Part shown: in pieces, positions 1-64,000 of the stretch | How positions within the stretch are numbered: position 1 is the first letter of the stretch | Layout of the letters: each line of letters begins with the position of its first letter | Source: an uncultured Flavobacteriales bacterium | GTDB lineage: Bacteria; Bacteroidota; Bacteroidia; Flavobacteriales_D; Crocinitomicaceae | Length of the DNA stretch: 64,000 bases | Assembly: GCA_903939755.1 (NCBI GenBank) | Contig: CAJAII010000056.1 | Span: forward strand, 1-64,000 | Direction: 5' to 3' | The notes under the pieces: model-generated | Database searches by the model: none | Told to the model about the DNA's origin: nothing | The model's input: the letters and a program-made list of their open reading frames with translations, nothing else | Translations under genes and position numbers: made by a program

Positions 1-2
1 AA

Positions 3-359
3 CGTTTAGAAGACGAACGTAAGCGTATAGAAGAAGAAAAACTGGCCATGGCTGCTGAAAAAAAAGCCTTGGAAGAAACGAAAGAAAAAGATCGACTTGT
101 AGCAATAGAAAAATTAGAGAAAAAATTCCAAAATGTTTCAGGTGTACTTGTTATTGCAAACAAATCATATTTTCATGACGCACCCGATTTTTCTACCAAA
201 CGAAAAGCTTATTTAGTTAAATACGATATAGCGAATCTTTTGAGAACGCGAAATGGATTTGGATACGTGGAATATAGCAATAACGAAGGCGATAAAACTA
301 CCAGTGGTTGGATTAGTTTAACCGATCTAGCTGAAGAAGGGGCTGCTAATGGGTACTGA
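3..359 (+). CDS. C-terminal part of a coiled-coil/SH3-like protein (5' end outside window)
   Basis: The reading frame is open to the left edge, so the gene begins before the window; the first internal ATG is at 48 but charged Lys/Glu/Arg codons continue upstream of it in frame. The visible part starts with about 40 residues of highly charged, probably coiled-coil sequence and ends with a roughly 65-residue module rich in Tyr, Val and Gly that ends in a GWISL-type motif, as in bacterial SH3-like domains that bind cell-wall or peptide ligands. The function of the whole protein cannot be judged from this fragment. The SH3 reading rests on the pattern only. Confidence 0.6.
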   Translation, partial: RLEDERKRIEEEKLAMAAEKKALEETKEKDRLVAIEKLEKKFQNVSGVLVIANKSYFHDAPDFSTKRKAYLVKYDIANLLRTRNGFGYVEYSNNEGDKTTSGWISLTDLAEEGAANGY

Positions 360-406
360 TTAATTTTACCAATACTTAGGATTCAATTAATTCGTAACTT
401 CTTTTC

Positions 407-3400
407 TTACAACTTTTGAATTTTCAACACCTGCTTTTTTAAGGTACTTGATTCCTTAACAACTAGCATGTACTGCCCAGTTACTAATTGAATCAAGGGA
501 AGTTGAATCGAATGTTTTCCTATAGCTAAATTCCCTGTTGATTTTGTATACACTAAGCGTCCAGACATATCCACAATTTCAATAAGCATGTTTTGTGGGC
601 TATCTATTTCGAAATCGAGTACACAAGATTCGTTAAAGGGATTGGGTGAAACGTTCAATTGAAAAAGACCTCCTGTCAAGTCATCTAATCCTGCATCATC
701 AGCAAAAGAGGTAAAATAAGCCGTGTCCGAACAATTCGCATTCGATGCCACCAACATGACATTATAGGTGCCAGGACTTGTATATAAATTGTAAGGTGTA
801 GCTAGATTTGAAAAAGTAGCGTTGCCAAAATCCCAAGCATAATTAGTAGCATTATAAGACGTATTACTAATGGTTGAATACGTCATTCCAACTGTGTTGC
901 CAGTAAAAACAGCATCAACAGAATCCATCGCAGCAATTATTGGAACACGTGGACTTATACAGGCATCTTTTTGAATTTCCCAATCATAAAAATAATAGTA
1001 ATAAGTTGCTCCAGCTGAAGAACCAGTAATTTGAAGCATTCCAGGTGTACTATATGGGTAAACGACTCCGCCATTATTTCTAACTAAATTCATTTGAGAA
1101 CCTCCCATTCGGTAACCGTTTCCTGGTGGGACGTGAAAATTTAACGCCACCCTTGAAGCACCTGCTGGTATGTTCACAAATCGAGTGTCCAATTGGTTGC
1201 CTGATGCATCCCAAAGTGTGATTGTTCGATCACCTGCTCCTGTTGCACTTACCCAAGCTGAGATAATCGTTAATGGTTGTTGTACATTAAATGTTAAATA
1301 TTGAACCGAAGCATTATTATGATTGGCACTTGTTCCGATAGCATTTGTTAGAGGTCCAACATAAGACAAAGGTTGAGGCTCATTATTTTCCACCCAAAAA
1401 GTATCTGTTACTGCCAAATAGGTTGAATAGGTGTTGCCAAACCAAAGCGGTGTAGCAGAAAATTCATCAGAATACCCAACTACATTTCCAAATGCACTGG
1501 CCGTAATAGTTACTGAATCTGCTTGACAAATTGCTAAATCAGAGGCGATTGGACTAACTGGCCTCGAGACATTGATATAAGCAGGTTTAATTAACGTGTC
1601 TTGACCTTGTGCATTACTAGCAATTAATTGAACAGAAAAAATCCCATTTTGTGTATAAACATGCGTTGGTGATTGCAGGTTCGAAGAAGTACCATCACCA
1701 AAATCCCATTGCCAAGCAATCGGACCATTCGTAGAAACATCAATAAAATTGATAACGCCGTCACAGGTGCTTTGTGTGGTTGCATAAAAATCAACAAGAG
1801 GAGGTGTACTTGGTAAATTACACGTCCATGTCATTACAAAACCCGGATTATTAAGATAGGTATCACTAAAAAACTTTAATGTCACTGCACCATACAAGCT
1901 CGTGATGCTGCCACCATTTGGCAACGTTGTTCCGGTATACTGTCCAATTAAAGGACTATTCACTGAGTTTCCATTATAAATATACAAATAGTCGTAATCT
2001 AATTCCAAGTTGAAACTGCTGAAATTTAGTGTAATTGTTGAGGCTCCTGCCGGCGCTATGGTAATCGTACTTGTTATATTATCTTGGTAATTATTAGCTA
2101 AGCCTCCTGGATCAAATAACGAACCTCCACAAGATGTTTGGGTTTGATTTACCCCATTTGGATTCATGGTAATGGAACACGGTAAGTTTGGATCAACCAC
2201 GATATAATTGAGTAAGGTTTCTGTATCGGATCCACACGCACCACCCGAGGCAGTCAAGCTCACTGTATAAGAACCTGGATTCATATAAGTATGTGAAGGA
2301 TTCAAAGTAGTCGACGTTCCACCATCACCAAAATTCCATAGGAAAGAACCACTATTTGTACTCGCATTAGCGAATGTAACCAATGCTGGAGATTGGCAAT
2401 ACGTTTGAAAAGTAGTGGAGAAACCAGCTGTAACCGTATAAGAAAAGACAGCGCCAACACCTACTGCATGCCATGCATTTGTCGTGGCAATAACTTCCGG
2501 TGTACAGGGTCCGAATAAATCAATAGCGGATTGAATGGCATAAAATCGAGCATCTTGATGATCCACATTTGGCGTTAAATAAATAGTCAAGTTTCTAAAG
2601 GCTATTTTTGACGCATTCGTAATACCCAAACCTGTAACGTTGAATGCATTCCCAATATCGTTGGTTCCGGTTCCACCGACAGTGAGTCTATAATACCAAT
2701 GGTTCTGAACACCCGAATTCGTGTGTACTCCACCGTTGTCTTGCGTTCCTGTATAATAATTTGTTCCTAAATACGTATCAGGATCTTGAAATGCATTGGG
2801 ATTACTCATACTTCTTATTCCTAATCCGTTGGGCGTAGCATCTTCGCCCATACTCCAATTAAGGGTATTGTTGTTCGCAAATGACGAAACCGAAATACCA
2901 AAAATATCTGAGAAGGATTCATTTAGCGCACCCGATTCGTTCGCATACACTAAACCTGCTGAATTAGAGGTAAGTCCGTGGGTAATTTCATGTCCAGTAA
3001 TATCTAAATCAGTTAGCGGCGTGAAGGTAGTACCGTTTCCATCTCCATAGGTCATTCGTTGGCCATCCCAAAATGCATTATTGTATCCTGTATTGTAATG
3101 CACATAACTTTTTAACATAAATCCATTTCCATCAATACTGTTTCGATTATGCACCTGATCAAAATAATCATAGGTCATTTCTGCACCCCAATGGGCATCT
3201 GTAGCATATTGATCCATTGATGCGTTTACGTTGTTCCAATTATTGTCTAAATCTATAAAATCTACCGCAGCGCCATAATTCGATGTGTTATTAAGGTCAT
3301 AGGTTTGAATGCCGTTTCCTCTTCCAGTTTCTCGAAGTCTAAATTGATTGTTAAAATAATCAGCCATCATGGCACGATTTCCAGAATATACCGTTACCGC

Positions 3401-4132
3401 ATTCCCCAAGCTATCCGCTGTATGAATTTGATCAGTTGAATAAACCACGAGCCCGGTATGCGCATCAACATAAATATTTTGACGGCTTAAAGGTTGACTC
3501 GCATAGATATCCATCTTATACGCCAATTGAAATACTGCTCGATTATAATCTCCGTTCGTTGCTACCCAAACTAGCGCAGGTTTCGGGAAATAACTTGCTT
3601 CAGCATTCTGAGTTTCATATTTCAGCAATGCTTCTTCCATTGGAACGTCCCATTTGTATGTGGAAGCATTAACAGCATTAATGGCAGATTGAACAGCAAC
3701 CGATGCTTCAATTGAAGGACTAGCACTTTGATCAATATTCGTATAAAACGCCCCGTTAATTGAAGATAATTTACCGGCTATAAAGTGTGCTTTATAAATT
3801 CCAAACTCAACTGGACTTCCTTTATAATATTGCTGAAAGGTGAGGTGTTTTTGTTCTTGATTATCGGATTCAGCTTTCATTAATTCGAAGCTATAATCTG
3901 CAGATAAATTAAATAGTTTACTCAGAAAATCGACAATCTGTCCTTCATTAATTGATAGTTCAGCACTAAATTGAATATAATCTGGCACCCTATTTTCTCC
4001 TTTTAACCTTAAAACAGTTGCATAGGGATATTTTTGAGAGGCTTCATTGCCATAATAAACTTGCTGGGCAGAACAGGGGGAAGTAACTTGTAATGCTGCG
4101 AATAAAATAGAAAGGATAAATGTAAGTTTCAT
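407..4132 (-). CDS. Secreted thermolysin-like M4 metalloprotease with PKD/CUB modules and T9SS sorting domain
   Basis: A predicted extracellular zinc endopeptidase of 1241 residues. An N-terminal signal peptide (about 1-22) is followed by an FTP/PepSY-type propeptide (about 40-180). The M4 catalytic domain (about 230-570) contains HEITH near residues 379-383 and the third-ligand motif NESFSD about 20 residues later. After it come a PKD domain (about 585-645, WNFGDGG), a CUB-like domain (about 655-775), a second PKD (about 778-855, WDFGDG), a domain of unknown type (about 860-1060), a third PKD-like domain (about 1065-1133) and a C-terminal type A T9SS sorting domain (about 1158-1241, starting around SPNPF). 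In this family the propeptide inhibits and helps fold the enzyme, and the C-terminal domain sends it across the outer membrane by type IX secretion. It stands alone on the minus strand with no clear operon partner. Confidence 0.93.
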   Translation of the reverse strand: MKLTFILSILFAALQVTSPCSAQQVYYGNEASQKYPYATVLRLKGENRVPDYIQFSAELSINEGQIVDFLSKLFNLSADYSFELMKAESDNQEQKHLTFQQYYKGSPVEFGIYKAHFIAGKLSSINGAFYTNIDQSASPSIEASVAVQSAINAVNASTYKWDVPMEEALLKYETQNAEASYFPKPALVWVATNGDYNRAVFQLAYKMDIYASQPLSRQNIYVDAHTGLVVYSTDQIHTADSLGNAVTVYSGNRAMMADYFNNQFRLRETGRGNGIQTYDLNNTSNYGAAVDFIDLDNNWNNVNASMDQYATDAHWGAEMTYDYFDQVHNRNSIDGNGFMLKSYVHYNTGYNNAFWDGQRMTYGDGNGTTFTPLTDLDITGHEITHGLTSNSAGLVYANESGALNESFSDIFGISVSSFANNNTLNWSMGEDATPNGLGIRSMSNPNAFQDPDTYLGTNYYTGTQDNGGVHTNSGVQNHWYYRLTVGGTGTNDIGNAFNVTGLGITNASKIAFRNLTIYLTPNVDHQDARFYAIQSAIDLFGPCTPEVIATTNAWHAVGVGAVFSYTVTAGFSTTFQTYCQSPALVTFANASTNSGSFLWNFGDGGTSTTLNPSHTYMNPGSYTVSLTASGGACGSDTETLLNYIVVDPNLPCSITMNPNGVNQTQTSCGGSLFDPGGLANNYQDNITSTITIAPAGASTITLNFSSFNLELDYDYLYIYNGNSVNSPLIGQYTGTTLPNGGSITSLYGAVTLKFFSDTYLNNPGFVMTWTCNLPSTPPLVDFYATTQSTCDGVINFIDVSTNGPIAWQWDFGDGTSSNLQSPTHVYTQNGIFSVQLIASNAQGQDTLIKPAYINVSRPVSPIASDLAICQADSVTITASAFGNVVGYSDEFSATPLWFGNTYSTYLAVTDTFWVENNEPQPLSYVGPLTNAIGTSANHNNASVQYLTFNVQQPLTIISAWVSATGAGDRTITLWDASGNQLDTRFVNIPAGASRVALNFHVPPGNGYRMGGSQMNLVRNNGGVVYPYSTPGMLQITGSSAGATYYYYFYDWEIQKDACISPRVPIIAAMDSVDAVFTGNTVGMTYSTISNTSYNATNYAWDFGNATFSNLATPYNLYTSPGTYNVMLVASNANCSDTAYFTSFADDAGLDDLTGGLFQLNVSPNPFNESCVLDFEIDSPQNMLIEIVDMSGRLVYTKSTGNLAIGKHSIQLPLIQLVTGQYMLVVKESSTLKKQVLKIQKL

Positions 4133-4190
4133 AGTAAAATTCTAGATCACTAAGATAGGACAAATAGAATAAAATACTATTAATAAAAGA

Positions 4191-6092
4191 TTACATTTTT
4201 TCAGGAGCTTCAATTCCCAACAAAGCCAATCCACTTTTTATAACCTTGGCCACATTTGCGCATAGCAACAAGCGGCCGACCTTAGCATCCTCATTCGCTT
4301 CAATTAAGATCGGAATTGTTTGATAAAAATGACTGAATTGCTTAACTAATTCGTACAAATAATTGGCTAATAATGCGGGAGAATAATTGGCTGCGGCATC
4401 TTTGATAATCGTTGGATATAAAGCCAAGCATTTAACCAATTCCTTCTCTTCCACTTGCAATTGAAATGAATTTTTTAGCTCGTAATTTTCTAGTTTTCCT
4501 TTCTTTAACAAAGAACAAATTCGAGCATGTGCATATTGTATAAAAGGACCAGTATTCCCGGTAAGGTCAACCGATTCTTCAGGATTAAATAACATACGTT
4601 TTTTAGGATCGACCTTCAGTAAATAATATTTCAATCCTCCCATTCCAATCTGCGCATACAATTGAGCGCGTAAATTTTCAGTCATTCCTTCCAAATGACC
4701 TCTTTCTTTGGTTATTTCAGTAGCTTTCTCAATAACTTCCTCCATCAAATCATCCGCATCCACGATTGTACCTTCCCGAGATTTCATTTTACCACTTGGT
4801 AAATCTACCATACCATACGAAAGATGGAAACAGTTTTTTGCCCAAGCGTACCCTAATTTATGAAGAATTAAAAACAGGACTTTAAAATGATAATCTTGCT
4901 CATTTCCAACGGTATATACCATTCCATCAAGAGAAGGATAATCAGAAAATCGATCAATGGCAGTGCCAATATCTTGGGTAATATAAACTGCTGTTCCATC
5001 AGACCGCAATACTATTTTTTCATCTAATCCTTCTGCGGTAAGATCAATCCAAACGGAACCATCCTCTTTTTTAAAAAACACGCCTGAACGCAAGCCCTCC
5101 ACGATAACATCTTTTCCTAATAAATACGTTTCTGATTCGTAGTACAATTTATCAAAATCAACCCCCATTTTTTGGTACGTAAGCTCAAAACCGGCATAAA
5201 CCCAATTATTCATAGTGGTCCAAAGCAAATAGGTTTGAGGATCACGGGCTTCCCATTTTACTAACATTTCTTTTGCTTCGCGCAATAAGGCCGTTTCGTT
5301 TTTCGCTAAATCCTTAATTTTATCTTGAATGGCTTGCTGCGCCTTCTCCTCTTTTCCGAATAGGGCTTCTTGAAATTTCTTGTAGGCATCCACTACCCCA
5401 TTTGAAAAACCATCAAATACGCCATTTTCCCATTGAGAAATAATCTCATTGGCTTCCGCATTGAAACGTTTATCAAACTCAACGTAATATTTCCCAACTA
5501 ACTTATCGCCTTTTAATCCGGTATTAGCCGGGGTTTCACGCTCGCCTTTTGCATTTAATGGTGAAAATTTCTCCCAAGCCAACATACTTTTACAAATATG
5601 TATACCACGATCATTGATCACTTGAGTTTTAATCACTTCATGCCCAGCGGCTTTCACTATTTCAGCTAAAGAATACCCTAAAAAGATATTTCGCAAGTGT
5701 CCTAGATGAAGCGGTTTATTAGTGTTTGGCGAAGAATATTCCACCATAATCATTGGCTGACTATTTTTCGGAGCCATTCCGAAAGTTGGATCCGCATTAA
5801 TGGCATGAAACGAATTAAACCAATACGTATCAGAAAAAGACAAATTCAAAAAACCATTAATTACTTCGTATGCATCCAGCTCTTGAGAATGCTCGGAAAT
5901 AAAAGTTCCAATTTTCTCCCCCGCAAGTTGGGGCGATGTTTGCATTAATTTAGCAAATGGAAAAACAACGAGTGTGAGGTCCCCTTTAACATCCTTTCGT
6001 GTGGCTTGAAATTGAATCGAAGTTTCCGAAATTTGAGTATTGAAGAGCTCGACCGAATTAAGCAGTAATAATTCCTTGATTTTATTTTCCAT
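4191..6092 (-). CDS. argS: Arginyl-tRNA synthetase
   Basis: This class I aminoacyl-tRNA synthetase charges tRNA-Arg in the cytoplasm. It has an N-terminal additional domain (about 1-100), the HIGH-type signature as HLGH near residue 128 and the KMSKS-type signature as KMKSREGT near residue 435, followed by the helical anticodon-binding (DALR-like) domain. At 633 residues it is a little longer than many bacterial ArgRS. I chose the ATG at 6092; a TTG five codons upstream is possible but would lengthen the overlap. The gene overlaps the end of the upstream arginase gene by 11 bases, so the two are probably co-transcribed and perhaps translationally coupled. Confidence 0.95.
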   Translation of the reverse strand: MENKIKELLLLNSVELFNTQISETSIQFQATRKDVKGDLTLVVFPFAKLMQTSPQLAGEKIGTFISEHSQELDAYEVINGFLNLSFSDTYWFNSFHAINADPTFGMAPKNSQPMIMVEYSSPNTNKPLHLGHLRNIFLGYSLAEIVKAAGHEVIKTQVINDRGIHICKSMLAWEKFSPLNAKGERETPANTGLKGDKLVGKYYVEFDKRFNAEANEIISQWENGVFDGFSNGVVDAYKKFQEALFGKEEKAQQAIQDKIKDLAKNETALLREAKEMLVKWEARDPQTYLLWTTMNNWVYAGFELTYQKMGVDFDKLYYESETYLLGKDVIVEGLRSGVFFKKEDGSVWIDLTAEGLDEKIVLRSDGTAVYITQDIGTAIDRFSDYPSLDGMVYTVGNEQDYHFKVLFLILHKLGYAWAKNCFHLSYGMVDLPSGKMKSREGTIVDADDLMEEVIEKATEITKERGHLEGMTENLRAQLYAQIGMGGLKYYLLKVDPKKRMLFNPEESVDLTGNTGPFIQYAHARICSLLKKGKLENYELKNSFQLQVEEKELVKCLALYPTIIKDAAANYSPALLANYLYELVKQFSHFYQTIPILIEANEDAKVGRLLLCANVAKVIKSGLALLGIEAPEKM

Positions 6093-7035
6093 TTTTTGCT
6101 TTTTCAAGGACTTTCACCATGTTTTGTATTAATTCAAAAGCGACTTCCGCCATTTTATTTTTTTTATCATCCAAACAAGGATTAACCTCTACCAATTCGA
6201 AGGCTGCAATATTTGGTAATTGGATCATTTCAGTTAAAAGACAATTAGCTTCCGAAATTGATAAGCCATTAGGAACAGGTGTGCCAGTTCCGTTACTGGT
6301 TTCGAAAGGATCCATTGAATCGACATCAAAAGAAACATAAACGATATCACAGGATGAGAATTTAGCTTTGAGTTCAAGTATTAAATTATTGATCCCCATT
6401 GAACGTAATTCAGCCACCGAATAATTTTTTATCCCTAATTGCTGCATCAAAAAATCCTCTTGAGATTCTGTATCACGTACCCCAATAAAAACTAAATCTT
6501 CCGGAAGAATCGCTGTACTTTTTAGCGAATTCCATTGAGTTGCCGTTGCAACATCCACTTCATTTTCTTTACAAGCCAGATTATCTACTCCTAAGGCGGT
6601 GGCCAAAGGCATTCCATGTAGATTTCCTGATGGAGTGGTATAAGGAGTATGCATATCGGCATGTGCATCAATCCACAAAACGCCTATTTTTTTACCAGGG
6701 TACGCCTTTTTGAGACCAGATAGTGTACCACCCGCAGAACCATGATCACCAGAAATAATAAAAGGAAGCTTATTTAATGCATGTTGATTTTGAATTTCCT
6801 GTTCAATAAATCCAAAAACCTTCACCATGCCATCAATGCGCTTTGCTTTTCGATAGGGTGAATCAACATCTAGTAAATAATTACAATCGGCAAGAATTAT
6901 GGGTGGAAAAACAGAAAAAAATGAGCTATTTTGGTCCCTTGCAGCAGAAACAATCGCTGCAGGACCAAGAGAAGCACCACGCGTTCCAGCACCAATTTCT
7001 GATGGATTAAATATAAATTGAATTTCTAAAGACAT
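6082..7035 (-). CDS. rocF: Arginase family ureohydrolase
   Basis: Predicted manganese-dependent hydrolase, most likely arginase (L-arginine to ornithine and urea). The metal-binding motifs are in order: GDHG near residue 95, DAHADMHTP near 121-129 and SFDVDSMDP near 236-244. SGNLHGMP, after the second motif, is typical of arginases rather than agmatinases. The length of 317 is usual for the family. It starts at an ATG and its end overlaps argS by 11 bases. A plausible but imperfect promoter box (TAACTTTA) lies about 20 bases upstream. Formiminoglutamase is the main alternative; the SGNLHGMP motif argues against it. Confidence 0.87.
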   Translation of the reverse strand: MSLEIQFIFNPSEIGAGTRGASLGPAAIVSAARDQNSSFFSVFPPIILADCNYLLDVDSPYRKAKRIDGMVKVFGFIEQEIQNQHALNKLPFIISGDHGSAGGTLSGLKKAYPGKKIGVLWIDAHADMHTPYTTPSGNLHGMPLATALGVDNLACKENEVDVATATQWNSLKSTAILPEDLVFIGVRDTESQEDFLMQQLGIKNYSVAELRSMGINNLILELKAKFSSCDIVYVSFDVDSMDPFETSNGTGTPVPNGLSISEANCLLTEMIQLPNIAAFELVEVNPCLDDKKNKMAEVAFELIQNMVKVLEKAKNGK

Positions 7036-7122
7036 AAAGTATTGCTTTTCATAGCGCCGTAAAGTTACAGATTTTACAGGAAAGAAAACAGAAATAGCAC
7101 CCTAGTATCAACTACTTTTAAC

Positions 7123-7130
7123 TACATTTG
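7123..7130 (+). promoter_or_regulatory. Putative -7 promoter box for the tRNA-Ala locus
   Basis: TACATTTG fits the Bacteroidota sigma factor consensus TAnnTTTG. No good TTG-type -33 box lies 19 bases upstream. If used, transcription would begin near 7134 and pass through both 51-base tRNA fragments before reaching the intact tRNA at 7255, so the fragments would form part of the precursor leader. Confidence 0.45.
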
Positions 7131-7152
7131 TATTTCATTTCAAAAAATAGTT

Positions 7153-7254
7153 GGGGATGTAGCTCATCCGCCCAGGCGGAGGCTAGAGTTTGATAATTGA
7201 CATGGGGATGTAGCTCATCCGCCCAGGCGGAGGCTAGAGTTTGATAATTGACAT
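7153..7254 (+). repeat. Two tandem 51-bp units carrying the 5' part of tRNA-Ala with a hairpin in the D-loop
   Basis: Units 7153-7203 and 7204-7254 are identical by eye and abut the tRNA-Ala gene, which starts exactly one period later at 7255. Each unit begins with the first 14 bases of the tRNA, then has TCCGCCCAGGCGGA (a perfect 6-bp hairpin) where the tRNA has GTT in the D-loop, then resumes with GGCTAGAGT, which is the 3' side of the tRNA D-arm. It ends in a unit-specific AT-rich tail. Each copy is therefore a 5' tRNA fragment with an inserted palindrome. It lacks an anticodon arm and cannot be a working tRNA. Confidence 0.9.
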
Positions 7255-7328
7255 GGGGATGTAGCTCAGTTGGCTAGAGTGCTTGACTGGCAGTCAAGAG
7301 GTCGTCGGTTCGAGCCCGATCTTCTCCA
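7255..7328 (+). tRNA. tRNA-Ala(GGC)
   Basis: A full cloverleaf can be drawn: acceptor GGGGATG with CTTCTCC, a D-arm, a 5-bp anticodon stem CTTGA/TCAAG with loop CTGGCAG (anticodon GGC, reading GCC) and a T-arm with GGTTCGAG. The acceptor stem has the G3:U70 pair that marks alanine tRNAs and discriminator A73. Positions 6 and 67 form a U-U mismatch. CCA is not encoded (the next bases are CGC). A terminator-like hairpin follows at once. The gene is bracketed by partial copies of itself on both sides. Confidence 0.95.
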
Positions 7329-7332
7329 CGCT

Positions 7333-7365
7333 AAAAAAAAAGAGGTTTTTTAACCTCTTTTTTTT
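7333..7365 (+). terminator. Rho-independent terminator after tRNA-Ala
   Basis: AGAGGTT pairs with AACCTCT across a TTTT loop. Runs of A on the 5' side and T on the 3' side extend the stem and supply the U-tract. It begins about five bases after the mature tRNA end. Confidence 0.85.
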
Positions 7366-7585
7366 ATTCAAAATAAATTGGGCGAGAAGTTCATACCGAG
7401 CGAAGTTTTTACGGAGCCGAGGTAAGCCCGATCTTCTCCACGATATTAAAAAAGAGGTTTTTGACCTCTTTTTTAATTCAAAATAAATTGGGCGAGAAGT
7501 TTGTACCGAGCGAAGTTTTTACGGAGCCGAGGTAAGCCCGATCTTCTCCACGAAATTAAAAAAGAGGTTTTTGACCTCTTTTTTA
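7366..7585 (+). repeat. Two tandem 110-bp units carrying the tRNA-Ala 3' end plus a terminator hairpin
   Basis: Units 7366-7475 and 7476-7585 differ at only about three positions by eye. Each contains an exact 18-base copy of the tRNA 3' end and first trailer bases (7425-7442 and 7535-7552, matching 7313-7330), followed by a 13-bp perfect hairpin with T-run (7446-7476 and 7556-7586) resembling the terminator after the real tRNA. The first half of each unit is unlike the tRNA but holds GAGAAG, which could pair with CTTCTC of the fragment, with TACC/GGTA nested inside. The last hairpin may also terminate the convergent gene that ends at 7589. Confidence 0.9.
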
Positions 7586-7588
7586 ATT

Positions 7589-8200
7589 TTACTCCCTACT
7601 TAAGCAACAGCTAAATATCCTATTGATATCTTGCTGAATATAAAGTGAATAAGCTCCAACACTAGCCATGAAAAATTCACCTTGTGTAATGGCAGAAATT
7701 GTTGAAGCCTTCTCAAAAACTGCTTCAAAGAAAAAATTCTTAGTAATGGGTTGCCATTTTAATTGCATCAATCTTTCAAATTTTTCTTTACCCAGTTGAT
7801 TCAAGCATTTTGATAAAACGGAATTAGCATAATCTTCACTTCTAAAAATCCCATTGTTTTGCAATTTTTTAATAATGTAGCGTTCCGACTTAAGTAAATT
7901 AAAATCAATTTGTTTGTTTATTAAATAATAGGGTGAAATAAAATCGTGTTCGAGAGGATCGACATAGTGAATATAGCGTTGACTATCCAAATCCAACAAC
8001 TCAAAAAAATGTTTTTTACACGGAATTTTCTTCTCCAAACTGCAGCCAACAGGATAGGAAATTGATCGTTCAAAATGCACTTCTGTATCAACACCAATAA
8101 ATGAGGTAGTGAAAAAGGTGTAATTGAATTCAGGGACAAATTCAAAATAAAATAAGGGGTTTCCAATCTCATCATATTGGAAATAAAATTCACTTTTCAT
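7589..8200 (-). CDS. Hypothetical protein, second gene of a two-gene unit
   Basis: I do not recognise this 203-residue protein. It has no signal peptide or membrane segment; it is rich in Phe, Tyr and Ile, with a cysteine pair near the C-terminus (CCLSRE end). It starts at an ATG 12 bases after the stop of the upstream gene at 8213-8713, so the two probably share a transcript. Its gene ends at the last hairpin of the tRNA-Ala repeat array. If the upstream protein is an ADP-ribosyltransferase-like enzyme, a partner or immunity role would be reasonable, but the sequence gives no direct sign of it. Confidence 0.6.
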   Translation of the reverse strand: MKSEFYFQYDEIGNPLFYFEFVPEFNYTFFTTSFIGVDTEVHFERSISYPVGCSLEKKIPCKKHFFELLDLDSQRYIHYVDPLEHDFISPYYLINKQIDFNLLKSERYIIKKLQNNGIFRSEDYANSVLSKCLNQLGKEKFERLMQLKWQPITKNFFFEAVFEKASTISAITQGEFFMASVGAYSLYIQQDINRIFSCCLSRE

Positions 8201-8212
8201 ATAATTATATTA

Positions 8213-8713
8213 TTAATTAAAAGGTCTAAATTCATCTATAGCTCTATAATGGAACGTTCCTTTTTCACCAGGATAATCCCAACATACTTCGTTTTGAAAA
8301 CGGAATAAAGTCAGGGCCCGGAGCGAAACATCCTTGTTTGTATATACATACATTGAATTAGGATCATATCCCAAAAATGGCGCGAAATCATTCCTTGCAG
8401 CATAGTCAATAAACCAATCATTATCAATTATTTGAGTGTCAATTCTCCAGTAATCATATGCTCTAATTGGATTGTCTCCATACATTTTACCCAATTCCTC
8501 ATCATGCGCAAAGGGATAAACAAAAGGATACCAATCATAAGTTGGATTTGACATTAAATTATGCGCATAAACTCCCTTAGGAATTATCGAATAATCACGG
8601 TCTTGGGCAAGTAAGCCCCACTCTACTATTCCTTCCCGAAAAATCGGGTGCGCTACATGAAAAAGGTAGCGATGTGTCTGAATTTTTCTCGGTACAAAAA
8701 GTGCATTTTTCAT
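8213..8713 (-). CDS. Hypothetical protein with faint ADP-ribosyltransferase-like pattern
   Basis: A 166-residue soluble protein with no signal peptide. The N-terminal stretch RYLFHVAHP followed by REGIVEWGLL and then GVYAHN resembles the opening strand-helix pattern of ADP-ribosyltransferase-fold proteins (KptA, PARP-like and polymorphic-toxin ARTs), where a His in the first strand and a following GL after a helix are usual. YVYTNKDVSLRAL and a later Glu (QNEVC) could supply the Tyr and Glu of an H-Y-E triad. This is a pattern match by eye, not a family assignment. It precedes the 7589-8200 gene by 12 bases in the same direction. A role as toxin, modifying enzyme or neither remains open. Confidence 0.55.
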   Translation of the reverse strand: MKNALFVPRKIQTHRYLFHVAHPIFREGIVEWGLLAQDRDYSIIPKGVYAHNLMSNPTYDWYPFVYPFAHDEELGKMYGDNPIRAYDYWRIDTQIIDNDWFIDYAARNDFAPFLGYDPNSMYVYTNKDVSLRALTLFRFQNEVCWDYPGEKGTFHYRAIDEFRPFN

Positions 8714-8851
8714 GGGTTAACGTTTTAAACGAGTTAATAAATCCCTGAAAAATGTGTGCTATTTTTAAATATATTAAAACAAGTTGGTTTTTCCAACTAT
8801 TGTCAACTTTTTATGCTAAAAAAAAAATGAATCGAATAGAATTTCTTCTCC

Positions 8852-9301
8852 CTAAAAGAAGAGTATCATGAGTAGAATTACGAACAAAACTAATCCGTAG
8901 ATTAGCATCAATTGCTTGTTAATGTTACCTTCTGAGCTTTTATTGGCCAATGGCTTCGATTTAGTGGAACTCGATGAGTTTGTTTTAGTGGAATTCGTAT
9001 TTTGGGAATCCTTCTTTTTATCCGCTATCTCTACTTTTTTAGAAGGAATTAATTTATATTTTTCCCAATTCAAATGATAGGATTCACCCAAAAACACCTC
9101 ATCACCACTGTCTAATAAAGTATAGCCTTTTAATCGTTTGCCATTGATAAAAGTGCCGCTTTTAGAATTTAAATCAGTTATGAAAACATTGCCTTCCGTA
9201 TCGCTAAATAATTCTAAGTGAAATAAGTCAACCGAACTATTCTGGACAACAATGTCATTTTTTGGTGAGGTACCGAAACGAAGATGAATGTTTTTTTGCA
9301 T
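8852..9301 (-). CDS. FHA-domain protein with C-terminal membrane anchor
   Basis: Residues about 1-85 form a forkhead-associated domain, with FGTSPKNDIVV near the start, then LNSKSGTFINGKRL, the usual FHA signature; such domains bind phosphothreonine peptides. A Ser/Thr/Asn/Lys-rich linker (about 90-125) follows, then one hydrophobic helix at the C-terminus (about 129-149). The layout predicts a tail-anchored protein with the FHA domain in the cytoplasm. Its partner kinase is not in the window. It is divergent from parA, with 165 bases between the two starts. Confidence 0.85.
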   Translation of the reverse strand: MQKNIHLRFGTSPKNDIVVQNSSVDLFHLELFSDTEGNVFITDLNSKSGTFINGKRLKGYTLLDSGDEVFLGESYHLNWEKYKLIPSKKVEIADKKKDSQNTNSTKTNSSSSTKSKPLANKSSEGNINKQLMLIYGLVLFVILLMILFF

Positions 9302-9465
9302 TTGTATTAAGGGCAGAAATAAGGATGATAAAAAAATGAATTTTGACTATACCAATGGTTCTACAACAATTATAAACAAATCTAGCTAAATTCAGTTAAT
9401 AAAATCCTTACATTAATTGAAATAATTCAATAAACTTGAATTAATTTTATAGAATAAATAAAACC

Positions 9466-10278
9466 ATGGGGAAGGTAATCGCAATAGCAAACCAAAAAGG
9501 CGGTGTTGGAAAAACTACAACAGCAATAAATCTAGGCGGATGCCTTGGTGTATTGGAATATAAAACATTGATTATCGATGCCGATCCTCAAGCCAACTCT
9601 ACCTCCGGTACAGGGTTTGACCCTTCGGCCGTTCGAAATATTTATGACTGTTTAGTCAATGATTTGGATCCAAAACTGGCCATCTTAACGACTCAAAATC
9701 CAAATTTAGATGTGTTGCCATCGCACATTGATCTTGTTGGGGCAGAATTGGAAATGATTAATTTACCCGACAGAGAGTACCTACTCGAAAAAGCGATTGC
9801 AAAAATAAAAGATGAGTATGACTTTATCTTAATAGATTGTTCCCCATCGCTCGGGTTAATTACCATTAATGCGTTGGTAGCTGCAGATTCAGTAATGATT
9901 CCTGTTCAATGCGAATATTTCGCACTAGAAGGATTAAGTAAGTTATTGAATACCATTAAAATTGTGCAAGCTAGGTTAAAGCCTGATTTGGAAATTGAAG
10001 GCTTGATTTTAACGATGTATGATACCAGATTACGTTTAGCCAATCAAGTAGTTGATGAAGTAAAAACTCATTTTCAAGAATTGGTTTTTGATACAATTAT
10101 TCACAGAAACACCACACTAACGGAAGCCTCGAGTCATGGTGCAACCGTAATTATGCATGATGCAGCTTCAAGAGGAACTATAAATTACCTTAATTTTGCC
10201 CGAGAATTATTGCAAAAAAATAATTTAACTAAGATCGGGAACGACGAAAAAATAATTGAACTTGACAATGAGCAATAA
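9466..10278 (+). CDS. parA: Chromosome partitioning ATPase ParA (Soj)
   Basis: This deviant Walker ATPase works with ParB-parS to segregate the chromosome origin. The Walker A motif KGGVGKTT is at residues 11-18, followed by the LIIDADPQANST motif near 36-47 and a conserved DCSPSLG segment near residue 125. The length of 270 is normal for chromosomal ParA. It starts at an ATG and its end overlaps the preferred parB start by 11 bases, so it is the first gene of a parA-parB-DUF5683 unit. No parS-like palindrome was searched for exhaustively. Confidence 0.95.
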   Translation: MGKVIAIANQKGGVGKTTTAINLGGCLGVLEYKTLIIDADPQANSTSGTGFDPSAVRNIYDCLVNDLDPKLAILTTQNPNLDVLPSHIDLVGAELEMINLPDREYLLEKAIAKIKDEYDFILIDCSPSLGLITINALVAADSVMIPVQCEYFALEGLSKLLNTIKIVQARLKPDLEIEGLILTMYDTRLRLANQVVDEVKTHFQELVFDTIIHRNTTLTEASSHGATVIMHDAASRGTINYLNFARELLQKNNLTKIGNDEKIIELDNEQ

Positions 10279-11158
10279 CCCTAAAAAACAACCTGCTCTC
10301 GGAAGAGGTTTGGGCGCACTTTTAACCAATGTAGATACGGATATCACTTCTTTATCTGGAGCTACTCTTGGATCAATTTCACAATTGCCAATTCATTCAA
10401 TTGAAACCAACCCCTTTAATCCACGTGAGCATTTTGAACAAGAAGCACTGGAAGAATTAGCCATATCTATAGAAACACATGGGATTATTCAGCCTTTAAC
10501 CGTTCGGAAAATGGGGCGTGACAGGTACCAGTTAATTTCAGGTGAAAGACGTTTCCGTGCGGCTCAAATTGCGGGTTTGACGGAAGTGCCTGCCTATATT
10601 AGAATTGCAAATGACCAAGCAATGCTCGAAATGGCACTCGTAGAAAATATTCAAAGAGAAGACTTAAATGCCATTGAAGTTGGTTTGTCCTACTTACGTT
10701 TAATTGAAGAATGTTCGCTTACCCAAGAACAGCTAGGCGAAAAGATTTCAAAATCTCGATCCAACGTAACTAATCACCTTCGATTGTTAAAGTTGCCAGC
10801 CAATATTCAAGCCGGTGTGAGAGATGGAGTAATTTCAATGGGCCACGCAAGAGCGCTGGTTGCTGTAACGGATGAGATTGCGCAAATGGCTCTTTTTGAG
10901 CAAATAACGCAAGATAAATTATCCGTTAGAGACTTAGAACAACTGCTCAAAAAACCAAAGGAAAAAGCCATTTCTACTATCAACGAGAACGATATGAAGC
11001 TAAGCTCAATCCAACTAATTTTTCTGGAAGAGCTGGAGAAACGATTAATTGCTAAGGTTTCGATTCAAAAAAATCAAAAAGGTCAAGGGAAATTAATTGT
11101 GCCTTTTAAATCTGATGAGGATTTTAAACGAATTGTTTCACTACTGAACGGTGAATGA
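10268..11158 (+). CDS. parB: Chromosome partitioning protein ParB
   Basis: DNA-binding centromere protein and CTP-dependent clamp partner of ParA. It opens with the usual basic GRGLGALL motif, then the ParB/Srx N-terminal domain (about 35-125) with NPFNPRE, GIIQPL, GERRFRA and VENIQREDLN, then a helix-turn-helix (QEQLGEKISKSRSNVTNHLRLL) and a C-terminal dimerisation part. I chose the ATG at 10268 (296 residues); a TTG at 10256 would add four residues. Its stop overlaps the next ATG (ATGA). Confidence 0.95.
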   Translation: MSNNPKKQPALGRGLGALLTNVDTDITSLSGATLGSISQLPIHSIETNPFNPREHFEQEALEELAISIETHGIIQPLTVRKMGRDRYQLISGERRFRAAQIAGLTEVPAYIRIANDQAMLEMALVENIQREDLNAIEVGLSYLRLIEECSLTQEQLGEKISKSRSNVTNHLRLLKLPANIQAGVRDGVISMGHARALVAVTDEIAQMALFEQITQDKLSVRDLEQLLKKPKEKAISTINENDMKLSSIQLIFLEELEKRLIAKVSIQKNQKGQGKLIVPFKSDEDFKRIVSLLNGE

Positions 11159-11697
11159 AAAGTATAATTCTTCTTATTGCATTTACTCCTTTACTTCTCT
11201 TTGGGCAAGACAGCCCCATCGTAAAGAAGGATTCAAGTTCCTATTATTTTAAAAAAGCCGTTCTACTTTCTGCTTGCTTACCTGGAGCGGGGCAAGTATT
11301 CAATTCTATCAAAATGACCAATGGTAGGAAAAATGCTTATTGGAAAGTTCCCCTAATCTATGCCGGACTGGGCGCTGCAGGTTATTTTTTAGTTTCGAAT
11401 CAGCAAATGAAAAACAACCTGAAAAATGAATATAGCCTAAGACAATTAGGTGGGGGAAGTCAACAATGGGTAGACTATGACGACCAAGCTGTTCTTTCCT
11501 TGTACCAACAATACCTAGATTTGAGGGACTTATCTATTTTAGCACTTGGTGCGGTCTACTTACTCCAAATCATAGATGCTGGTGTAGAGGCCCATTTTAT
11601 CAAATTTGATGTCAGTGACCAACTGAGTTTATCAATAGACCCCAGTTTGATGAATCTAAATTCTCCTGGATTTAGGCTTAAAATGTCCTTTCGTTAA
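11155..11697 (+). CDS. DUF5683-like membrane protein
   Basis: A 180-residue protein of unknown biochemical function. A signal peptide (about 1-17, ending LLLFGQ) is followed by a conserved patch SACLPGAGQVFN near residues 38-50, then YWKVPLIYAGLGAAGYF, a probable membrane segment, and another hydrophobic stretch near 125-145. This pattern and its position after parB match the DUF5683 family seen in Bacteroidota. The start codon overlaps the parB stop by four bases. The C-terminus ends in a beta-like LKMSFR, which could suggest the outer membrane, but this is uncertain. Confidence 0.75.
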   Translation: MKSIILLIAFTPLLLFGQDSPIVKKDSSSYYFKKAVLLSACLPGAGQVFNSIKMTNGRKNAYWKVPLIYAGLGAAGYFLVSNQQMKNNLKNEYSLRQLGGGSQQWVDYDDQAVLSLYQQYLDLRDLSILALGAVYLLQIIDAGVEAHFIKFDVSDQLSLSIDPSLMNLNSPGFRLKMSFR

Positions 11698-11708
11698 TAA
11701 CAAAAGCT

Positions 11709-11716
11709 TATTTTTG
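11709..11716 (+). promoter_or_regulatory. Putative -7 box just before dapB
   Basis: TATTTTTG fits TAnnTTTG and ends four bases before the dapB ATG at 11721. If functional, the message would be leaderless or nearly so. No clear -33 box lies at the expected distance. Confidence 0.33.
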
Positions 11717-11720
11717 CTCT

Positions 11721-12440
11721 ATGAAAATTGCGCTAATCGGTTATGGAAAAATGGGGAAAGCCATCGAAAAATTGGCCTTAGAGAAAGGGCATCAGATTGC
11801 GGCCATTGTAGATAGTAAAAATCCCATTGAAAGCATCAACTTTGATGGGGTCGATGTTGCCATCGAATTTACACGACCTGAGTTAGCAGTGAAACATATG
11901 AATTTTTGTTTAGAGATTGGTCTGCCAATCGTTGTAGGAACAACCGCTTGGCAAAATGACTTAACAAAAATTACGGAAAATGTTTTCCAATGTAATGGTG
12001 CGCTTCTACATGCAAGTAATTTTAGTATTGGTGTAAATTTGTTCTTCGAGATGAATAAAAAACTCGCGGAAATTATGGAGGCTCACCCAAGCTATAAGTT
12101 AGAAATGACAGAAATTCATCACACGCAAAAATTAGATAAACCAAGTGGGACCGCTGTCACCCTTGCCGAAGGAATTATGGAACACAATAATAATTACAAG
12201 AATTGGCGCTTAGCAGAAAAAAATGAGCCTGAAAATGAAAATGAATTTTTCATTCATGCGCTTCGTGAAGAAAATGTTCCCGGCACACACATTATCAATT
12301 ATTCTTCTCCCATCGACAGCATTCAAATGCAACATATAGCACACTCACGAGATGGATTTGCGCTGGGAGCAATTCTTGCCGCAGAATGGATCAAGAATAA
12401 AAAAGGTATTTTTACCATGAAAGACGTTTTACAGAATTAA
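11721..12440 (+). CDS. dapB: 4-hydroxy-tetrahydrodipicolinate reductase
   Basis: Reduces hydroxytetrahydrodipicolinate with NAD(P)H in the diaminopimelate/lysine pathway, feeding peptidoglycan synthesis. The nucleotide-binding motif GYGKMG is at residues 7-12. The active-site stretch EIHHTQKLDKPSGTAV (about 132-147) carries the catalytic His and Lys. At 239 residues it has the shorter length usual in Bacteroidota. It lies 23 bases after the DUF5683 gene and 11 bases before lepB, so it is in the middle of a same-strand block. Confidence 0.95.
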   Translation: MKIALIGYGKMGKAIEKLALEKGHQIAAIVDSKNPIESINFDGVDVAIEFTRPELAVKHMNFCLEIGLPIVVGTTAWQNDLTKITENVFQCNGALLHASNFSIGVNLFFEMNKKLAEIMEAHPSYKLEMTEIHHTQKLDKPSGTAVTLAEGIMEHNNNYKNWRLAEKNEPENENEFFIHALREENVPGTHIINYSSPIDSIQMQHIAHSRDGFALGAILAAEWIKNKKGIFTMKDVLQN

Positions 12441-12451
12441 CATAATAACCT

Positions 12452-14305
12452 ATGAGTTTTTTATTTTTTTACCTATTAATACTAGTTCACCCCTACCTAG
12501 CCATGTGGTGGAAATCGTTCCCAAAAGCCGGAAGAAAACCATGGGAAGCCTTAATTCCTGGTTATAATTACTTCATTTTATTTAAGATTACGTGTTCAAA
12601 ACCTTTTTGGTCACTGTTAATGCTATTTCCAGGTGTACACCTTGTGATGCTTGCCGTTGCTAATGCCAGTTATTTAAAACGATTTGGCTACTATTCCTTC
12701 ACCGATACCTTGCAAGCCATCTTGTTTCCCTACCTACTAAGTTACAAGGCGACAAGAGATAACGCTGAATTTGGAAAAGAAACAAACTGGTCCAACTCAA
12801 AAGAAATTCAAAGTCGAAAATGGAGTGATCACATTGCATTATTCTTGAGCTTACCGGTAATCGGACATGTAATTGCCCTAGCAATTGGAGCAGTTTCCCG
12901 CGATAAACCGGGCAATAAATCAAGAATCAAGGAATGGGGAGACTCTATTATTTTTGCGCTGGTAGCAGCAAGTATTATTCGAACTTACGTATTTGAACCC
13001 TTTCAAATACCAACTGGATCCATGGAAAAGACACTACTCGTAGGTGATTTTTTATTCGTTAACAAATTAGCATACGGTCCAAAAGTACCGGTTACGCCAC
13101 TTTCTTACCCACTTGTGCATAACAACGTGCCTTGGATAAATATCCCTTCTTATACACTTCTAGAAAAAGGAAGTTATTTTCGCTTGCCAGGATTTGGAAA
13201 AGTGAATCGTAATGATGTGGTTGTTTTTAATTACCCTTCTGGCGATACAGCCATCTATGACCCCCGCGTACCGGAAGGATTAATGGGACACGATTACCAC
13301 GGCGTACTCATTTCAGAAGCACTTTATTATTGGAGAACAGATAAAAATGCTTCTTTTTCAAGTGACTCTGCCTATTATAATTTCATGAATAAAAATGGCC
13401 AAGATTTTATAAGCAATATTAACTATTGGAAAAAATTGGCAAGACAAGGAATGGAAAATGGAGAGACCTACTGTCGAGGTGGCATGCCCGAAAAAGGATT
13501 GGATTATATTGAACACAAAGGATTGATATATCGTCCTGTTGACAAGAGAGAAAATTATATAAAACGTTGTGTTGGAACTCCTGGAGATTGGCTTCAAGTA
13601 AAAGGTTCCATTCTTTATGTAAATGGTAAATCTGCTTGGGTGGCTCCAAATCAATGTCTGCAATACAAGGTAATGAAGAGCAACCTTGCATTTCCAATGC
13701 AAAATGAAATGTGCGAACGCTTTGGTCTTGAAAATGACCCTAGTGGCGCGCGAACTGACTTCGAAGATCGCTACCCAGATTTCTATTTACTTACCCTTAC
13801 ACCAGAAGAAAAGAACAAAATACAAAAAGCGTATCCTCAAGCCGTCTTTGAAATTTATATTCCTAGCGAAAGGGCAGATAAGTACGGTGCAAAACCTGAT
13901 GTTCAACAAATGATTGAAAACTTGAATATTTTTCCAAAAGATTTCTATGTAAACAATACGATGACGGACTTTGATAAATTTCAAGTGCCACGGAAAGGAC
14001 AAACAATAAAAATATCGAAAGATAATATTGCGTGGTACCGACGTATTATTACAGCCTATGAAGGTCATACACTTGTAGAGTCAAAAAATGGAACACTATT
14101 AATCGATGGAAAGAAAAGTACTACCTATACTTTTGCCATGAATTACTATTGGCTTATGGGAGATAATAGGTATAACTCGGCAGATTCAAGAGTTTGGGGA
14201 TTTGTTCCGGAGGATCATGTGGTAGGAAGAGCTTCCCTTGTTTGGTTTTCAAAAAGCGCGTATAAAGGAATTAGATGGGATAGACTGTTTAAGTTAATCA
14301 AGTAA
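12452..14305 (+). CDS. lepB: Signal peptidase I
   Basis: Membrane serine protease that removes signal peptides from secreted proteins. At 617 residues it is about twice the Escherichia coli enzyme. Several membrane segments fill about the first 180 residues. The catalytic Ser is in PTGSMEKTL (Ser190 by coordinates) and the general-base Lys is in YIKRCVGTPGD (Lys371), so about 180 residues separate them, far more than in short enzymes. The closing box GDNRYNSADSRVWG is near residue 570. The start is ATG, and the stop overlaps the next ATG as TAATG. Long LepB versions are known in Bacteroidota; what the insert does is not known from the sequence. Confidence 0.93.
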   Translation: MSFLFFYLLILVHPYLAMWWKSFPKAGRKPWEALIPGYNYFILFKITCSKPFWSLLMLFPGVHLVMLAVANASYLKRFGYYSFTDTLQAILFPYLLSYKATRDNAEFGKETNWSNSKEIQSRKWSDHIALFLSLPVIGHVIALAIGAVSRDKPGNKSRIKEWGDSIIFALVAASIIRTYVFEPFQIPTGSMEKTLLVGDFLFVNKLAYGPKVPVTPLSYPLVHNNVPWINIPSYTLLEKGSYFRLPGFGKVNRNDVVVFNYPSGDTAIYDPRVPEGLMGHDYHGVLISEALYYWRTDKNASFSSDSAYYNFMNKNGQDFISNINYWKKLARQGMENGETYCRGGMPEKGLDYIEHKGLIYRPVDKRENYIKRCVGTPGDWLQVKGSILYVNGKSAWVAPNQCLQYKVMKSNLAFPMQNEMCERFGLENDPSGARTDFEDRYPDFYLLTLTPEEKNKIQKAYPQAVFEIYIPSERADKYGAKPDVQQMIENLNIFPKDFYVNNTMTDFDKFQVPRKGQTIKISKDNIAWYRRIITAYEGHTLVESKNGTLLIDGKKSTTYTFAMNYYWLMGDNRYNSADSRVWGFVPEDHVVGRASLVWFSKSAYKGIRWDRLFKLIK

Positions 14306-14904
14306 TGCCCCTTTTTCCAAGTGCCTATTTCCCTTCTATTGGGTACCTTAAATTATTAAACAAATTTCAAGATGCGCAAATTGATTTACACGAAAACTTT
14401 GTCAAACAAAGTATTCGTAATAGATGTGAAATATTAAGCGCAAATGGCAAATTAAAATTAATCGTGCCCGTCAAACACGATCGCAGCACTAAATTAACAA
14501 GTGGAGCAATACAAATTGATTACACGGAACGATGGCCCATTATTCATTGGCGAGCAATTCATGCTGCATACGCCCATGCCCCCTATTTCGAAGCATATGA
14601 ATCGGAAATAAAAGATTGTATTTTGACGACTCATTTCTATTTGTTTGAAAAAAACAGCGCTATTCTAACTATGCTCAGTAATCTATTGGACATTTCATTG
14701 GAAAGGCAATATTCAGCAACTTATCTGCAAGAAGATAAAGCAGATTTTAGATCCTATGATTTTTTGAATTCAGATGAAGAAACCAAAAAATACCAACAAG
14801 TATTCAGTTATCATACACCATTTGAGCAAAATTTATCGATTTTAGACGTCTTATTTAATGAAGGACCTTTTGCAAGAAACTGGATCCTTACAGACCAAAA
14901 ATAA
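14305..14904 (+). CDS. WbqC-like family protein
   Basis: A 199-residue protein of the WbqC-like family, whose members often sit near polysaccharide or signal peptidase genes; the reaction is not firmly known. Visible family features are the N-terminal PSAYFPSIGYLKLL with a following VKQSIRNRCEI, the KLIVPVKHD segment, and HWRAIHAAYAHAPYFE near residues 80-95. Its start overlaps the lepB stop by one base, implying co-translation. Its last 17 bases overlap the convergent gene on the other strand. Confidence 0.85.
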   Translation: MPLFPSAYFPSIGYLKLLNKFQDAQIDLHENFVKQSIRNRCEILSANGKLKLIVPVKHDRSTKLTSGAIQIDYTERWPIIHWRAIHAAYAHAPYFEAYESEIKDCILTTHFYLFEKNSAILTMLSNLLDISLERQYSATYLQEDKADFRSYDFLNSDEETKKYQQVFSYHTPFEQNLSILDVLFNEGPFARNWILTDQK

Positions 14905-15853
14905 GGGAATTGGTAGATTTTTTTTGAAATAATTTGTTCCAATTTACCTTAACGATTGAATTATTCATTAAATCATTATTGGAAATAAACAAATCTCCAA
15001 AAGCATTAAATGTCATTCCTGTAGGATTCGAAAATTGCCTATCGGAAAGAATAGCAAAATTCACTAATTCACCAAATTGATTGAAAACAGCCATTGATTT
15101 ATCAATAGAAGACAAAACATAGATTTCATTTGTTTTTGGATGAACTGAAATAGAAGTTGGAATAAAGTTTAACCCCATTACCGTATCGCCATATTCATCC
15201 ATTCTAAAAGAATTGATTTTGATGTGGTTTTTCTCAGCAAAAACCTCTAAATCTGCCACATCAAACGTAAACAAAGGTTTCTCATTAAAAATTCCTTTAT
15301 TAAGATTGTAAGTATACACGGAACGTTCTGCACTTTGTATTTCACTTTCAGAAGGATCTCCAATAATAAATAATCGATGTGTTAACGCATGGTGACATAT
15401 AGCGGCACTTTTTATGGAGGTATTACCTTCTAACAAGAGCGTTGTGTGTAAAGAATCGAACGGCGCATATGATCGATAAACAGACATGTCCTCAGTAAAA
15501 AGCATCAAACTTGAATCAACAACCACTGCATCACGAATATCATTTAAGATACCAAACTTCAAGGCAGAACTAACACTATTTGATGCTATATTGTACAATA
15601 CAACATTGCCATGCTCCGATTGAATACAAGCATAATTTGAATTATCTAACATTGAAAAATGAACAAAAGGGTCATTTCCCATTGGTAATTGCTGCACAGC
15701 ATTTACATGATCGAGGTCGAAATAACCGTCTTCCTTCAAAAACGACGTGGCCTTTTCATTATAATAAGTTGATACACCAATATCCTCTATTGACTTTGCT
15801 GCTATCACAGATAGAATAGCTAAAACGAAAGAAAAGTAATATTGCTTTTTCAC
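14888..15853 (-). CDS. Secreted SdiA-regulated-like beta-propeller protein
   Basis: A 321-residue protein with an N-terminal hydrophobic signal or anchor (about 4-20). The rest reads as beta-propeller blades: repeated short strands with motifs such as SISVHPKTNEIYVLSS and NPTGMTFNAFGDLFIS near the C-terminus. This resembles SdiA-regulated/NHL-type proteins of Bacteroidota. The likely start is GTG at 15853. It converges on the wbqC-like gene with a 17-base tail-to-tail overlap. The substrate is not predictable; a calcium-dependent lactonase-like or scaffold role are both possible. Confidence 0.7.
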   Translation of the reverse strand: MKKQYYFSFVLAILSVIAAKSIEDIGVSTYYNEKATSFLKEDGYFDLDHVNAVQQLPMGNDPFVHFSMLDNSNYACIQSEHGNVVLYNIASNSVSSALKFGILNDIRDAVVVDSSLMLFTEDMSVYRSYAPFDSLHTTLLLEGNTSIKSAAICHHALTHRLFIIGDPSESEIQSAERSVYTYNLNKGIFNEKPLFTFDVADLEVFAEKNHIKINSFRMDEYGDTVMGLNFIPTSISVHPKTNEIYVLSSIDKSMAVFNQFGELVNFAILSDRQFSNPTGMTFNAFGDLFISNNDLMNNSIVKVNWNKLFQKKSTNSLIFGL

Positions 15854-15973
15854 AACTTTATAATTAGTGTAACAAATGTATCTATTTTTTGATAAAACAA
15901 AAAGAATAATACTAATTATCCTCTTAATGAAATAAAATATGTTTTGAAATCATTAAAAACCTAAAAGTTCCCT

Positions 15974-15981
15974 TAACTTTG
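15974..15981 (+). promoter_or_regulatory. Putative -7 box for the 16010 gene
   Basis: TAACTTTG fits TAnnTTTG and lies 28 bases before the ATG at 16010. A TTTTG at 15942-15946 is too far upstream to be a standard -33 box. Confidence 0.42.
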
Positions 15982-16009
15982 CTTACTAAGTTTCCTTAAA
16001 AATTAATTT

Positions 16010-16690
16010 ATGTATTCAAAATTAATATCAAGTGTTATCCTCATTCTATTTGCTTTTACCATTCAAAGTCAAGTAAGTTTAAACCTTGGTTCTGGTGTCT
16101 TAAAAGGTTTCGGTGTGCCAAAATCATTTTTTGGTTTTCACGGAGGCTTTGAACTTCCTCGAAATAACGATGTTACTTTTTATGTACGTATGGGCTATTA
16201 TTTACCGAGGAAAGAAGATGATGTTATGATGACCAATGTAACGGCTACTGATCTTACAGCTAGCCCCTATAACCTCAGCGTAAATTACTTAACATCTACG
16301 AATTATACGACGATAGAAGGTGGAACGCGCTATTATCTTGGTAATGATTACGACAATGGATTTTCTTTTTACGGCGGAAGTAATTTTATGCTATTCATTA
16401 ACTCCGTGAAACGAAAGTATGAAAAACTAGATGTATCAGGACAATACACTTGGGAAAACGGCTATGAATTACCTCCTAATGAAGAAGTTAAAGGAACTAT
16501 TCTAAGTTTGGCTTTAGGTTTACAAGGTGGAATAAAATATACCATTCCTGCTAGAGGAACCATTTATGCCGATATTACCGGTAATTATGCACTTTTTGGC
16601 AAAGCAAGTAACACAACCGCTCAAAATACTGCTTTATACGCTCCCATGATATTTATTTTTAATGTGGGCTTCCGAAAAGATTTATATTAA
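16010..16690 (+). CDS. Outer membrane beta-barrel-like protein
   Basis: A 226-residue protein with a signal peptide (about 1-20, SVILILFAFTIQSQ). It consists of alternating hydrophobic/polar strands with aromatic girdle residues (FYVRMGYYLP, GGTRYYLG, FSFYGGSNFM, GTIYADITGNYALFG) and ends in FNVGFRKDLY. This looks like an eight-stranded outer-membrane beta-barrel, as is common among small porin-like proteins of Bacteroidota. No ligand or enzymatic motif is seen. It converges on aroK with one base between the two genes. Confidence 0.7.
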   Translation: MYSKLISSVILILFAFTIQSQVSLNLGSGVLKGFGVPKSFFGFHGGFELPRNNDVTFYVRMGYYLPRKEDDVMMTNVTATDLTASPYNLSVNYLTSTNYTTIEGGTRYYLGNDYDNGFSFYGGSNFMLFINSVKRKYEKLDVSGQYTWENGYELPPNEEVKGTILSLALGLQGGIKYTIPARGTIYADITGNYALFGKASNTTAQNTALYAPMIFIFNVGFRKDLY

Positions 16691-16691
16691 G

Positions 16692-17213
16692 CTAATTAGC
16701 AAGGATCTTAACTAATTGTTTCGCAATAGCTTCCACGCTTCCATTTCCATTTATAATAATATTCGCACGGCTATAATAAGGTACCCGATCTGCAATAGTC
16801 GCAGCGATAAACTCCTTTAATTCATCTCCAGAAAGCGCTGATAGTAGGGGCCTATTGGCATTTTGATTACTTATCCTTTCAAACAACACATCGTTGGAGC
16901 ACTCCAAATAAATTACCGTACCCATTTGCAACATTTTATCTAGGTTATCGTGAAAACAGGGCAATCCACCACCCGTTGCACAAACAATATTTTTATTAGG
17001 ATCTAGATTAGTCAACCAAGCAACTTCTCTCTCACGAAAATAATCCCAAGATTGCTTTTTGACAATCGCATCAATGGACAAACCTTCACTATCCTCAATA
17101 AATTGATCTGAATCTATGAAATCAACACCAAGAAGAACGGATAATAATTTACCTACACTTGACTTGCCTGCCCCCATGAATCCGACAAGAAAAATAACTT
17201 TTTTTGGTAGCAA
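16692..17213 (-). CDS. aroK: Shikimate kinase
   Basis: Phosphorylates shikimate at O3 with ATP in aromatic amino acid synthesis. The P-loop GFMGAGKS is at residues 11-18, DFIDSD with shikimate-binding Asp follows near 34-39, and CATGGGLP near 80 is the Walker B/substrate loop. NANRPLL is the lid arginine region. The 173-residue length is standard. The only start near the N-terminus is TTG at 17213; the next ATG (Met13) lies inside the P-loop, so TTG is preferred. The gene is divergent from tRNA-Lys. Confidence 0.92.
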   Translation of the reverse strand: MLPKKVIFLVGFMGAGKSSVGKLLSVLLGVDFIDSDQFIEDSEGLSIDAIVKKQSWDYFREREVAWLTNLDPNKNIVCATGGGLPCFHDNLDKMLQMGTVIYLECSNDVLFERISNQNANRPLLSALSGDELKEFIAATIADRVPYYSRANIIINGNGSVEAIAKQLVKILAN

Positions 17214-17290
17214 ATGATTTTTTTTATGAATTGAAAATGAAAGATTTAAATAAATAAATCAATAAAAAAACAAAATTACCAAATTAATGA

Positions 17291-17321
17291 TTTGAAAAAC
17301 AAAATAATCAATGTATCTTTG
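17291..17321 (+). promoter_or_regulatory. Promoter of tRNA-Lys
   Basis: TTTG at 17291-17294, a 19-base spacer, then TATCTTTG at 17314-17321. This is an almost ideal Bacteroidota vegetative promoter (TTTG-N19-TAnnTTTG). The tRNA begins 16 bases after the box. Confidence 0.78.
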
Positions 17322-17336
17322 CACCCCAAAAAGCAT

Positions 17337-17409
17337 GATTCCTTAGCTCAGCTGGTAGAGCAATACACTTTTAATGTATGGGCCCTGGGTTCGAATCCCA
17401 GAGGGATCA
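17337..17409 (+). tRNA. tRNA-Lys(TTT)
   Basis: Acceptor GATTCCT pairs with AGGGATC (with one G-U pair). The D-arm reads AGCTCAGCTGGTAGAGC, the anticodon stem ATACA/TGTAT encloses CTTTTAA (anticodon TTT, codons AAA/AAG), and the T-arm is CTGGG/CCCAG around TTCGAAT. Discriminator A73; CCA is not encoded. It has a strong promoter upstream and a terminator starting seven bases after the 3' end. Confidence 0.96.
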
Positions 17410-17415
17410 CAAAAG

Positions 17416-17450
17416 AAACCCATTTCCAACAGGAAATGGGTTTTTTCTTT
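17416..17450 (+). terminator. Rho-independent terminator after tRNA-Lys
   Basis: A 12-bp perfect stem (AAACCCATTTCC with GGAAATGGGTTT) with loop AACA, followed by a T-rich run. Confidence 0.88.
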
Positions 17451-17494
17451 TTAATGACGTTCAAAATTTATTTTGATAAGTTAGAAAAAATAAA

Positions 17495-17680
17495 AAACCA
17501 TGAACTGCGCAGCAGTTTGGGTATTATGCTTGGACTGAGCCAAAGACCGGGTTCATGAAATACTCCCAGAGGGATCAAAAATAGAAAAGCCCAAACTATG
17601 CGTAGCATAGTGGACTCAATGCTTGGAATGAGCCAAGGACCGGGTTCATGAAATACTCCCAGAGGGAGCACAAAAGAATC
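17495..17680 (+). repeat. Two tandem 93-bp units carrying the tRNA-Lys 3' half with T-loop insertions and variable hairpins
   Basis: Core segments 17528-17574 and 17621-17667 match at 45 of 47 positions. Their ends copy the tRNA-Lys T-arm and acceptor 3' strand: GGGTTC, GAA and TCCCAGAGGGA occur in the same order as in the tRNA but with AT and ATAC inserted in the T-loop. The second unit also matches the tRNA trailer (17657-17678 against 17396-17417, one mismatch). In front of each core is a perfect hairpin with different sequence: AACTGC/GCAGTT at 17503-17517 and ACTATGC/GCATAGT at 17595-17611, with loops GCA and GTA. An antisense frame crossing both units (17468-17698) is probably accidental. 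Confidence 0.85.
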
Positions 17681-17855
17681 ACAAACATACTTAAACATTA
17701 TTTACTATCTTTAACTCTTATTACCTTTTAACACTGCTATGTTCGCCCAAACATATAAAAATATTTTACCAATGGGCATTAGAAAAAGAAATGGGAATAT
17801 TAGCTATGAAAAGCTTTTCCTGGAATCCTTCCAATGGAATTCGAAACTAAAAATA

Positions 17856-18878
17856 ATGAAAAGCAAAATTATTTTAATGATGTTATTTGGATTGACAATT
17901 AACATGGCATATTCCCAAAACAAAAAAAAGCAGATAGAGATATTGAACAACAGAGTTGATAGTTTGAATAGTATTTTGGTTTTAGAAAGAAATACTTATA
18001 TCCAGAAAGAAATTGAAAGTGTGAATCAACTTTCAACTCTTCAAAAACAATTAGAAAGTTTAAACACCTCGCTAACTAAATCCAAAGAAGAACTTTCTAA
18101 AAAGGAAATCGAATTAAAAAATTCTAATCAGGAGTTAATGAATAAATTAATGGAGATAAAGGTTCTGGAAAGTCAAGTGAACGAGTTAAATGGGAAACTT
18201 GAACAATTTTCATTGAATTCAAAAATTGAAATAATAGATGCACCGAGTTTTTCAATTTCAAATTCTGAAATAATAAAAATAACAGATAGTAAAATGATAG
18301 ATCCTTGCCCGATAGACGAGATGATGCTGCATGAAGATGGTATATGTGTTAAGAATGTTACAAAAATCACATATTTTAGAAAGGGTAACGCAATAAGATT
18401 TTTTGCATGTGTAGGATATGCTTTTCTTGGCAGGCGTACATCTATAGGACATAGTGGTTTTGTATTGGCTGAATATAAAAATTCGAAATGGATATTTATT
18501 GATTTCTTGCAAGTTCAGTATGATAAAAATGATGCCGAATCACTTGAAATACAAAATCAATATATTTTAGGAATCAACTCATTTGCTTATGAAGGCACCT
18601 ATGATTTTCATATTGGTGGCGGAGATCATTCTTCTGGCACTTATATAGTTGGCTTTATTGACGATAAAATTTCTCTTTTATTAGAAGAGTTATCAGGGGA
18701 AAATAATGGTCTCGGCGGGGGAGGTTATGATAAACCACTAATTGCCTGGTATTATAATTACAAGCCATTACCATCTAACAATCAGGTATTTAATTTAGAG
18801 AGAAAATTTTATAATCTAGATAAGCCTGTAAAGAAAAAGATCTTGAAGTACAATCCTAAATCAATGAAATTCGAATGA
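17856..18878 (+). CDS. Secreted coiled-coil protein, paralogue 1
   Basis: Not a recognised family. I chose the ATG at 17856 (340 residues) because it places a signal peptide (MKSKIILMMLFGLTINMAYSQ region, about 1-20) at the N-terminus; an upstream in-frame ATG at 17739 would bury it. Residues about 21-130 are a coiled coil rich in Leu, Glu, Asn and Lys, opening with NKKKQIEILNNRVDSLN. The C-terminal 200 residues form an unknown globular domain with a glycine-rich IGGGDHSSG and LGGGGYDKPLIAWYY. It overlaps the next gene by four bases, and that gene shares its N-terminal architecture. The pair lies directly after the tRNA-Lys repeat array. Confidence 0.68.
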   Translation: MKSKIILMMLFGLTINMAYSQNKKKQIEILNNRVDSLNSILVLERNTYIQKEIESVNQLSTLQKQLESLNTSLTKSKEELSKKEIELKNSNQELMNKLMEIKVLESQVNELNGKLEQFSLNSKIEIIDAPSFSISNSEIIKITDSKMIDPCPIDEMMLHEDGICVKNVTKITYFRKGNAIRFFACVGYAFLGRRTSIGHSGFVLAEYKNSKWIFIDFLQVQYDKNDAESLEIQNQYILGINSFAYEGTYDFHIGGGDHSSGTYIVGFIDDKISLLLEELSGENNGLGGGGYDKPLIAWYYNYKPLPSNNQVFNLERKFYNLDKPVKKKILKYNPKSMKFE

Positions 18879-19795
18879 AAAAATTCCTTTGTCTGTTTTC
18901 TTTTAGTATCAAAAACATTCTTGCTTTTACCTTTATGATTATAGGTATAGCTTCATTCTCTCAATCAAAAAAAAAGCAGATAGAGATATTAAACAACAGA
19001 GTTGATAGTTTAATTTATATAGTTAATGCAAACAGATATGAAATTGATAGTTTAAATAAAATTGTAGATGCAAACAATTATAGTATAATTGAGAACAATA
19101 CAAAAATATTAAATAATGAAAACGAAATAGAAAAATTAAATACTATTATTAACCAATTAAACTCCGAACATTCAATTACCCAAGAGATATTAGCTATTAA
19201 GGATAAAGAATTACAAACAAGTATAAATGAAATATCAGTTCTTAGAAGATATTTACAAAACATTACAGATTCTATTGCTCAGATTAACACTAATAAAAAA
19301 ATAGATACATTATTTTGGCAATTAACGGATGTAACTTGGAATCAAATGGAATTTGATTTAAAACTTCTAATACCAACAGCACAGTTTGAATCGCCAATTA
19401 ATAATATTTTAGTTTCTAAGGATAAAAAAATAAAGATTTTTTTCGAACATAATGAAACGTTTTGGTCAGATGAATATGAAGGTAATCCATTGTTTTATAA
19501 AGTAAAAAATGCAATTGATTATTATTCAAAAGGATTAAATAAAGTAAAAATTGAAAATGTTTCTGATGGTTTTGTTATAAGTGGAGAAAATGCTTCTAAA
19601 GAGTTAATTTTTGTAAAAGGATTTTATACAGAACTATCAAGTATGCAGGGAAGAGAATACGGCACCCCAATGTGGTTATGGTCTAACACAGTAGTGCTTA
19701 AAATTGTTATGAATCAAGCAGATATTGCTGATTTTGATTATATCTGTGATTTAGTAAATAAAGGTTTTACTATTCATTCTATTTCACAGAAATAA
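18875..19795 (+). CDS. Secreted coiled-coil protein, paralogue 2
   Basis: A 306-residue protein with a signal or anchor segment (about 10-30), then SKKKQIEILNNRVDSL, nearly identical to the upstream protein at amino-acid and DNA level (about 17921-17965 against 18966-19011). A long Asn/Ile/Leu/Glu coiled coil extends to about residue 130. The C-terminal domain (about 140-306) is unrelated by eye to that of paralogue 1 and is not recognised. ATGA overlap with the upstream gene shows they are co-translated. Shared leader plus different ends suggests duplication followed by domain replacement. Both genes look more AT-rich than their neighbours. Confidence 0.68.
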   Translation: MKKFLCLFSFSIKNILAFTFMIIGIASFSQSKKKQIEILNNRVDSLIYIVNANRYEIDSLNKIVDANNYSIIENNTKILNNENEIEKLNTIINQLNSEHSITQEILAIKDKELQTSINEISVLRRYLQNITDSIAQINTNKKIDTLFWQLTDVTWNQMEFDLKLLIPTAQFESPINNILVSKDKKIKIFFEHNETFWSDEYEGNPLFYKVKNAIDYYSKGLNKVKIENVSDGFVISGENASKELIFVKGFYTELSSMQGREYGTPMWLWSNTVVLKIVMNQADIADFDYICDLVNKGFTIHSISQK

Positions 19796-20091
19796 ATTAG
19801 TATTATTCCAATTTTAAACTAAAATTCAATAATACAGCTAATAAAAAAATTGACAGTATTCAAAACTAAAGCCATTCTCAATGATCCTAATCTTCGAGAT
19901 TATGAATGGGAAATGAATACTTGATACTACAAATGAAAATTATCAATCCCCAATTATATTATTGAAAAAACTAGCCATTAATAATCATCAGAACACCTTC
20001 CCAAGTATTTTTTCGTGAAAGCGTGCGCTAAATAGTTAATAATCTTTGTAACTTTCACTCCAATACTCATGTAATTACTATTTAAAAGAAA

Positions 20092-20850
20092 ATGTTTGTT
20101 TTCATTGACAGGTACAAACTAGGCATTCTCACTGCATTCGCGGTGTACATTGGCTTTTTCATGTACCTTGAAATGCAAACTTACACCCGTTATTTTCCAA
20201 TTATTCCTTTTAATGATGAACCCTTACTTGAATTACAAAAGGAGGAATTATTACTAACACCAGAACAAATTCAGATACAGCAAGATTTAAATTCGGGTGA
20301 CTTAAAAAATATTTCGCGCGACATGAACGATACGCGACAACGCTCCAATGAAAATTGGCAGGAGAATATGTCCGCGAGTGAAATCGAACAATCCATCAAG
20401 GACTTCGAAAAGAGCCTATACGAAGCGGAAGGTGGTGAAACAAAAAGAGAAACGATTCTCAAGGAAATGAAAGATCGTAATGATAAAGTAACTAATCCTA
20501 AAGTAAATCCAAAAAATAACAACGGTAGTAATGGCGGACCAACCGTGTATGCAGGAAATGTGATGGTGAATTGGTCATTAGCGAAACGAACCGCTTATCA
20601 AAACAATAACTGGTTCGTTCGAAATCCGGGCTATACGTGTGGAACAGGTTCTTCTGGGAAGGTGACGGTACAAATTAAAGTGAATCAAAATGGAAATGTT
20701 ATTGAAGCGGTGGTAACATCTTCTTCGAATGCCAATGCCTGCATGACGCAACAAGCCTTGAAATATGCAAAACTGTCTCGTTTTAATTTTTCCAGCGCTG
20801 CTTCCGCAGCACAAATAGGAACAATCAGCTACACTTTCGTATCGCAGTAA
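20092..20850 (+). CDS. TonB-like energy transducer protein
   Basis: A 252-residue inner-membrane protein with one N-terminal membrane helix (about 8-27), a charged periplasmic linker with predicted helix (about 45-130) and a C-terminal domain (about 160-252). The latter holds GKVTVQIKVNQNGNVIEAVV, a pattern of the TonB C-terminal fold, followed by two helix/strand units ending IGTISYTF. No exbB/exbD neighbour is present. It could serve TonB-dependent receptors or be a TonB-box-less relative acting elsewhere. A TAATCTTTG near 20039-20047, close to the promoter consensus, may drive it. The 296 bases upstream (19796-20091) hold a small hairpin near 19888 and nothing else I can name. Confidence 0.66.
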   Translation: MFVFIDRYKLGILTAFAVYIGFFMYLEMQTYTRYFPIIPFNDEPLLELQKEELLLTPEQIQIQQDLNSGDLKNISRDMNDTRQRSNENWQENMSASEIEQSIKDFEKSLYEAEGGETKRETILKEMKDRNDKVTNPKVNPKNNNGSNGGPTVYAGNVMVNWSLAKRTAYQNNNWFVRNPGYTCGTGSSGKVTVQIKVNQNGNVIEAVVTSSSNANACMTQQALKYAKLSRFNFSSAASAAQIGTISYTFVSQ

Positions 20851-20883
20851 CTTAGTAGAAGTAATTCTATTAATTGCTAGATT

Positions 20884-22200
20884 TTATCCAATGATTTCTC
20901 CGTACAAGTCGTAATGATCAGCACTTGTTATTTGAATTTGAGCAAAATCACCAATTCGAATAAAATTATCAGCTGTTTTCTTCACCAATACCTCATTATC
21001 CACTTCGGGAGAGTCAAACTCAGTTCTACCAATAAAATAATCGCCTTCTACACGATCAAATAGAACGGAAAATATTTTCCCCACCTTTAACTGATTCAAT
21101 TCGTAGCTGATTCCAGCTTGCAAATCCATAATGGCATCCGCACGTTCTTTTTTAACCTTAGCGGGCACATCATCTTCAAAAGCATATGCCGCCGTATTTT
21201 CTTCATGAGAATAGGTAAATATGCCTAAGCGATCAAATTTACTGCGTTGCACCCAATCATACATTTCTTGGAAATCAGCTTCTGTTTCTCCTGGATAACC
21301 TGCAATCAGCGTAGTTCTTATTGCTATACCAGGAACCTTTTCACGAATTGCAGCAATCAACTCTTCCGTTTTCTCTCTTGTGGTGCCTCTTTTCATCGCT
21401 TGCAACATACGCGTAGAACCATGCTGCAAAGGCATATCCAAATAATTACAAATATTCTCCTTCTCCCTCATAACATCCAATACCTCCATCGGAAAACCAC
21501 TAGGAAAAGCATAATGCAAACGGATCCAAGCGATGCCTTCTACTTCAGATAACTGTCGTAACAGATCAGCCAATGCCCGCTTTTTGTATAAATCTAAGCC
21601 ATAATACGTTAAATCTTGAGCGATTAACATTAATTCCTTCACCCCTTTTGCCGCCAATGATTTAGCTTGAATAATCAGATCCTCAATAGGAGTTGAAAGA
21701 TGCTTTCCCCTCATAATTGGTATCGCACAAAAAGTACAAGGACGATCACAACCTTCCGCAATTTTAAAGTAAGCGTAATGAGAAGGAGTAGTTAACAATC
21801 GTTCCCCGACCAACTCGTGTTTATAATCCGCTTTTAATGTTTTTAATAAGCGAGGTAAATCCCGCGTACCAAAATAAGCGTCGACTTCTGGAATTTCTTT
21901 TTCTAAATCATCCTTATAGCGTTGAGAAAGACAACCTGTAACATACACTTTGTCCACCAAGCCATCCTTTTTTGCTTCAACGTACCTAATGATGGTATCT
22001 ATTGATTCTTGCTTCGCATTATCTATAAAACCACAGGTATTGATAATTACAACAGAGGCATCATCGTCCATTGATTCATGTTCAACATCAAATTGATTGG
22101 CTTTCAATTGAGCCATTAGCACTTCGGAATCGTATATATTCTTTGAACATCCGAGCGTAACGACATTCACTTTGTTCTTCTTTAAGGTTTTTGTTTTCAT
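20884..22200 (-). CDS. rimO: Ribosomal protein uS12 methylthiotransferase RimO
   Basis: Radical SAM enzyme that adds a methylthio group to the conserved Asp of ribosomal protein S12. The N-terminal MTTase domain has the cluster Cys residues in GCSKN (Cys18) and NTCGF (about 55) plus a later GCLSQRY Cys. The radical SAM cluster motif CDRPCTFC is near 150-157. The C-terminal TRAM domain occupies about 375-438. SKNIYDSEVLM after the first Cys is typical of RimO rather than MiaB. Length 438 is normal. Starts at ATG. Confidence 0.95.
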   Translation of the reverse strand: MKTKTLKKNKVNVVTLGCSKNIYDSEVLMAQLKANQFDVEHESMDDDASVVIINTCGFIDNAKQESIDTIIRYVEAKKDGLVDKVYVTGCLSQRYKDDLEKEIPEVDAYFGTRDLPRLLKTLKADYKHELVGERLLTTPSHYAYFKIAEGCDRPCTFCAIPIMRGKHLSTPIEDLIIQAKSLAAKGVKELMLIAQDLTYYGLDLYKKRALADLLRQLSEVEGIAWIRLHYAFPSGFPMEVLDVMREKENICNYLDMPLQHGSTRMLQAMKRGTTREKTEELIAAIREKVPGIAIRTTLIAGYPGETEADFQEMYDWVQRSKFDRLGIFTYSHEENTAAYAFEDDVPAKVKKERADAIMDLQAGISYELNQLKVGKIFSVLFDRVEGDYFIGRTEFDSPEVDNEVLVKKTADNFIRIGDFAQIQITSADHYDLYGEIIG

Positions 22201-22215
22201 GTAATAATCTTAAGA

Positions 22216-22223
22216 CAAAGGTA
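22216..22223 (-). promoter_or_regulatory. Putative -7 box for rimO
   Basis: On the minus strand TACCTTTG fits TAnnTTTG and ends 15 bases before the rimO start codon. No good -33 box was found. Confidence 0.4.
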
Positions 22224-22295
22224 AGGCAAGCAAATGGAAAGAATTAATTTTTTTAAACAAAGGGAATTAAATAGTTATTTTAAACTTAATGGTAT

Positions 22296-22303
22296 TAATT
22301 TTG
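22296..22303 (+). promoter_or_regulatory. Putative -7 box for the lipoprotein-tlyA-bio unit
   Basis: TAATTTTG fits TAnnTTTG and lies 22 bases before the ATG at 22326. It would start a unit of five closely packed genes reaching 25787. Confidence 0.38.
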
Positions 22304-22325
22304 ACTTTTGAAAGAAAACACAACT

Positions 22326-22766
22326 ATGAGATTTATTATTCTACTTTCTTGTAGCCTATTTTTTGTTGGGTGTAAATGCCAAAAAAAAATAAGTGAACAA
22401 AAGAACCAAGCTAAAAACGATATGATTCTTACCGCTCACATTGCTAATCCCGTTGATTCATCCGACGCTATAAAAATAGAAGAGGCAAAAATTAACGGTC
22501 AAGTTTTGGAACTTAAAGTAAGTTATGGTGGTGGATGTGAAGTGCATGAATTTGACTTAATTGGAAGTTCAAACATCTCCAAGTCGCTCCCTCCTATTCG
22601 GTCCATACAATTAATTCACCGAGCACGTAAAGATGCGTGTAAAGCCCTTGTGATAAAAGACTTGAAATTTGACTTGTCATCTTTTGCCTATAAAAAAGAA
22701 AGTGGCAGTGCCATTTACCTTCAACTAGATGGATGGGAAGACAAATTATTATACATCTACCCATAA
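22326..22766 (+). CDS. Hypothetical lipoprotein
   Basis: A 146-residue protein starting at ATG 22326 with a short hydrophobic segment ending in the lipobox FVGC (Cys near residue 16), so probably lipid-anchored. The following region is Lys/Gln-rich, then a small beta-rich domain containing YGGGCEVHEFDL and ending in strands. The GGCxxHxF pattern occurs in uncharacterised Bacteroidota lipoproteins, but I assign no function. A TTG start at 22308 is less likely. It lies just upstream of the TlyA-like gene, four bases before its chosen start. Confidence 0.7.
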   Translation: MRFIILLSCSLFFVGCKCQKKISEQKNQAKNDMILTAHIANPVDSSDAIKIEEAKINGQVLELKVSYGGGCEVHEFDLIGSSNISKSLPPIRSIQLIHRARKDACKALVIKDLKFDLSSFAYKKESGSAIYLQLDGWEDKLLYIYP

Positions 22767-22770
22767 AAAT

Positions 22771-23508
22771 ATGGAAATTAGGTTAGACAAATTATTAGTT
22801 GATCGGAATTTGGTTCAAAACAGAACCATGGCAGAAGAAATTATTAGAAAATATGGCGTTATTGTTAACGGAAAACTTTTCAATAAAATTGGAAAGAAAT
22901 TTCCTGAAGATGCCGAAATCAAGTTGTTAATTTCCGATGAGCGATGGTCTTCCATTCATGCGCAAAAAATCATTGAAGGCCTTTCAAAATGGAAAATTAA
23001 TGTAAAAGGAACCTCTTGGTTAGAAATTGGAATTGATGCCTGTGCCGCTTCAGAAGTGTTGATAAGCGAAGGAGCAAAAAACACAATTTGTATTGTTGAA
23101 GAGTTCGCTCAAATAAAGGAACGATTTAAGGACAATAAAAAAATAAGCATAATCCAAAATGCATCAATAAGAACAATGAATGAGGGACAAATTCCCCTTC
23201 AAGTAGATGGGATGATCATTGATACCATGTCGCCATTAGAAGAGGTTTTACCATTTATTACAACCTTTTTGAAACCAAATGGTATGGCAATTTTGGTTAT
23301 TAAACCACAAATTGAACTTGACAAAACAAAATTAAATAAAGCGGGTACTAATGCTGAAAGCAAGCATTTTCCATTTTTAAAATTACAATGCATAGATTTA
23401 GGAGAAAGAAACCAACTGATTTATAAAGACTTCAAACTTTCGCCAATGCTAGGTGAACATTCCAATAAAGAATTTCTTGGCTTATTTTTCAAAAAAAGCA
23501 ATGAATGA
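22771..23508 (+). CDS. TlyA-like protein (S4 domain plus FtsJ-like domain)
   Basis: The N-terminal S4 RNA-binding domain (about 1-60: RLDKLLVDRNLVQNR, then GVIVNGK) is joined to a Rossmann-like domain as in TlyA/hemolysin A rRNA 2'-O-methyltransferases. The late motif LVIKPQIEL near residue 175-183 matches the family's LVKPQFE. The SAM-binding motif, normally DVGASTGGFT, is replaced by EIGIDACAASEV, which lacks the glycine-rich loop, and the DVSFISL motif reads DTMSPLEEV. The protein may therefore be a diverged or inactive relative. I start at ATG 22771 (245 residues). It overlaps bioD by four bases. Confidence 0.75.
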   Translation: MEIRLDKLLVDRNLVQNRTMAEEIIRKYGVIVNGKLFNKIGKKFPEDAEIKLLISDERWSSIHAQKIIEGLSKWKINVKGTSWLEIGIDACAASEVLISEGAKNTICIVEEFAQIKERFKDNKKISIIQNASIRTMNEGQIPLQVDGMIIDTMSPLEEVLPFITTFLKPNGMAILVIKPQIELDKTKLNKAGTNAESKHFPFLKLQCIDLGERNQLIYKDFKLSPMLGEHSNKEFLGLFFKKSNE

Positions 23509-24140
23509 GCAACAGCTACTTTATTACCGGAATAGGAACAGACGTAGGTAAAACCGTAGTTTCTTCCATATTGTGTGAATTACTACATGCCACTTATTGG
23601 AAACCAATTCAATCCGGAGATCTTCAAAACAGCGATAGTAAAAAGATACAGCAATGGTTAAATAACACTGTTGAAATCATACCTGAAGCCCACCTTTTTT
23701 CCGAAGCACTTTCGCCACACGTTGCTTCAAAAATAGATGGTGTATCAATAAATCCAGCCATGTTAAATTTACCAAAGACAGCTGGAAATCTTATTGTCGA
23801 AGGTGCCGGAGGATGGCTAGTACCAATTAATGAAGCTGGTATTACATTTGCTGACTTAGCAGAACAATGGAATATTCCCATAATTTTAGTTTCAAGACAC
23901 TATTTGGGGAGTATTAATCATACGCTATTATCAATCGAATCTATTCAATCGCGTAATGTGAACATACATGGGATTATTTATGTGGGAGAACCATTACCTG
24001 ATACTTGCGAAATCATTGAAAAAATAACTGGTGTAAAAACACTTTTCACGGTTCCTATATTCGATAAGGTCGATAAGGAAACCATAAAATTATTTGTAAA
24101 TGAATTAGTTAAAAACGGGACGCTAAAATCACTCATCTAA
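23505..24140 (+). CDS. bioD: Dethiobiotin synthetase
   Basis: ATP-dependent closure of the ureido ring, the penultimate step of biotin synthesis. P-loop GIGTDVGKT at residues 9-17; WKPIQSGD near 31-38 is the substrate Lys motif; VEGAGGWLVP near 102-111 is characteristic. Length 211 is normal. It overlaps the TlyA-like gene upstream (ATGA) and bioA downstream (TAATG), so it is tightly coupled. bioB, bioC and bioF are not in the window. Confidence 0.94.
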   Translation: MSNSYFITGIGTDVGKTVVSSILCELLHATYWKPIQSGDLQNSDSKKIQQWLNNTVEIIPEAHLFSEALSPHVASKIDGVSINPAMLNLPKTAGNLIVEGAGGWLVPINEAGITFADLAEQWNIPIILVSRHYLGSINHTLLSIESIQSRNVNIHGIIYVGEPLPDTCEIIEKITGVKTLFTVPIFDKVDKETIKLFVNELVKNGTLKSLI

Positions 24141-25432
24141 TGTCGTATTTACAAAAAGACCTTACTTATGTTTGGCACCCTTTTACACAAGCCCAAACGG
24201 CGCCTGACCCTATTGTGGTGCTGCGGGCAAAGGATGCAACATTGTATACTGAAAGTCATGGGGAATTACTGGATTGTAATTCATCGTGGTGGGTCAATAC
24301 TCACGGACACTCCAACGAGCAAATAGTTAACGCAATAATTGAACAAGCCAGCACGCTTGATCATTGTATTTTTGCGGGCGCCACCCATCCAAAAGCGATA
24401 GAAGTATCCGAGCGAATCATTGATAAATTAGGCGCTCCATTTCAAAAAGTTTTTTTTTCGGATAATGGTTCAACAGCTGTTGAAGTCGCTATCAAAATGG
24501 CAATCCAATATTGGAAAAATAATAATCAGCCGAAAACAAACTTTTTAGCATTGGATGGCGCCTACCATGGGGACACATTCGGAGCAATGTCACTTGGTCA
24601 ACGAGGCTATTTTAATGAGCCCTTTGAAAAGTTGTTTTTCGATGTGGATTTTCTTGACTTTCCAACTGATTTAAATTATAAAGCTATTTTGGAAAATGCG
24701 GAGGTATTAATGTCCTCCAATACTTATGCAGCAATAATTCTTGAACCACTCATCCAAGGATCAGCTGGAATGCGTGTATATTCAATCGAGTTTCTTGAAG
24801 CACTCGTAGAAATAGCAAAGAAAAATAATGTCATCGTAATATTTGACGAAGTTATGACCGCCTTTGGGCGAACAGGAAAGTTATTCGCTTTCGAACACAC
24901 AACCGTTAAACCAGATATTATTTGCCTATCAAAAGGATTAACAGGCGGCGTTTTACCTTTAGGCTTGACAGTCAGCACGCAAAAAATTTACGATGCTTTC
25001 TTAGCTGAAGACAAAACAAAAGCTTTATTACATGGACATAGTTTTACTGGAAATGCCATTTCCTGTGCAGTTGCCTGTGCGAGTTTAGACCTATTTAATC
25101 AAGCAGCTACTTGGGAGAAAATATTAAAAATCACAGAGCGAAACATTGATTTTGTCAAGAAACATAAAAATGTTAAAGGCATATCTCCATTGAATGGACT
25201 TCGCTCATTTGGAACTATTTTAGCAATCGATCTTCAGGTTAATGATGGGCAAAATGACTATTTTTCTTCAATAAGTTCCGAAATTACCCCCTATTTCATC
25301 CAAAAAGGGCTTTTAATTAGGCCTTTGGGAAATACCATCTTTATCAATCCACCGTATTGTTTGACAGAAGCCGAACAAAACACTATTTTTGCAACTTTAT
25401 TATCTTTTCTTAAAGACAAATATGACCATTGA
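24140..25432 (+). CDS. bioA: Adenosylmethionine-8-amino-7-oxononanoate aminotransferase
   Basis: PLP-dependent class III aminotransferase that makes 7,8-diaminopelargonate for biotin synthesis. Visible features are VWHPFTQ at the N-terminus, SWWVNTHGH near 48-56, the FSDNGSTAVE motif near 110, DEVMTAFGRTG near 235-246, and LSKGLTGG with the PLP-binding Lys near residue 265. The 430-residue length fits. It immediately follows bioD, and its 3' end overlaps the next small gene by 11 bases. Confidence 0.95.
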   Translation: MSYLQKDLTYVWHPFTQAQTAPDPIVVLRAKDATLYTESHGELLDCNSSWWVNTHGHSNEQIVNAIIEQASTLDHCIFAGATHPKAIEVSERIIDKLGAPFQKVFFSDNGSTAVEVAIKMAIQYWKNNNQPKTNFLALDGAYHGDTFGAMSLGQRGYFNEPFEKLFFDVDFLDFPTDLNYKAILENAEVLMSSNTYAAIILEPLIQGSAGMRVYSIEFLEALVEIAKKNNVIVIFDEVMTAFGRTGKLFAFEHTTVKPDIICLSKGLTGGVLPLGLTVSTQKIYDAFLAEDKTKALLHGHSFTGNAISCAVACASLDLFNQAATWEKILKITERNIDFVKKHKNVKGISPLNGLRSFGTILAIDLQVNDGQNDYFSSISSEITPYFIQKGLLIRPLGNTIFINPPYCLTEAEQNTIFATLLSFLKDKYDH

Positions 25433-25787
25433 TCAGTTATTTAGAGGTATTACAGATATAGAATTTCAATACAAAAGATTCATAAAAACAAAGGAATTTG
25501 ATGATGAGTCATTAATCCGATTCGATATTATTTCAGCAGAAATATGCCAACAAATCATCAGTATGTCTTTAAGTGATATCATCACAAGTGAAGCGAAAGC
25601 AATAGGTAGAATTGATATTAACTACACGCCCTCGTTTGGTCTTGGGAGAAGAATAATAAACGCCCTCACATTTGGATATTCGATTAAAAAATACATCAAG
25701 AGAGAACGACTTGCCTATTTATATAAAGAAATCAATGCGCGACATCGCTTATTTCAATTGGTTGAATTACACTTGAAAGAAGAATAA
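25422..25787 (+). CDS. Hypothetical protein
   Basis: A 121-residue protein starting at ATG 25422, 11 bases inside the end of bioA. It is largely helical and charged, with no signal peptide, and has a central segment FGLGRRIINALTFGYSIKKYIKRER that is somewhat hydrophobic. I do not recognise the family. Its tight coupling to bioA suggests shared expression only; a role in biotin synthesis is not indicated. It converges on the CotH-family gene with nine bases between. Confidence 0.6.
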   Translation: MTIDQLFRGITDIEFQYKRFIKTKEFDDESLIRFDIISAEICQQIISMSLSDIITSEAKAIGRIDINYTPSFGLGRRIINALTFGYSIKKYIKRERLAYLYKEINARHRLFQLVELHLKEE

Positions 25788-25796
25788 TACATTTCC

Positions 25797-28049
25797 TTAG
25801 AACTTCACAATCGAATGAGTAGTTTGATTGCCATCATGTTCAATCGATAAAAAATAAATACCACTCTTCCAAGAAGAGGCATCCACCGTATATTTAGTAG
25901 AAATAAGTCGATCTGACAAGATTGAACGCCCTTGCACATCAATTACTGAAAAACTCATTTCACCATCGAACCCTGGTTCAATAATAAAATGATCTTGGAA
26001 AGGAACTGGATACACTTTAGCAGCAACACTTTGCTCAATAATACCAGCAAAACAGTTATTTGATGCATCAAATGTTGGTGTGGCAGCCGCAAAGGCCAAG
26101 CCACCGTCTGGGCATCTTGCATAAGAGACATCGGTAGTTTGAAAACTAAATCCTACTGCATCATACATATTTATCCCATTACTAAAATAAACGGTCTCAC
26201 CCGTTGAACTTAACTTGAAATTCGTATGCAAACCAATTTGAGAAGAATCATCATCAGCCCAAACAATTAAATAATCGTTGGGAAGAATAATACTACCAGC
26301 GGGAAATGTCCATTTCAAATAATTGGTAGCATTATCGGATAAATAAAGTCCGGATAAATCAAATGCTGTACCGGTAGTATTAAACAACTCGATCCAATCA
26401 TCGCTTTCGCCATACGTGTCAAATGCCGTATTCAAATTAGATGCTAAGGCTTCATTTATTAGCACATCACCTATTTGTGGCGAAGGAATCGTTAACGCAA
26501 GAGAATGAAATTCATGTTCTGCTCGCTGAGGACTAAATAATCCGGCCACATTATTATCAGCATAAATATAGTATTCAAATACAGGTCCATCCGCTAAAAC
26601 TTGGTATCCATAAACATGATCCCCTGCAATGCCATCGCCATGTGCTCCATCGTCAACCATTACTACGCGATTAAATTTCAAGGGATGAGAAGTCCGATAA
26701 CCCAAATAAACGCCTGTTTCGTTTGTACACGTAGCAGTAATATAAAACGTAGAATTAATTGTAGGAGAAAGAACACTCGAAGCATAACTTGTGATCACCG
26801 GAGCAACAAGTGTAAAGTTTGCATTAGCTGATAAATAAGCAACTCTTGGGGTCATCAGTTCTTGAATTCCAGGAATAGAGCCACCACCACCGCCACCACT
26901 CACTACAGAAGTGGTTAGGGAATTTTGATACTGGGCAAAGGTGTAGAACTTATAAGGATCTGCCTGAACAGATGAGTTTATGGTAGTCCGAATAGTATTA
27001 GCTGTAGTTAAATAATCTCCAGACATAAAAATTTCTTGGGTAATTGTCCGTAAGTGTGCCATATACATACGTTTATACATAGGATCACCAAGGATTTTCT
27101 TTATTAATGGATGAATGGCAGAAGTACTGTTAGACATAGGATCTAAGGTTGTTGTTACGTTAGGTCCCGAACCTGTTCCTCCTGGGAAACCGCCAAAACT
27201 CATGTTTAAATCCCAAACAGTAGTCACAAAGCGATCATTTAAATCCTTATACAAATAATAATTTTGGCGAAAAGCCCCGTTGTATGAATCTAAATTAACA
27301 AGTACATTATTATAGGCCAACATCCAAATAGCCCGGTCGATGTCTAATTTTGTTTCTATTTGGGTGAAATTAGTATTCAATACATTAATCATATCCACAA
27401 GATCGGTCCAACCATAGGTAGATTTTAACTCATAACCCTGAATATAAGACGCTGTATCGCTATTAATGTAGTTTAGATCAGGGCTAATTGTGCTACCAGG
27501 ACCAGCACCTCCAACGGGATTACATTTAAAAAAAGAGCCATCTGAACCATAAAAATGAGCTGCATTAAAATCATCTGAAATGTCCTCAGCATTGGAATAT
27601 AAGCCACGTAAAGCACCATTGACATATACATTCGCAAAATTCGCACGAGGACAATCCATGTACTGCTCTAAAATGGCATACGACAAAACCTCACGTATCA
27701 TAGAAGGATCTCGGTACCCATTTTGCAATTTAATATCTTCAAACCCTTGATAATCCTGATTCGACTTAATGTAATCTAACTTAATATGAAATGGATTTTT
27801 GTTGTTCGTTGGATTATAGGTACTGTTTCCTTTGTATTTGACACCAACACTATCGTAAACTATTCCGTTAATTCTTACCGAATCCGCAATTATATAAGAT
27901 TCTGTGGTCGCAGCAGCATCTAACTGCGCGTCCCAATTCGCAAAAGAAAAAAACAGTTCAATATTTTGAACTACACTTCTGTCGTAAAAATTTTGAGAAA
28001 TAGAATTGAAAGAAAGTAAGAGGGAAAAATATATTATTTTAGATTTCAT
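25797..28049 (-). CDS. Secreted CotH-kinase-fold protein with lamin-tail domain and T9SS signal
   Basis: A 750-residue surface or extracellular protein. The ATG at 28049 gives a signal peptide (MKSKIIYFSLLLSFNSISQ region). The CotH-like domain (about 25-400) includes YKGNSTYNP, RDPSMIREVLSYA, LYSNAEDISDDF and VWDLNMSFGG; CotH proteins of spore formers are atypical kinases. A lamin-tail domain follows (about 550-660: VLINEALASN, DDWIELFN). A T9SS C-terminal domain occupies about 675-750 (VYPVPF, then GIYFLSIEHDG). A glycine run lies near residue 390. Kinase activity is inferred from the fold only. The longer GTG start at 28067 is not favoured. Confidence 0.88.
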   Translation of the reverse strand: MKSKIIYFSLLLSFNSISQNFYDRSVVQNIELFFSFANWDAQLDAAATTESYIIADSVRINGIVYDSVGVKYKGNSTYNPTNNKNPFHIKLDYIKSNQDYQGFEDIKLQNGYRDPSMIREVLSYAILEQYMDCPRANFANVYVNGALRGLYSNAEDISDDFNAAHFYGSDGSFFKCNPVGGAGPGSTISPDLNYINSDTASYIQGYELKSTYGWTDLVDMINVLNTNFTQIETKLDIDRAIWMLAYNNVLVNLDSYNGAFRQNYYLYKDLNDRFVTTVWDLNMSFGGFPGGTGSGPNVTTTLDPMSNSTSAIHPLIKKILGDPMYKRMYMAHLRTITQEIFMSGDYLTTANTIRTTINSSVQADPYKFYTFAQYQNSLTTSVVSGGGGGGSIPGIQELMTPRVAYLSANANFTLVAPVITSYASSVLSPTINSTFYITATCTNETGVYLGYRTSHPLKFNRVVMVDDGAHGDGIAGDHVYGYQVLADGPVFEYYIYADNNVAGLFSPQRAEHEFHSLALTIPSPQIGDVLINEALASNLNTAFDTYGESDDWIELFNTTGTAFDLSGLYLSDNATNYLKWTFPAGSIILPNDYLIVWADDDSSQIGLHTNFKLSSTGETVYFSNGINMYDAVGFSFQTTDVSYARCPDGGLAFAAATPTFDASNNCFAGIIEQSVAAKVYPVPFQDHFIIEPGFDGEMSFSVIDVQGRSILSDRLISTKYTVDASSWKSGIYFLSIEHDGNQTTHSIVKF

Positions 28050-28103
28050 ATAAATAAATTTAGTCACTTAAAATTTAAAGGATCGATTGTTTCATTAGAT
28101 GCT

Positions 28104-28111
28104 CAAATTTA
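28104..28111 (-). promoter_or_regulatory. Putative -7 box for the CotH-family gene
   Basis: On the minus strand TAAATTTG fits TAnnTTTG, about 54 bases before the start codon. No clear -33 partner. Confidence 0.3.
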
Positions 28112-28267
28112 CAAAAACCTTTGCATTAGTTAATAATAATTTAACATTGGGCGATTTTACCAATAATAAAAAGCCATGAAGGAACTATTTATGGTTAAAT
28201 TTAGATATTGACACGGTTTTTGTGAATAATTGCCGGTTCATAAAAGTTTATGATCAAAATATACATT

Positions 28268-28275
28268 TACATTTG
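28268..28275 (+). promoter_or_regulatory. Putative -7 box for the GH3 lipoprotein gene
   Basis: TACATTTG fits TAnnTTTG and ends 16 bases before the ATG at 28292. Confidence 0.42.
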
Positions 28276-28291
28276 ATATCTAATTTATTGT

Positions 28292-29428
28292 ATGCCTAAG
28301 ATATACCTTTCAACCATTATTGCCTTATTCGTTGTTTATGGCTGTGCGCAGTCACCAAATGGACAAACTAAAATTCAATTTAACACCAAAATTGATTTTA
28401 AACTTAGCGATTATTTATCCGAAAATAAATCCTTAGATAAAGAAGTGGATCGTGCGTTTTTAATGATGGACGATACATCCATTGTGGCGCAATTACTAAT
28501 GCCAGCTGTGGGGCGTTTGGGACTAAGTAAGGATACCATCTTAAGCCAAATTAATAAACGATTAATTGGTGGTGTCTTAATGCTTAATGGTACAAAAGAA
28601 GAATTTACTTCTTGGATAAAATCATTTGAAAAAGCGAATAAGTCAATCGGGAATTTACCCTTTCTATATAGTGCTGATGCAGAACCAAGTTTAGTCAATC
28701 GAAAAATAATTGGCTCCAAACCGGTGAAAAAAGCCAATGAATTATTGACTATTGAAGAAGTTATGAACGTAACGGATATCATTTCAGGCGACTTAAATGA
28801 AATTGGTATTAATTACAACTTTTCTCCAGTGGTAGATATGTCACCCAATAAAACAGTAGGATTTAGAAGCTTTGGAGCTATTCCCGAAAACATTATCCCT
28901 TGGTCGAATGCCTTTATTCAACATACGCAGCAACACAACATCCTAGCGACCGCAAAACATTTTCCAGGACATGGATTGGTAAGTGGAGACACGCACAAAG
29001 AATTACAAACGATTGATGGTGAAATGCTGGAAATAAAAAATTATCCTTCACTTATCGCCAGCGGCGTATTGTCCATTATGATTGCTCATATTGCTGTAAT
29101 GAATAATAAGCGATATAATACCGAAGGATTACCTTCTACCTTATCAGAAAAAATAGTGACTCAATTACTGCGAGATAGTTTAGGCTTTAAAGGTTTAATC
29201 GTCACTGATGCCATGAACATGGGTGGTGTAGTAAGCGTACCAATGTCAGCGAGTAAAGCAGTGAAAGCTGGCTGTGACATTATCTTAATGCCGGTTAACG
29301 TTGTAAAAACACATTCAGAGTTGCTTACCTTATACCGGACAGACCCTGCATTTAAAAAGCGAGTTGATGAATCTGCGAAGCGCATCATCCGCATGAAAAT
29401 AGCATTGGGTTTATTAAAGACTAATTGA
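28292..29428 (+). CDS. GH3-family lipoprotein, beta-N-acetylhexosaminidase-like
   Basis: Predicted periplasmic glycoside hydrolase family 3 enzyme of 378 residues. An N-terminal lipobox (VYGC, Cys near 18) suggests a lipid anchor. The GH3 N-terminal barrel shows FSPVVDMSP near 180, AKHFPGHG near residue 220 (the NagZ-type catalytic loop) and IVTDAMNMGG near 305 with the nucleophile Asp. There is no C-terminal GH3 domain, as in NagZ. It probably releases N-acetylglucosamine from cell-wall or glycan fragments. Its last eight bases overlap the convergent rimM gene. Confidence 0.88.
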   Translation: MPKIYLSTIIALFVVYGCAQSPNGQTKIQFNTKIDFKLSDYLSENKSLDKEVDRAFLMMDDTSIVAQLLMPAVGRLGLSKDTILSQINKRLIGGVLMLNGTKEEFTSWIKSFEKANKSIGNLPFLYSADAEPSLVNRKIIGSKPVKKANELLTIEEVMNVTDIISGDLNEIGINYNFSPVVDMSPNKTVGFRSFGAIPENIIPWSNAFIQHTQQHNILATAKHFPGHGLVSGDTHKELQTIDGEMLEIKNYPSLIASGVLSIMIAHIAVMNNKRYNTEGLPSTLSEKIVTQLLRDSLGFKGLIVTDAMNMGGVVSVPMSASKAVKAGCDIILMPVNVVKTHSELLTLYRTDPAFKKRVDESAKRIIRMKIALGLLKTN

Positions 29429-29948
29429 TATACAAATCGATTAACCCTTCTGGCGCTTTTATTTCTAAAATACTTTCGTTTCGCCTTACGCGATGGATCA
29501 ATCCGTCAAATATTGGAATTAATATTTCTATTCCATTATAATCTAACTGTAACAATGGATTAGCGGCATGATCAATTACTTCTGTAATTATGCCTATTGG
29601 TCCTTTCTTTAAATCAATTACTTGAAAACCAATTACCTCATGATCGTAGAAAGAATCTTCTCCCAAAACTGGCAGCGACTTTTCAGGAACATAAATATTC
29701 TTTTTTAATAGGCGTTTGGCCGAAGCCTCATCATCTACGCCTTTAAATTTTACAGTTATAAAACCTTTGTTTTTTAACTTAACATGTTCGATGAAAAATG
29801 GGGTGAGACAAGCATCTATATCCAGAACAAACATAGTACTTGCAATGTATTCACTTGGATCAGAAACGTCTAAAAACAAAGAGACTTCACCTTTGAATCC
29901 GTGAAGTCTCGCTACTTGTCCTATATAAATACAATCTTCTTTTTGCAT
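29421..29948 (-). CDS. rimM: Ribosome maturation factor RimM
   Basis: 30S assembly factor that binds ribosomal protein S19. The N-terminal RimM domain has IGQVARLHGFKGEVSLFLDV (about 8-28), and the C-terminal PRC-barrel includes FYDHEVIGFQVID (about 100-112) and EILIPIFDGLIHRV. The 175-residue length is normal. It lies three bases after rpsP on the same strand, the usual partner. The neighbours trmD and rplS found in many other bacteria are not here. Confidence 0.93.
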   Translation of the reverse strand: MQKEDCIYIGQVARLHGFKGEVSLFLDVSDPSEYIASTMFVLDIDACLTPFFIEHVKLKNKGFITVKFKGVDDEASAKRLLKKNIYVPEKSLPVLGEDSFYDHEVIGFQVIDLKKGPIGIITEVIDHAANPLLQLDYNGIEILIPIFDGLIHRVRRNESILEIKAPEGLIDLYIN

Positions 29949-29951
29949 ATT

Positions 29952-30638
29952 TTATTCAGCGGCAGGTGCCTCTTCAGCACTTGAATCTTCTGCTGCTGGA
30001 GCTTCTTCTGCTGCTGGAGCTTCTTCTGTTGCTGGAGCTTCTTCTGCTACTGGAGCTTCTTCTGCTACTGGAGCTTCTTCTGCTACTGGAGCTTCTTCTG
30101 CTACTACTTCTTCAGAAGTAGAATCATCCATTGCTGGTGCTTCTTCTGAAGCTGCCTCTTCAGCTATCACTTCTTCAACTGGGGTATTCTTAGCTTCGAT
30201 TGCAGCTGCTTTAGCAATATTTGCTTCTGCTTCTGCCTTCATTCTAGCATTCTTTTCTTTCGTTGCAGTATTTGATAAAGAATCCTTTTTTCCTTCAATT
30301 TTACTATCTTTTTCAACTAACCACTTTGCAAATTTCTCTTCAGCTTGCTCCAAAGTTAATGCACCTTTCGCAACGCCTTTTAACAAATGGTTCTTATGAA
30401 GAACACCCTTGTAAGCTAAAATTGCACGAGCAGTTTCAGACATTTCAGCACCTTTTTGCAACCAAGCAAGCGTATTGTCAAAATTAATTTCAATAACAGC
30501 AGGATTAGCTACTGGATTATATGTTCCTAATTTTTCAATGAATTTACCATCTCTTTTCGATCTGCTATCCGCTGCTACTAAGTGAAAAAATGCTTTTCCT
30601 TTTTTACCGTGTCTTTGTAATCTAAGTCTTGTTGCCAT
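29952..30638 (-). CDS. rpsP: Ribosomal protein bS16 with long acidic Ala/Glu-rich C-terminal tail
   Basis: The N-terminal 85 residues are a normal bS16 (MATRLRLQRHGKKGKAFFH, then GKFIEKLGTYNPV and AILAYKGVL). The protein then continues to 228 residues through a charged helical part and a low-complexity tail of EEAPVA/EEAPAA repeats, about 75 residues long, encoded by tandem near-repeats at about 29955-30180. Bacteroidota bS16 proteins often carry extensions; this one is long. The tail is expected to project from the ribosome and is not needed for the S16 fold. Confidence 0.95.
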   Translation of the reverse strand: MATRLRLQRHGKKGKAFFHLVAADSRSKRDGKFIEKLGTYNPVANPAVIEINFDNTLAWLQKGAEMSETARAILAYKGVLHKNHLLKGVAKGALTLEQAEEKFAKWLVEKDSKIEGKKDSLSNTATKEKNARMKAEAEANIAKAAAIEAKNTPVEEVIAEEAASEEAPAMDDSTSEEVVAEEAPVAEEAPVAEEAPVAEEAPATEEAPAAEEAPAAEDSSAEEAPAAE

Positions 30639-30697
30639 AATTTATTTTTTTACAATTTGAGGTCCGAAACCTCGGTTTATAATTTATTTTAAGGGTG

Positions 30698-30705
30698 CAA
30701 AGATA
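30698..30705 (-). promoter_or_regulatory. Putative -7 box for rpsP-rimM
   Basis: On the minus strand TATCTTTG followed by GCACCC, the same core as at tRNA-Lys. It leaves a leader of about 55 bases before rpsP. The -33 box is weak. Confidence 0.52.
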
Positions 30706-30833
30706 AGCTATTAATTTGATTTTTAATTATCCCTTAACAGTTTTTAATAAAAAACAATTTCGAATCCAGCACTACTCTAAATCGAAAATAAAAGAAAATT
30801 TAAAATTTAGAGACTTTGAAAGAACAAAGCGTG

Positions 30834-33242
30834 TTAATTCCGATCCAATTTATAAGTGTATTGAAGCATTACACAACGAGGCTGTTCTATCTTTAACGGT
30901 CTCAAAGAATAACTCCGATTTAAGATATTACTTGCGATTAATGCTATCTTATGTGAGGGACTAAATGCATAGGATAAACGTGTATCAAAAATCCAATTTC
31001 CAAAGCGATGGGCATAAAAATAATCCATGTAGCGAATATTTTGCTTGTCACCACCAGAATTGGCAGTCGTTTCCTCAAAATCCTTAATAATCGCATCCAT
31101 ATTTACGATTTTACTAAAATATTTGGCACTTACCCCGACTGAAAATTTGGAAAACAAAGTCACCTCAGCATCAAATTTTAGGTTATGTAAAAAACGATAC
31201 TTTAATATTTGACTTGCCGAATCCAATGATGTGGAGTTATAGCTATATTTTCGATTGATGTCATCAACTGCATAAACATAGTCTGGATTGAGGGTCTTTG
31301 GCACAATGTAATTGTAACCCGTTAAAAAATTTAATTCAATATTCTTCGAAAATTTAGCTGTCCCAACAAAAGACATGTCTAAACCAATAACACGAGAAGC
31401 GCCTGTATTTAGAAATTTAAACCCGGCAAATGACGCTGGAGCATTATCAACATCCCAAATTCCGAACATGTATTCTATCGTATTTTGATATTCCTGCCAA
31501 AAAGCTGCCACATCAAAATAAGCCAATATTTTTCCAATCTTAACACCTTGCTTCAAGCCAATTTCAGCATTCCAGCTACTCTCAGGTTTTAGTGTAGGAT
31601 TCGGGAATACACCAAAATTACCCACACCTGTCTTTATGAATCGCTCGGTAATAGTTGGAAATCTATATCCTTGTCCAAATGATGCGCGCAAATAGGTTTC
31701 TTGATAAATTTTCAGATTTGCCCCTGCTCTGAAAATTGGTTTGAAAGCCTTAATTGTATCGTTTAATTGAAAATACTCTAAACGCGCACCTGCAGAAAGG
31801 GTAAGTAATTTTTCCACTTTATGTTCAACCTGCGTGTAAGCAGAAAGGTTTAATAATTGATTATTTGGTGAACCAGATCCAATATATATATTAGCGAATG
31901 AATTGGTGAATGTAGAAGTTATCCCTCCAATAAAATCAATTCCCTTTAATTGAGCATATGTTTTTTGAAACATATAGTCTGCGTAATATGTAGTAGCAGA
32001 ATTGGATTGATTAGCCGATCGTTTGTTGTCCGCATGTAAGATTCGAGTTCTTAAATAATGACGTCCATCCGTTTCGGTTAATACTTGAATAAAGGGATCT
32101 AAATTAAAAATAAATTGATCTTGTAAAAAAACAGCACCAGGATAAGCCCTGTATAAGCCGACAGAATCATCCAACCATGCAAAAGACATGTTGCTTCTGG
32201 CAACCATTACATTTCCGTTCACACCATAATTTAAGCCTTTAAACTTCTTAGATCGATAACGTAAATTAAAATTCAGTCTTGCTCGTTCAGACGCCATTTG
32301 CTTATCAGAAAAATTAGTGATTGAATCTAATACGTAAGGTCCTGGTTTTGGGGCGCCAATATAACCGTGGTCATAATTTAAATTTGCACCAAGCACTACA
32401 TCTAAGTTTCCTTTTTTTTCTGAATGCAAAACGTTAACACCTGAAATTAATGGAATACTCGAGCCAGACCACCAAGCAGCGCCATCAATGGATGGATTTG
32501 AATAAAATCCGGAATATAAATTAACCTTCGTTAACGGTTTAGCCTTAGGATAAGCGGTTCGAATATGTATAGAACCAGAAAGAGCAGCACTTCCTGACAA
32601 TACAGAGGCCGCACCTTTTATCACCTCAATTTGGGAAATATTTTCAACTGGAATGAATCCCCATTCTGGTCTACCTGCGTCTCCGGAAAGCATCGGCATA
32701 TCATCCACAATAACCGCTACCTTAGAACCAACACCAAAAGTAAAACCACTCCCCCCTCTGATTTGAGGCTCACCATCCAAAATATTTAGTCCTGGCGTTT
32801 GGTCTAATGCCGTTTCAATGCTTCGTGTATTTTTATTTTCTATAAGTTCAGGCTTAAGAACAATCATCGTAACCGTCTGTTCTTCAAGCGGCTTGTCGAA
32901 TTTACCAACACTCACCTTAATTTGCTCAAATTCCAAGACAAATGGCTGCATTACAATATTAAAATCGATCGTTTTACCCGCAACGATATCGTGAGTGGAT
33001 GAATCGGATTTCATTCCAGAATAACGACAAACGATTCGAACTTGACCACTTGGGAGGGACAGGCTGTAGTTGCCTTTCTCATTGGTAACAGAACCAATGG
33101 TGACATCGGACTTGTATACAACCGATGCACCAACAATTACATTTCCTTTACTATCAGTTACAACACCCTGTATCGTTCCATTTTGAGTGAAACAAACACA
33201 ACAATTTAGGAAATAGAATAAAAAGACTAACCGAAAAACCAT
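30834..33242 (-). CDS. TonB-dependent outer-membrane receptor
   Basis: An 802-residue outer-membrane transporter. A signal peptide (about 1-20) is followed by a carboxypeptidase-regulatory-like domain (about 23-105: TIQGVVTDSKGNVIVGASV), a plug domain (about 120-225, with IRGGSGFTFGVG and IEVIKGAASVLSG) and a beta-barrel of 22-strand type with many aromatic strand ends. The start is taken at ATG 33242; a TTG at 33257 is possible. It follows the 33250-34206 gene with seven bases between, so the two form an operon. The substrate cannot be told; the paired secreted protein suggests a surface uptake complex. Confidence 0.92.
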   Translation of the reverse strand: MVFRLVFLFYFLNCCVCFTQNGTIQGVVTDSKGNVIVGASVVYKSDVTIGSVTNEKGNYSLSLPSGQVRIVCRYSGMKSDSSTHDIVAGKTIDFNIVMQPFVLEFEQIKVSVGKFDKPLEEQTVTMIVLKPELIENKNTRSIETALDQTPGLNILDGEPQIRGGSGFTFGVGSKVAVIVDDMPMLSGDAGRPEWGFIPVENISQIEVIKGAASVLSGSAALSGSIHIRTAYPKAKPLTKVNLYSGFYSNPSIDGAAWWSGSSIPLISGVNVLHSEKKGNLDVVLGANLNYDHGYIGAPKPGPYVLDSITNFSDKQMASERARLNFNLRYRSKKFKGLNYGVNGNVMVARSNMSFAWLDDSVGLYRAYPGAVFLQDQFIFNLDPFIQVLTETDGRHYLRTRILHADNKRSANQSNSATTYYADYMFQKTYAQLKGIDFIGGITSTFTNSFANIYIGSGSPNNQLLNLSAYTQVEHKVEKLLTLSAGARLEYFQLNDTIKAFKPIFRAGANLKIYQETYLRASFGQGYRFPTITERFIKTGVGNFGVFPNPTLKPESSWNAEIGLKQGVKIGKILAYFDVAAFWQEYQNTIEYMFGIWDVDNAPASFAGFKFLNTGASRVIGLDMSFVGTAKFSKNIELNFLTGYNYIVPKTLNPDYVYAVDDINRKYSYNSTSLDSASQILKYRFLHNLKFDAEVTLFSKFSVGVSAKYFSKIVNMDAIIKDFEETTANSGGDKQNIRYMDYFYAHRFGNWIFDTRLSYAFSPSHKIALIASNILNRSYSLRPLKIEQPRCVMLQYTYKLDRN

Positions 33243-33249
33243 TAGCGAA

Positions 33250-34206
33250 TTAGTCAACTATAAATTTAATCGTTCCTAATTTACCAGATGCCAATTGATA
33301 CCTAGCAAAATGAACACCTGACTGAAGTTTAACTTTCGTATATTCAGTCATTTCGCCTTTATATTCTTGAACTCCTGTAGCGTTAAAAATTAAAAGATTT
33401 CCATTAATCGTTTCATTAGAGAAAAAATGAATTCCGGAAAGTTCATTGTAATTAGCCCTTATATCAGATAATTGATTTTCATTTATGTTAGCTCCGCTGT
33501 TATAAATTAACGAAAGGTCATCAATTAACACCTCATCATTGGCAGCGCCTCCTCCAGGTGTTGAGTTAGTTGCAAACGTAACCAATACATATCCTGGTAA
33601 TAATCCCGGATTAGCTGTGTATGTAAACGGAATTGACTTACGCACCCAATTTCCTCCAGTTGGGGCATAATTTAATTCAGCGGTGGCAATAATGTGTGAC
33701 TGAGAATTCGCATCAATCGGATCGTGCACATCAAATGCATCATGTAAAATGGCATGAATACGGGCATTTTGACTTCCAGCACCTGCTTGCGTATACTTTA
33801 CCCAAAACACGATAGAATCGGGAGCACCTGCACAAGTCTCCGAAAAGTTTGCATCAGCGATGGAAGAATAGTTATAGTTTGCTGCGTTTGCAGGCGTTGT
33901 GCTCCCCATGTTGATTCGACCGCAGGTCATAGTTCCGTTGGCAACAATACCTAGTACACTGGTAGACCATATACGAGCGCAATACATTCCTGAAGCACCT
34001 GCACGGACATTTGCAGATCGCTCTATTTGCTTATTCGCAAATCCAGCGAAATTTCCTGATCCTGTTTTGAAACTATTCCAGTTTACTGGTTCTTCAGTTG
34101 GAGCGGTAACATTTTCCCATTGCTCCAAATCACTATTGCCAATTTGTTGGCTAAAAATCGGAGCGAAAAACATAGAAAAAGAAAAGATAGTAACTATTTT
34201 TATCAT
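33250..34206 (-). CDS. Secreted surface protein upstream of TonB receptor
   Basis: A 318-residue secreted protein with signal peptide (about 1-19, ending FAPIFSQ). The main domain (about 20-230) is beta-rich with GNSDLEQWE, SIVFWVKYTQAG, and an ending DEVLIDDLSLIY, which resembles the PCMD (putative carbohydrate metabolism) domain of Bacteroidota surface proteins. The C-terminal 75 residues (from about 243) look like a degenerate T9SS sorting domain (GVHFARYQL, then IKFIVD). It is probably co-expressed with the TonB receptor. The ligand is unknown; a carbohydrate-binding role is an inference from the domain pattern. Confidence 0.7.
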   Translation of the reverse strand: MIKIVTIFSFSMFFAPIFSQQIGNSDLEQWENVTAPTEEPVNWNSFKTGSGNFAGFANKQIERSANVRAGASGMYCARIWSTSVLGIVANGTMTCGRINMGSTTPANAANYNYSSIADANFSETCAGAPDSIVFWVKYTQAGAGSQNARIHAILHDAFDVHDPIDANSQSHIIATAELNYAPTGGNWVRKSIPFTYTANPGLLPGYVLVTFATNSTPGGGAANDEVLIDDLSLIYNSGANINENQLSDIRANYNELSGIHFFSNETINGNLLIFNATGVQEYKGEMTEYTKVKLQSGVHFARYQLASGKLGTIKFIVD

Positions 34207-34229
34207 TGTGTTAAGTTTAAGATTAGTAA

Positions 34230-34237
34230 CAAATATA
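34230..34237 (-). promoter_or_regulatory. Putative -7 box for the surface protein-TonB receptor operon
   Basis: On the minus strand TATATTTG fits TAnnTTTG and lies 23 bases before the start codon at 34206. Confidence 0.45.
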
Positions 34238-34292
34238 AAAAAAATATGCTTACTTGACAGAAATTAATTCCCCACTGAAATTTTCTTATCAT

Positions 34293-34300
34293 TACATTTG
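34293..34300 (+). promoter_or_regulatory. Putative -7 box for queE
   Basis: TACATTTG fits TAnnTTTG and ends 19 bases before the chosen queE ATG. It argues for the ATG at 34320 and against the upstream TTG at 34254, which would lie before the promoter. Confidence 0.45.
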
Positions 34301-34319
34301 TGGTATTAGTACATTGAAT

Positions 34320-34928
34320 ATGCAACATAATATAAATTACCCGATCATGGAACACTTTTTCTCCATCCAAGGGGAGGGTAAGTATTCAGGAAAAGCCGCC
34401 TATTTTGTTCGCGTCGCTGGGTGTGACGTTGGATGTGTTTGGTGCGATGTCAAAGAAAGTTGGGATAAAGAGCAGCACGCCCTTTTATCGATAAGCGAAA
34501 TAATTGAAAATGTAGTTAAAAGCAACGCAAATTTTGTAGTACTCACTGGAGGCGAACCTGCCATGTATGATTTACATCCTTTGGTTGATCAATTGAAATC
34601 GTTGGGGATAATGGTCGCAATTGAAACATCGGGTTGCTATCCATTAAAAGGCAACGTTGATTGGTATTGTTTTTCTCCCAAAAAATTCAAAGCACCCTGC
34701 GAAGAAGCCTACATAAAAGCAAATGAGCTAAAAGTAATTGTAAGTCACCCTTCTGATTTAGATTGGGCGAAATCACATGCGCTAAAAGTTTCCCATGAAT
34801 GCCAATTATACCTTCAACCAGAATGGTCAAAAGCCGAAAAATTATTACCTTTAATAATTGACTTTGTGAAAAGTAACCAGACGTGGAAAATTTCGTTACA
34901 GACACACAAATTTATGAACATACCTTAA
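34320..34928 (+). CDS. queE: 7-carboxy-7-deazaguanine synthase
   Basis: Radical SAM enzyme making 7-carboxy-7-deazaguanine in the pathway to queuosine in tRNA. The cluster motif CDVGCVWC places Cys35, Cys39 and Cys42 with the C-x3-C-x2-C spacing. FFSIQGEGKYSGKAAYF precedes it, and LTGGEPAMY and AIETSGC follow. I use the ATG at 34320 (202 residues). The other queuosine genes are not in this window. The next gene starts nine bases downstream. Confidence 0.93.
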   Translation: MQHNINYPIMEHFFSIQGEGKYSGKAAYFVRVAGCDVGCVWCDVKESWDKEQHALLSISEIIENVVKSNANFVVLTGGEPAMYDLHPLVDQLKSLGIMVAIETSGCYPLKGNVDWYCFSPKKFKAPCEEAYIKANELKVIVSHPSDLDWAKSHALKVSHECQLYLQPEWSKAEKLLPLIIDFVKSNQTWKISLQTHKFMNIP

Positions 34929-34937
34929 CTATTCTTC

Positions 34938-36959
34938 ATGCCTAAATTTCTACTCGTATTCATCTCTATACTTTTTCTTAATTTTTCATTTTATTCTCAA
35001 TTTAGGTATTCCACAAAGAGTAAGAAGGCAATAAAACTTCTGGAAGCTGCTCAAAAGGCGCCTGGGCAAACATTAGACCCAAAAACTAGAGGCCCTAATT
35101 ATAGAGAAGGGATCTTACTGCTAGATCAAGCCATAAAAAAAGACCCCCAATTTTGGGAAGCACATATACTTTCGGCCCAATTCAACGAAAATATAAACAA
35201 TTATAAACAAGCTATTTTCCATTATGAAAGCGCGTTACGGATCAATCCTGAACATTCCAGGTATGGTTCAACGCATTATTATTTATCAGCGCTTTATCTA
35301 GCAGAGGCCGAATATGAACAAGCTCTAAAATACGCAGATATTTTCATGAAAAATCCGAATGCAAGTGATGAATTTTTACGAAATGCCAAGGAAATAAAAC
35401 AAAATGCAAGTTTTGCTATAAACGCCTTGAAAAACCCCAAGAATTTCAATCCGATCAATGCTGGAGATGGAATAAACACAGCAGACCCAGAATATTATCC
35501 AACCATAACAGTAGACGGAAAAACCTTGTTATTTACCCGAAGCATCCCTGATAATCGAGTGAAAGGATACCAGCAACAAGAAGACTTTTTTGTTTCCAAT
35601 TGGGATAAAATCAATAATTGGCAAAAAGCAATACCAATGGCTTCGAATGTAAATACCATAAACAACGAAGGGGCGCCGACTATTTCGGCAGATGGAAAGA
35701 GTTTAATATTTGTAGCATGCTCGGATGAAACAGGTACCTATTATGGCGAAAACAGATCTGGTAAAGGAAGCTGTGATTTATTTTACACAAAAAAAATAGG
35801 GTCAAAATGGATCAATCCCATTAATTTGCCCGGAGGGGTAAATTCTTCCCATTGGGAATCACAACCGTCCCTTTCCGCTGATGGCCAAACGCTTTATTTT
35901 GTGAGAGGATTAAGAGGAAAAAATACCAATGGAAATAGCGACATTTATGTTTCACATTTGCAAAACGATGGTAATTGGAGTAACGCGCTACGCTTATCAG
36001 ACGTAATAAACACGCCATTTGCAGAGGAATCTGTTTGTATACACCCAGATGGAAAAACTTTATACTTTGCATCACGAGGTCATATTGGAATGGGAGGATC
36101 GGATTTATTTGTCAGCAAAATGGATGCGAATGGAAATTGGGGCAAACCGGTAAATTTAGGCTACCCAATTAACACAAAATTTGATGAAAATTCACTGTTG
36201 GTATCCCCCATCGGGGATCTAGCTTTTTTCGCTTCAGATAGAACAGGGGGATTTGGTGATTTAGACATTTATTACTTCGAGTTACCATTGGAATATCGCC
36301 CCACTAAAACCTTATATTTTGATGGCAATGTCTTCGATCAAATAACTAAATCAGCATTACCTGGACATTTTCAGCTAACCGATATTGAAAGTGGGGAAAT
36401 AGTGATTATTTCTGATGCCGATAAAACTGATGGGTCATTTATGGTCGCGCTACCAATAAATAAAGAATATGCGATCCAAGTTACCCATGTAGGCTATGCA
36501 CCTTATTCCATTAATTTTAATTTAAAAATTCCTGATGGATCTGACCATTACCACATAGATATTCCGATGAACCCATTGACAAGTTCAACAGAAAATATAC
36601 TCGCAAATATTTTCTTTGACCTAGGAAAATCAACTTTGCGTAAAGAATCTTTCATTGAGTTAAAAACCTTAGCTTCCTTTTTGAATCGAAATCCTACCCT
36701 AAAAATTGAATTAGGTGGGCATACCGATTCTCGCGGAAATGAGGCAGACAATTTATCTCTTTCAACTGAACGAGCAAAAGCGGTTTATGATTATTTAATT
36801 GTGAATGAACATATTTCGAAAGAACGATTAAGTTATAAAGGATACGGAAAAACTCAAGCTATTTTTAGCGATAAAGTGATTGAAGCCATGAAAACAAATG
36901 AAGAGAAAGAAATCGCCCATCAAAAAAACAGAAGGACCGTATATAAAGTAATTAAATAA
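34938..36959 (+). CDS. OmpA-family protein with TPR, PD40 propeller and CRD (PorE-like layout)
   Basis: A 673-residue envelope protein. After a signal peptide (about 1-20) come TPR-like helices (about 30-155), a WD40/PD40 beta-propeller (about 175-440; repeated SADGKSLIFVA, SADGQTLYFVRG and HPDGKTLYFASRG motifs), a carboxypeptidase-regulatory-like domain (about 450-545) and a C-terminal OmpA peptidoglycan-binding domain (about 555-673, GGHTDSRGNEADNLSLS). This order is that of PorE, a T9SS component that ties the machinery to peptidoglycan, though several OmpA proteins of the phylum share it. No lipobox is visible. Its stop overlaps the next start as TAATG. Confidence 0.85.
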   Translation: MPKFLLVFISILFLNFSFYSQFRYSTKSKKAIKLLEAAQKAPGQTLDPKTRGPNYREGILLLDQAIKKDPQFWEAHILSAQFNENINNYKQAIFHYESALRINPEHSRYGSTHYYLSALYLAEAEYEQALKYADIFMKNPNASDEFLRNAKEIKQNASFAINALKNPKNFNPINAGDGINTADPEYYPTITVDGKTLLFTRSIPDNRVKGYQQQEDFFVSNWDKINNWQKAIPMASNVNTINNEGAPTISADGKSLIFVACSDETGTYYGENRSGKGSCDLFYTKKIGSKWINPINLPGGVNSSHWESQPSLSADGQTLYFVRGLRGKNTNGNSDIYVSHLQNDGNWSNALRLSDVINTPFAEESVCIHPDGKTLYFASRGHIGMGGSDLFVSKMDANGNWGKPVNLGYPINTKFDENSLLVSPIGDLAFFASDRTGGFGDLDIYYFELPLEYRPTKTLYFDGNVFDQITKSALPGHFQLTDIESGEIVIISDADKTDGSFMVALPINKEYAIQVTHVGYAPYSINFNLKIPDGSDHYHIDIPMNPLTSSTENILANIFFDLGKSTLRKESFIELKTLASFLNRNPTLKIELGGHTDSRGNEADNLSLSTERAKAVYDYLIVNEHISKERLSYKGYGKTQAIFSDKVIEAMKTNEEKEIAHQKNRRTVYKVIK

Positions 36960-37879
36960 TGAAATTTATTAAGCTTTTACGTCCGATTAATTTATTAATC
37001 ATTGTATTTACCATGATTGGTGGAGCTTATCATATATCTTCTACCAATTACTTTCAATTTATCCGATTTAACGCCATTGATTTTGGCTTGTTAATTTTCT
37101 CAACCCTACTTATCGCTGGGGCTGGAAATATAATTAATGATTATTTCGACATAAAGGCCGATAGAATCAACAAGCCAAAAAAAATAATAATAGGAAAATA
37201 CATCAAAAAAAGATGGGCCATTTTAATTCATTGGCTTTTTAATGGACTAGCGGTAATTATTTCAATTTATTTAAGTGTGAAATACCACTCCTTATGGTTT
37301 GTATTTATTTATATACTTACCGGCAATTTTCTTTGGTACTATAGCATAAAATTAAAGAAGCGCGTTGTAATCGGCAATCTAATCATCGCCTTAATGACAG
37401 CATTAATTCCAATTTTAGTCATCCAATTTTTCAAAGTAAGTAACGAGTCAAACGAGTTATTTTCTCCCTTTCATTCAACTACTTGGGGTATTGATATTAA
37501 TTATAATTTACTGTATTTACTTGCCGTATGTGCATTGATCACAAACATCGCAAGAGAGATCATCAAAGATATCCAAGATATGAAGGGAGATCAGGAAATA
37601 CGCGTTCGGTCCTTACCCATGCTAATAGGCAAAACAAAAGCATATTGGATTGCAGCGATCATTGCGCAATTAAGCTTGGTTAGCTGTACGATTTCATATG
37701 TGTTTTTCAGTGAAGTATTTCCCATATCGAAACAAGTATGGGTTATCCTATTTGTTAGTGCATCAATAAACATACTATTGGTACTCATTCCTCTTGTTAG
37801 AAAACCAACTATGAAGCGATGTAGTCTCTTATTAAAAATCAGCTTATTTATAGGAATTTGCTCACTTTATTTTTCTTAA
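36959..37879 (+). CDS. UbiA-family prenyltransferase
   Basis: A 306-residue integral membrane protein with about eight or nine helices. The first Asp-rich motif NDYFDIKADRINKP is near residue 60-73 and the second, EIIKDIQDMKGDQ, near 200-212; both bind Mg-prenyl diphosphate in this superfamily. Family members attach prenyl chains to aromatic rings or to glycerol phosphates; geranylgeranylglycerol-phosphate synthase-like and menaquinone-type roles cannot be told apart here. It is coupled to the OmpA gene upstream and lies four bases before maf. Confidence 0.82.
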   Translation: MKFIKLLRPINLLIIVFTMIGGAYHISSTNYFQFIRFNAIDFGLLIFSTLLIAGAGNIINDYFDIKADRINKPKKIIIGKYIKKRWAILIHWLFNGLAVIISIYLSVKYHSLWFVFIYILTGNFLWYYSIKLKKRVVIGNLIIALMTALIPILVIQFFKVSNESNELFSPFHSTTWGIDINYNLLYLLAVCALITNIAREIIKDIQDMKGDQEIRVRSLPMLIGKTKAYWIAAIIAQLSLVSCTISYVFFSEVFPISKQVWVILFVSASINILLVLIPLVRKPTMKRCSLLLKISLFIGICSLYFS

Positions 37880-37883
37880 TCAC

Positions 37884-38447
37884 GTGGAAATCATACTTGG
37901 GTCTCAATCCCCTAGAAGAAAAGAATTACTAGCTGCATTAGGCTATAAATTCGACGTTGAAATTGCTGCAATTGATGAGGATTATCCATCAGATCTTCCA
38001 CTCGAAGAAGTCGCATTATTTATTGCACGAGCGAAAGCAGATGCTTTACTCCCAGCGATAAAAACCAATCAACTATTAATTTGCGCTGATACCATTGTGA
38101 TACAAGGTGAAGTCATTCTTGGCAAACCAAAAGATGCCAGCCAAGCAAAAGATATGCTACAACGTCTTTCAGGAAATACACATAAAGTCATCACAGCCTA
38201 TTGCATTGTAAAAGATGGGATTTATTACTCTGACTCCATAGAGACCTTAGTCACGTTTAAAGCATTATCAGAAGCTGAAATTCTTTATTACATTGAAAAT
38301 GGGAATCCTTACGACAAAGCCGGTGGATATGGCATACAAGACTGGATAGGATGTGTTGGAGTGCATAAAATAATTGGCTCCTACACGAACGTTATGGGAT
38401 TTCCAACGGTTGAAATATTTGAGCGGCTCAAAAAATTAGGGGCATAA
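37884..38447 (+). CDS. maf: Maf-family nucleoside triphosphate pyrophosphatase
   Basis: House-cleaning enzyme that hydrolyses non-canonical or methylated nucleoside triphosphates (dTTP/UTP type likely). The signature SQSPRRKELL is at residues 6-15. ADTIVIQGEVILGKP near 70-84 and AGGYGIQ near 145-151 are the other family motifs. The start is GTG at 37884, giving 187 residues. A terminator-like hairpin follows the stop. Confidence 0.91.
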   Translation: MEIILGSQSPRRKELLAALGYKFDVEIAAIDEDYPSDLPLEEVALFIARAKADALLPAIKTNQLLICADTIVIQGEVILGKPKDASQAKDMLQRLSGNTHKVITAYCIVKDGIYYSDSIETLVTFKALSEAEILYYIENGNPYDKAGGYGIQDWIGCVGVHKIIGSYTNVMGFPTVEIFERLKKLGA

Positions 38448-38471
38448 AAAAAAGGCTTTCGCCTTTTTTTT
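38446..38471. terminator. Bidirectional terminator between maf and the OmpA gene
   Basis: AAAAAAAAGGC pairs with GCC plus T-run across a TTTC loop. The symmetry (A-run and T-run) lets it serve both convergent genes. Confidence 0.88.
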
Positions 38472-38491
38472 ATCAATGATATAAATATTTA

Positions 38492-39796
38492 TTAATCGAT
38501 CACTCTAAACATCACACGACGATTTTTAGCATCACGAACCTCTTTATCGTCATCACTTTGAATTTCCATACTTGCTTCAGTAGCACCTTTTGATAAAGGA
38601 ACGATCCGTGTTTCATCTATCCCTTGTCTTACAAAATATGCCTTAATCGCTTCTGCTCTTTGTCTTGCCATATTCGTTAGCTCTTGATTTTGCTCGGCAA
38701 CCTCATCTTCTTTTGAGTCATTATGACCAATAATTTCAATACGCATATTTGGATTTGCGTTCATTTCAGCAATAATAAAATTAAACGATTCCTTACCAGA
38801 AGGAGTATATGATTTTTTACCGAATCCAAAATAAGCAACTTGCTCCTGAATTTTTTGAGCGGATGTCATTCTATCAGTAAGGATGGGTGTTTTATCATAA
38901 ATCAAGGTAGAGTACACTTCAGCGATATCAGATGTATCCGCAGCATAACAGTTACACTGTTCTTTGCTGTTCACCTCTTTAATTCGAACATTATCAATAA
39001 AATAATAAGCATGTGGCAAGACTTCAGTTTCAGAATCTTTTGGCTTTTTTTGTTGCTCCACTTTTGTCTCTTCATTGGTTTCAAAATTTCCGATTACCAA
39101 ACAAACCTCATCTCCTTTAGCTTCATACATGGCACAAACTTTTTCCCATCCAAAAAAACCAGTGTAAACTCTATTTTTAACATTACTTAATGTCCTTCCA
39201 GATTCCTTAGCAACAAGACCATCAATTGGCACATCCATCATATCTTTTGAAAATAACATCTGAAGATTATTTGTAGCATATTTAGATGATTCGCCTAGAG
39301 ATACAGAAAACTCAATGCAATATTTCATACCCTTTGTCATTTTAAGCTTATCCTTGCCGATCATAAAAGGAATTGTAATGTAAGAACGCTCTTTTGACAA
39401 TTTTCCTGGCTTGTAGGTTACAATACCTGCAAATCCATCGCCCCCACCTTTCAAATTTTTATCAAATAAATTTTTATCAACTTCTGGTAACCTTTCAGCG
39501 GCTGCTTCAATTGGTAATTGCATGCCGTATAAATTTTGACCTACACCAAAATCACCGGGAGAATTTAAATTAAAAAGATCAGCACCAATAGATGTTGGAG
39601 AATAAACATTTTTTAACAAACCTATTTGGGATGGTTCTGAAATAGTACCTTCTTCAATAAAATCTTCAAATGTAAAATTCAAAAATGCTTTTGTTTTGTC
39701 CCCCTTTCCATTTCGCTGTGCTTCTAAGGAGAAACCCAATAGTATGAACATACCTGACAAAAGAAATAACTTGCAGCTTGTAGAATTAATTTTCAT
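38492..39796 (-). CDS. OmpA-family outer-membrane protein
   Basis: A 434-residue protein with a signal peptide (about 1-26). The middle part (about 30-300) is a beta-rich domain with [23 protein letters not shown] and [12 protein letters not shown], similar to carbohydrate-binding jelly-roll domains. The C-terminal OmpA domain (about 325-434: [23 protein letters not shown] and [12 protein letters not shown]) should bind peptidoglycan. It overlaps the end of hemE by 11 bases and is transcribed in the same direction, downstream of hemE. Confidence 0.85.
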
Positions 39797-40817
39797 AATT
39801 TTTAACGGTTTTAATGAATACTTTTACCTTTTCAGGGTCAATATCTGGATAAACTCCATGACCCAAATTTACAATATGTCTTTGACTTTTAAAAGATTTT
39901 AACAATATTAATGTCTCTTTCTCAATTATTTCGTTGGAGGCGTACAAAAGACAAGGATCTAAATTACCTTGCAAAGTCTTCGTTTCACCAACCAAATCTC
40001 GAACTATACCCATATCCATGTTCCAATCTAAACCAATTGTTGTACAATTAACCTTTGTAATCTCGGGTAGAGATGCGACTGCACCTTTAGAAAACACGGT
40101 AAATGGAATATTCGGAAATTCATCAACAATCTTTTTTATATAATGCAATCCAAAAACAGCGTATTGCTCTTTACCCAAAATACCTGCCCAAGAATCAAAC
40201 AATTGGAGGGCATCAGCCCCTGCTTCAACTTGTAATTTCAAGTAGGCAATAGTTACTTCAGCGATTCGGTTTAGCAATTCGTGTGCCAAGGCTGTTTCAG
40301 TGTATAATAATTTTCTAGATTCTGAGAACGTTTTTGAGCCGCTCCCTTCTACCATATAACAAAGTATCGTCCATGGCGCACCTGCAAAACCAATTAAAGG
40401 CACCCTACCATTTAGTTCTCTCTTCGTAATCTTCAGTGCTTCAAAAACATAAGAAAGACGATCGGCAACATCGATGTTTTTATCTAACAAATCCAGTTGC
40501 TGTTTTGAACGAATCGTTTTTTCAAACCAAGGGCCTTTTTGCTCAAGCATTTGATAAGGCAAGCCCATAGCTTCCGGTACAACGAGAATATCAGAAAATA
40601 TAATGGCCGCATCCACATCCAAATGATCAACTGGTTGAATAGTTACCTCAGCCGCTAACGCAGGAGTTTCAACCAATTCTTTAAATCCAGATAATGTAGC
40701 TCTTAAGGCTCTATATTCGGGTAAAATACGCCCAGCTTGTCGCATTAACCAAACAGGGTAGCGTTCAATTGCTTCCCCTCTTGCAGCGCGCAGAAATAAA
40801 TCATTTTTTAATTCCAT
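39786..40817 (-). CDS. hemE: Uroporphyrinogen decarboxylase
   Basis: Decarboxylates the four acetate chains of uroporphyrinogen III in heme synthesis. N-terminal [16 protein letters not shown] carries the substrate-binding arginines. [15 protein letters not shown] near 75-90, [20 protein letters not shown] near 145-164 and [13 protein letters not shown] near the C-terminus are diagnostic. I use the ATG at 40817 (343 residues); a TTG three codons upstream overlaps the promoter box. It overlaps the downstream OmpA gene by 11 bases. Confidence 0.95.
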
Positions 40818-40823
40818 GTTGCA

Positions 40824-40854
40824 CAAAGTTAAGATTTCGAATCAATAGCTCAAT
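40824..40854 (-). promoter_or_regulatory. Promoter of hemE
   Basis: On the minus strand ATTG (40854-40851), a 19-base spacer, then TAACTTTG (40831-40824). Only six bases separate the box from the ATG, so the 5' untranslated region would be at most a few bases. Confidence 0.62.
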
Positions 40855-40898
40855 TATTGATGCGCATTATTATGAAAATTAATACTCAAAATTCCGTT

Positions 40899-41573
40899 TT
40901 ACCAACGAATAATAGGTTTTCCGTTAGCAAAAAGAAAGGTATTGGTTTGGCTAAAATGCCGACAACCGAAAAACCCCCTATAAGCAGACAACGGCGAAGG
41001 ATGTGGGGCAATTAATACCAGGTGTTTACTTTGATCGATCCATTCTTTTTTCTTTTCTGCTTTTGCACCCCACAACAAAAAAACCAACTTATTATTTCGT
41101 AGGGAAAGAAGCTGAATTATAGCATCTGTAAATTCTTCCCAACCGATTTTTGAATGACTTTCAGGCTTTCCTTTTTCAACAGTTAATACCGAATTTAACA
41201 ACAACACTCCTTGAATTGCCCAATTCGATAAATCACCATCGGACGGAATTTCTTTACCAACGTCATCCTTCAATTCAACAAAGATATTTTTCAAACTTTT
41301 TGGAATGCTATTTTTCGGGTTTACAGAAAAACTAAATCCATTTGCATACCCTTCAGTAGGATATGGATCTTGGCCAAGAATCACTACTTTAACATCGGCA
41401 ATAGTCATTAAGTTGAAGGCCGCAAAGACCTCTTTTTTTGGTGGAAAAATACCATCTGGATTTTTATCGTACATGCAATCTATTTTTTGACAGACAGCCA
41501 AAAAGTTAACCTTTATTCTTTCATCAAGTAAAGCAAACCAATCCGAATGCAGAAGACTATTCAATTCGGACAT
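40899..41573 (-). CDS. ung: Uracil-DNA glycosylase
   Basis: Removes uracil from DNA (family 1 UDG). The water-activating loop VILGQDPYPTEGYANGF has its Asp near residue 69. LLLNSVLTVE near 126 and HPSPLSAYRGFFG near 190-202 are the other family motifs. Length 224 is normal. It starts one base after the stop of the acyltransferase gene, in the same direction, so the two are probably co-transcribed. Confidence 0.95.
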   Translation of the reverse strand: MSELNSLLHSDWFALLDERIKVNFLAVCQKIDCMYDKNPDGIFPPKKEVFAAFNLMTIADVKVVILGQDPYPTEGYANGFSFSVNPKNSIPKSLKNIFVELKDDVGKEIPSDGDLSNWAIQGVLLLNSVLTVEKGKPESHSKIGWEEFTDAIIQLLSLRNNKLVFLLWGAKAEKKKEWIDQSKHLVLIAPHPSPLSAYRGFFGCRHFSQTNTFLFANGKPIIRW

Positions 41574-41574
41574 G

Positions 41575-42894
41575 TCAAATTGAATTTACAGCATCAACCA
41601 GCGTTGATGCCGTGGCATTAACCGCTGTTAAATTCACCTTTCTGGTTGTAAAATACCTGTATATATATATGGCATCAATTTTCCAACTATACGCCATTAG
41701 GCCATAAAACCAAATTAATAAATAGTAAGAAATCCCAATTAATAGAGCACTTCCGGCACCCAATGAAGAAAAGTAGTTAGCGATCAAAAATATCACTGGA
41801 ATATTACATAATCCCACAAAAGTTAAGAGCAATAAAAGTTTAGTAGACCCCCAAAAAACTGGACGTTCGAATTGTTTTTCTACAAACCACTTTACCAGTA
41901 AATACAACAATCCGGCATGAACAAAACCCAACAAGGCAAAAGGGAGAGTCACTACCATTTTAATCAACCTTTTTGATATTTTCCATGAATTATTTTCATG
42001 CAAGAACCGTTCATTTTCAGTGATTCCCAATGAAGTTAGCTGAGAAAAATATACCTTAATTTCATTTTTCAAGGATTCTAAATGACCTAATTGCCCCTCT
42101 GTTGCTTCATTTAATTTCGTGGCCAAATCCTTTGAATAATAATGTCGCTGCTCCAATGAATAGTGTGAGTCATACGAAATTGGATGCATCCCTTTTCTTG
42201 TTAAGACCATCATCTGCTCATGAAATTCTAGCCAATCTTCGTTTTCAACATGGGTAATTTGATTTATGATATCCAGTTCTAATTTTTTAGTAAGAATTGC
42301 AATTGTTCGAGAAGGATTTTCCTCGTAATCGTGGCGATAATCGTTTAAGCAAATTGGCATACCGTAAGAAATTAGCAATTCACTTCGAGCCATATTCGGA
42401 GAAGAATAATTACATCCTAAACCATTAACATAAACATTATGCTGCCAATCCATTGCTTCAAGAGCCGAAAAACCAATTCTAAATGCTCCTTTTTTTATGG
42501 GCTTTAATCTACGGATAAAAATCTCATCGGTAAATCCTTCTCCAAAAATTAGAATATTTTTATTGTTGCGGAGTATTTCTGATGTTTTAACAAAAACCTT
42601 CTTATTTTTTTCTTGTGTATCTCCCCCATCCAATTGACGATAAATTGGCAACATGTGAGCAGCCCAAAAAAACGGTTTTAAGAAAGGTTTAAAAACATCT
42701 GCGCGAGCCATAAAATGCACAGCGTTTCCGCCATACAATGCTACAACAAGTGGGTCCATAAAAGCGGCAGGATGGTTGCATACAAATATCGTTCTGCCAA
42801 CGCCTTTCTTACTATTTACTGTCTTGGCGCGCTTAAAGAAAATGCGTAAGCCGACATTAAGTAACAAATAGAGTAATAAATATAGAATTCTCAT
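41575..42894 (-). CDS. Membrane acyltransferase (PlsC/GPAT-like)
   Basis: A 439-residue membrane protein. The N-terminal acyltransferase domain has CNHPAAFMDPLV near residue 38-50, where His and Asp are separated by five residues rather than the classic four, FGEGFTDE near 133-140 and LKPIKKGAFRIGF after it. The C-terminal part (about 300-420) holds four or so membrane helices. It should acylate glycerol phosphate, lysophosphatidate or another lipid acceptor. The ATG at 42894 is preferred over a TTG seven codons upstream that overlaps the promoter box. Confidence 0.82.
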   Translation of the reverse strand: MRILYLLLYLLLNVGLRIFFKRAKTVNSKKGVGRTIFVCNHPAAFMDPLVVALYGGNAVHFMARADVFKPFLKPFFWAAHMLPIYRQLDGGDTQEKNKKVFVKTSEILRNNKNILIFGEGFTDEIFIRRLKPIKKGAFRIGFSALEAMDWQHNVYVNGLGCNYSSPNMARSELLISYGMPICLNDYRHDYEENPSRTIAILTKKLELDIINQITHVENEDWLEFHEQMMVLTRKGMHPISYDSHYSLEQRHYYSKDLATKLNEATEGQLGHLESLKNEIKVYFSQLTSLGITENERFLHENNSWKISKRLIKMVVTLPFALLGFVHAGLLYLLVKWFVEKQFERPVFWGSTKLLLLLTFVGLCNIPVIFLIANYFSSLGAGSALLIGISYYLLIWFYGLMAYSWKIDAIYIYRYFTTRKVNLTAVNATASTLVDAVNSI

Positions 42895-42903
42895 AGTCAA
42901 ATT

Positions 42904-42911
42904 CAAAAGTA
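42904..42911 (-). promoter_or_regulatory. Putative -7 box for the acyltransferase-ung unit
   Basis: On the minus strand TACTTTTG fits TAnnTTTG; it ends nine bases before the ATG. TTTC lies 19 bases upstream as a weak -33 element. Confidence 0.43.
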
Positions 42912-43063
42912 ACAAAAGCCACCCATAAAAGAAAGGAAGACACCTAATTATTAATTACCCAGAGAATAGTATACGAATTAACAATTGCCATGGCATAACT
43001 TTCAAGCGATTGCATTTTAGAATAAATCGTTAAGCATACCTTCGTAGAACAAGCAAGTAAAAA

Positions 43064-44029
43064 ATGAAAACAATTGGTATTTTTTGTGGTGGATTTTCAT
43101 CGGAATTTGAGATTTCAATAAAAAGCGCCACCACGATCCTGCAACATATGCCACCAACTTTTAGCGCATATAAGATAATTGTATCTAAAGAAAAATGGGA
43201 AGTTGAAACGGAAGAAGGAGCAAAAGCGTTTGATTTAAATGATTGCAGTTTTGTAAAAGGCAACATAAAAATAACACTTGACGCTGCGATTGTATATATA
43301 CATGGAGATCCAGGAGAAAATGGTAAAATTCAAGCCATGCTTGAACTTCATGGAATTAAATACATTAATTCAGGCCCATTAGCATCCGCTTTATCCTTCG
43401 ATAAATGGTACTGTAATCAATTTTTAAAGTCTTTTGATATACCAGTAGCAAAATCATTATTTTTAACTAAAAAAGAGCAATTTACCCTGACAGAAATTGT
43501 TAAAAATTTAGGCTTGCCACTATTTATTAAGCCCTCCGATTCTGGCTCATCCTATGGTATTTCAAAAGTGAAAAACATCGAAGAAATACCAAACGCATTA
43601 ACTCTTGCCTTTAAAGAAGGTGGTACTGTTGTTATCGAATCATTTTTAGATGGCATTGAAGTTACATGCGGAGTATATCGGTCATCGAAAGGAATTTCCG
43701 CCTTACCCCTTACAGAAATTGTTTCAGAAAATGACTTTTTTGATTATGAAGCGAAATACCTTGGAAAATCCAACGAAATAACCCCTGCAAGAATAGAAGA
43801 TTCTATCGCAATAGAAGTTCAATCCATGGCAAAAGAGATTTATTCACTTTTGCAATTAAGATCAATCGCCAGGGTTGATTTTATGTTGGTTAAGAACAAG
43901 CCATATGTTATAGAAGTCAACACAACACCTGGATTTTCTACCGCTTCCATTGTACCACAAATGCTTGCAGCTGCAAAAATTTCGTTGGATGAATTTTGGG
44001 AAGATATAATTTCTATTGAGTTGGATTAA
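43064..44029 (+). CDS. ddl: D-alanine--D-alanine ligase
   Basis: ATP-grasp ligase making the D-Ala-D-Ala dipeptide of peptidoglycan. GGFSSEFEISIKSA at residues 9-22 is the N-terminal signature. HGDPGENGKIQAMLE near 85-99, LFIKPSDSGSSYGI near 155-168, and VDFMLVKNKPYVIEVNTTPGF near 272-292 supply the ATP and Mg sites. Length 321 is normal. Its last four bases overlap the convergent dacB gene. Confidence 0.95.
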   Translation: MKTIGIFCGGFSSEFEISIKSATTILQHMPPTFSAYKIIVSKEKWEVETEEGAKAFDLNDCSFVKGNIKITLDAAIVYIHGDPGENGKIQAMLELHGIKYINSGPLASALSFDKWYCNQFLKSFDIPVAKSLFLTKKEQFTLTEIVKNLGLPLFIKPSDSGSSYGISKVKNIEEIPNALTLAFKEGGTVVIESFLDGIEVTCGVYRSSKGISALPLTEIVSENDFFDYEAKYLGKSNEITPARIEDSIAIEVQSMAKEIYSLLQLRSIARVDFMLVKNKPYVIEVNTTPGFSTASIVPQMLAAAKISLDEFWEDIISIELD

Positions 44030-45477
44030 TAATCCGCTAAAGCATTCAACACGGACTCCATTTTTGAAACCAATTGGGAGGAAGTACAAGAGAAATTATT
44101 TACACAAAAAGAAAAGGCTATTTTTTTTCCAGAAATCGTTTCTACATAACCAGCATATGCCTTAACGTTATTCAATGTGCCACTTTTAGCAATTACTCTC
44201 CCCTCTCCTAGTTGTCCTTTACACAAACTCTTTATTGTTCCTGATACACCCGCAATTGGCAATGTCGCTTTAAAATTTAGATAATTAGTGGAAGTATACA
44301 TGTACTTAAGCAAATTACAAAAATGACTTGCAGAAATGGCATTCGCTCGTGACAATCCACTACCATCATTAATTATCATCGTTTCCAAAGAAATTTTACC
44401 TGCCCAATATTTTTTTAATTCGCCAATACTTGTAATAGTAGATCCATCGCCTTTTTTTGCATAACCAAGGTAATCCAACAATCCTTCAGCAAATAAATTC
44501 ACACTTTTAAGATTCGTCCAATAAGCAATTTCTTTTACACTTTTACCAGAATGGGCAAAAAGCAATTTAAAATTTTTGGAATAATCATTCACTAATTTTG
44601 GTGCTAATAAGCGATAGATTTTTGCCCCATTAGAAACAACAATCCCCTTTTGTTTTAAAACACTCAACCATTCCTTTGCCAATTGATTTTCAGGATCAGG
44701 CATACTGCCTTTCACTTCAAAACCTTTTTTATTAGCGGGAATTTCCCCTGTAGCTTTTCTATTTAAGGAAAACGGTGAGCCAAAGACATTACAATCATCG
44801 CCTTTAGATGATCCAGCAACAACATTACAATTCATCACTAAATTATCCACTTTGGGATATACGCTTGTTAGCTTTGCTTTACTCCCTAATTTTCCCGAGT
44901 CAAAAAATAGTTTAATGGTATTATCATAAAAATTTATGCCCGCATGCGTTGCTCCATAATAATTTCCTAGGTCATTCGAAGCCCATCCCTTAGGTGCACC
45001 ATTATAACCAAATTCAGACCCATCAGCGATAATTGAACCTTCAACACCTTTTATCCCCAAAGAAATTAGCGTATCAGCCCATTGCAATAAGAAATCAAAT
45101 TCATGCCCTGCCGTATTAAAATACTTACTGCCCAATGAAACATCTCCCGCACCTCTGATCCATATATTTCCATGTAATATGCCTTTATCATCTATAGGTC
45201 CATCTGCATAAATCCTAGTAATCGGAGCATAGTTTTCACCCAACACTTCAAAAGCAGTTGAAGTAGAAAACAACTTAGTTAAAGATGCACTTATTAAGGC
45301 ATTGTCCTGCGAATAAGAGGCGACCGTTGATCCTAAATCCAAATCAATCGCTAAAAAAGATATACTTCCAGATTTAACAGCTGGGTCTTGAGCGAAACTA
45401 TTTATCGCATTCTGAGCCTTTTGCCCATTCGAAATAAATATCAAAAATAGAAACAGGAATAAAATGTACCTTTGCAT
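44026..45477 (-). CDS. dacB: D-alanyl-D-alanine carboxypeptidase/endopeptidase (PBP4, family S13)
   Basis: Periplasmic penicillin-binding protein that cleaves D-Ala-D-Ala or cross-links in peptidoglycan. A signal peptide (about 1-20) precedes the SxxK motif SLTK (Ser near 64), SRAN (SxN-type, about 375) and KSGT (KTG box, about 427). The large insert between the first two motifs, typical of family S13, is present. The 483-residue length fits. It converges on ddl with a four-base overlap, pairing synthesis and removal of the same dipeptide. Confidence 0.94.
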   Translation of the reverse strand: MQRYILFLFLFLIFISNGQKAQNAINSFAQDPAVKSGSISFLAIDLDLGSTVASYSQDNALISASLTKLFSTSTAFEVLGENYAPITRIYADGPIDDKGILHGNIWIRGAGDVSLGSKYFNTAGHEFDFLLQWADTLISLGIKGVEGSIIADGSEFGYNGAPKGWASNDLGNYYGATHAGINFYDNTIKLFFDSGKLGSKAKLTSVYPKVDNLVMNCNVVAGSSKGDDCNVFGSPFSLNRKATGEIPANKKGFEVKGSMPDPENQLAKEWLSVLKQKGIVVSNGAKIYRLLAPKLVNDYSKNFKLLFAHSGKSVKEIAYWTNLKSVNLFAEGLLDYLGYAKKGDGSTITSIGELKKYWAGKISLETMIINDGSGLSRANAISASHFCNLLKYMYTSTNYLNFKATLPIAGVSGTIKSLCKGQLGEGRVIAKSGTLNNVKAYAGYVETISGKKIAFSFCVNNFSCTSSQLVSKMESVLNALADY

Positions 45478-45556
45478 TGCTTACTTTTTATGTAAAAATC
45501 GATATTTAAACTGAATTTGACTATCTAATTTTTATATAATAATAAATACAGCGGAT

Positions 45557-45564
45557 TATATTTG
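45557..45564 (+). promoter_or_regulatory. Putative -7 box for the exopolysaccharide operon
   Basis: TATATTTG fits TAnnTTTG and ends two bases before the ATG at 45567. If it is used, the transcript would start at or next to the start codon. Confidence 0.4.
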
Positions 45565-45566
45565 TT

Positions 45567-46757
45567 ATGTCAAAAAACAAAAAGATTAGGGTATTAAGGA
45601 TTATTAATCGCTTTAATATTGGAGGCCCGATATATAATGCGGTGTTATTAACTGCCTTTATGCCCGAAGAATATGAAACACTCCTTATTGGCGGCATGCC
45701 CGAAGAGAATGAAGCTAATTCACTTTATATCGCCGAAAAGTATGGTATAAGTCCAGTATTAATTTCAGAAATGCAACGAGAACCGAATTTCAAAAATGAT
45801 AATAGCGCGTTACAAAAAATAAAGGAAATAATACGTACATTCCAACCTGACATTGTTCATACCCATGCATCGAAAGCAGGGGCATTAGGAAGGAAAGCTG
45901 CATTTGATTGCGGTGTTCCGATTGTAATACACACCTTTCACGGACATGTTTTTCATTCCTATTTCAGTTGGTGGAAAACAAAATTATACCAGCTGATTGA
46001 GCGAAGACTTTCAAAAAAAACGACCGGGATAATTGCGATTTCAGCCATTCAAAAAAATGAGCTTTCCTTAAAATATAAAATTTGCAAGCCCGCGAAAATC
46101 AAAGTGATTCCTTTAGGTTTCGATTTAAGACCTTTTAACGAAAATCGAAACGAAAATCGTCTGCTTACCAGAGCACGATACGAAATCCAGGATACTGAAA
46201 TTGCCGTAGCGATTATTGGGCGATTGGTTGCTGTAAAGAATCATCAGCTATTTATCAATATTATTGAAAATGTTCATCAAAAGACAACTAAAAAGGTGGT
46301 TTATTTTATTGTTGGGGACGGTGAAGAATCCGATAATATCCGGGAATCGATCAAGCCATTAAAAGAAAAAGGCATGGACATAAGGATGACTTCATGGATT
46401 AAGGATATAGCCACATTTAACGCTGGAATGGACATTATTTGTTTAACATCAAAAAATGAAGGCACCCCGGTGAGTTTGATAGAAGCACAAGCAGCTGGAA
46501 TTCCAATTATAAGTACCAATGTAGGTGGGATACAAGATGTAATTTTAGAGAATAAAACCGGGTATTTAGTTCATGCAGATGATATGGAAGGCTACTCAGA
46601 AAAATTAACAGAATTAATCGAAAATGAAAATAAACGTCATTTAATGTCACAAAATGGATGGTCATTCGTAGAAGATAAATTTCAATTTCCAAATTTGATT
46701 AAAAACATGGATGAATACTACAAATCACTCCTTAAAGAGATGAAAATATGGCCTTAA
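45567..46757 (+). CDS. Family 4 glycosyltransferase
   Basis: A 396-residue GT-B fold enzyme, GT4-like, that should transfer a sugar during polysaccharide assembly. RIINRFNIGGP at the N-terminus, VHTHASKAGALGRKAA near 97-112, HTFHGHVFHSYF and the C-terminal LTSKNEGTPVSLIEAQAAGIPIISTNVGG (split across about 292-320) with the E-x7-E nucleotide-sugar motif are visible. It is first in a same-strand block with Wza-like and Wzc-like genes; it overlaps the next by ten bases. The donor sugar is not predictable. Confidence 0.9.
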   Translation: MSKNKKIRVLRIINRFNIGGPIYNAVLLTAFMPEEYETLLIGGMPEENEANSLYIAEKYGISPVLISEMQREPNFKNDNSALQKIKEIIRTFQPDIVHTHASKAGALGRKAAFDCGVPIVIHTFHGHVFHSYFSWWKTKLYQLIERRLSKKTTGIIAISAIQKNELSLKYKICKPAKIKVIPLGFDLRPFNENRNENRLLTRARYEIQDTEIAVAIIGRLVAVKNHQLFINIIENVHQKTTKKVVYFIVGDGEESDNIRESIKPLKEKGMDIRMTSWIKDIATFNAGMDIICLTSKNEGTPVSLIEAQAAGIPIISTNVGGIQDVILENKTGYLVHADDMEGYSEKLTELIENENKRHLMSQNGWSFVEDKFQFPNLIKNMDEYYKSLLKEMKIWP

Positions 46758-47533
46758 ATAATAAGTTAAAATCAGTCGGAATTTTCGGTTTATTTGTCTT
46801 TCTCTTATCCTCTTGTGCAAGAATAAATACAAATGAAATGTTCCATATTTCAAAGGACAGTAATTTCACATATGATTCTATTCCCCATGGCCCTTTAGAC
46901 GAGCATAAAATAAGCGCTGGAGATCGATTCAGCTTTATGTTTTCAACGAATAATGGCGAAAAAATAATATTTGGTTCATCGGGACTCTCCAACCCAACAA
47001 ATACCAACCAATCAAATAACATCACAACTACACATGATTATTTAGTGCAGCAAGACGGAAGCGTTGAACTACCTCTGATTGGCATACTTCAAGTTTCAGG
47101 AATGACTACAAGAGCATTAGAAGAGAAACTCGAGGTGCTACTTTCAAAAGACTATTTACAACCTTTTGTGCAAATAAAAGTCACTAACCAACGAGTTATT
47201 ATATTTCCAGGTAAAAATAGTGCACAAGTAGTTAATCTACAAAACACGAATACTTCTTTATTAGAAGTCATCGCATTAGCAAATGGCATTCGCGAAGATG
47301 GATTTGCAAATTCAATTATATTAATGCGTAAAACACAAAACAAAAGAGCTGTTTACCAGATAGATCTGTCTACCATTGAAGGATTAAAGCAAGGAGAAAT
47401 GCTTGTTCAAAGTAATGACTACATTTACATCAACTCCAAGAAAAGAATTGCCAGAGAAATATTAAAAGAGGTAGCACCATGGTTGAGTATTTTTTCAAGC
47501 TCTTTAGCCATCTATGCACTTGTTACTAAATAG
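46748..47533 (+). CDS. Polysaccharide export lipoprotein (Wza-like)
   Basis: A 261-residue outer-membrane lipoprotein with lipobox LSSC (Cys near 19). The Poly_export domain begins at HKISAGDRFSF near residue 54, continues through LVQQDGSVELPLIGILQVSGMT near 98-119 and has a SLBB-like region. A hydrophobic helix lies near the C-terminus (about 237-258), as in the outer-membrane-spanning helix of Wza relatives. It starts inside the end of the glycosyltransferase gene and is followed after 11 bases by the co-polymerase gene. Confidence 0.9.
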   Translation: MALNNKLKSVGIFGLFVFLLSSCARINTNEMFHISKDSNFTYDSIPHGPLDEHKISAGDRFSFMFSTNNGEKIIFGSSGLSNPTNTNQSNNITTTHDYLVQQDGSVELPLIGILQVSGMTTRALEEKLEVLLSKDYLQPFVQIKVTNQRVIIFPGKNSAQVVNLQNTNTSLLEVIALANGIREDGFANSIILMRKTQNKRAVYQIDLSTIEGLKQGEMLVQSNDYIYINSKKRIAREILKEVAPWLSIFSSSLAIYALVTK

Positions 47534-47544
47534 ACATTAAAAAA

Positions 47545-49941
47545 ATGGGATCAATAATACTTAATAAGGAATTTAACCCTATCATTTTTAAAAATGTACT
47601 AAGGAAACATTGGTATAAGCCCCTAATTTTATTGTTTATAGGATTAATCACATCATACATTTACTTAAGATATACGAAGCAGACTTTTGAATCTTCTTCT
47701 ACTATTCAAGTGGTTGAAGAAGATAGGGTAAAAGATGTTTTAGGCGAGCAGGGCATTTCACAACAATCAACAGATATTTCGAAAGAAGTAGAATTATTGC
47801 GTTCAGATGTACTGTTTAGTCAAATGCTAAAGAAATTAAATTTAAACATTAGTATTTTTTCAGAAGGACAATTACTAACACAAGATCTTTATGGCTTCTC
47901 CCCTTTTACAATAATTGCCTACGAATTGAAAGATTCATCATTATGCGGGTCAAAAATTAATTTAAGTATCGATAATAAAAAACTGAAATTAAGTTACCAA
48001 CTACAGGGCAAGAAGTATGATGTTTTTGGAGATTTCAATCAAAAAATCAACAATAAACATTTTGAAATTGTAATACGAACAACCGATTTTACTGGGGCGA
48101 AAGAAGCCATTGAGAATAATAAGATACATTTCAACTTTAACAATCAAAGCGCCCTGCTCAATCAGATGAAAAGCGGTCTGACAATTAACCCTTTAGATCC
48201 CAATGCAAAAACAATACAAATTTCCTATGCGCACAACAACCCTAAGATTTGCCTAAATGTTGTTCAAAATTTAATGGATGTCTACCTCAACTATGACAAA
48301 AGGAATAAACAATCAAAAACCGACCTAACAATCAATTTTATTGATCAACAATTGGATTCACTTTCTCGCATTTTAAAAAATTCAAAAGACAGTTTAAGTG
48401 ATTTTCAACGAAACGAGCGATTGCCAAATGTTGAAAATGTAGAAGCCCAATTATCTAACAACATTAATGAATTAACTAATCGATTGCTTGAAATAAATGA
48501 GGAAATTTCAACCTTAGCAATGGTAAATAATAAAATAAGCGTCGACCCAAATCGCTTAGAAATATATCGGCTTATCCCAGAGATGGTGGGTAAAAAGAGT
48601 TTTGAAGGGACGATTCTAAGGCAAATAGAAGACTTAAATAAATTGCTTGAAACCCAGGAAGACTTATTACGAGATGTAACGCAAGAGAACAAACAAAATA
48701 AAGTAATAAACGAACGAATATCAAATCGAACTATCTCCATTAAAAAAAGTCTAAAAATCATCGATGACCGTCTAAAAAATGACAGGGCAATGGTGCAAGC
48801 CAAAATCAATGAAATTGAAGGTAAATACTATGGTTTACCAGAAAAGAAAATGGAATTTGATCGATTAAAATACATGGAAGAATTAAATAACAGGTATTTT
48901 TCTTTATTCACCGAGAAAAAAATTGAATATGAGTTGTCCAATGCCGGTTATTCCTCCTCCAATAGAATATTAAATGAAGCAACATTGCCAATTGTTGCAT
49001 TATACCCTAAGTCAAATTTTATCTACTTCTTTTGTTGTTTGATTGGATTTCTAACAGGATTAGGATTTATATTCTTTAAATATTTAAGTTATAATGACAT
49101 TACAAGTGTTCAAGATCTTCAAACATTACTCCCAGCTCAAGCCAACATACTTGGTTCAGTTCCTATTTATCGTAAAAAGTTAAAGTATTCAGAAATTGTT
49201 GTGAATGAATCTTCCAAATCGAGATTAGCAGAAGCAATAAGAAATATTAGGGCAAATATGAGCTTCATTAATAAAGATTCCAAAGTCATAGCTGTTTCAT
49301 CATCTATCTCAGGAGAAGGTAAAACATTTGTTATCCTTAACCTTGCGGGACTAATTGCTGCAAGTGGAAAAAAGACGCTTGTCATCGATTTAGACTTGCG
49401 TAAACCAAAGGTTCATCATGGATTCAGAGCAAAAAATGATAATGGAATGAGTAATTATATTTCTGGTTTAGCAAGCTTTGAAGAAGTAATTAACCATTCA
49501 TCCATAACTAATTTAGATTTTATTACAGCAGGTTTAATACCACCTAATCCATCTGAATTGATTCAAAGTGAAAGTTTTCAAGTAATTCTGTCTAGTTTGA
49601 AAGAAAAATACGACGTTATACTTATCGACAATCCTCCAGTTGGTATAGTGTCGGATGGAATTCATATTTTGGCACAAGCAGATATTCCCATTTATGTATT
49701 TAAAGCAAATTATTCAAAACGAATATTTGCCGAGCGCGTTGACGAATTATTTAAGGTACAAAAACTAAAAAGCCTCAACATAATTTTAAACGGAGTTGAA
49801 TCGCACCACTCCATCTATGGCTATGGGTACCAATATGGATACCAATATGGATATTCAAATTCAGGTTATTACTCCGATGATAAAAGTGAGTTTTTTCTTT
49901 ACAAATGGATCAAAAAAATGAAAGATAAATGGAAAAGATAA
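47545..49941 (+). CDS. Polysaccharide co-polymerase/BY-kinase (Wzc-like)
   Basis: A 798-residue inner-membrane tyrosine kinase that controls polymer length and export. A Wzz domain with first membrane helix (about 28-46) is followed by a long periplasmic coiled coil (about 240-450), a second helix (about 490-510), and a cytoplasmic kinase domain: SISGEGKTF Walker A near 588-596, VIDLDLRKP A' motif near 613-621 and VILIDNPPVG Walker B. The C-terminus has a tyrosine cluster (YGYGYQYGYQYGYSNSGYY) encoded by a tandem 12-bp repeat near 49817-49855, the usual autophosphorylation tail. It overlaps rmlC by 13 bases. Confidence 0.93.
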   Translation: MGSIILNKEFNPIIFKNVLRKHWYKPLILLFIGLITSYIYLRYTKQTFESSSTIQVVEEDRVKDVLGEQGISQQSTDISKEVELLRSDVLFSQMLKKLNLNISIFSEGQLLTQDLYGFSPFTIIAYELKDSSLCGSKINLSIDNKKLKLSYQLQGKKYDVFGDFNQKINNKHFEIVIRTTDFTGAKEAIENNKIHFNFNNQSALLNQMKSGLTINPLDPNAKTIQISYAHNNPKICLNVVQNLMDVYLNYDKRNKQSKTDLTINFIDQQLDSLSRILKNSKDSLSDFQRNERLPNVENVEAQLSNNINELTNRLLEINEEISTLAMVNNKISVDPNRLEIYRLIPEMVGKKSFEGTILRQIEDLNKLLETQEDLLRDVTQENKQNKVINERISNRTISIKKSLKIIDDRLKNDRAMVQAKINEIEGKYYGLPEKKMEFDRLKYMEELNNRYFSLFTEKKIEYELSNAGYSSSNRILNEATLPIVALYPKSNFIYFFCCLIGFLTGLGFIFFKYLSYNDITSVQDLQTLLPAQANILGSVPIYRKKLKYSEIVVNESSKSRLAEAIRNIRANMSFINKDSKVIAVSSSISGEGKTFVILNLAGLIAASGKKTLVIDLDLRKPKVHHGFRAKNDNGMSNYISGLASFEEVINHSSITNLDFITAGLIPPNPSELIQSESFQVILSSLKEKYDVILIDNPPVGIVSDGIHILAQADIPIYVFKANYSKRIFAERVDELFKVQKLKSLNIILNGVESHHSIYGYGYQYGYQYGYSNSGYYSDDKSEFFLYKWIKKMKDKWKR

Positions 49942-50471
49942 CCGTCGGAATAGAAGGACTATTGCTACTTAATCCAACAGTATACAAGGACGAGCGAGGG
50001 GAATTTTTTGAAACTTATAATTATGATAAATATAACTCCCTGCTTCCTAATGTGAAGTTTGTTCAAGACAATTTATCTAAATCGCATAAAAATGTTTTAC
50101 GTGGGCTTCATTTTCAACTTCCTCCATTTGAGCAAGGAAAATTAGTTCAAGTGATTAAAGGCCGTGCCTTAGACGTAGCGGTTGACCTTAGAAAAAACAG
50201 CAAAACCTACGGACAATATTTCAGTGTAGAACTTAGCGAGAATAACAAAATTCAATTTTGGATTCCCCCTGGATTTGCACATGGATTTTTATCGCTGGAA
50301 GACGATACCCTATTTGCTTACAAATGCACCAACAATTATTCTCCCGCGCATGAAAAAACAATTCTATGGAATGATCCTCAATTAGCCATAGATTGGAAAG
50401 AAACGCAGCCAATTGTTTCGTTAAAAGACACGCAAGGAATCCTATTTACTGAATTTAATAGTCCTTTTTAA
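49929..50471 (+). CDS. rmlC: dTDP-4-dehydrorhamnose 3,5-epimerase
   Basis: Cupin epimerase in dTDP-L-rhamnose synthesis, supplying rhamnose-type sugars for surface glycans. RGLHFQLPPFEQGKLVQV (about 58-75) contains the catalytic His region, and WIPPGFAHGFLSLED near 115-130 is the second signature. Length 180 is normal. The other rhamnose genes rmlA, rmlB and rmlD are absent from the window. It overlaps the Wzc-like gene. Confidence 0.93.
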   Translation: MEKITVGIEGLLLLNPTVYKDERGEFFETYNYDKYNSLLPNVKFVQDNLSKSHKNVLRGLHFQLPPFEQGKLVQVIKGRALDVAVDLRKNSKTYGQYFSVELSENNKIQFWIPPGFAHGFLSLEDDTLFAYKCTNNYSPAHEKTILWNDPQLAIDWKETQPIVSLKDTQGILFTEFNSPF

Positions 50472-50474
50472 TTC

Positions 50475-51548
50475 ATGGAAAATCCAATCGACTATATTTT
50501 ATTTTTTTTACTAGGTGTATTTTGTTGCCTAATTATTAATAGACTGCTATTAAGTTTTTCGGAATCATTAGGAATTAGAATAAAGAATGACATTACCGTA
50601 AGATGGAGCAATAGCTCCAAACCATCTTTAGGAGGTATTAGTATTTTTATTGGATTTTTAGGTGCATTAATTCTTTACATGATCATAACACCCAAAATAA
50701 ATTTATTTAGCCAAAAGGAATTTGTCTATTTATTTATCGCAGCATCTTTAGGTTTTTTAATGGGCTTAGCAGACGATGCCTATAATACCAAACCACTTCT
50801 TAAATTAATGATTCAAATTATCTGTGGCTTGCTAATTTCATTCGGAGGGACGTATATAAATATTACAGATGTATTATCCATTAATATTCTTTTCACAACA
50901 CTTTGGGTAGTACTAATTATGAACTCCTTAAACATGCTCGATAACATGGATGGGATAACGAGTATTGTATGCCTGTTTATTTTTACAACCTGCTTATTAG
51001 CAAATTTTGCATTTAAAATCGATAGCCACGGAGCATTGAATTTTATATTAATTACAATTATAGGCTCTCTTGTCGGTTTTTTGATTTTTAATTTTCCACC
51101 TGCAAAAATGTTTATGGGTGACTCAGGGAGTCAGTTTTTAGGCTTGATGAGCGCTTTCTTTTCAATCAAATATATTTGGGGAATTTCTAATGTAGTTAGT
51201 GGAATTTCATTTGGGGAAATAACTTTAGCCGTGTTAATTTGTTTTACGGCACCTTGTATCGATACATTTACAGTCGTTTTGAACCGAATTAGAGATAAAA
51301 AATCACCGTTTATTGGAGGAAAAGATCATACAACCCATCATTTAGTATATGCTGGTTTTTCGGAAAAGAAAGTGTTTTTTATTTTTCTACTGATTGGGTT
51401 AACCGCTAGCTTACTTTCCCTTTTACTACTTACAACCGATCAAGCAACTAGATGTTGGATAGCAGTTCTTGTGTCTAGTTGGTTTGTTTTGATCTTTTAT
51501 TTCCTTTACCGGAATACGATAAAATTTAATCAAAAAAACTCCATTTAA
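50475..51548 (+). CDS. MraY/WecA-family glycosyl-1-phosphate transferase
   Basis: A 357-residue membrane enzyme with about ten helices that should transfer a sugar-1-phosphate to undecaprenyl phosphate, priming glycan synthesis. SKPSLGGISIF near 47-57, LADDAYNTKPLLKL near 97-110, NMLDNMDGITS near 154-164, MFMGDSGSQFLG near 212-223 and a His-rich loop GGKDHTTHHLVY near 278-289 match WecA/TagO-type enzymes. MraY itself is unlikely because the surrounding genes are for exopolysaccharide. It is the last gene of that block. Confidence 0.88.
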   Translation: MENPIDYILFFLLGVFCCLIINRLLLSFSESLGIRIKNDITVRWSNSSKPSLGGISIFIGFLGALILYMIITPKINLFSQKEFVYLFIAASLGFLMGLADDAYNTKPLLKLMIQIICGLLISFGGTYINITDVLSINILFTTLWVVLIMNSLNMLDNMDGITSIVCLFIFTTCLLANFAFKIDSHGALNFILITIIGSLVGFLIFNFPPAKMFMGDSGSQFLGLMSAFFSIKYIWGISNVVSGISFGEITLAVLICFTAPCIDTFTVVLNRIRDKKSPFIGGKDHTTHHLVYAGFSEKKVFFIFLLIGLTASLLSLLLLTTDQATRCWIAVLVSSWFVLIFYFLYRNTIKFNQKNSI

Positions 51549-51564
51549 ATTCCAACTATCTACC

Positions 51565-52476
51565 ATGAAAATTTGGTGCGTCCTTCTTCTATTTCTTATT
51601 GCAATTAGCTGCAAAGAGCAAAAGAATAAAGTTAATACCCGTAATTCAAACAGTGAATTTAACCAGCTACCTCCTATTCCGTCATCAATGGAACTTTTTG
51701 GAGAGAAAATAGATCTTAGGGATGAAGATATTAGGGAGCGTTTAGACAATGAGTTAATTGTAAATTCATACCTTCATAGCTCCACTAGCTTGATCATAAA
51801 AAGAGCCAATAGGCATTTTCCAGAAATAGACCAACTCTTAAAAGCACAACAAATTCCAAGTGATTTTAAATACCTATGCGTTATTGAAAGTAATTTAACA
51901 CAAGCCATCAGTCCTGCAGGAGCGAGAGGATTTTGGCAATTTATGCCCGAAACCGCGAAAGAATATAATTTACAACTAAACACAGAAATAGATGAGCGAC
52001 TCAACATACAAAAAAGTACACTTGCAGCTTGTACTTATTTAAAAAAATCGCATGCTGAATTTAAGAACTGGATATTAGCAGCCGCCTCTTACAATAGAGG
52101 AATGGGAGGTGTTCGTTCAGATATGAAATCACAATACACCAATAATTATTTTGACACTGAAATGAACAATGAAACCGGTCGCTATGTTTTTAGAATTATG
52201 GCTATGAAGTTAATCTTAGAAAATCCAAAAGCATATGGTTTTAATATTAAATCCACGGATTTATACCCAATAAGAAGCACACAAAAAGTTAACATTGATG
52301 CGCCAATACCTGATCTGGCACTATGGGCAAAGAACCAGCATGTGAATTTAAAAATTGTTAGAAAATTAAATCCATGGTTACTCGCTAATTCCCTAACGAT
52401 AAAACCAATAAACTATGTCATCACCCTTCCAAAACGGTCCTATAATTTAAAAAATTACGTCGATTACAAACAATGA
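51565..52476 (+). CDS. Membrane-bound lytic transglycosylase (SLT domain)
   Basis: A 303-residue lipoprotein with lipobox near residue 16 (AISC). The SLT domain (about 90-220) includes LCVIESNLTQAISPAGARGFWQF, with the catalytic Glu near 112, and AAASYNRGMGG near 170-180. It cleaves peptidoglycan glycan strands to anhydromuramic ends. The C-terminal part has one weak LysM-like segment or none. The gene starts 17 bases after the WecA-like gene and overlaps uvrA as ATGA. Confidence 0.9.
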   Translation: MKIWCVLLLFLIAISCKEQKNKVNTRNSNSEFNQLPPIPSSMELFGEKIDLRDEDIRERLDNELIVNSYLHSSTSLIIKRANRHFPEIDQLLKAQQIPSDFKYLCVIESNLTQAISPAGARGFWQFMPETAKEYNLQLNTEIDERLNIQKSTLAACTYLKKSHAEFKNWILAAASYNRGMGGVRSDMKSQYTNNYFDTEMNNETGRYVFRIMAMKLILENPKAYGFNIKSTDLYPIRSTQKVNIDAPIPDLALWAKNQHVNLKIVRKLNPWLLANSLTIKPINYVITLPKRSYNLKNYVDYKQ

Positions 52477-55298
52477 AAACGAAAGATACAGAAGGCGATT
52501 TTATTTCAATTTATGGTGCAAAAGAACATAATCTTAAAAACGTAGATTTACAAATTCCAAGGAATAAACTAGTTGTTTTTACGGGCTTAAGTGGCAGCGG
52601 AAAATCATCACTCGCCTTTGACACCATATTTGCTGAAGGGCAACGCCGCTACATCGAAACATTCTCATCCTATGTTCGTCAATTTATCGGAGGACTTGAA
52701 CGCCCCGATGTAGAAAAAATTGATGGACTTAGCCCTGTAATTGCCATCGAACAAAAAACAGTGTCTAGATCACCAAGATCCACTGTTGGAACAATCACTG
52801 AGCTATACGATTTCTTTCGACTATTATTTGCCCGAGCCTCCACCGCATATTCATTTTCTACCGGAGAAAAAATGGTAAAATATTCGGATAATGAAATCAC
52901 AGATATCATTCTAAAGGATTATAACGGAAAGAAAATTGCCCTTTTAGCGCCTAAGATAAGAGGGCGGAAAGGCCACTACAGGGAATTATTCGAACAAATA
53001 CTTAGAATTGGTTTTACAAAAGTAAGAGTGAATGGCGTAGTACAAGATATAGTGAAAGGCATGCGGCTAGATCGCTATAAAATGCACGATATTGAGTTAA
53101 TTGTTGACCGCCTGATTGCCAATGAGAAAGACCGACAACGATTATTGGATGCCGTTCAAGTCGCCATGAAACACGGTGAGGCAAGCATGATGGTACTGGA
53201 CTTAGAAACGAATAAAAGTAAATTTTTCAGTCGCTCGTTGATGTGCCCGTCGAGTGGGATAAGTTACCCGGAACCGGAACCGAATTTATTTTCATTTAAT
53301 TCACATTATGGTGCATGCCAAACGTGTAGCGGGTTAGGAGAAGTAAGTGTCGCTTCTATGGATAAAATAATTCCTGATCCATCTAAATCAATTCGTAAAG
53401 GAGGATTTGCGCCATTGGGCGAATATAAAAAAAGCTGGATATACGACAAAATTGAACAACTTGTCATCACAAATGGACTGACGCTCTCCACTCCCCTCTC
53501 AGACTTTGACGAGGAATTACTAAAATTAATACTCTATGGCAATGAAGACATGGAGCTACTTAACGAAGATAACACCCTACGATTTGAAGGGATAATTAAC
53601 TTTTTATCCAGGCATTCAGAAGAAAGTACTGCTGGAATTCAACGTTGGGCCAATACCTTCATGCACAAAAAACAATGCGAGGCATGTACCGGATTTCGTT
53701 TAAGAAAAGAAGCCCTTCAATTCAAAATTGGTGGCTTACACATCGGACAAATTGCATCGATGGATTTAAAAGAACTAGCCCTTTGGCTAGAAAATATTGA
53801 AACCTATTTATCGAATGATCAAAAGATAATTGCACATGAAATAATTAAAGAAATACGGGCACGTTTACAATTTATCTTAGAGGTAGGATTGGAATACCTC
53901 ACCTTGAATCGCTCATCCAAAGGACTATCTGGTGGGGAAGCTCAACGAATTAGATTAGCTACTCAAATTGGAACAGAACTAATCAATGTACTATATATTT
54001 TGGATGAACCTTCAATTGGATTACACCAAAGAGACAATTCAAAATTAATCTCCTCTTTAAAAAGATTGAGAGACGCTGGTAACAGTGTGCTAGTAGTCGA
54101 ACACGACAAGGAAATGATGGAAGAAGCAGATTTCGTTGTCGATATAGGTCCAGAAGCAGGCATTAATGGCGGGGAAATAATGTATGCCGGTAATTACGTC
54201 GGAATGTTAAAATCGAATAGCCTTACCGCATCGTATCTGAATGGTGAAAAGAAAATCGAAATACCATTAACGCGACGCGCTGGAAATGGAAAAAAAATTG
54301 TTCTCAAAAAAACAACGGGTCACAACTTAAAAAATGTAACCTTAACCTTACCATTGGGAACATTGACGTGCATTACGGGTGTTTCTGGTAGTGGGAAATC
54401 ATCCTTAATTAGTCATACGCTTTACCCAATCTTACTTAAACACATATACAAAGGCGTTCGTGAACCACTTCCGTATGAAAGCATTGAAGGATTAGAAAAT
54501 ATAGATAAAGTAATAGAAATAGATCAAAGCCCAATTGGAAGAACACCCAGATCAAATCCTGTTACCTACACAAAAGTATTTGATGACATTCGAAGTTTAT
54601 TTGCCTCCTTACCCGAATCACAAATAAGGGGATATAAACCAGGAAGATTTTCGTTCAATGTTTCTGGAGGAAAATGCGAAACCTGCAATGGTGGTGGGAT
54701 GCGTTTAATAGAAATGAATTTTTTACCGGATGTATACGTTAGTTGCGAAAACTGCCAGGGACAACGGTATAATAAAGAAACCATTGAAATAAAATACAAA
54801 GGAAAGTCCATTGCAGATGTACTTAACATGAACCTATCAGAAGCAGTTGTTTTCTTTGAAAATTTACCAAAAATTCATAAAGTCCTTAGCACCCTAAACA
54901 GTGTTGGTCTTGGGTATGTTACATTAGGACAATCATCCACAACGCTTTCAGGAGGGGAAGCTCAGCGCATTAAATTAGCCAGTGAATTAACAAAAAAAGG
55001 GACAGGCAAAACCATTTATTTACTGGATGAACCGTCTACAGGTTTACACTTCGAAGACATCAAAATGCTATTAAAAGTGCTTCAACGATTAGTGGATGAA
55101 GGAAATACCGTTGTAGTAATTGAGCATAATTTAGATATCATAAAAACGGCTGATCACATTATTGATTTAGGACCTGAAGGAGGAAAAGGAGGTGGAAAAA
55201 TTTGCTGTGAAGGCACGCCAGAAATGATCATCAAAAAACATGCAGCCACATCGCACACTGCTTACTACTTAAAAAAAGAAATGCCGAATAAAAAATAA
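52473..55298 (+). CDS. uvrA: Excinuclease ABC subunit A
   Basis: DNA-damage recognition ATPase of nucleotide excision repair. The two ABC modules have Walker A motifs GLSGSGKSS near 37-45 and GVSGSGKSS near 636-644, each with an LSGGEAQRI signature. The C-terminal zinc module CETCNGGG...CENCQGQRY is intact. In the first zinc site the leading pair reads CPSS, lacking one Cys, before CQTC; Bacteroidota UvrA proteins often look like this, as far as I recall. Length 941 is normal. It overlaps the lytic transglycosylase by four bases. Confidence 0.96.
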
Positions 55299-55343
55299 TT
55301 TTTAAAAACGGCCTACAATTATATGTTAGACAAAAATTTGAAG

Positions 55344-55351
55344 TAATTTTG
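55344..55351 (+). promoter_or_regulatory. Putative -7 box for trxA
   Basis: TAATTTTG fits TAnnTTTG, 33 bases before the trxA ATG. A TTG start within it (55349) is therefore unlikely. Confidence 0.42.
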
Positions 55352-55384
55352 CATATAATTATTAAAAAAATAAATCTTTATATC

Positions 55385-55705
55385 ATGGCATTAGAAATTA
55401 CAGATCAGAATTTTGATGAGTTAGTAATGAATTCAACGCAACCAGTAGTTGTAGATTTTTGGGCAGAATGGTGTGGGCCATGTAGAATGATCGGTCCCGT
55501 TATTGAAGACATGGCAAAAGAATTTGAAGGAAGAGCGATCATAGGAAAAGTTGATGTAGATGCGAATTCTGAAGTTTCTGCAAAGTTTGGTGTTAGAAGT
55601 ATCCCTACCGTTCTTTTTATACAAAACGGGGTAGTTGTTGATAAATCAGTTGGTGCAGTTCCAAAAGCGACACTTACTGAAAAATTAAATGCCTTGTTAT
55701 CTTAA
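55385..55705 (+). CDS. trxA: Thioredoxin
   Basis: Disulfide reductase of the cytoplasm with active site WCGPC near residues 29-33, preceded by VVDFWAE and followed by a cis-Pro motif SIPTVLFI near 72-79. The ATG at 55385 gives 106 residues, the standard size; an in-frame TTG 36 bases upstream is not favoured. It stands between uvrA and a small membrane protein gene. Confidence 0.95.
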   Translation: MALEITDQNFDELVMNSTQPVVVDFWAEWCGPCRMIGPVIEDMAKEFEGRAIIGKVDVDANSEVSAKFGVRSIPTVLFIQNGVVVDKSVGAVPKATLTEKLNALLS

Positions 55706-55746
55706 CTAACAATTAACCACATACAGCTGGTTTTTTTTTCTTCAAA

Positions 55747-56442
55747 ATGGATAATTTCTTTCGCCGATTAAAACTTTATGGAATTGGTTTTGGCATAGGT
55801 TTGGTTTGCGTATTTCTTTTTTTTCGCAACAGGGGCTGTAATTGGCTACCTGAGAATCGTGTAAAATCATCCATAATTGAGCGCGTTATAATAGTTCATG
55901 AAGATGAAATTTCAGCCTTCAAAGCATTAGGGATAACGGATGTACAACTCAACAAAATCATTCAAAATTCCTCTATTTCTTTTTCTGAGAGCAAAAAAGA
56001 GGGAGAACCTAAAGCCTATAAGCTAGCAGGTAAATTACCAAACGGCAAAGCATTCCAATTCATTTTAACCTTGCCGGATAGAAGTTGTGTATCGGAATTA
56101 ATAATAAAACCTACTAAAATAGGTAATGTAAAAAATTCAATCAAAGGAAAAGGGTATCCTGTTCTTTTTCAAAACAACAAAGAGCTATTCTACATAGGAA
56201 ATGACAGAGAGATAATTTCGAAATTGAAAACTATTGGGATTAATAAAAGTGAACAATTGCTAAAGTTGATTAAGAAAAATGGCTACATTGATTTTGCGAA
56301 TTCCACATTAAATAGTGAAAAATCATCCTATTATTGGGTGATTGATCAAGCTGTTAATAAATTTTCAATTCAAACATCTTGGTATAAAGAAAAAATCGCT
56401 TTAACATCCCTCGATTTCGATGTTCCAAAAGAAAATCCGTAG
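55747..56442 (+). CDS. Hypothetical single-pass membrane protein
   Basis: A 231-residue protein with one N-terminal membrane helix (about 10-26) and the rest probably periplasmic. The soluble part holds VKSSIIERVI, LPDRSCVSELIIKPTK and a duplicated-looking alpha/beta segment (GITDVQLNKIIQNSSISFSES against GINKSEQLLKLIKKNGYIDF), which suggests two related subdomains. I do not recognise the family. It lies 41 bases after trxA and 76 before lpxD and may be co-transcribed with trxA. Confidence 0.68.
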   Translation: MDNFFRRLKLYGIGFGIGLVCVFLFFRNRGCNWLPENRVKSSIIERVIIVHEDEISAFKALGITDVQLNKIIQNSSISFSESKKEGEPKAYKLAGKLPNGKAFQFILTLPDRSCVSELIIKPTKIGNVKNSIKGKGYPVLFQNNKELFYIGNDREIISKLKTIGINKSEQLLKLIKKNGYIDFANSTLNSEKSSYYWVIDQAVNKFSIQTSWYKEKIALTSLDFDVPKENP

Positions 56443-56506
56443 TTAAACAAACCAATTCATGTTAATAAATTAATGCGTTGTGCTGACACTACGTTTCAAT
56501 AATTAA

Positions 56507-56514
56507 TACATTTG
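56507..56514 (+). promoter_or_regulatory. Putative -7 box for the lpx operon
   Basis: TACATTTG fits TAnnTTTG; TGAC lies 19 bases upstream as a weak -33 element. The box ends four bases before the lpxD ATG, implying a leaderless or nearly leaderless message. Confidence 0.5.
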
Positions 56515-56518
56515 TTAT

Positions 56519-57565
56519 ATGGAATTTTCGGCTGAACAAATCGCAGGTATATTAAATGGCGAAATCATTGGTGAATCGGCCACTATCGTTAAAGGTTTAG
56601 CCAAAATAGAAGAAGGTGAATTAGGAACATTATCATTTCTTTCCAATCCAAAATACGAGAGCTATATCTACACTACTAAGTCTAGTATTTGCATCGTTAA
56701 TGCATCTTTTCAGCCCAGCAAACCCCTTCCGGAAACGCTTACCATCATTAAGGTAGCCGATGCATACGCATGTTTTGCAAAGCTATTGGAGGTATATAGT
56801 AACCTATCAAAAAAACAAGCTCTTATTGAACAACCTTCCTATATAGACTCAAGTGCTAAATTAGGAGATGGAATCTATTTAGGGGCCTTTACTTATGTGG
56901 GAAAAAACGTCGAAATTGGTGAAAACTGCTCCATATATCCGAATGTATATCTAGGAGACAATGTGAAAATTGGAAAAAACACCACGCTTCACCCTAGCGT
57001 GAGCATTTATGATTCCTGTATTATTGGGGATGATTGCATCATCCATGCGGGAGTCGTAATTGGATCCGATGGATTTGGTTTTGCGCCAGATGAAAACGGT
57101 GCCTATCAAAAAGTTCCACAAATTGGCAATGTAGTGATTGAAGATCAGGTAGAAATCGGTTCCAATTCAACCATCGATAGAGCTACTATGGGCTCGACTA
57201 TTATTCGAAAAGGAGTGAAAATTGATAATCTTTGTCAATTGGCACACAACGTTGAAGTGGGAGAAAATACGGCTATTGCTGCCCAAGTTGGAGTAGCTGG
57301 ATCGGCAAAAATTGGTCGTCGTGTAATGATTGGTGGACAAGCAGGAATAAGTGGACACCTACACATTGCAGATGAAACGAAAATTGTAGCTCAATCGGGT
57401 GTGCCTTCGACGGTAAAGAGAGCCACCACCTTAATGGGATCCCCTAGCTTTCCAATTGATGATTTCAAACGATCATTTATTGGATTCAGGAAGTTGCCCC
57501 AACTAATGAATAGAATTAGTGAATTAGAAGCAAAAATAGAAACGCTTATTTCAAAAAAAGATTAG
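56519..57565 (+). CDS. lpxD: UDP-3-O-(3-hydroxyacyl)glucosamine N-acyltransferase
   Basis: Third committed step of lipid A synthesis. An N-terminal uridine-binding domain (about 1-100) is followed by a left-handed beta-helix of hexapeptide repeats (about 110-310), including GSDGFGFAP near 181-189 and the catalytic His in [13 protein letters not shown] near 238-250, then a C-terminal helix. Length 348 is normal. It is first in lpxD-lpxC/fabZ-lpxA, with one base to the next gene. Confidence 0.95.
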
Positions 57566-57566
57566 C

Positions 57567-58967
57567 ATGAAAGAAAGACAATGCACCTTGCAAACCTCAG
57601 TGATTTTTAAAGGAATAGGATTGCATTCTGGCGAATTAGTAACCTTAGAAGTTTGTCCTGCAGCTGAAAATCATGGGTATGTTTTTCAGCGAACAGACTT
57701 GCCTGGTGAGCCAAAAATTAAAGCGGATGTCGATTTAGTTGTTGCCACCAATCGTGGGACGACATTAGAATCAAAAGGAGCAAGAATTTATACCCCAGAG
57801 CATCTATTAGCCGCATTATGTGGTTGCCAAATAGACAATGTACTAATCAAGTTAAATGCACCGGAAATACCAATTATGGATGGTAGTGCAAAGTTATTTG
57901 TTGAAGGTTTTTTGTCGACAGGAAAAGTGGAGCAAAATGCGGAAAGAGTGTATTTTGAGTTAAGTGAGAATATTCCTTGGGAAGACACAACTATTGGTGT
58001 GGAATTTTTGGCAATACCAGATAAAGAATATAGACTAACGGTAATGGTAGATTACAATTCACCCGTTCTTGGCACCCAACATGCTAGCATGTACCACATC
58101 GGTGAATTTAATGAATCAATTGCTAAATGTAGAACGTTTGTATTTTTAAGAGAATTAGAATATTTAGCTACAAACAACCTAATCAAAGGTGGTGATTTAG
58201 ATAATGCCATCGTATTAGTAGATAAGTTGGATGTTGATCAAACTGAGTTAGATCGCTTGGCTAAGCTTCTTGGCAAGGAAGAATTGAAAATTTCCATTGA
58301 AGGACTGGGTGTTTTGAATAGCGTTAAGCTTCAATATGAAAATGAACCAGCAAGACATAAACTATTAGATATCGTTGGAGATTTAGCCTTAGTAGGCATG
58401 CCAATAAAGGCACACATTTTAGCCGCTAGACCCGGGCACGCAGGCAACGTACGTTTCGCTAAAGTGTTAAAAGATCAAATTAAAAAACAACAAAATAAAG
58501 GACGGGAATTTGACCTATCCTTACCCCCATTATACGATAGCATAGCAATTGAAAAAATGCTACCCCATCGCTATCCTTTTTTGATGATTGATAAAATCAT
58601 GGAAATAAATGAAAATTCCATTATTGGAGTTAAAAACATTACCATGAATGAACCCATATTTACAGGTCATTTTCCCGGTAACCCAGTATTCCCAGGCGTC
58701 TTACAAATTGAAGCCATGGCTCAAACGGGTGGTATTTTTGCCTTGAACCAGGTGGAAGATCCGCATTTATATACTACCTACTTTATGAAAATAGATAAAG
58801 TGAAATTCAAACAAAAAGTTGTTCCGGGTGATACGGTTGTTTTTGAATTACATTTGCTCTCACCTATTCGTAGAGGATTGGTGGAAATGGCAGGTAAAGC
58901 TTATGTTAATGGTAACATGGTAATGGAGGCAGAAATGCTTGCCCTTGTAACGAAAGACAAACAATAA
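57567..58967 (+). CDS. lpxC-fabZ: Bifunctional LpxC deacetylase/FabZ dehydratase
   Basis: A fusion of two lipid enzymes, 466 residues. The LpxC part (about 1-305) is the zinc deacetylase committing UDP-acyl-GlcNAc to lipid A: GIGLHSGE near 18, PEHLLAAL with a zinc His near 78, and the later HKLLDIVGDL zinc motif near 265. The FabZ part (about 320-466) begins at LPHRYPFLMID and carries GHFPGNPVFPGVLQIEAMAQ, with the catalytic His near 367 and Glu near 381. This fusion is a known trait of Bacteroidota. Confidence 0.96.
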   Translation: MKERQCTLQTSVIFKGIGLHSGELVTLEVCPAAENHGYVFQRTDLPGEPKIKADVDLVVATNRGTTLESKGARIYTPEHLLAALCGCQIDNVLIKLNAPEIPIMDGSAKLFVEGFLSTGKVEQNAERVYFELSENIPWEDTTIGVEFLAIPDKEYRLTVMVDYNSPVLGTQHASMYHIGEFNESIAKCRTFVFLRELEYLATNNLIKGGDLDNAIVLVDKLDVDQTELDRLAKLLGKEELKISIEGLGVLNSVKLQYENEPARHKLLDIVGDLALVGMPIKAHILAARPGHAGNVRFAKVLKDQIKKQQNKGREFDLSLPPLYDSIAIEKMLPHRYPFLMIDKIMEINENSIIGVKNITMNEPIFTGHFPGNPVFPGVLQIEAMAQTGGIFALNQVEDPHLYTTYFMKIDKVKFKQKVVPGDTVVFELHLLSPIRRGLVEMAGKAYVNGNMVMEAEMLALVTKDKQ

Positions 58968-59744
58968 ATGAAGCATCCTCTATCGGTTATTTCTCCCAAA
59001 GCTCAATTACATGAAAGTGTAGAAGTTGGGCCATTTACAATAATTCATGAAAATGTTAGCATTGGTGAAGGGACTAAAATTCACTCGAATGTTGCTTTAT
59101 ATCCAGGGACAATAATCGGAAAAAATTGTGAGGTATATCCAGGAGCGGTAATTGGCGTAATTCCCCAAGATTTAAAATTTGAGGGGGAAAACACCACCGT
59201 GGAGATTGGGAATAACACAATTATCCGAGAGTGCGTTACGATTCATAGAGGGACAAAAGACAAATGGAAAACGAGTATTGGCAACAATTGCTTACTCATG
59301 ACCTATGTTCATGTTGCCCACGATTGTCAAATTGGAAACAATGTGATTCTAGCAAGTTACACTGGCTTATCAGGGCACGTAACCATCGATGACTTCGCCA
59401 TATTAGAGGGAAAAGTAGCCGCACAACAATTCGCACATATAGGCAGACACGCCTTTGTGGGTGGAGCATCGCTAGTGAGAAAAAATATACCCCCTTTTAT
59501 AAAAGCGGCACGTGAACCATTAACGTTTGCCGGAGTAAATTCAGTGGGTTTGCGAAGACGAGGGTTTTCGGATGAGGAAATTAAAACCATAGAAGATATA
59601 TACCGCATCATTTACATTCAAAATAGCAACGTGTCCAAAGCATTGGAAATTGTAAAAGAAACCATAGTTCCGAGCGAAATAAGAGATGAGATTATCCATT
59701 TCATAGAAGGATCAGATAAGGGTGTAATTCGAGGCATGATATAA
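58968..59744 (+). CDS. lpxA: UDP-N-acetylglucosamine acyltransferase
   Basis: First enzyme of lipid A synthesis, a trimeric left-handed beta-helix. Hexapeptide repeats fill about 1-190, with TYVHVAHDCQIGN (catalytic His near 119) and KFEGENTTVEIGN. The C-terminal helical domain has GVNSVGLRRRGFS near 187-199. Length 258 is normal. It directly abuts lpxC-fabZ with no spacer. Confidence 0.95.
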   Translation: MKHPLSVISPKAQLHESVEVGPFTIIHENVSIGEGTKIHSNVALYPGTIIGKNCEVYPGAVIGVIPQDLKFEGENTTVEIGNNTIIRECVTIHRGTKDKWKTSIGNNCLLMTYVHVAHDCQIGNNVILASYTGLSGHVTIDDFAILEGKVAAQQFAHIGRHAFVGGASLVRKNIPPFIKAAREPLTFAGVNSVGLRRRGFSDEEIKTIEDIYRIIYIQNSNVSKALEIVKETIVPSEIRDEIIHFIEGSDKGVIRGMI

Positions 59745-59745
59745 C

Positions 59746-61176
59746 ATGTTTAGCAAAGGAGAAATCGTAGAATTGACTATTACTGGTTACGCTTTCGGCG
59801 GACGAGGCATCGCAAAAATACCCATTGACGATTCCCATTTTGTTGTATTTGTGGACAATAGCTTTCCTGGTCAATTAGTTCGCGCAAAAATTGATGTTAA
59901 ACGTAAAAACCATGCGGAAGCAAAATTGATTGATGTTATTACACGATCCAAGGAAGAAGTTGTATCCGAATATCAAGAAATATCCGGTGGACCATATATT
60001 TTTGTTCCACCTAATTTACAAGAACAGGTAAAAGAAACATCGACATTAGATACATTTTCCAGGATCTCAGGCGTCAAAAACATCAAAGAAAAATACGACG
60101 GTTTTATTTCCTCACCCCATCATTACTTCTATAGGAATAAAATGGAGTATAGCTTTTCTTGCATTGAACATTGTGTACTTTCAGGTGAAGAAAAAGACAA
60201 TGCCTTTGCATTAGGATTCAAACGTAGAGGGACGTGGTGGAAAGTCGAAAGCCTAAATAAACCAAGTGGTTTGTTTGATGAGGAATGGGAACAAAAATTA
60301 ATTAACATCCGAGAATTCCTCTTTAAAACCAACTTACCAGCTTGGCACCCCCCAAAAAAGGAAGGTTTTTTCAGACATATCGTCATCAGAAAATCATTTC
60401 AATCGAATTTATTATTAGTCAATTTAGTTACATCATCTGTAGGATTAAAGAAGTTTGATCGTACGTCATTTGTTTCGTTCATGCTGGAACAATTTGGAGA
60501 ACGGATTGCAGGAATTCAACATACCGTCAATGACAATGTAGCTGACCGCGCAAAAATAGAAAATGGCGATTCAAAACTACTTTATGGAAACGCTAAGATT
60601 GAAGAGAAAATCAATGATTTGCGATTTGAAATCAGCATGGAAAGTTTTTTTCAAACAAATCCACTTTGCGCAGAACTACTTTATAACCGAGCGATAGATT
60701 ACTTGTTATCAGACGCCATTGATCCCGACAGCGTCGTGTTAGATTTGTTTTGCGGAACAGGAACTATAGCCCAATTAATCGCAAAAAGAAATACTAAATT
60801 TTCAATTATTGGTGTCGATATTGTAGAAGAGGCAATTGAAGATGCCCGTCGCAACACATCAATTAATGAATTAAAAAATGTGCAATTTATCGCACTGGAT
60901 GTAGGGAAATTCCTGAAAGAAAACCCTGATTTAGAAGGGAAAATTGCCGCGTTAATTTTAGACCCTCCCAGAGCAGGTATTGCACCAAAAACATTACAGA
61001 AAGTAATTAATTTGGGTGCAAAAGTTATTGTTTATATTTCATGTAACCCATCCACCCAAGCGCGCGATACCTCCTTATTAATTGATGCCGGCTATAGCTT
61101 AGAAAATTATACGTTAGTGGACCAATTTCCGCATACAGGACATATTGAAGCTATAGCTAAATTTGTAAAAAAATGA
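59746..61176 (+). CDS. rlmD: 23S rRNA (uracil-C5)-methyltransferase, RlmD-like
   Basis: SAM-dependent m5U methyltransferase of the TrmA/RlmD family, 476 residues. N-terminal TRAM domain (about 1-60), then an insert, and a catalytic domain with ESFFQTNPLCAE near 300-312, LDLFCGTGTIA near 332-342, DPPRAGIAPKTL near 406-417 and YISCNPSTQARD near 430-441 with the catalytic Cys. The iron-sulfur cysteines of classical RlmD are not obvious, so the target uridine is uncertain. It overlaps cinA as ATGA. Confidence 0.9.
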   Translation: MFSKGEIVELTITGYAFGGRGIAKIPIDDSHFVVFVDNSFPGQLVRAKIDVKRKNHAEAKLIDVITRSKEEVVSEYQEISGGPYIFVPPNLQEQVKETSTLDTFSRISGVKNIKEKYDGFISSPHHYFYRNKMEYSFSCIEHCVLSGEEKDNAFALGFKRRGTWWKVESLNKPSGLFDEEWEQKLINIREFLFKTNLPAWHPPKKEGFFRHIVIRKSFQSNLLLVNLVTSSVGLKKFDRTSFVSFMLEQFGERIAGIQHTVNDNVADRAKIENGDSKLLYGNAKIEEKINDLRFEISMESFFQTNPLCAELLYNRAIDYLLSDAIDPDSVVLDLFCGTGTIAQLIAKRNTKFSIIGVDIVEEAIEDARRNTSINELKNVQFIALDVGKFLKENPDLEGKIAALILDPPRAGIAPKTLQKVINLGAKVIVYISCNPSTQARDTSLLIDAGYSLENYTLVDQFPHTGHIEAIAKFVKK

Positions 61177-62411
61177 AAGTTGAGTTAATTTCCATTGGAG
61201 ATGAGTTACTTATTGGCCAAACTATAAATACAAATGCCGCCTGGCTAGGACAAACACTAACGCTTTTTGGTGCAAGAATCATTAGAACAAGCACCATTTC
61301 AGATCAGGATTCAGAAATAAGAAGTGCGCTAGATGCCATTTCCGAAGAAATAGATTGTGTTATAATTACCGGTGGTCTTGGTCCAACCAAAGACGACATA
61401 ACCAAACACACCCTTGCGGCTTATTATGGATTAAAACTCGCGATACACCAAGAAACACTAGCGCATATTGAAAATTACTTTGAGAAGAGAAATCGTCCAA
61501 TGCTCGAAGCGAATCATCTACAAGCCATGTTACCATTAGGGTGTATAGTGTTGCCGAATAAAAATGGAACCGCTGCAGGCATGTGGTTCAATCATAACAA
61601 GCAAATCATTATTAGCTTACCAGGAGTACCATACGAAATGAAAAGAATCGTTGATGAGGAACTACTCCCATTATTAGCTAATCGATTTAAGGTATCCACC
61701 CATTATCATAAAACAGCCCATACCCAAGGAATTGGCGAATCCTTTTTAGCAGAAAAGATTAAATCATGGGAAGATGCACTTCGAAAAGACGGACTTGAAC
61801 TGGCTTATTTACCCTCCCCAGGATATGTCAAATTAAGAATTAATTCCTACAAGGGAAATAGCGATAAAGATAAAATTGACACGTATTTTAAAAAACTCGA
61901 AGAACTTATTCCCGAGGCGCTTTTTGGTTACGAAGGCGATACACTGGTTAGTGTGATAGCAAAAAGATTAATTGAACATAAATTAAGTATAGGAACTGTT
62001 GAAAGCTGTACCGCTGGTTTATTAGCGCAACAACTCACCTCAATTTCTGGTGCATCAGATTATTTTGAAGGATCCTTGCTTAGCTACAGTGATGCGATAA
62101 AAATAAAAGTGGGGCAAGTTGACGAAAAGCTAATAGAAGAAAATGGAGCCGTAAGTGAAGAAGTAGCGCGTTCAATGGCAGAAGAAGGAAGAAAAACACT
62201 TGGCGTTGATATTTGCATTTCTACAACTGGAATTGCAGGCCCAACAGGAGGGACCGGTGAGAAACCAGTTGGTTTGATTTGGATAGCCATTGCAACAAAA
62301 GAGAAGACCTTTGTGAAATCATTTCAATTTGGTGATAGCAGGGATAGAAACCAACAAATGATGGTTGCAACGGCCCTTAATTTTTTGCGTTTTGAAGTTT
62401 TGCAAATTTGA
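61173..62411 (+). CDS. cinA: CinA-like protein (nicotinamide-nucleotide amidase family)
   Basis: A 412-residue protein with N-terminal MoCF-biosynthesis/COG1058 domain (SIGDELLIGQTINTNAAWLG at about 7-26, ITGGLGPTKDD near 67-77) and a C-terminal CinA deamidase domain (VESCTAGLLAQQLTSISGAS near 275-294, STTGIAGPTGGTGEKPVG near 350-367). Family members recycle NMN or hydrolyse ADP-ribose. It is co-translated with the RlmD gene upstream. The next gene follows after 180 bases. Confidence 0.93.
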   Translation: MKVELISIGDELLIGQTINTNAAWLGQTLTLFGARIIRTSTISDQDSEIRSALDAISEEIDCVIITGGLGPTKDDITKHTLAAYYGLKLAIHQETLAHIENYFEKRNRPMLEANHLQAMLPLGCIVLPNKNGTAAGMWFNHNKQIIISLPGVPYEMKRIVDEELLPLLANRFKVSTHYHKTAHTQGIGESFLAEKIKSWEDALRKDGLELAYLPSPGYVKLRINSYKGNSDKDKIDTYFKKLEELIPEALFGYEGDTLVSVIAKRLIEHKLSIGTVESCTAGLLAQQLTSISGASDYFEGSLLSYSDAIKIKVGQVDEKLIEENGAVSEEVARSMAEEGRKTLGVDICISTTGIAGPTGGTGEKPVGLIWIAIATKEKTFVKSFQFGDSRDRNQQMMVATALNFLRFEVLQI

Positions 62412-62590
62412 TAAGTAACTACATTGTAGCTTATTACACAACAATTACGCAATAGCTATTCTAAATAAAGAATAGTCAAGAAGCAAATTGGAATACGTAA
62501 AATCAAAAAAAGTTTAAAATTAAGTTGTATTAATTGTAAAAAATTCTTTTCTTTGCACCCGCTTATAGCATTACAAGTAAAAAAATATAC

Positions 62591-62827
62591 ATGTCACGAG
62601 TTTGTCAATTAACAGGAAAGTCAGTTATGGTCGGAAACAATGTTTCCCACTCTAAACGCAGAACGAAGCGTCGCTTCTTCCCAAATCTTATCACAAAAAC
62701 ATTCTTTATTCCGGAAGAAGATCGATATGTAACCTTGAAAATATCAACCTCTGCGTTGCGTACGATCAATAAAAATGGCCTAGTTGCTTGCTTGAAAAAA
62801 GCAAAAGAAAAAGGGTATTTAAAATAG
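62591..62827 (+). CDS. rpmB: Ribosomal protein bL28
   Basis: 78-residue large-subunit protein with [24 protein letters not shown] at the N-terminus (positions 5-28), the family signature. Directly upstream is TTTCTTTGCACC at about 62548, resembling the promoter core at tRNA-Lys and rpsP. It heads the rpmB-rpmG-DUF4295-ftsY block that is typical of Bacteroidota. Confidence 0.96.
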
Positions 62828-62859
62828 TTCCTCCACAAAATAGCATTAAGTAAATAGAA

Positions 62860-63048
62860 ATGGCAAAGAAAGCAAAAGGTAATAGAATTCAAGTTATACT
62901 AGAGTGCACAGAGCACAAAACAACTGGTATGGCTGGTACATCTCGCTACATTACGACAAAGAACCGCAAAAACACACCGGACAGATTGGAAATAAAGAAA
63001 TTTAATCCAATTCTTAAGAAATATACACTTCATAAAGAAATTAAATAA
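62860..63048 (+). CDS. rpmG: Ribosomal protein bL33
   Basis: 62-residue large-subunit protein ([20 protein letters not shown], then [20 protein letters not shown]). It has only one of the paired zinc cysteines seen in some bL33 forms, so it is the zinc-independent type. It lies 32 bases after rpmB. Confidence 0.96.
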
Positions 63049-63055
63049 CTAAACC

Positions 63056-63211
63056 ATGGCAAAGAAAGTTGTAGCATCCCTACAAAAAGGTGGTGGAAAA
63101 GAGCATACTAAGGTTATCAAAATGGTGAAGTCTGAAAAGTCAGGCGCCTATACCTTCAAAGAGGAAATCGTTCATAACGACAAGGTTAAAGAATGGTTTA
63201 CTAAAAACTAA
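63056..63211 (+). CDS. DUF4295 small protein
   Basis: A 51-residue basic protein starting MAKKVVASLQKGGGKEHTK, with a Lys-rich middle and FKEEIVHNDKVKEWF at the end. It begins seven bases after rpmG. This small protein between bL33 and ftsY is the DUF4295 family, confined as far as I know to Bacteroidota and sometimes described as ribosome-associated; the position among ribosomal genes supports a ribosomal role. A terminator-like hairpin follows. Confidence 0.9.
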   Translation: MAKKVVASLQKGGGKEHTKVIKMVKSEKSGAYTFKEEIVHNDKVKEWFTKN

Positions 63212-63234
63212 TTATTGGATTACTTCAATTACAT

Positions 63235-63266
63235 AAGCTTCCTTAAAAAAAGGGGGCTTTTTTTTT
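63235..63266 (+). terminator. Terminator-like hairpin between DUF4295 and ftsY
   Basis: AAGCTTCC can pair with GGGGGCTT (two G-U pairs) around an A-rich loop, followed by a run of T. It would separate the ribosomal genes from ftsY, whose ATG is at 63275. Confidence 0.6.
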
Positions 63267-63274
63267 AAACTTTT

Positions 63275-64000
63275 ATGGGCTTATTTGATTTTTTTTCGCG
63301 ACCTAAAAAAGAAACACTAGACCAAGGTTTAGAGAAGACCAAACAATCATTTATTTCCAAAATTGCGCGCGCCGTTATTGGAAAATCACGCGTAGACGAT
63401 GAAGTTCTTGATAAACTAGAAGAACTTTTAATCACATCTGATGTCGGTGTGGAAACCACCCTTAAAATCATTAAAAGGATTCAGGAACGAGTTTCTAGGG
63501 ATAAGGTGCTAAACACGGAAGAAATCCAACGTATTCTCAAGGAAGAAATTAGCTTATTATTAGAAGAAAACCCATTAAAAGAATTTGGGGCAGCGCAATC
63601 ACTCGAATTGGAAAACAAGAAACCATATGTAATTATGGTAGTGGGTGTCAATGGAGTTGGAAAAACAACCACCATCGGTAAATTAGCACACAAATTTAAA
63701 CAAGCGAATAAAAAAGTAGTACTTGGTGCAGCAGATACCTTTAGAGCGGCTGCAGTTGAACAACTAATTATTTGGGCTGACCGCGTAGGTGTGCCTATTG
63801 TACAACAAGGAATGAATGCAGACCCAGCCAGTGTGGCTTTTGACACCCTACAATCTGCAAAATCTCAAAATGCTGATGTAGTTATTATTGATACAGCTGG
63901 ACGATTACATAACAAAATCAACCTAATGAATGAGCTGACCAAAATTAAAAAGGTCATGGAAAAAGTGGTTCCCGGTGCACCTCATGAGATCCTTTTGGTA
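63275..64000 (+). CDS. ftsY: Signal recognition particle receptor FtsY (3' end outside window)
   Basis: The first 242 residues of the SRP receptor GTPase, cut by the window edge. N domain (about 20-110, helical: DDEVLDKLEELLITSDVGV) and then the G domain with GVNGVGKTTT near 124-133, DTFRAAAVEQL (about 154-164) and IIDTAGRL (about 208-215). The acidic A domain of longer FtsY proteins is absent, as is usual in Bacteroidota. Confidence 0.95.
   Translation, partial: MGLFDFFSRPKKETLDQGLEKTKQSFISKIARAVIGKSRVDDEVLDKLEELLITSDVGVETTLKIIKRIQERVSRDKVLNTEEIQRILKEEISLLLEENPLKEFGAAQSLELENKKPYVIMVVGVNGVGKTTTIGKLAHKFKQANKKVVLGAADTFRAAAVEQLIIWADRVGVPIVQQGMNADPASVAFDTLQSAKSQNADVVIIDTAGRLHNKINLMNELTKIKKVMEKVVPGAPHEILLV

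Follow-up and report, generated by a model that had tools for sequence, protein, structure and literature searches.

What are the tandem repeats that flank the two tRNA genes of this DNA, and what process made them? The window, the whole 64,000-nt stretch from an uncultured Flavobacteriales bacterium that we analyzed, contains two tRNA genes by ARAGORN, Ala(ggc) at 7255-7329 and Lys(ttt) at 17337-17410, and RF00005 is the only Rfam family found in it at gathering scores. The original prediction held that both genes are flanked by tandem units made of pieces of the same tRNA, and proposed a genome-wide habit in the form of a tRNA-targeting mini-element, a sponge RNA class or protected attachment sites. 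The features of the two arrays are as follows.

7123..7130, + strand: TAnnTTTG promoter-like box 5' of the Ala array (TACATTTG; pattern match)
7153..7189, + strand: Ala 5' copy 1, with tRNA-Ala nt 1-14, palindrome (7167-7180) and D-stem 3' side
7204..7240, + strand: Ala 5' copy 2, same as copy 1, palindrome at 7218-7231
7255..7329, + strand: tRNA-Ala(ggc), intact (ARAGORN; Rfam RF00005, 61.5 bits)
7340..7359, + strand: hairpin, terminator-like trailer behind tRNA-Ala, recurring in units at 7452-7470 and 7562-7580 (inspection)
7377..7442, + strand: Ala 3' copy 1, with complement of the T-stem 5' side, GAGAAG-type insert replacing the T-loop, and tRNA 3' end (7425-7442)
7487..7552, + strand: Ala 3' copy 2, tRNA 3' end at 7535-7552
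17314..17321, + strand: TAnnTTTG promoter-like box of tRNA-Lys (pattern match)
17337..17410, + strand: tRNA-Lys(ttt), intact (ARAGORN; Rfam 71.8 bits)
17418..17446, + strand: terminator-like hairpin behind tRNA-Lys (inspection)
17485..17577, + strand: Lys 3' unit 1, with palindrome (17503-17517), expanded-loop T-arm (17549-17574) and tRNA 3' end (17564-17577)
17578..17670, + strand: Lys 3' unit 2, with palindrome (17595-17611), T-arm (17642-17667) and tRNA 3' end (17657-17670, one change)

The window arrays are built from parts of the adjacent tRNA

Both tRNA genes are indeed flanked by tandem units of their own pieces (51 and 110 bp at Ala, 93 bp at Lys). Two identical 51-bp units (7152-7253) lie 5' of tRNA-Ala, each composed of tRNA nt 1-14, TCCGCCCAGGCGGA in place of the D-loop GTT, and the 3' side of the D-stem; within the window, TCCGCCNNGGCGGA (at most one mismatch) is restricted to these units (2 matches against 0.02 expected). 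We take the TAnnTTTG box at Ala to resemble the Bacteroidota -7 box. Two 110-bp units follow tRNA-Ala, each closing with the last 16 tRNA nt and CG (7425-7442, 7535-7552). The two 93-bp units 3' of tRNA-Lys are 77% alike and contain an expanded T-loop, then a terminal TCCCAGAGGGA[T/G]CA, and carry the palindromes AACTGCGCAGCAGTT and ACTATGCGTAGCATAGT. The predicted insertions in the D- or T-loop of the fragments are present at both genes, as TCCGCCCAGGCGGA and the GAGAAG-type insert at Ala and as the expanded T-loop at Lys. Palindromes, also predicted near both arrays, occur in the Ala 5' copies and the Lys units, but no perfect palindrome was found in the Ala 3' units.

Because the matches of Ala and Lys to their own flanks exceed the 99.5% point of a null of 919 tRNA/foreign-flank pairs (p 0.0011, 0 and 0.0034; null maxima of 31 and 30, no lower than some of the own scores), a chance origin of these copies is unlikely. 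When folding was compared with shuffled sequences, the second Lys unit surpassed the shuffles (RNA z -3.75 for 17592-17670; DNA z -2.73). Values for the first Lys unit and for the Ala 5' unit fell between -0.8 and -1.3, and the Ala 3' units had no advantage (RNA z +0.35 and +0.10; DNA, over a shorter stretch, +1.10 and +1.16). The statement that the arrays have little sequence in common is accurate for Ala and Lys, but the 3' units of tRNA-Ala and tRNA-Val in the window's genome are homologous (70% identity, E 5e-13). The layout of Ala 3' copy 1 recurs at this tRNA-Val and, with the motif GAGAAGYYTATRCYGA, at loci L080, L039, L161, L305 and L313.

Partial self-copies recur at tRNA genes of Bacteroidota

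Self-fragments extend well beyond the window, in line with the predicted genome-wide habit; the outcome named beforehand as its refutation, a lack of such fragments at the other tRNA genes of this genome, did not occur. They flank 10 of the 32 tRNA genes of the window's genome (Ala, Lys, Val, Phe, two Met, Arg(tct), His, Ser(gga) and Leu(gag)), 7/32 in a congener and 5/35 and 9/35 in two other families. The copies are pieces of the neighboring tRNA, mostly with one arm or loop exchanged for a palindrome. Using a pattern for a palindrome-bearing D-arm that is independent of acceptor sequence, we recovered at least 117 stretches from named genomes, with a Bacteroidota label on 115 among the matches listed. 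The 80 listed loci contain 101 pattern matches; 83 are followed within 1.5 kb by a tRNA on the same strand, and 78 of the 83 agree with that tRNA at 10 or more of their first 12 nt. Unit sequence turns over fast between close species, and arrays are patchy within a genus.

Small GIY-YIG nucleases accompany the self-copies

A GIY-YIG coding stretch, in some cases interrupted, lies within 1 kb of the unit at 40 of the 117 loci (tblastn), on the unit's strand in 40/40, both counts among the matches listed. Protein searches blind to tRNA genes, with three tRNA-linked GIY-YIG nucleases as queries, yielded 107 ORFs at 90 loci. A tRNA lies no more than 1 kb away from 96 of the ORFs (83 of the loci); after overlapping loci were merged, 92 of 103 distinct places were tRNA-linked. 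All 96 linked ORFs share the strand of their tRNA, and they are hosted by 15 anticodon types, two doubtful tRNA calls excluded. No tRNA was found within 1 kb of the other 11 of 107 ORFs. A sister chromosomal GIY-YIG clade, used as a control, was tRNA-linked in 0/30 cases, and in a PF01541 search of four genomes just 6 of 17 small matches adjoin a tRNA or tmRNA; the tie to the locus is therefore a trait of the tRNA-linked clade and not of every small GIY-YIG protein. Within these bounds the nuclease-tRNA association is strong. Furthermore, tRNA identity tracks the nuclease tree (27 changes against 57.6 after label shuffles that ignore kinship), so that, as in a homing endonuclease, the nuclease is tied to a specific target locus. 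Palindrome class follows the same tree (19 changes against 33.3, with the same kind of shuffle).

By domain, catalytic residues and fold, the linked proteins belong to the GIY-YIG nuclease superfamily. They are single-domain proteins of ~80-95 aa. All five proteins searched, four tRNA-/tmRNA-linked and one free, match Pfam PF01541 (E 9e-14 to 5e-17), and Y5, Y16, G18, R26, H30, W46, E64 and K68 are invariant in the 18 aligned sequences kept after 10 of 28 rows were dropped. The AlphaFold model has a pLDDT of 93; its best Foldseek matches were 1zg2 (UPF0213), SLX1 chains and I-TevI (1ln0), none with E <= 0.001, and a sequence profile match to 1zg2 had an E of 4.7e-8. The Phe-type nuclease is under purifying selection, with dN/dS of 0.04-0.12 in 9 of 10 pairs and an undefined value in the tenth.

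In complete elements the nuclease ORF lies between a tRNA gene and a copy of it

A complete element spans ~300-410 bp, and its single-domain GIY-YIG ORF is flanked by the intact tRNA gene on one side and by a partial copy of that tRNA on the other. The order is tRNA, trailer, ORF and marked 3' copy in the 3' type, and marked 5' copy, ORF and tRNA in the 5' type. As the element, in effect inside the tRNA gene, re-supplies the part that it displaces, the tRNA stays intact. On the far side of the ORF, a copy of the neighboring tRNA (score >= 24) was present for 73 of 91 ORFs compared to 502 of 7218 mismatched pairs; no recognizable copy was found for the other 18. A palindrome with arms of at least 7 marks 72 of 87 ORF-linked copies (shuffles: mean 3.2, maximum 8). 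Of the 3' copies counted, 48/54 terminate exactly on the last nt of the tRNA; 5' copies, which begin at tRNA nt 1 in 25/28, make up 28 of the 87 in the tree set, two of them through doubtful tRNA calls. Insertion points fall inside loops, which make up 47% of the tRNA, in just 40 of 59 cases, and a T-run precedes just 32 of 77 3' ORFs. The palindrome TCCGCC..GGCGGA has 20 sites in the window's genome, 3 within tRNA copies, 16 elsewhere, and one ~100 nt past tRNA-Ser without a recognized fragment.

At tRNA-Phe, a comparison between species revealed alleles with and without the element, with a clean junction. Among close congeners, one locus is empty (L387), one has an ORF-less unit (L388) and one an ORF unit (L386); the window's genome has a mixed array (L389), and L390 and L412 are deletion derivatives. 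L386, L388 and L389 share one common native trailer behind the last copy. Elsewhere, a single tRNA-Asn (L191) is preceded by 11 short units and followed by 8 GIY-YIG units of ~410 bp. The arrays of the window contain no ORF, and their contig (C56) had no PF01541 match among the matches listed.

Origin of the arrays

The analysis shows the association, the anatomy, species with occupied, empty or deleted sites, and a conserved nuclease. To account for these, we consider it likely that the arrays at Ala and Lys derive, as tandem units without the ORF, from very small tRNA-anchored GIY-YIG elements of Bacteroidota. These elements probably spread like free-standing homing endonucleases. The nuclease would cut the DNA of the tRNA gene close to whichever arm its own copy has marked, and repair of the break from the element-bearing allele would insert the element, which is homing. 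Breaks beside such repeats could also drive tandem amplification, and ORF deletion would leave short units such as the Ala and Lys arrays, whose descent from ORF-bearing units we infer, as we do the role of the palindrome. The broader proposal has perhaps an even chance of being right: a phylum-wide class of minimal selfish elements, each with a single-domain GIY-YIG nuclease and the palindrome of its own clade, that home into tRNA-gene arms, re-supply the displaced part, borrow the tRNA promoter and decay into ORF-less tandem arrays. Since ORF-bearing versions with a GIY-YIG nuclease occur at many tRNAs, the mini-element proposal gains support, and the original interpretation as a whole is partly supported.

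Several observations weigh against the element reading. The intact tRNA next to an element retains its loop, and at some loci (L298, L300, L303) the trailer is identical for at least 30 nt on either side, so that this tRNA should be open to cutting; the Ala 3' units have neither a perfect palindrome nor a better-than-shuffle fold; just 40/59 insertions fall in loops and just 32/77 3' ORFs follow a T-run; 18/91 ORFs lack a copy, 11/107 lack a tRNA, and just 6/17 PF01541 matches are tRNA-/tmRNA-linked; and the window arrays have no ORF. TCCGCC..GGCGGA lies mostly outside tRNA copies, and congener G007 (a draft of 170 contigs) has arrays at 7/32 tRNAs with a single small GIY-YIG match, of the tRNA-free clade. 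The last two points, with 16 or 17 of the 20 sites off tRNAs, would also fit a mutational by-product, in which tRNA genes, rich in hairpins, provoke replication slippage or template switching that leaves snap-back palindromes within tandem copies, and GIY-YIG ORFs simply hitch-hike in flanks that are transcribed and tolerant. The identical trailers on either side of tandem units and the rapid turnover of unit sequence agree with this explanation. We nevertheless regard it as unlikely, given the strand agreement (96/96, and 40/40 among the matches listed), the tracking of the nuclease tree by palindrome class and tRNA identity, the 0/30 of the sister clade and the purifying selection on the Phe-type nuclease.

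A structured RNA function, in which transcribed 5' copies and read-through 3' copies serve the tRNA as decoys, sponges or processing signals, appears more doubtful still. In its favor, 66 of 115 first 5' units among the matches listed have a TANNTTYG box in the 60 nt before them, compared to 124 of 2340 random windows; by inspection, some units can close into hairpins that include the acceptor strand; G.T mismatches (15) outnumber A.C (5) in distinct D-palindromes (others 17); and one window unit folds well (z -3.75). However, 4 of the 5 window units tested fold unremarkably, terminator-like hairpins precede the 3' copies, presence is patchy within the genus, and the nuclease ORF is left unaccounted for; the predicted sponge RNA has accordingly little positive support. 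Hosts might instead retain the nuclease as a domesticated tool, if array or tRNA amplification counters tRNA-targeting toxins or defense systems, as SegB does for T6. In T6, a tRNA-Tyr segment is amplified in tandem through SegB (PMC13096335), and ORF-bearing tandem arrays such as the 8 units at L191 exist, yet the amplified units are tRNA fragments and not whole tRNAs, and several ORFs are broken or deleted, which makes this quite improbable. We give least credence to the reading of the copies as scars or decoys of integrative elements with a tyrosine recombinase, for which tRNA 3' ends serve as attachment sites. The 3' tRNA copies resemble att identity blocks, and most stop exactly at the last tRNA nt (48/54 counted), but an integrase gene would not fit into an element of ~300-410 bp that already contains a GIY-YIG ORF (an argument that covers integrase in cis), 5' copies starting at nt 1 and interruptions of the D-arm or anticodon arm are unexpected, and the palindromes are unaccounted for. 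The predicted protected attachment sites are therefore a poor fit, as tRNA 5' ends are used too.

If the proposed tRNA-anchored GIY-YIG elements are real, they would exploit tRNA genes in a way that differs from integrases, introns and transposons, account for many Bacteroidota repeats beside tRNA genes and give a set of small GIY-YIG proteins a likely role. A local curiosity would become a testable genome-wide class, in which tiny nuclease elements parasitize essential tRNA genes without breaking them, and the link between palindrome and clade would offer a direct handle on nuclease specificity. Our literature search found no description of such elements.

Comparison with known systems

REP palindromes with RAYT combine a small nuclease-like protein with palindromic repeats that also occur without the gene; the elements here are alike in this respect, but have a GIY-YIG protein, not a Y1 transposase, and palindromes inside tRNA copies. 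The E. coli tyrT 178-bp repeats and rtT RNA are similar by description, as tandem repeats bearing the 3' end of the adjacent tRNA; we know of no palindrome-marked loop or nuclease ORF there, and a search of the window against Rfam, at gathering scores, did not report RtT. Integrase attachment sites differ in that an integrase gene has no room here and 28/87 copies are 5' copies (two by doubtful tRNA calls). The closest solved sequences and folds to the element nucleases are UPF0213 proteins (1zg2, 1ywl), single-domain GIY-YIG proteins of COG2827, and SLX1; these entries are titled without a stated function or as branched-DNA nucleases, and the listings state no tRNA link.

By description, the nearest precedent for these elements is SegB of phages T4 and T6, together with further free-standing homing endonucleases of the GIY-YIG type, whose genes likewise lie among tRNA genes. 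In tblastn searches of phage records, the Asn-type protein had no match, and the Phe-type protein matched 18 records, all below 60% identity, 10 of which cover at least 80% of the query. SegB cuts within tRNA genes, and 23 of its 83 cut sites show the motif RAWTSGAAC (PMC13096335); it also drives tandem amplification, with homologues reported in Bacteroidota phages too (PMC13096335, PMC2988022). We read RAWTSGAAC as the reverse complement of a T-loop GTTCGAWTC. Unlike SegB, the elements described here are chromosomal, encode a single-domain protein of ~80-95 aa, carry palindrome-marked tRNA fragments and have ORF-less derivatives; if they do home, SegB-like homing into tRNA genes would occur on bacterial chromosomes as well as in phages.

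Partial tRNA copies flank both tRNA genes of the window

ARAGORN identified two tRNA genes in the window:
7255-7329, forward strand, tRNA-Ala(ggc)
17337-17410, forward strand, tRNA-Lys(ttt)

Both genes are flanked by tandem units made of pieces of the same tRNA. Upstream of the tRNA-Ala gene are two 51-bp units. In each, tRNA nucleotides 1-14 are followed by a 14-nt palindrome, which takes the place of three bases of the D-loop, by the 3' strand of the D-stem and by a new leader. The downstream units, of 110 bp at tRNA-Ala and 93 bp at tRNA-Lys, terminate in the final 14-16 tRNA nucleotides, preceded by a T-arm with an enlarged loop; the last 93-bp unit has one change within its tRNA 3' end. 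Only the two tRNA-Ala arrays were found by Tandem Repeats Finder in the window at periods above 30 bp, and the less similar tRNA-Lys pair was picked up by a separate repeat search. The window also contains 6.7 repeats of an 18-bp unit, TCTTCTGCTACTGGAGCT, at 29986-30105, which are perhaps coding.

Several candidate explanations were set aside. Rfam matched only the two tRNAs in the window, and we did not retain a reading of the units as rtT RNA, nor one as integrase att sites. As a signal across the window, the d(GCGNAGC) mini-hairpin was dismissed (9 matches; 8.4 expected), and RNA structure as the driver was without support from four of five fold scores for the window.

Flanking self-copies recur across Bacteroidota

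The original prediction took the two arrays to suggest a genome-wide habit. Rfam RF00005 was used to find the tRNA genes of the window's genome (31 matches) and of three others, all four inside Bacteroidota, and ARAGORN called 32, 32, 35 and 35 tRNA genes on the fetched stretches. Each tRNA was aligned to its own 400-nt flanks, with flanks of tRNAs of different amino-acid identity as the null, and copies beyond the 99.5% point of that null were scored. Own-flank copies were present at 10 of 32 tRNAs in the window's genome, 7 of 32 in its congener (G007), 5 of 35 in a genome of another family (G026) and 9 of 35 in one of a third family (G027). A few flagged tRNAs lack the full pattern, being weak variable- or anticodon-region matches (for example Asn and Leu in G007, Arg(tcg) and Ser in G026). 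As self-copies passed this threshold at further tRNA genes of the window's genome, the original prediction was not refuted. A Flavobacteriales MAG (locus L220) shares 76-96% DNA identity with the window's genome over five pieces of contig C34, in support of a placement in Flavobacteriales.

We then scanned bacterial and archaeal genomes, one for each species, with a pattern for a D-arm broken up by TCCCGA...TCGGGA that includes none of the acceptor sequence. At least 117 stretches matched in named genomes; as only one palindrome was allowed, this is an undercount. Judged by record titles and NCBI ranks, the 117 matches listed comprise 115 from Bacteroidota, one labelled Pseudomonadota (L260, an Algicola sp. 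MAG whose nuclease adjoins that of Muricauda in the tree described below) and one labelled Fidelibacterota (L265, also a MAG); the last two are possibly mislabelled MAG bins. Across 80 listed loci there were 101 matches. For 83 of them a tRNA follows on the same strand, no more than 1.5 kb downstream, and the first 12 nt of the unit agreed with that tRNA at 10 or more positions in 78 of these 83.

GIY-YIG coding stretches accompany many of the copies

At six Flavobacteriaceae loci, a small GIY-YIG-type coding stretch, split in tblastn at two of the loci (L161 and L163), separates the 5' unit from tRNA-Asn. With GIY-YIG queries, tblastn found a coding stretch within 1 kb of the unit in 40 of the 117 listed loci, always on the unit's strand (40/40). 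Outside the window, but in its genome, tRNA-Phe is followed by units in the order ORF-less, ORF-bearing, ORF-less, and a contig end carries a tRNA-Asn fragment with an interrupted GIY-YIG stretch and then an Asn copy with a palindrome in place of the anticodon arm.

The encoded protein is a GIY-YIG nuclease by its match to the Pfam family, and the eight positions invariant in 18 sequences include residues typical of that family (Y, Y, G, R and E). In nine of ten Phe-clade pairs dN/dS was 0.04-0.12, the remaining pair being undefined. In Foldseek, the closest folds to an AlphaFold model (pLDDT 93) were those of the UPF0213 protein 1zg2, of SLX1 and of the catalytic domain of I-TevI; the E-values were modest, all of them above 0.001. 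A sequence profile concurs on UPF0213 and SLX1. None of five proteins had an NCBIfam family, and the Phe-type protein had no match among plasmids.

Three of these proteins were used as queries, and the best 30 loci of each were examined irrespective of tRNAs. Matches were found in 28 of 399 genomes for the Phe-type (order), 55 of 395 for the Ala-type (class) and 54 of 395 for the Asn-type (class). A tRNA lay within 1 kb of 96 of 107 ORFs (83 of 90 loci), a figure that describes the tRNA-linked clade and not all GIY-YIG proteins, because the queries were chosen as already tRNA-linked and only the best 30 loci of each were taken. Counting the overlapping loci L303/L322 and L304/L323 once gives 92 of 103 places. 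All 96 ORFs were on the strand of the tRNA, 77 lying 3' and 19 lying 5' of it. The target tRNAs are Met, Phe, Asn, Arg, Leu, Ala, Val, Glu, Asp, Thr and Lys (15 anticodon types plus two doubtful calls); the closest ARAGORN call is uncertain at L307 and L312, both of which have a tRNA-Arg at a distance of 54 or 63 nt. In 73 of 91 cases, a copy of the neighbouring tRNA scoring at least 24 was present beyond the ORF as seen from that tRNA, compared with 502 of 7218 mismatched tRNA-locus pairs.

When the query was a sister GIY-YIG protein encoded in the window's genome, 49 of 199 genomes had matches, and no tRNA lay within 1 kb at any of the loci (0 of 30). The ORF of this single-domain sister clade (L268-L274, L429-L458) is embedded in local repeat arrays, in a RAYT/REP-like manner, at 15 of 30 loci, scored as at least 1% of positions starting a 12-mer with at least three occurrences in about 2.2 kb; the same signal was found at 0 of 9 control loci of large GIY-YIG proteins. 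A PF01541 search of four genomes gave 26 matches, which we divided ourselves into 17 small and 9 large, and 6 of the 17 small ones lie beside a tRNA or tmRNA. Two GIY-YIG ORFs in G026 deserve mention: at L280 a small ORF begins about 113 nt past the tmRNA gene, and the ORF at L277, scored as tRNA-free, has on its flanks a repeated trailer and a tail, CCCCGTCTTCCACCC, which looks like a tRNA-His relic.

Copy layout and palindromes travel with the nuclease

For a nuclease tree we kept 87 of 162 GIY-YIG ORFs (86 for label counts), requiring a same-strand tRNA within 1 kb, a copy score of at least 24 and a protein of at least 60 aa, with identical duplicates removed. In this set, 25 of 28 5' copies begin exactly at tRNA nucleotide 1, and 48 of the 54 3' copies whose end was counted (six commonest values) stop exactly at the last tRNA nucleotide. 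In the flanks inspected, 3' copies sit beyond the tRNA trailer and 5' copies upstream of the tRNA, and a TAnnTTTG-like box often directly precedes 5' copies (66/115, compared with 124/2340 random windows). Insertion points are most frequent at nucleotides 14 and 49-62, and fall inside loops in only 40 of 59 cases. Inspection of the flanks suggests one rule, in which a fragment comprises one or more tRNA arms, usually with one arm or loop swapped for a hairpin or palindrome.

Two further features were seen at individual loci. By inspection, L126, L118, L143, L138, L034 and L035 have an inverted copy of the terminator region after the tRNA trailer whose inner hairpin differs, an arrangement that might allow a four-way junction. 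At tRNA-Asn of G027 (L131), the intact tRNA has CCAAT and the downstream copy CCAAG, which would give better T-stem pairing.

A perfect palindrome with arms of at least 7 was present in 72 of the 87 copies of the tree set (shuffled mean 3.2, maximum 8). Palindromes differ by nuclease clade, one having mostly CCCGATAGCTATCGGG, another TCCG[CT]C..G[AG]CGGA and another CCTGCCTGCCGGCAGGCAGG. On the tree, palindrome class required 19 changes (mean of 300 shuffles, 33.3), tRNA identity 27 (57.6), side 14 (23.2) and interrupted arm 17 (27.0), each fewer than in any shuffle; as the shuffles ignore descent, this shows that the traits travel with the nuclease and does not show their role.

The palindromes may instead be of general dispersed origin. 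In the window's genome, TCCGCC..GGCGGA occurs at 20 sites (control, 0), of which only 3 are in tRNA copies and 1 is about 100 nt past tRNA-Ser; with 16 elsewhere, this palindrome is not tRNA-exclusive there. In the 117 listed loci, by contrast, 84 of 94 TCCCGATAGCTATCGGGA sites are in D-arm units, for which the loci had been chosen, and 8 of the other 10 are, by eye, in tRNA copies. On four contigs of genome G000 (C17, C25, C36 and C69; loci L418, L420, L425, L426 and L461), dispersed TCCGCCTAGGCGGA palindromes lie inside a larger repeat that has GCTAGCCTCG, or a similar sequence, at its start and GGCTAGCTT at its end. Repeats of the palindrome-in-hairpin kind thus exist away from tRNAs as well.

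The tRNA-Phe locus with and without units

Thirty genomes of the genus were compared at tRNA-Phe. In G233 the native trailer lies immediately 3' of the tRNA. The same trailer follows the last unit in the window's genome, in G225, which has a single ORF-less unit, and in G336, which has a single ORF-bearing one. Remnants are a truncated ORF in G282 and, in G329, only the last ORF codons before the palindrome. This is direct evidence, at tRNA-Phe, that short units can arise via ORF deletion; for the tRNA-Ala and tRNA-Lys arrays it is not proof. One tRNA-Asn of UKL13-3 (L191) is preceded by 11 units of 80 bp and followed by 8 GIY-YIG units, each about 410 bp long.

Comparison with homing endonucleases

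We found no description of tRNA-linked GIY-YIG elements in Bacteroidota among the matches listed from open-licence literature, and the main text of a 2006 GIY-YIG survey contains no word beginning bacteroid, cytophaga or flavobacter (PMC1564403). We class the elements, each a GIY-YIG ORF between an intact tRNA gene and a partial copy, as homing elements by anatomy, not by activity. Under a homing model, a break would be made in a tRNA arm and the element would re-supply the remainder of the tRNA gene, and the Bacteroidota elements are compatible with this. Two observations sit uneasily with the model: the intact tRNA beside the element retains the presumed target, and the congener G007 has arrays without a tRNA-linked nuclease among its matches.

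The best precedent for the Bacteroidota elements is SegB of phage T6, described as a free-standing GIY-YIG homing endonuclease among tRNA genes that drives tandem amplification and cleaves within these genes, with a RAWTSGAAC motif at 23 of 83 cut sites (PMC13096335). In our reading, this motif is the T-loop in reverse complement.
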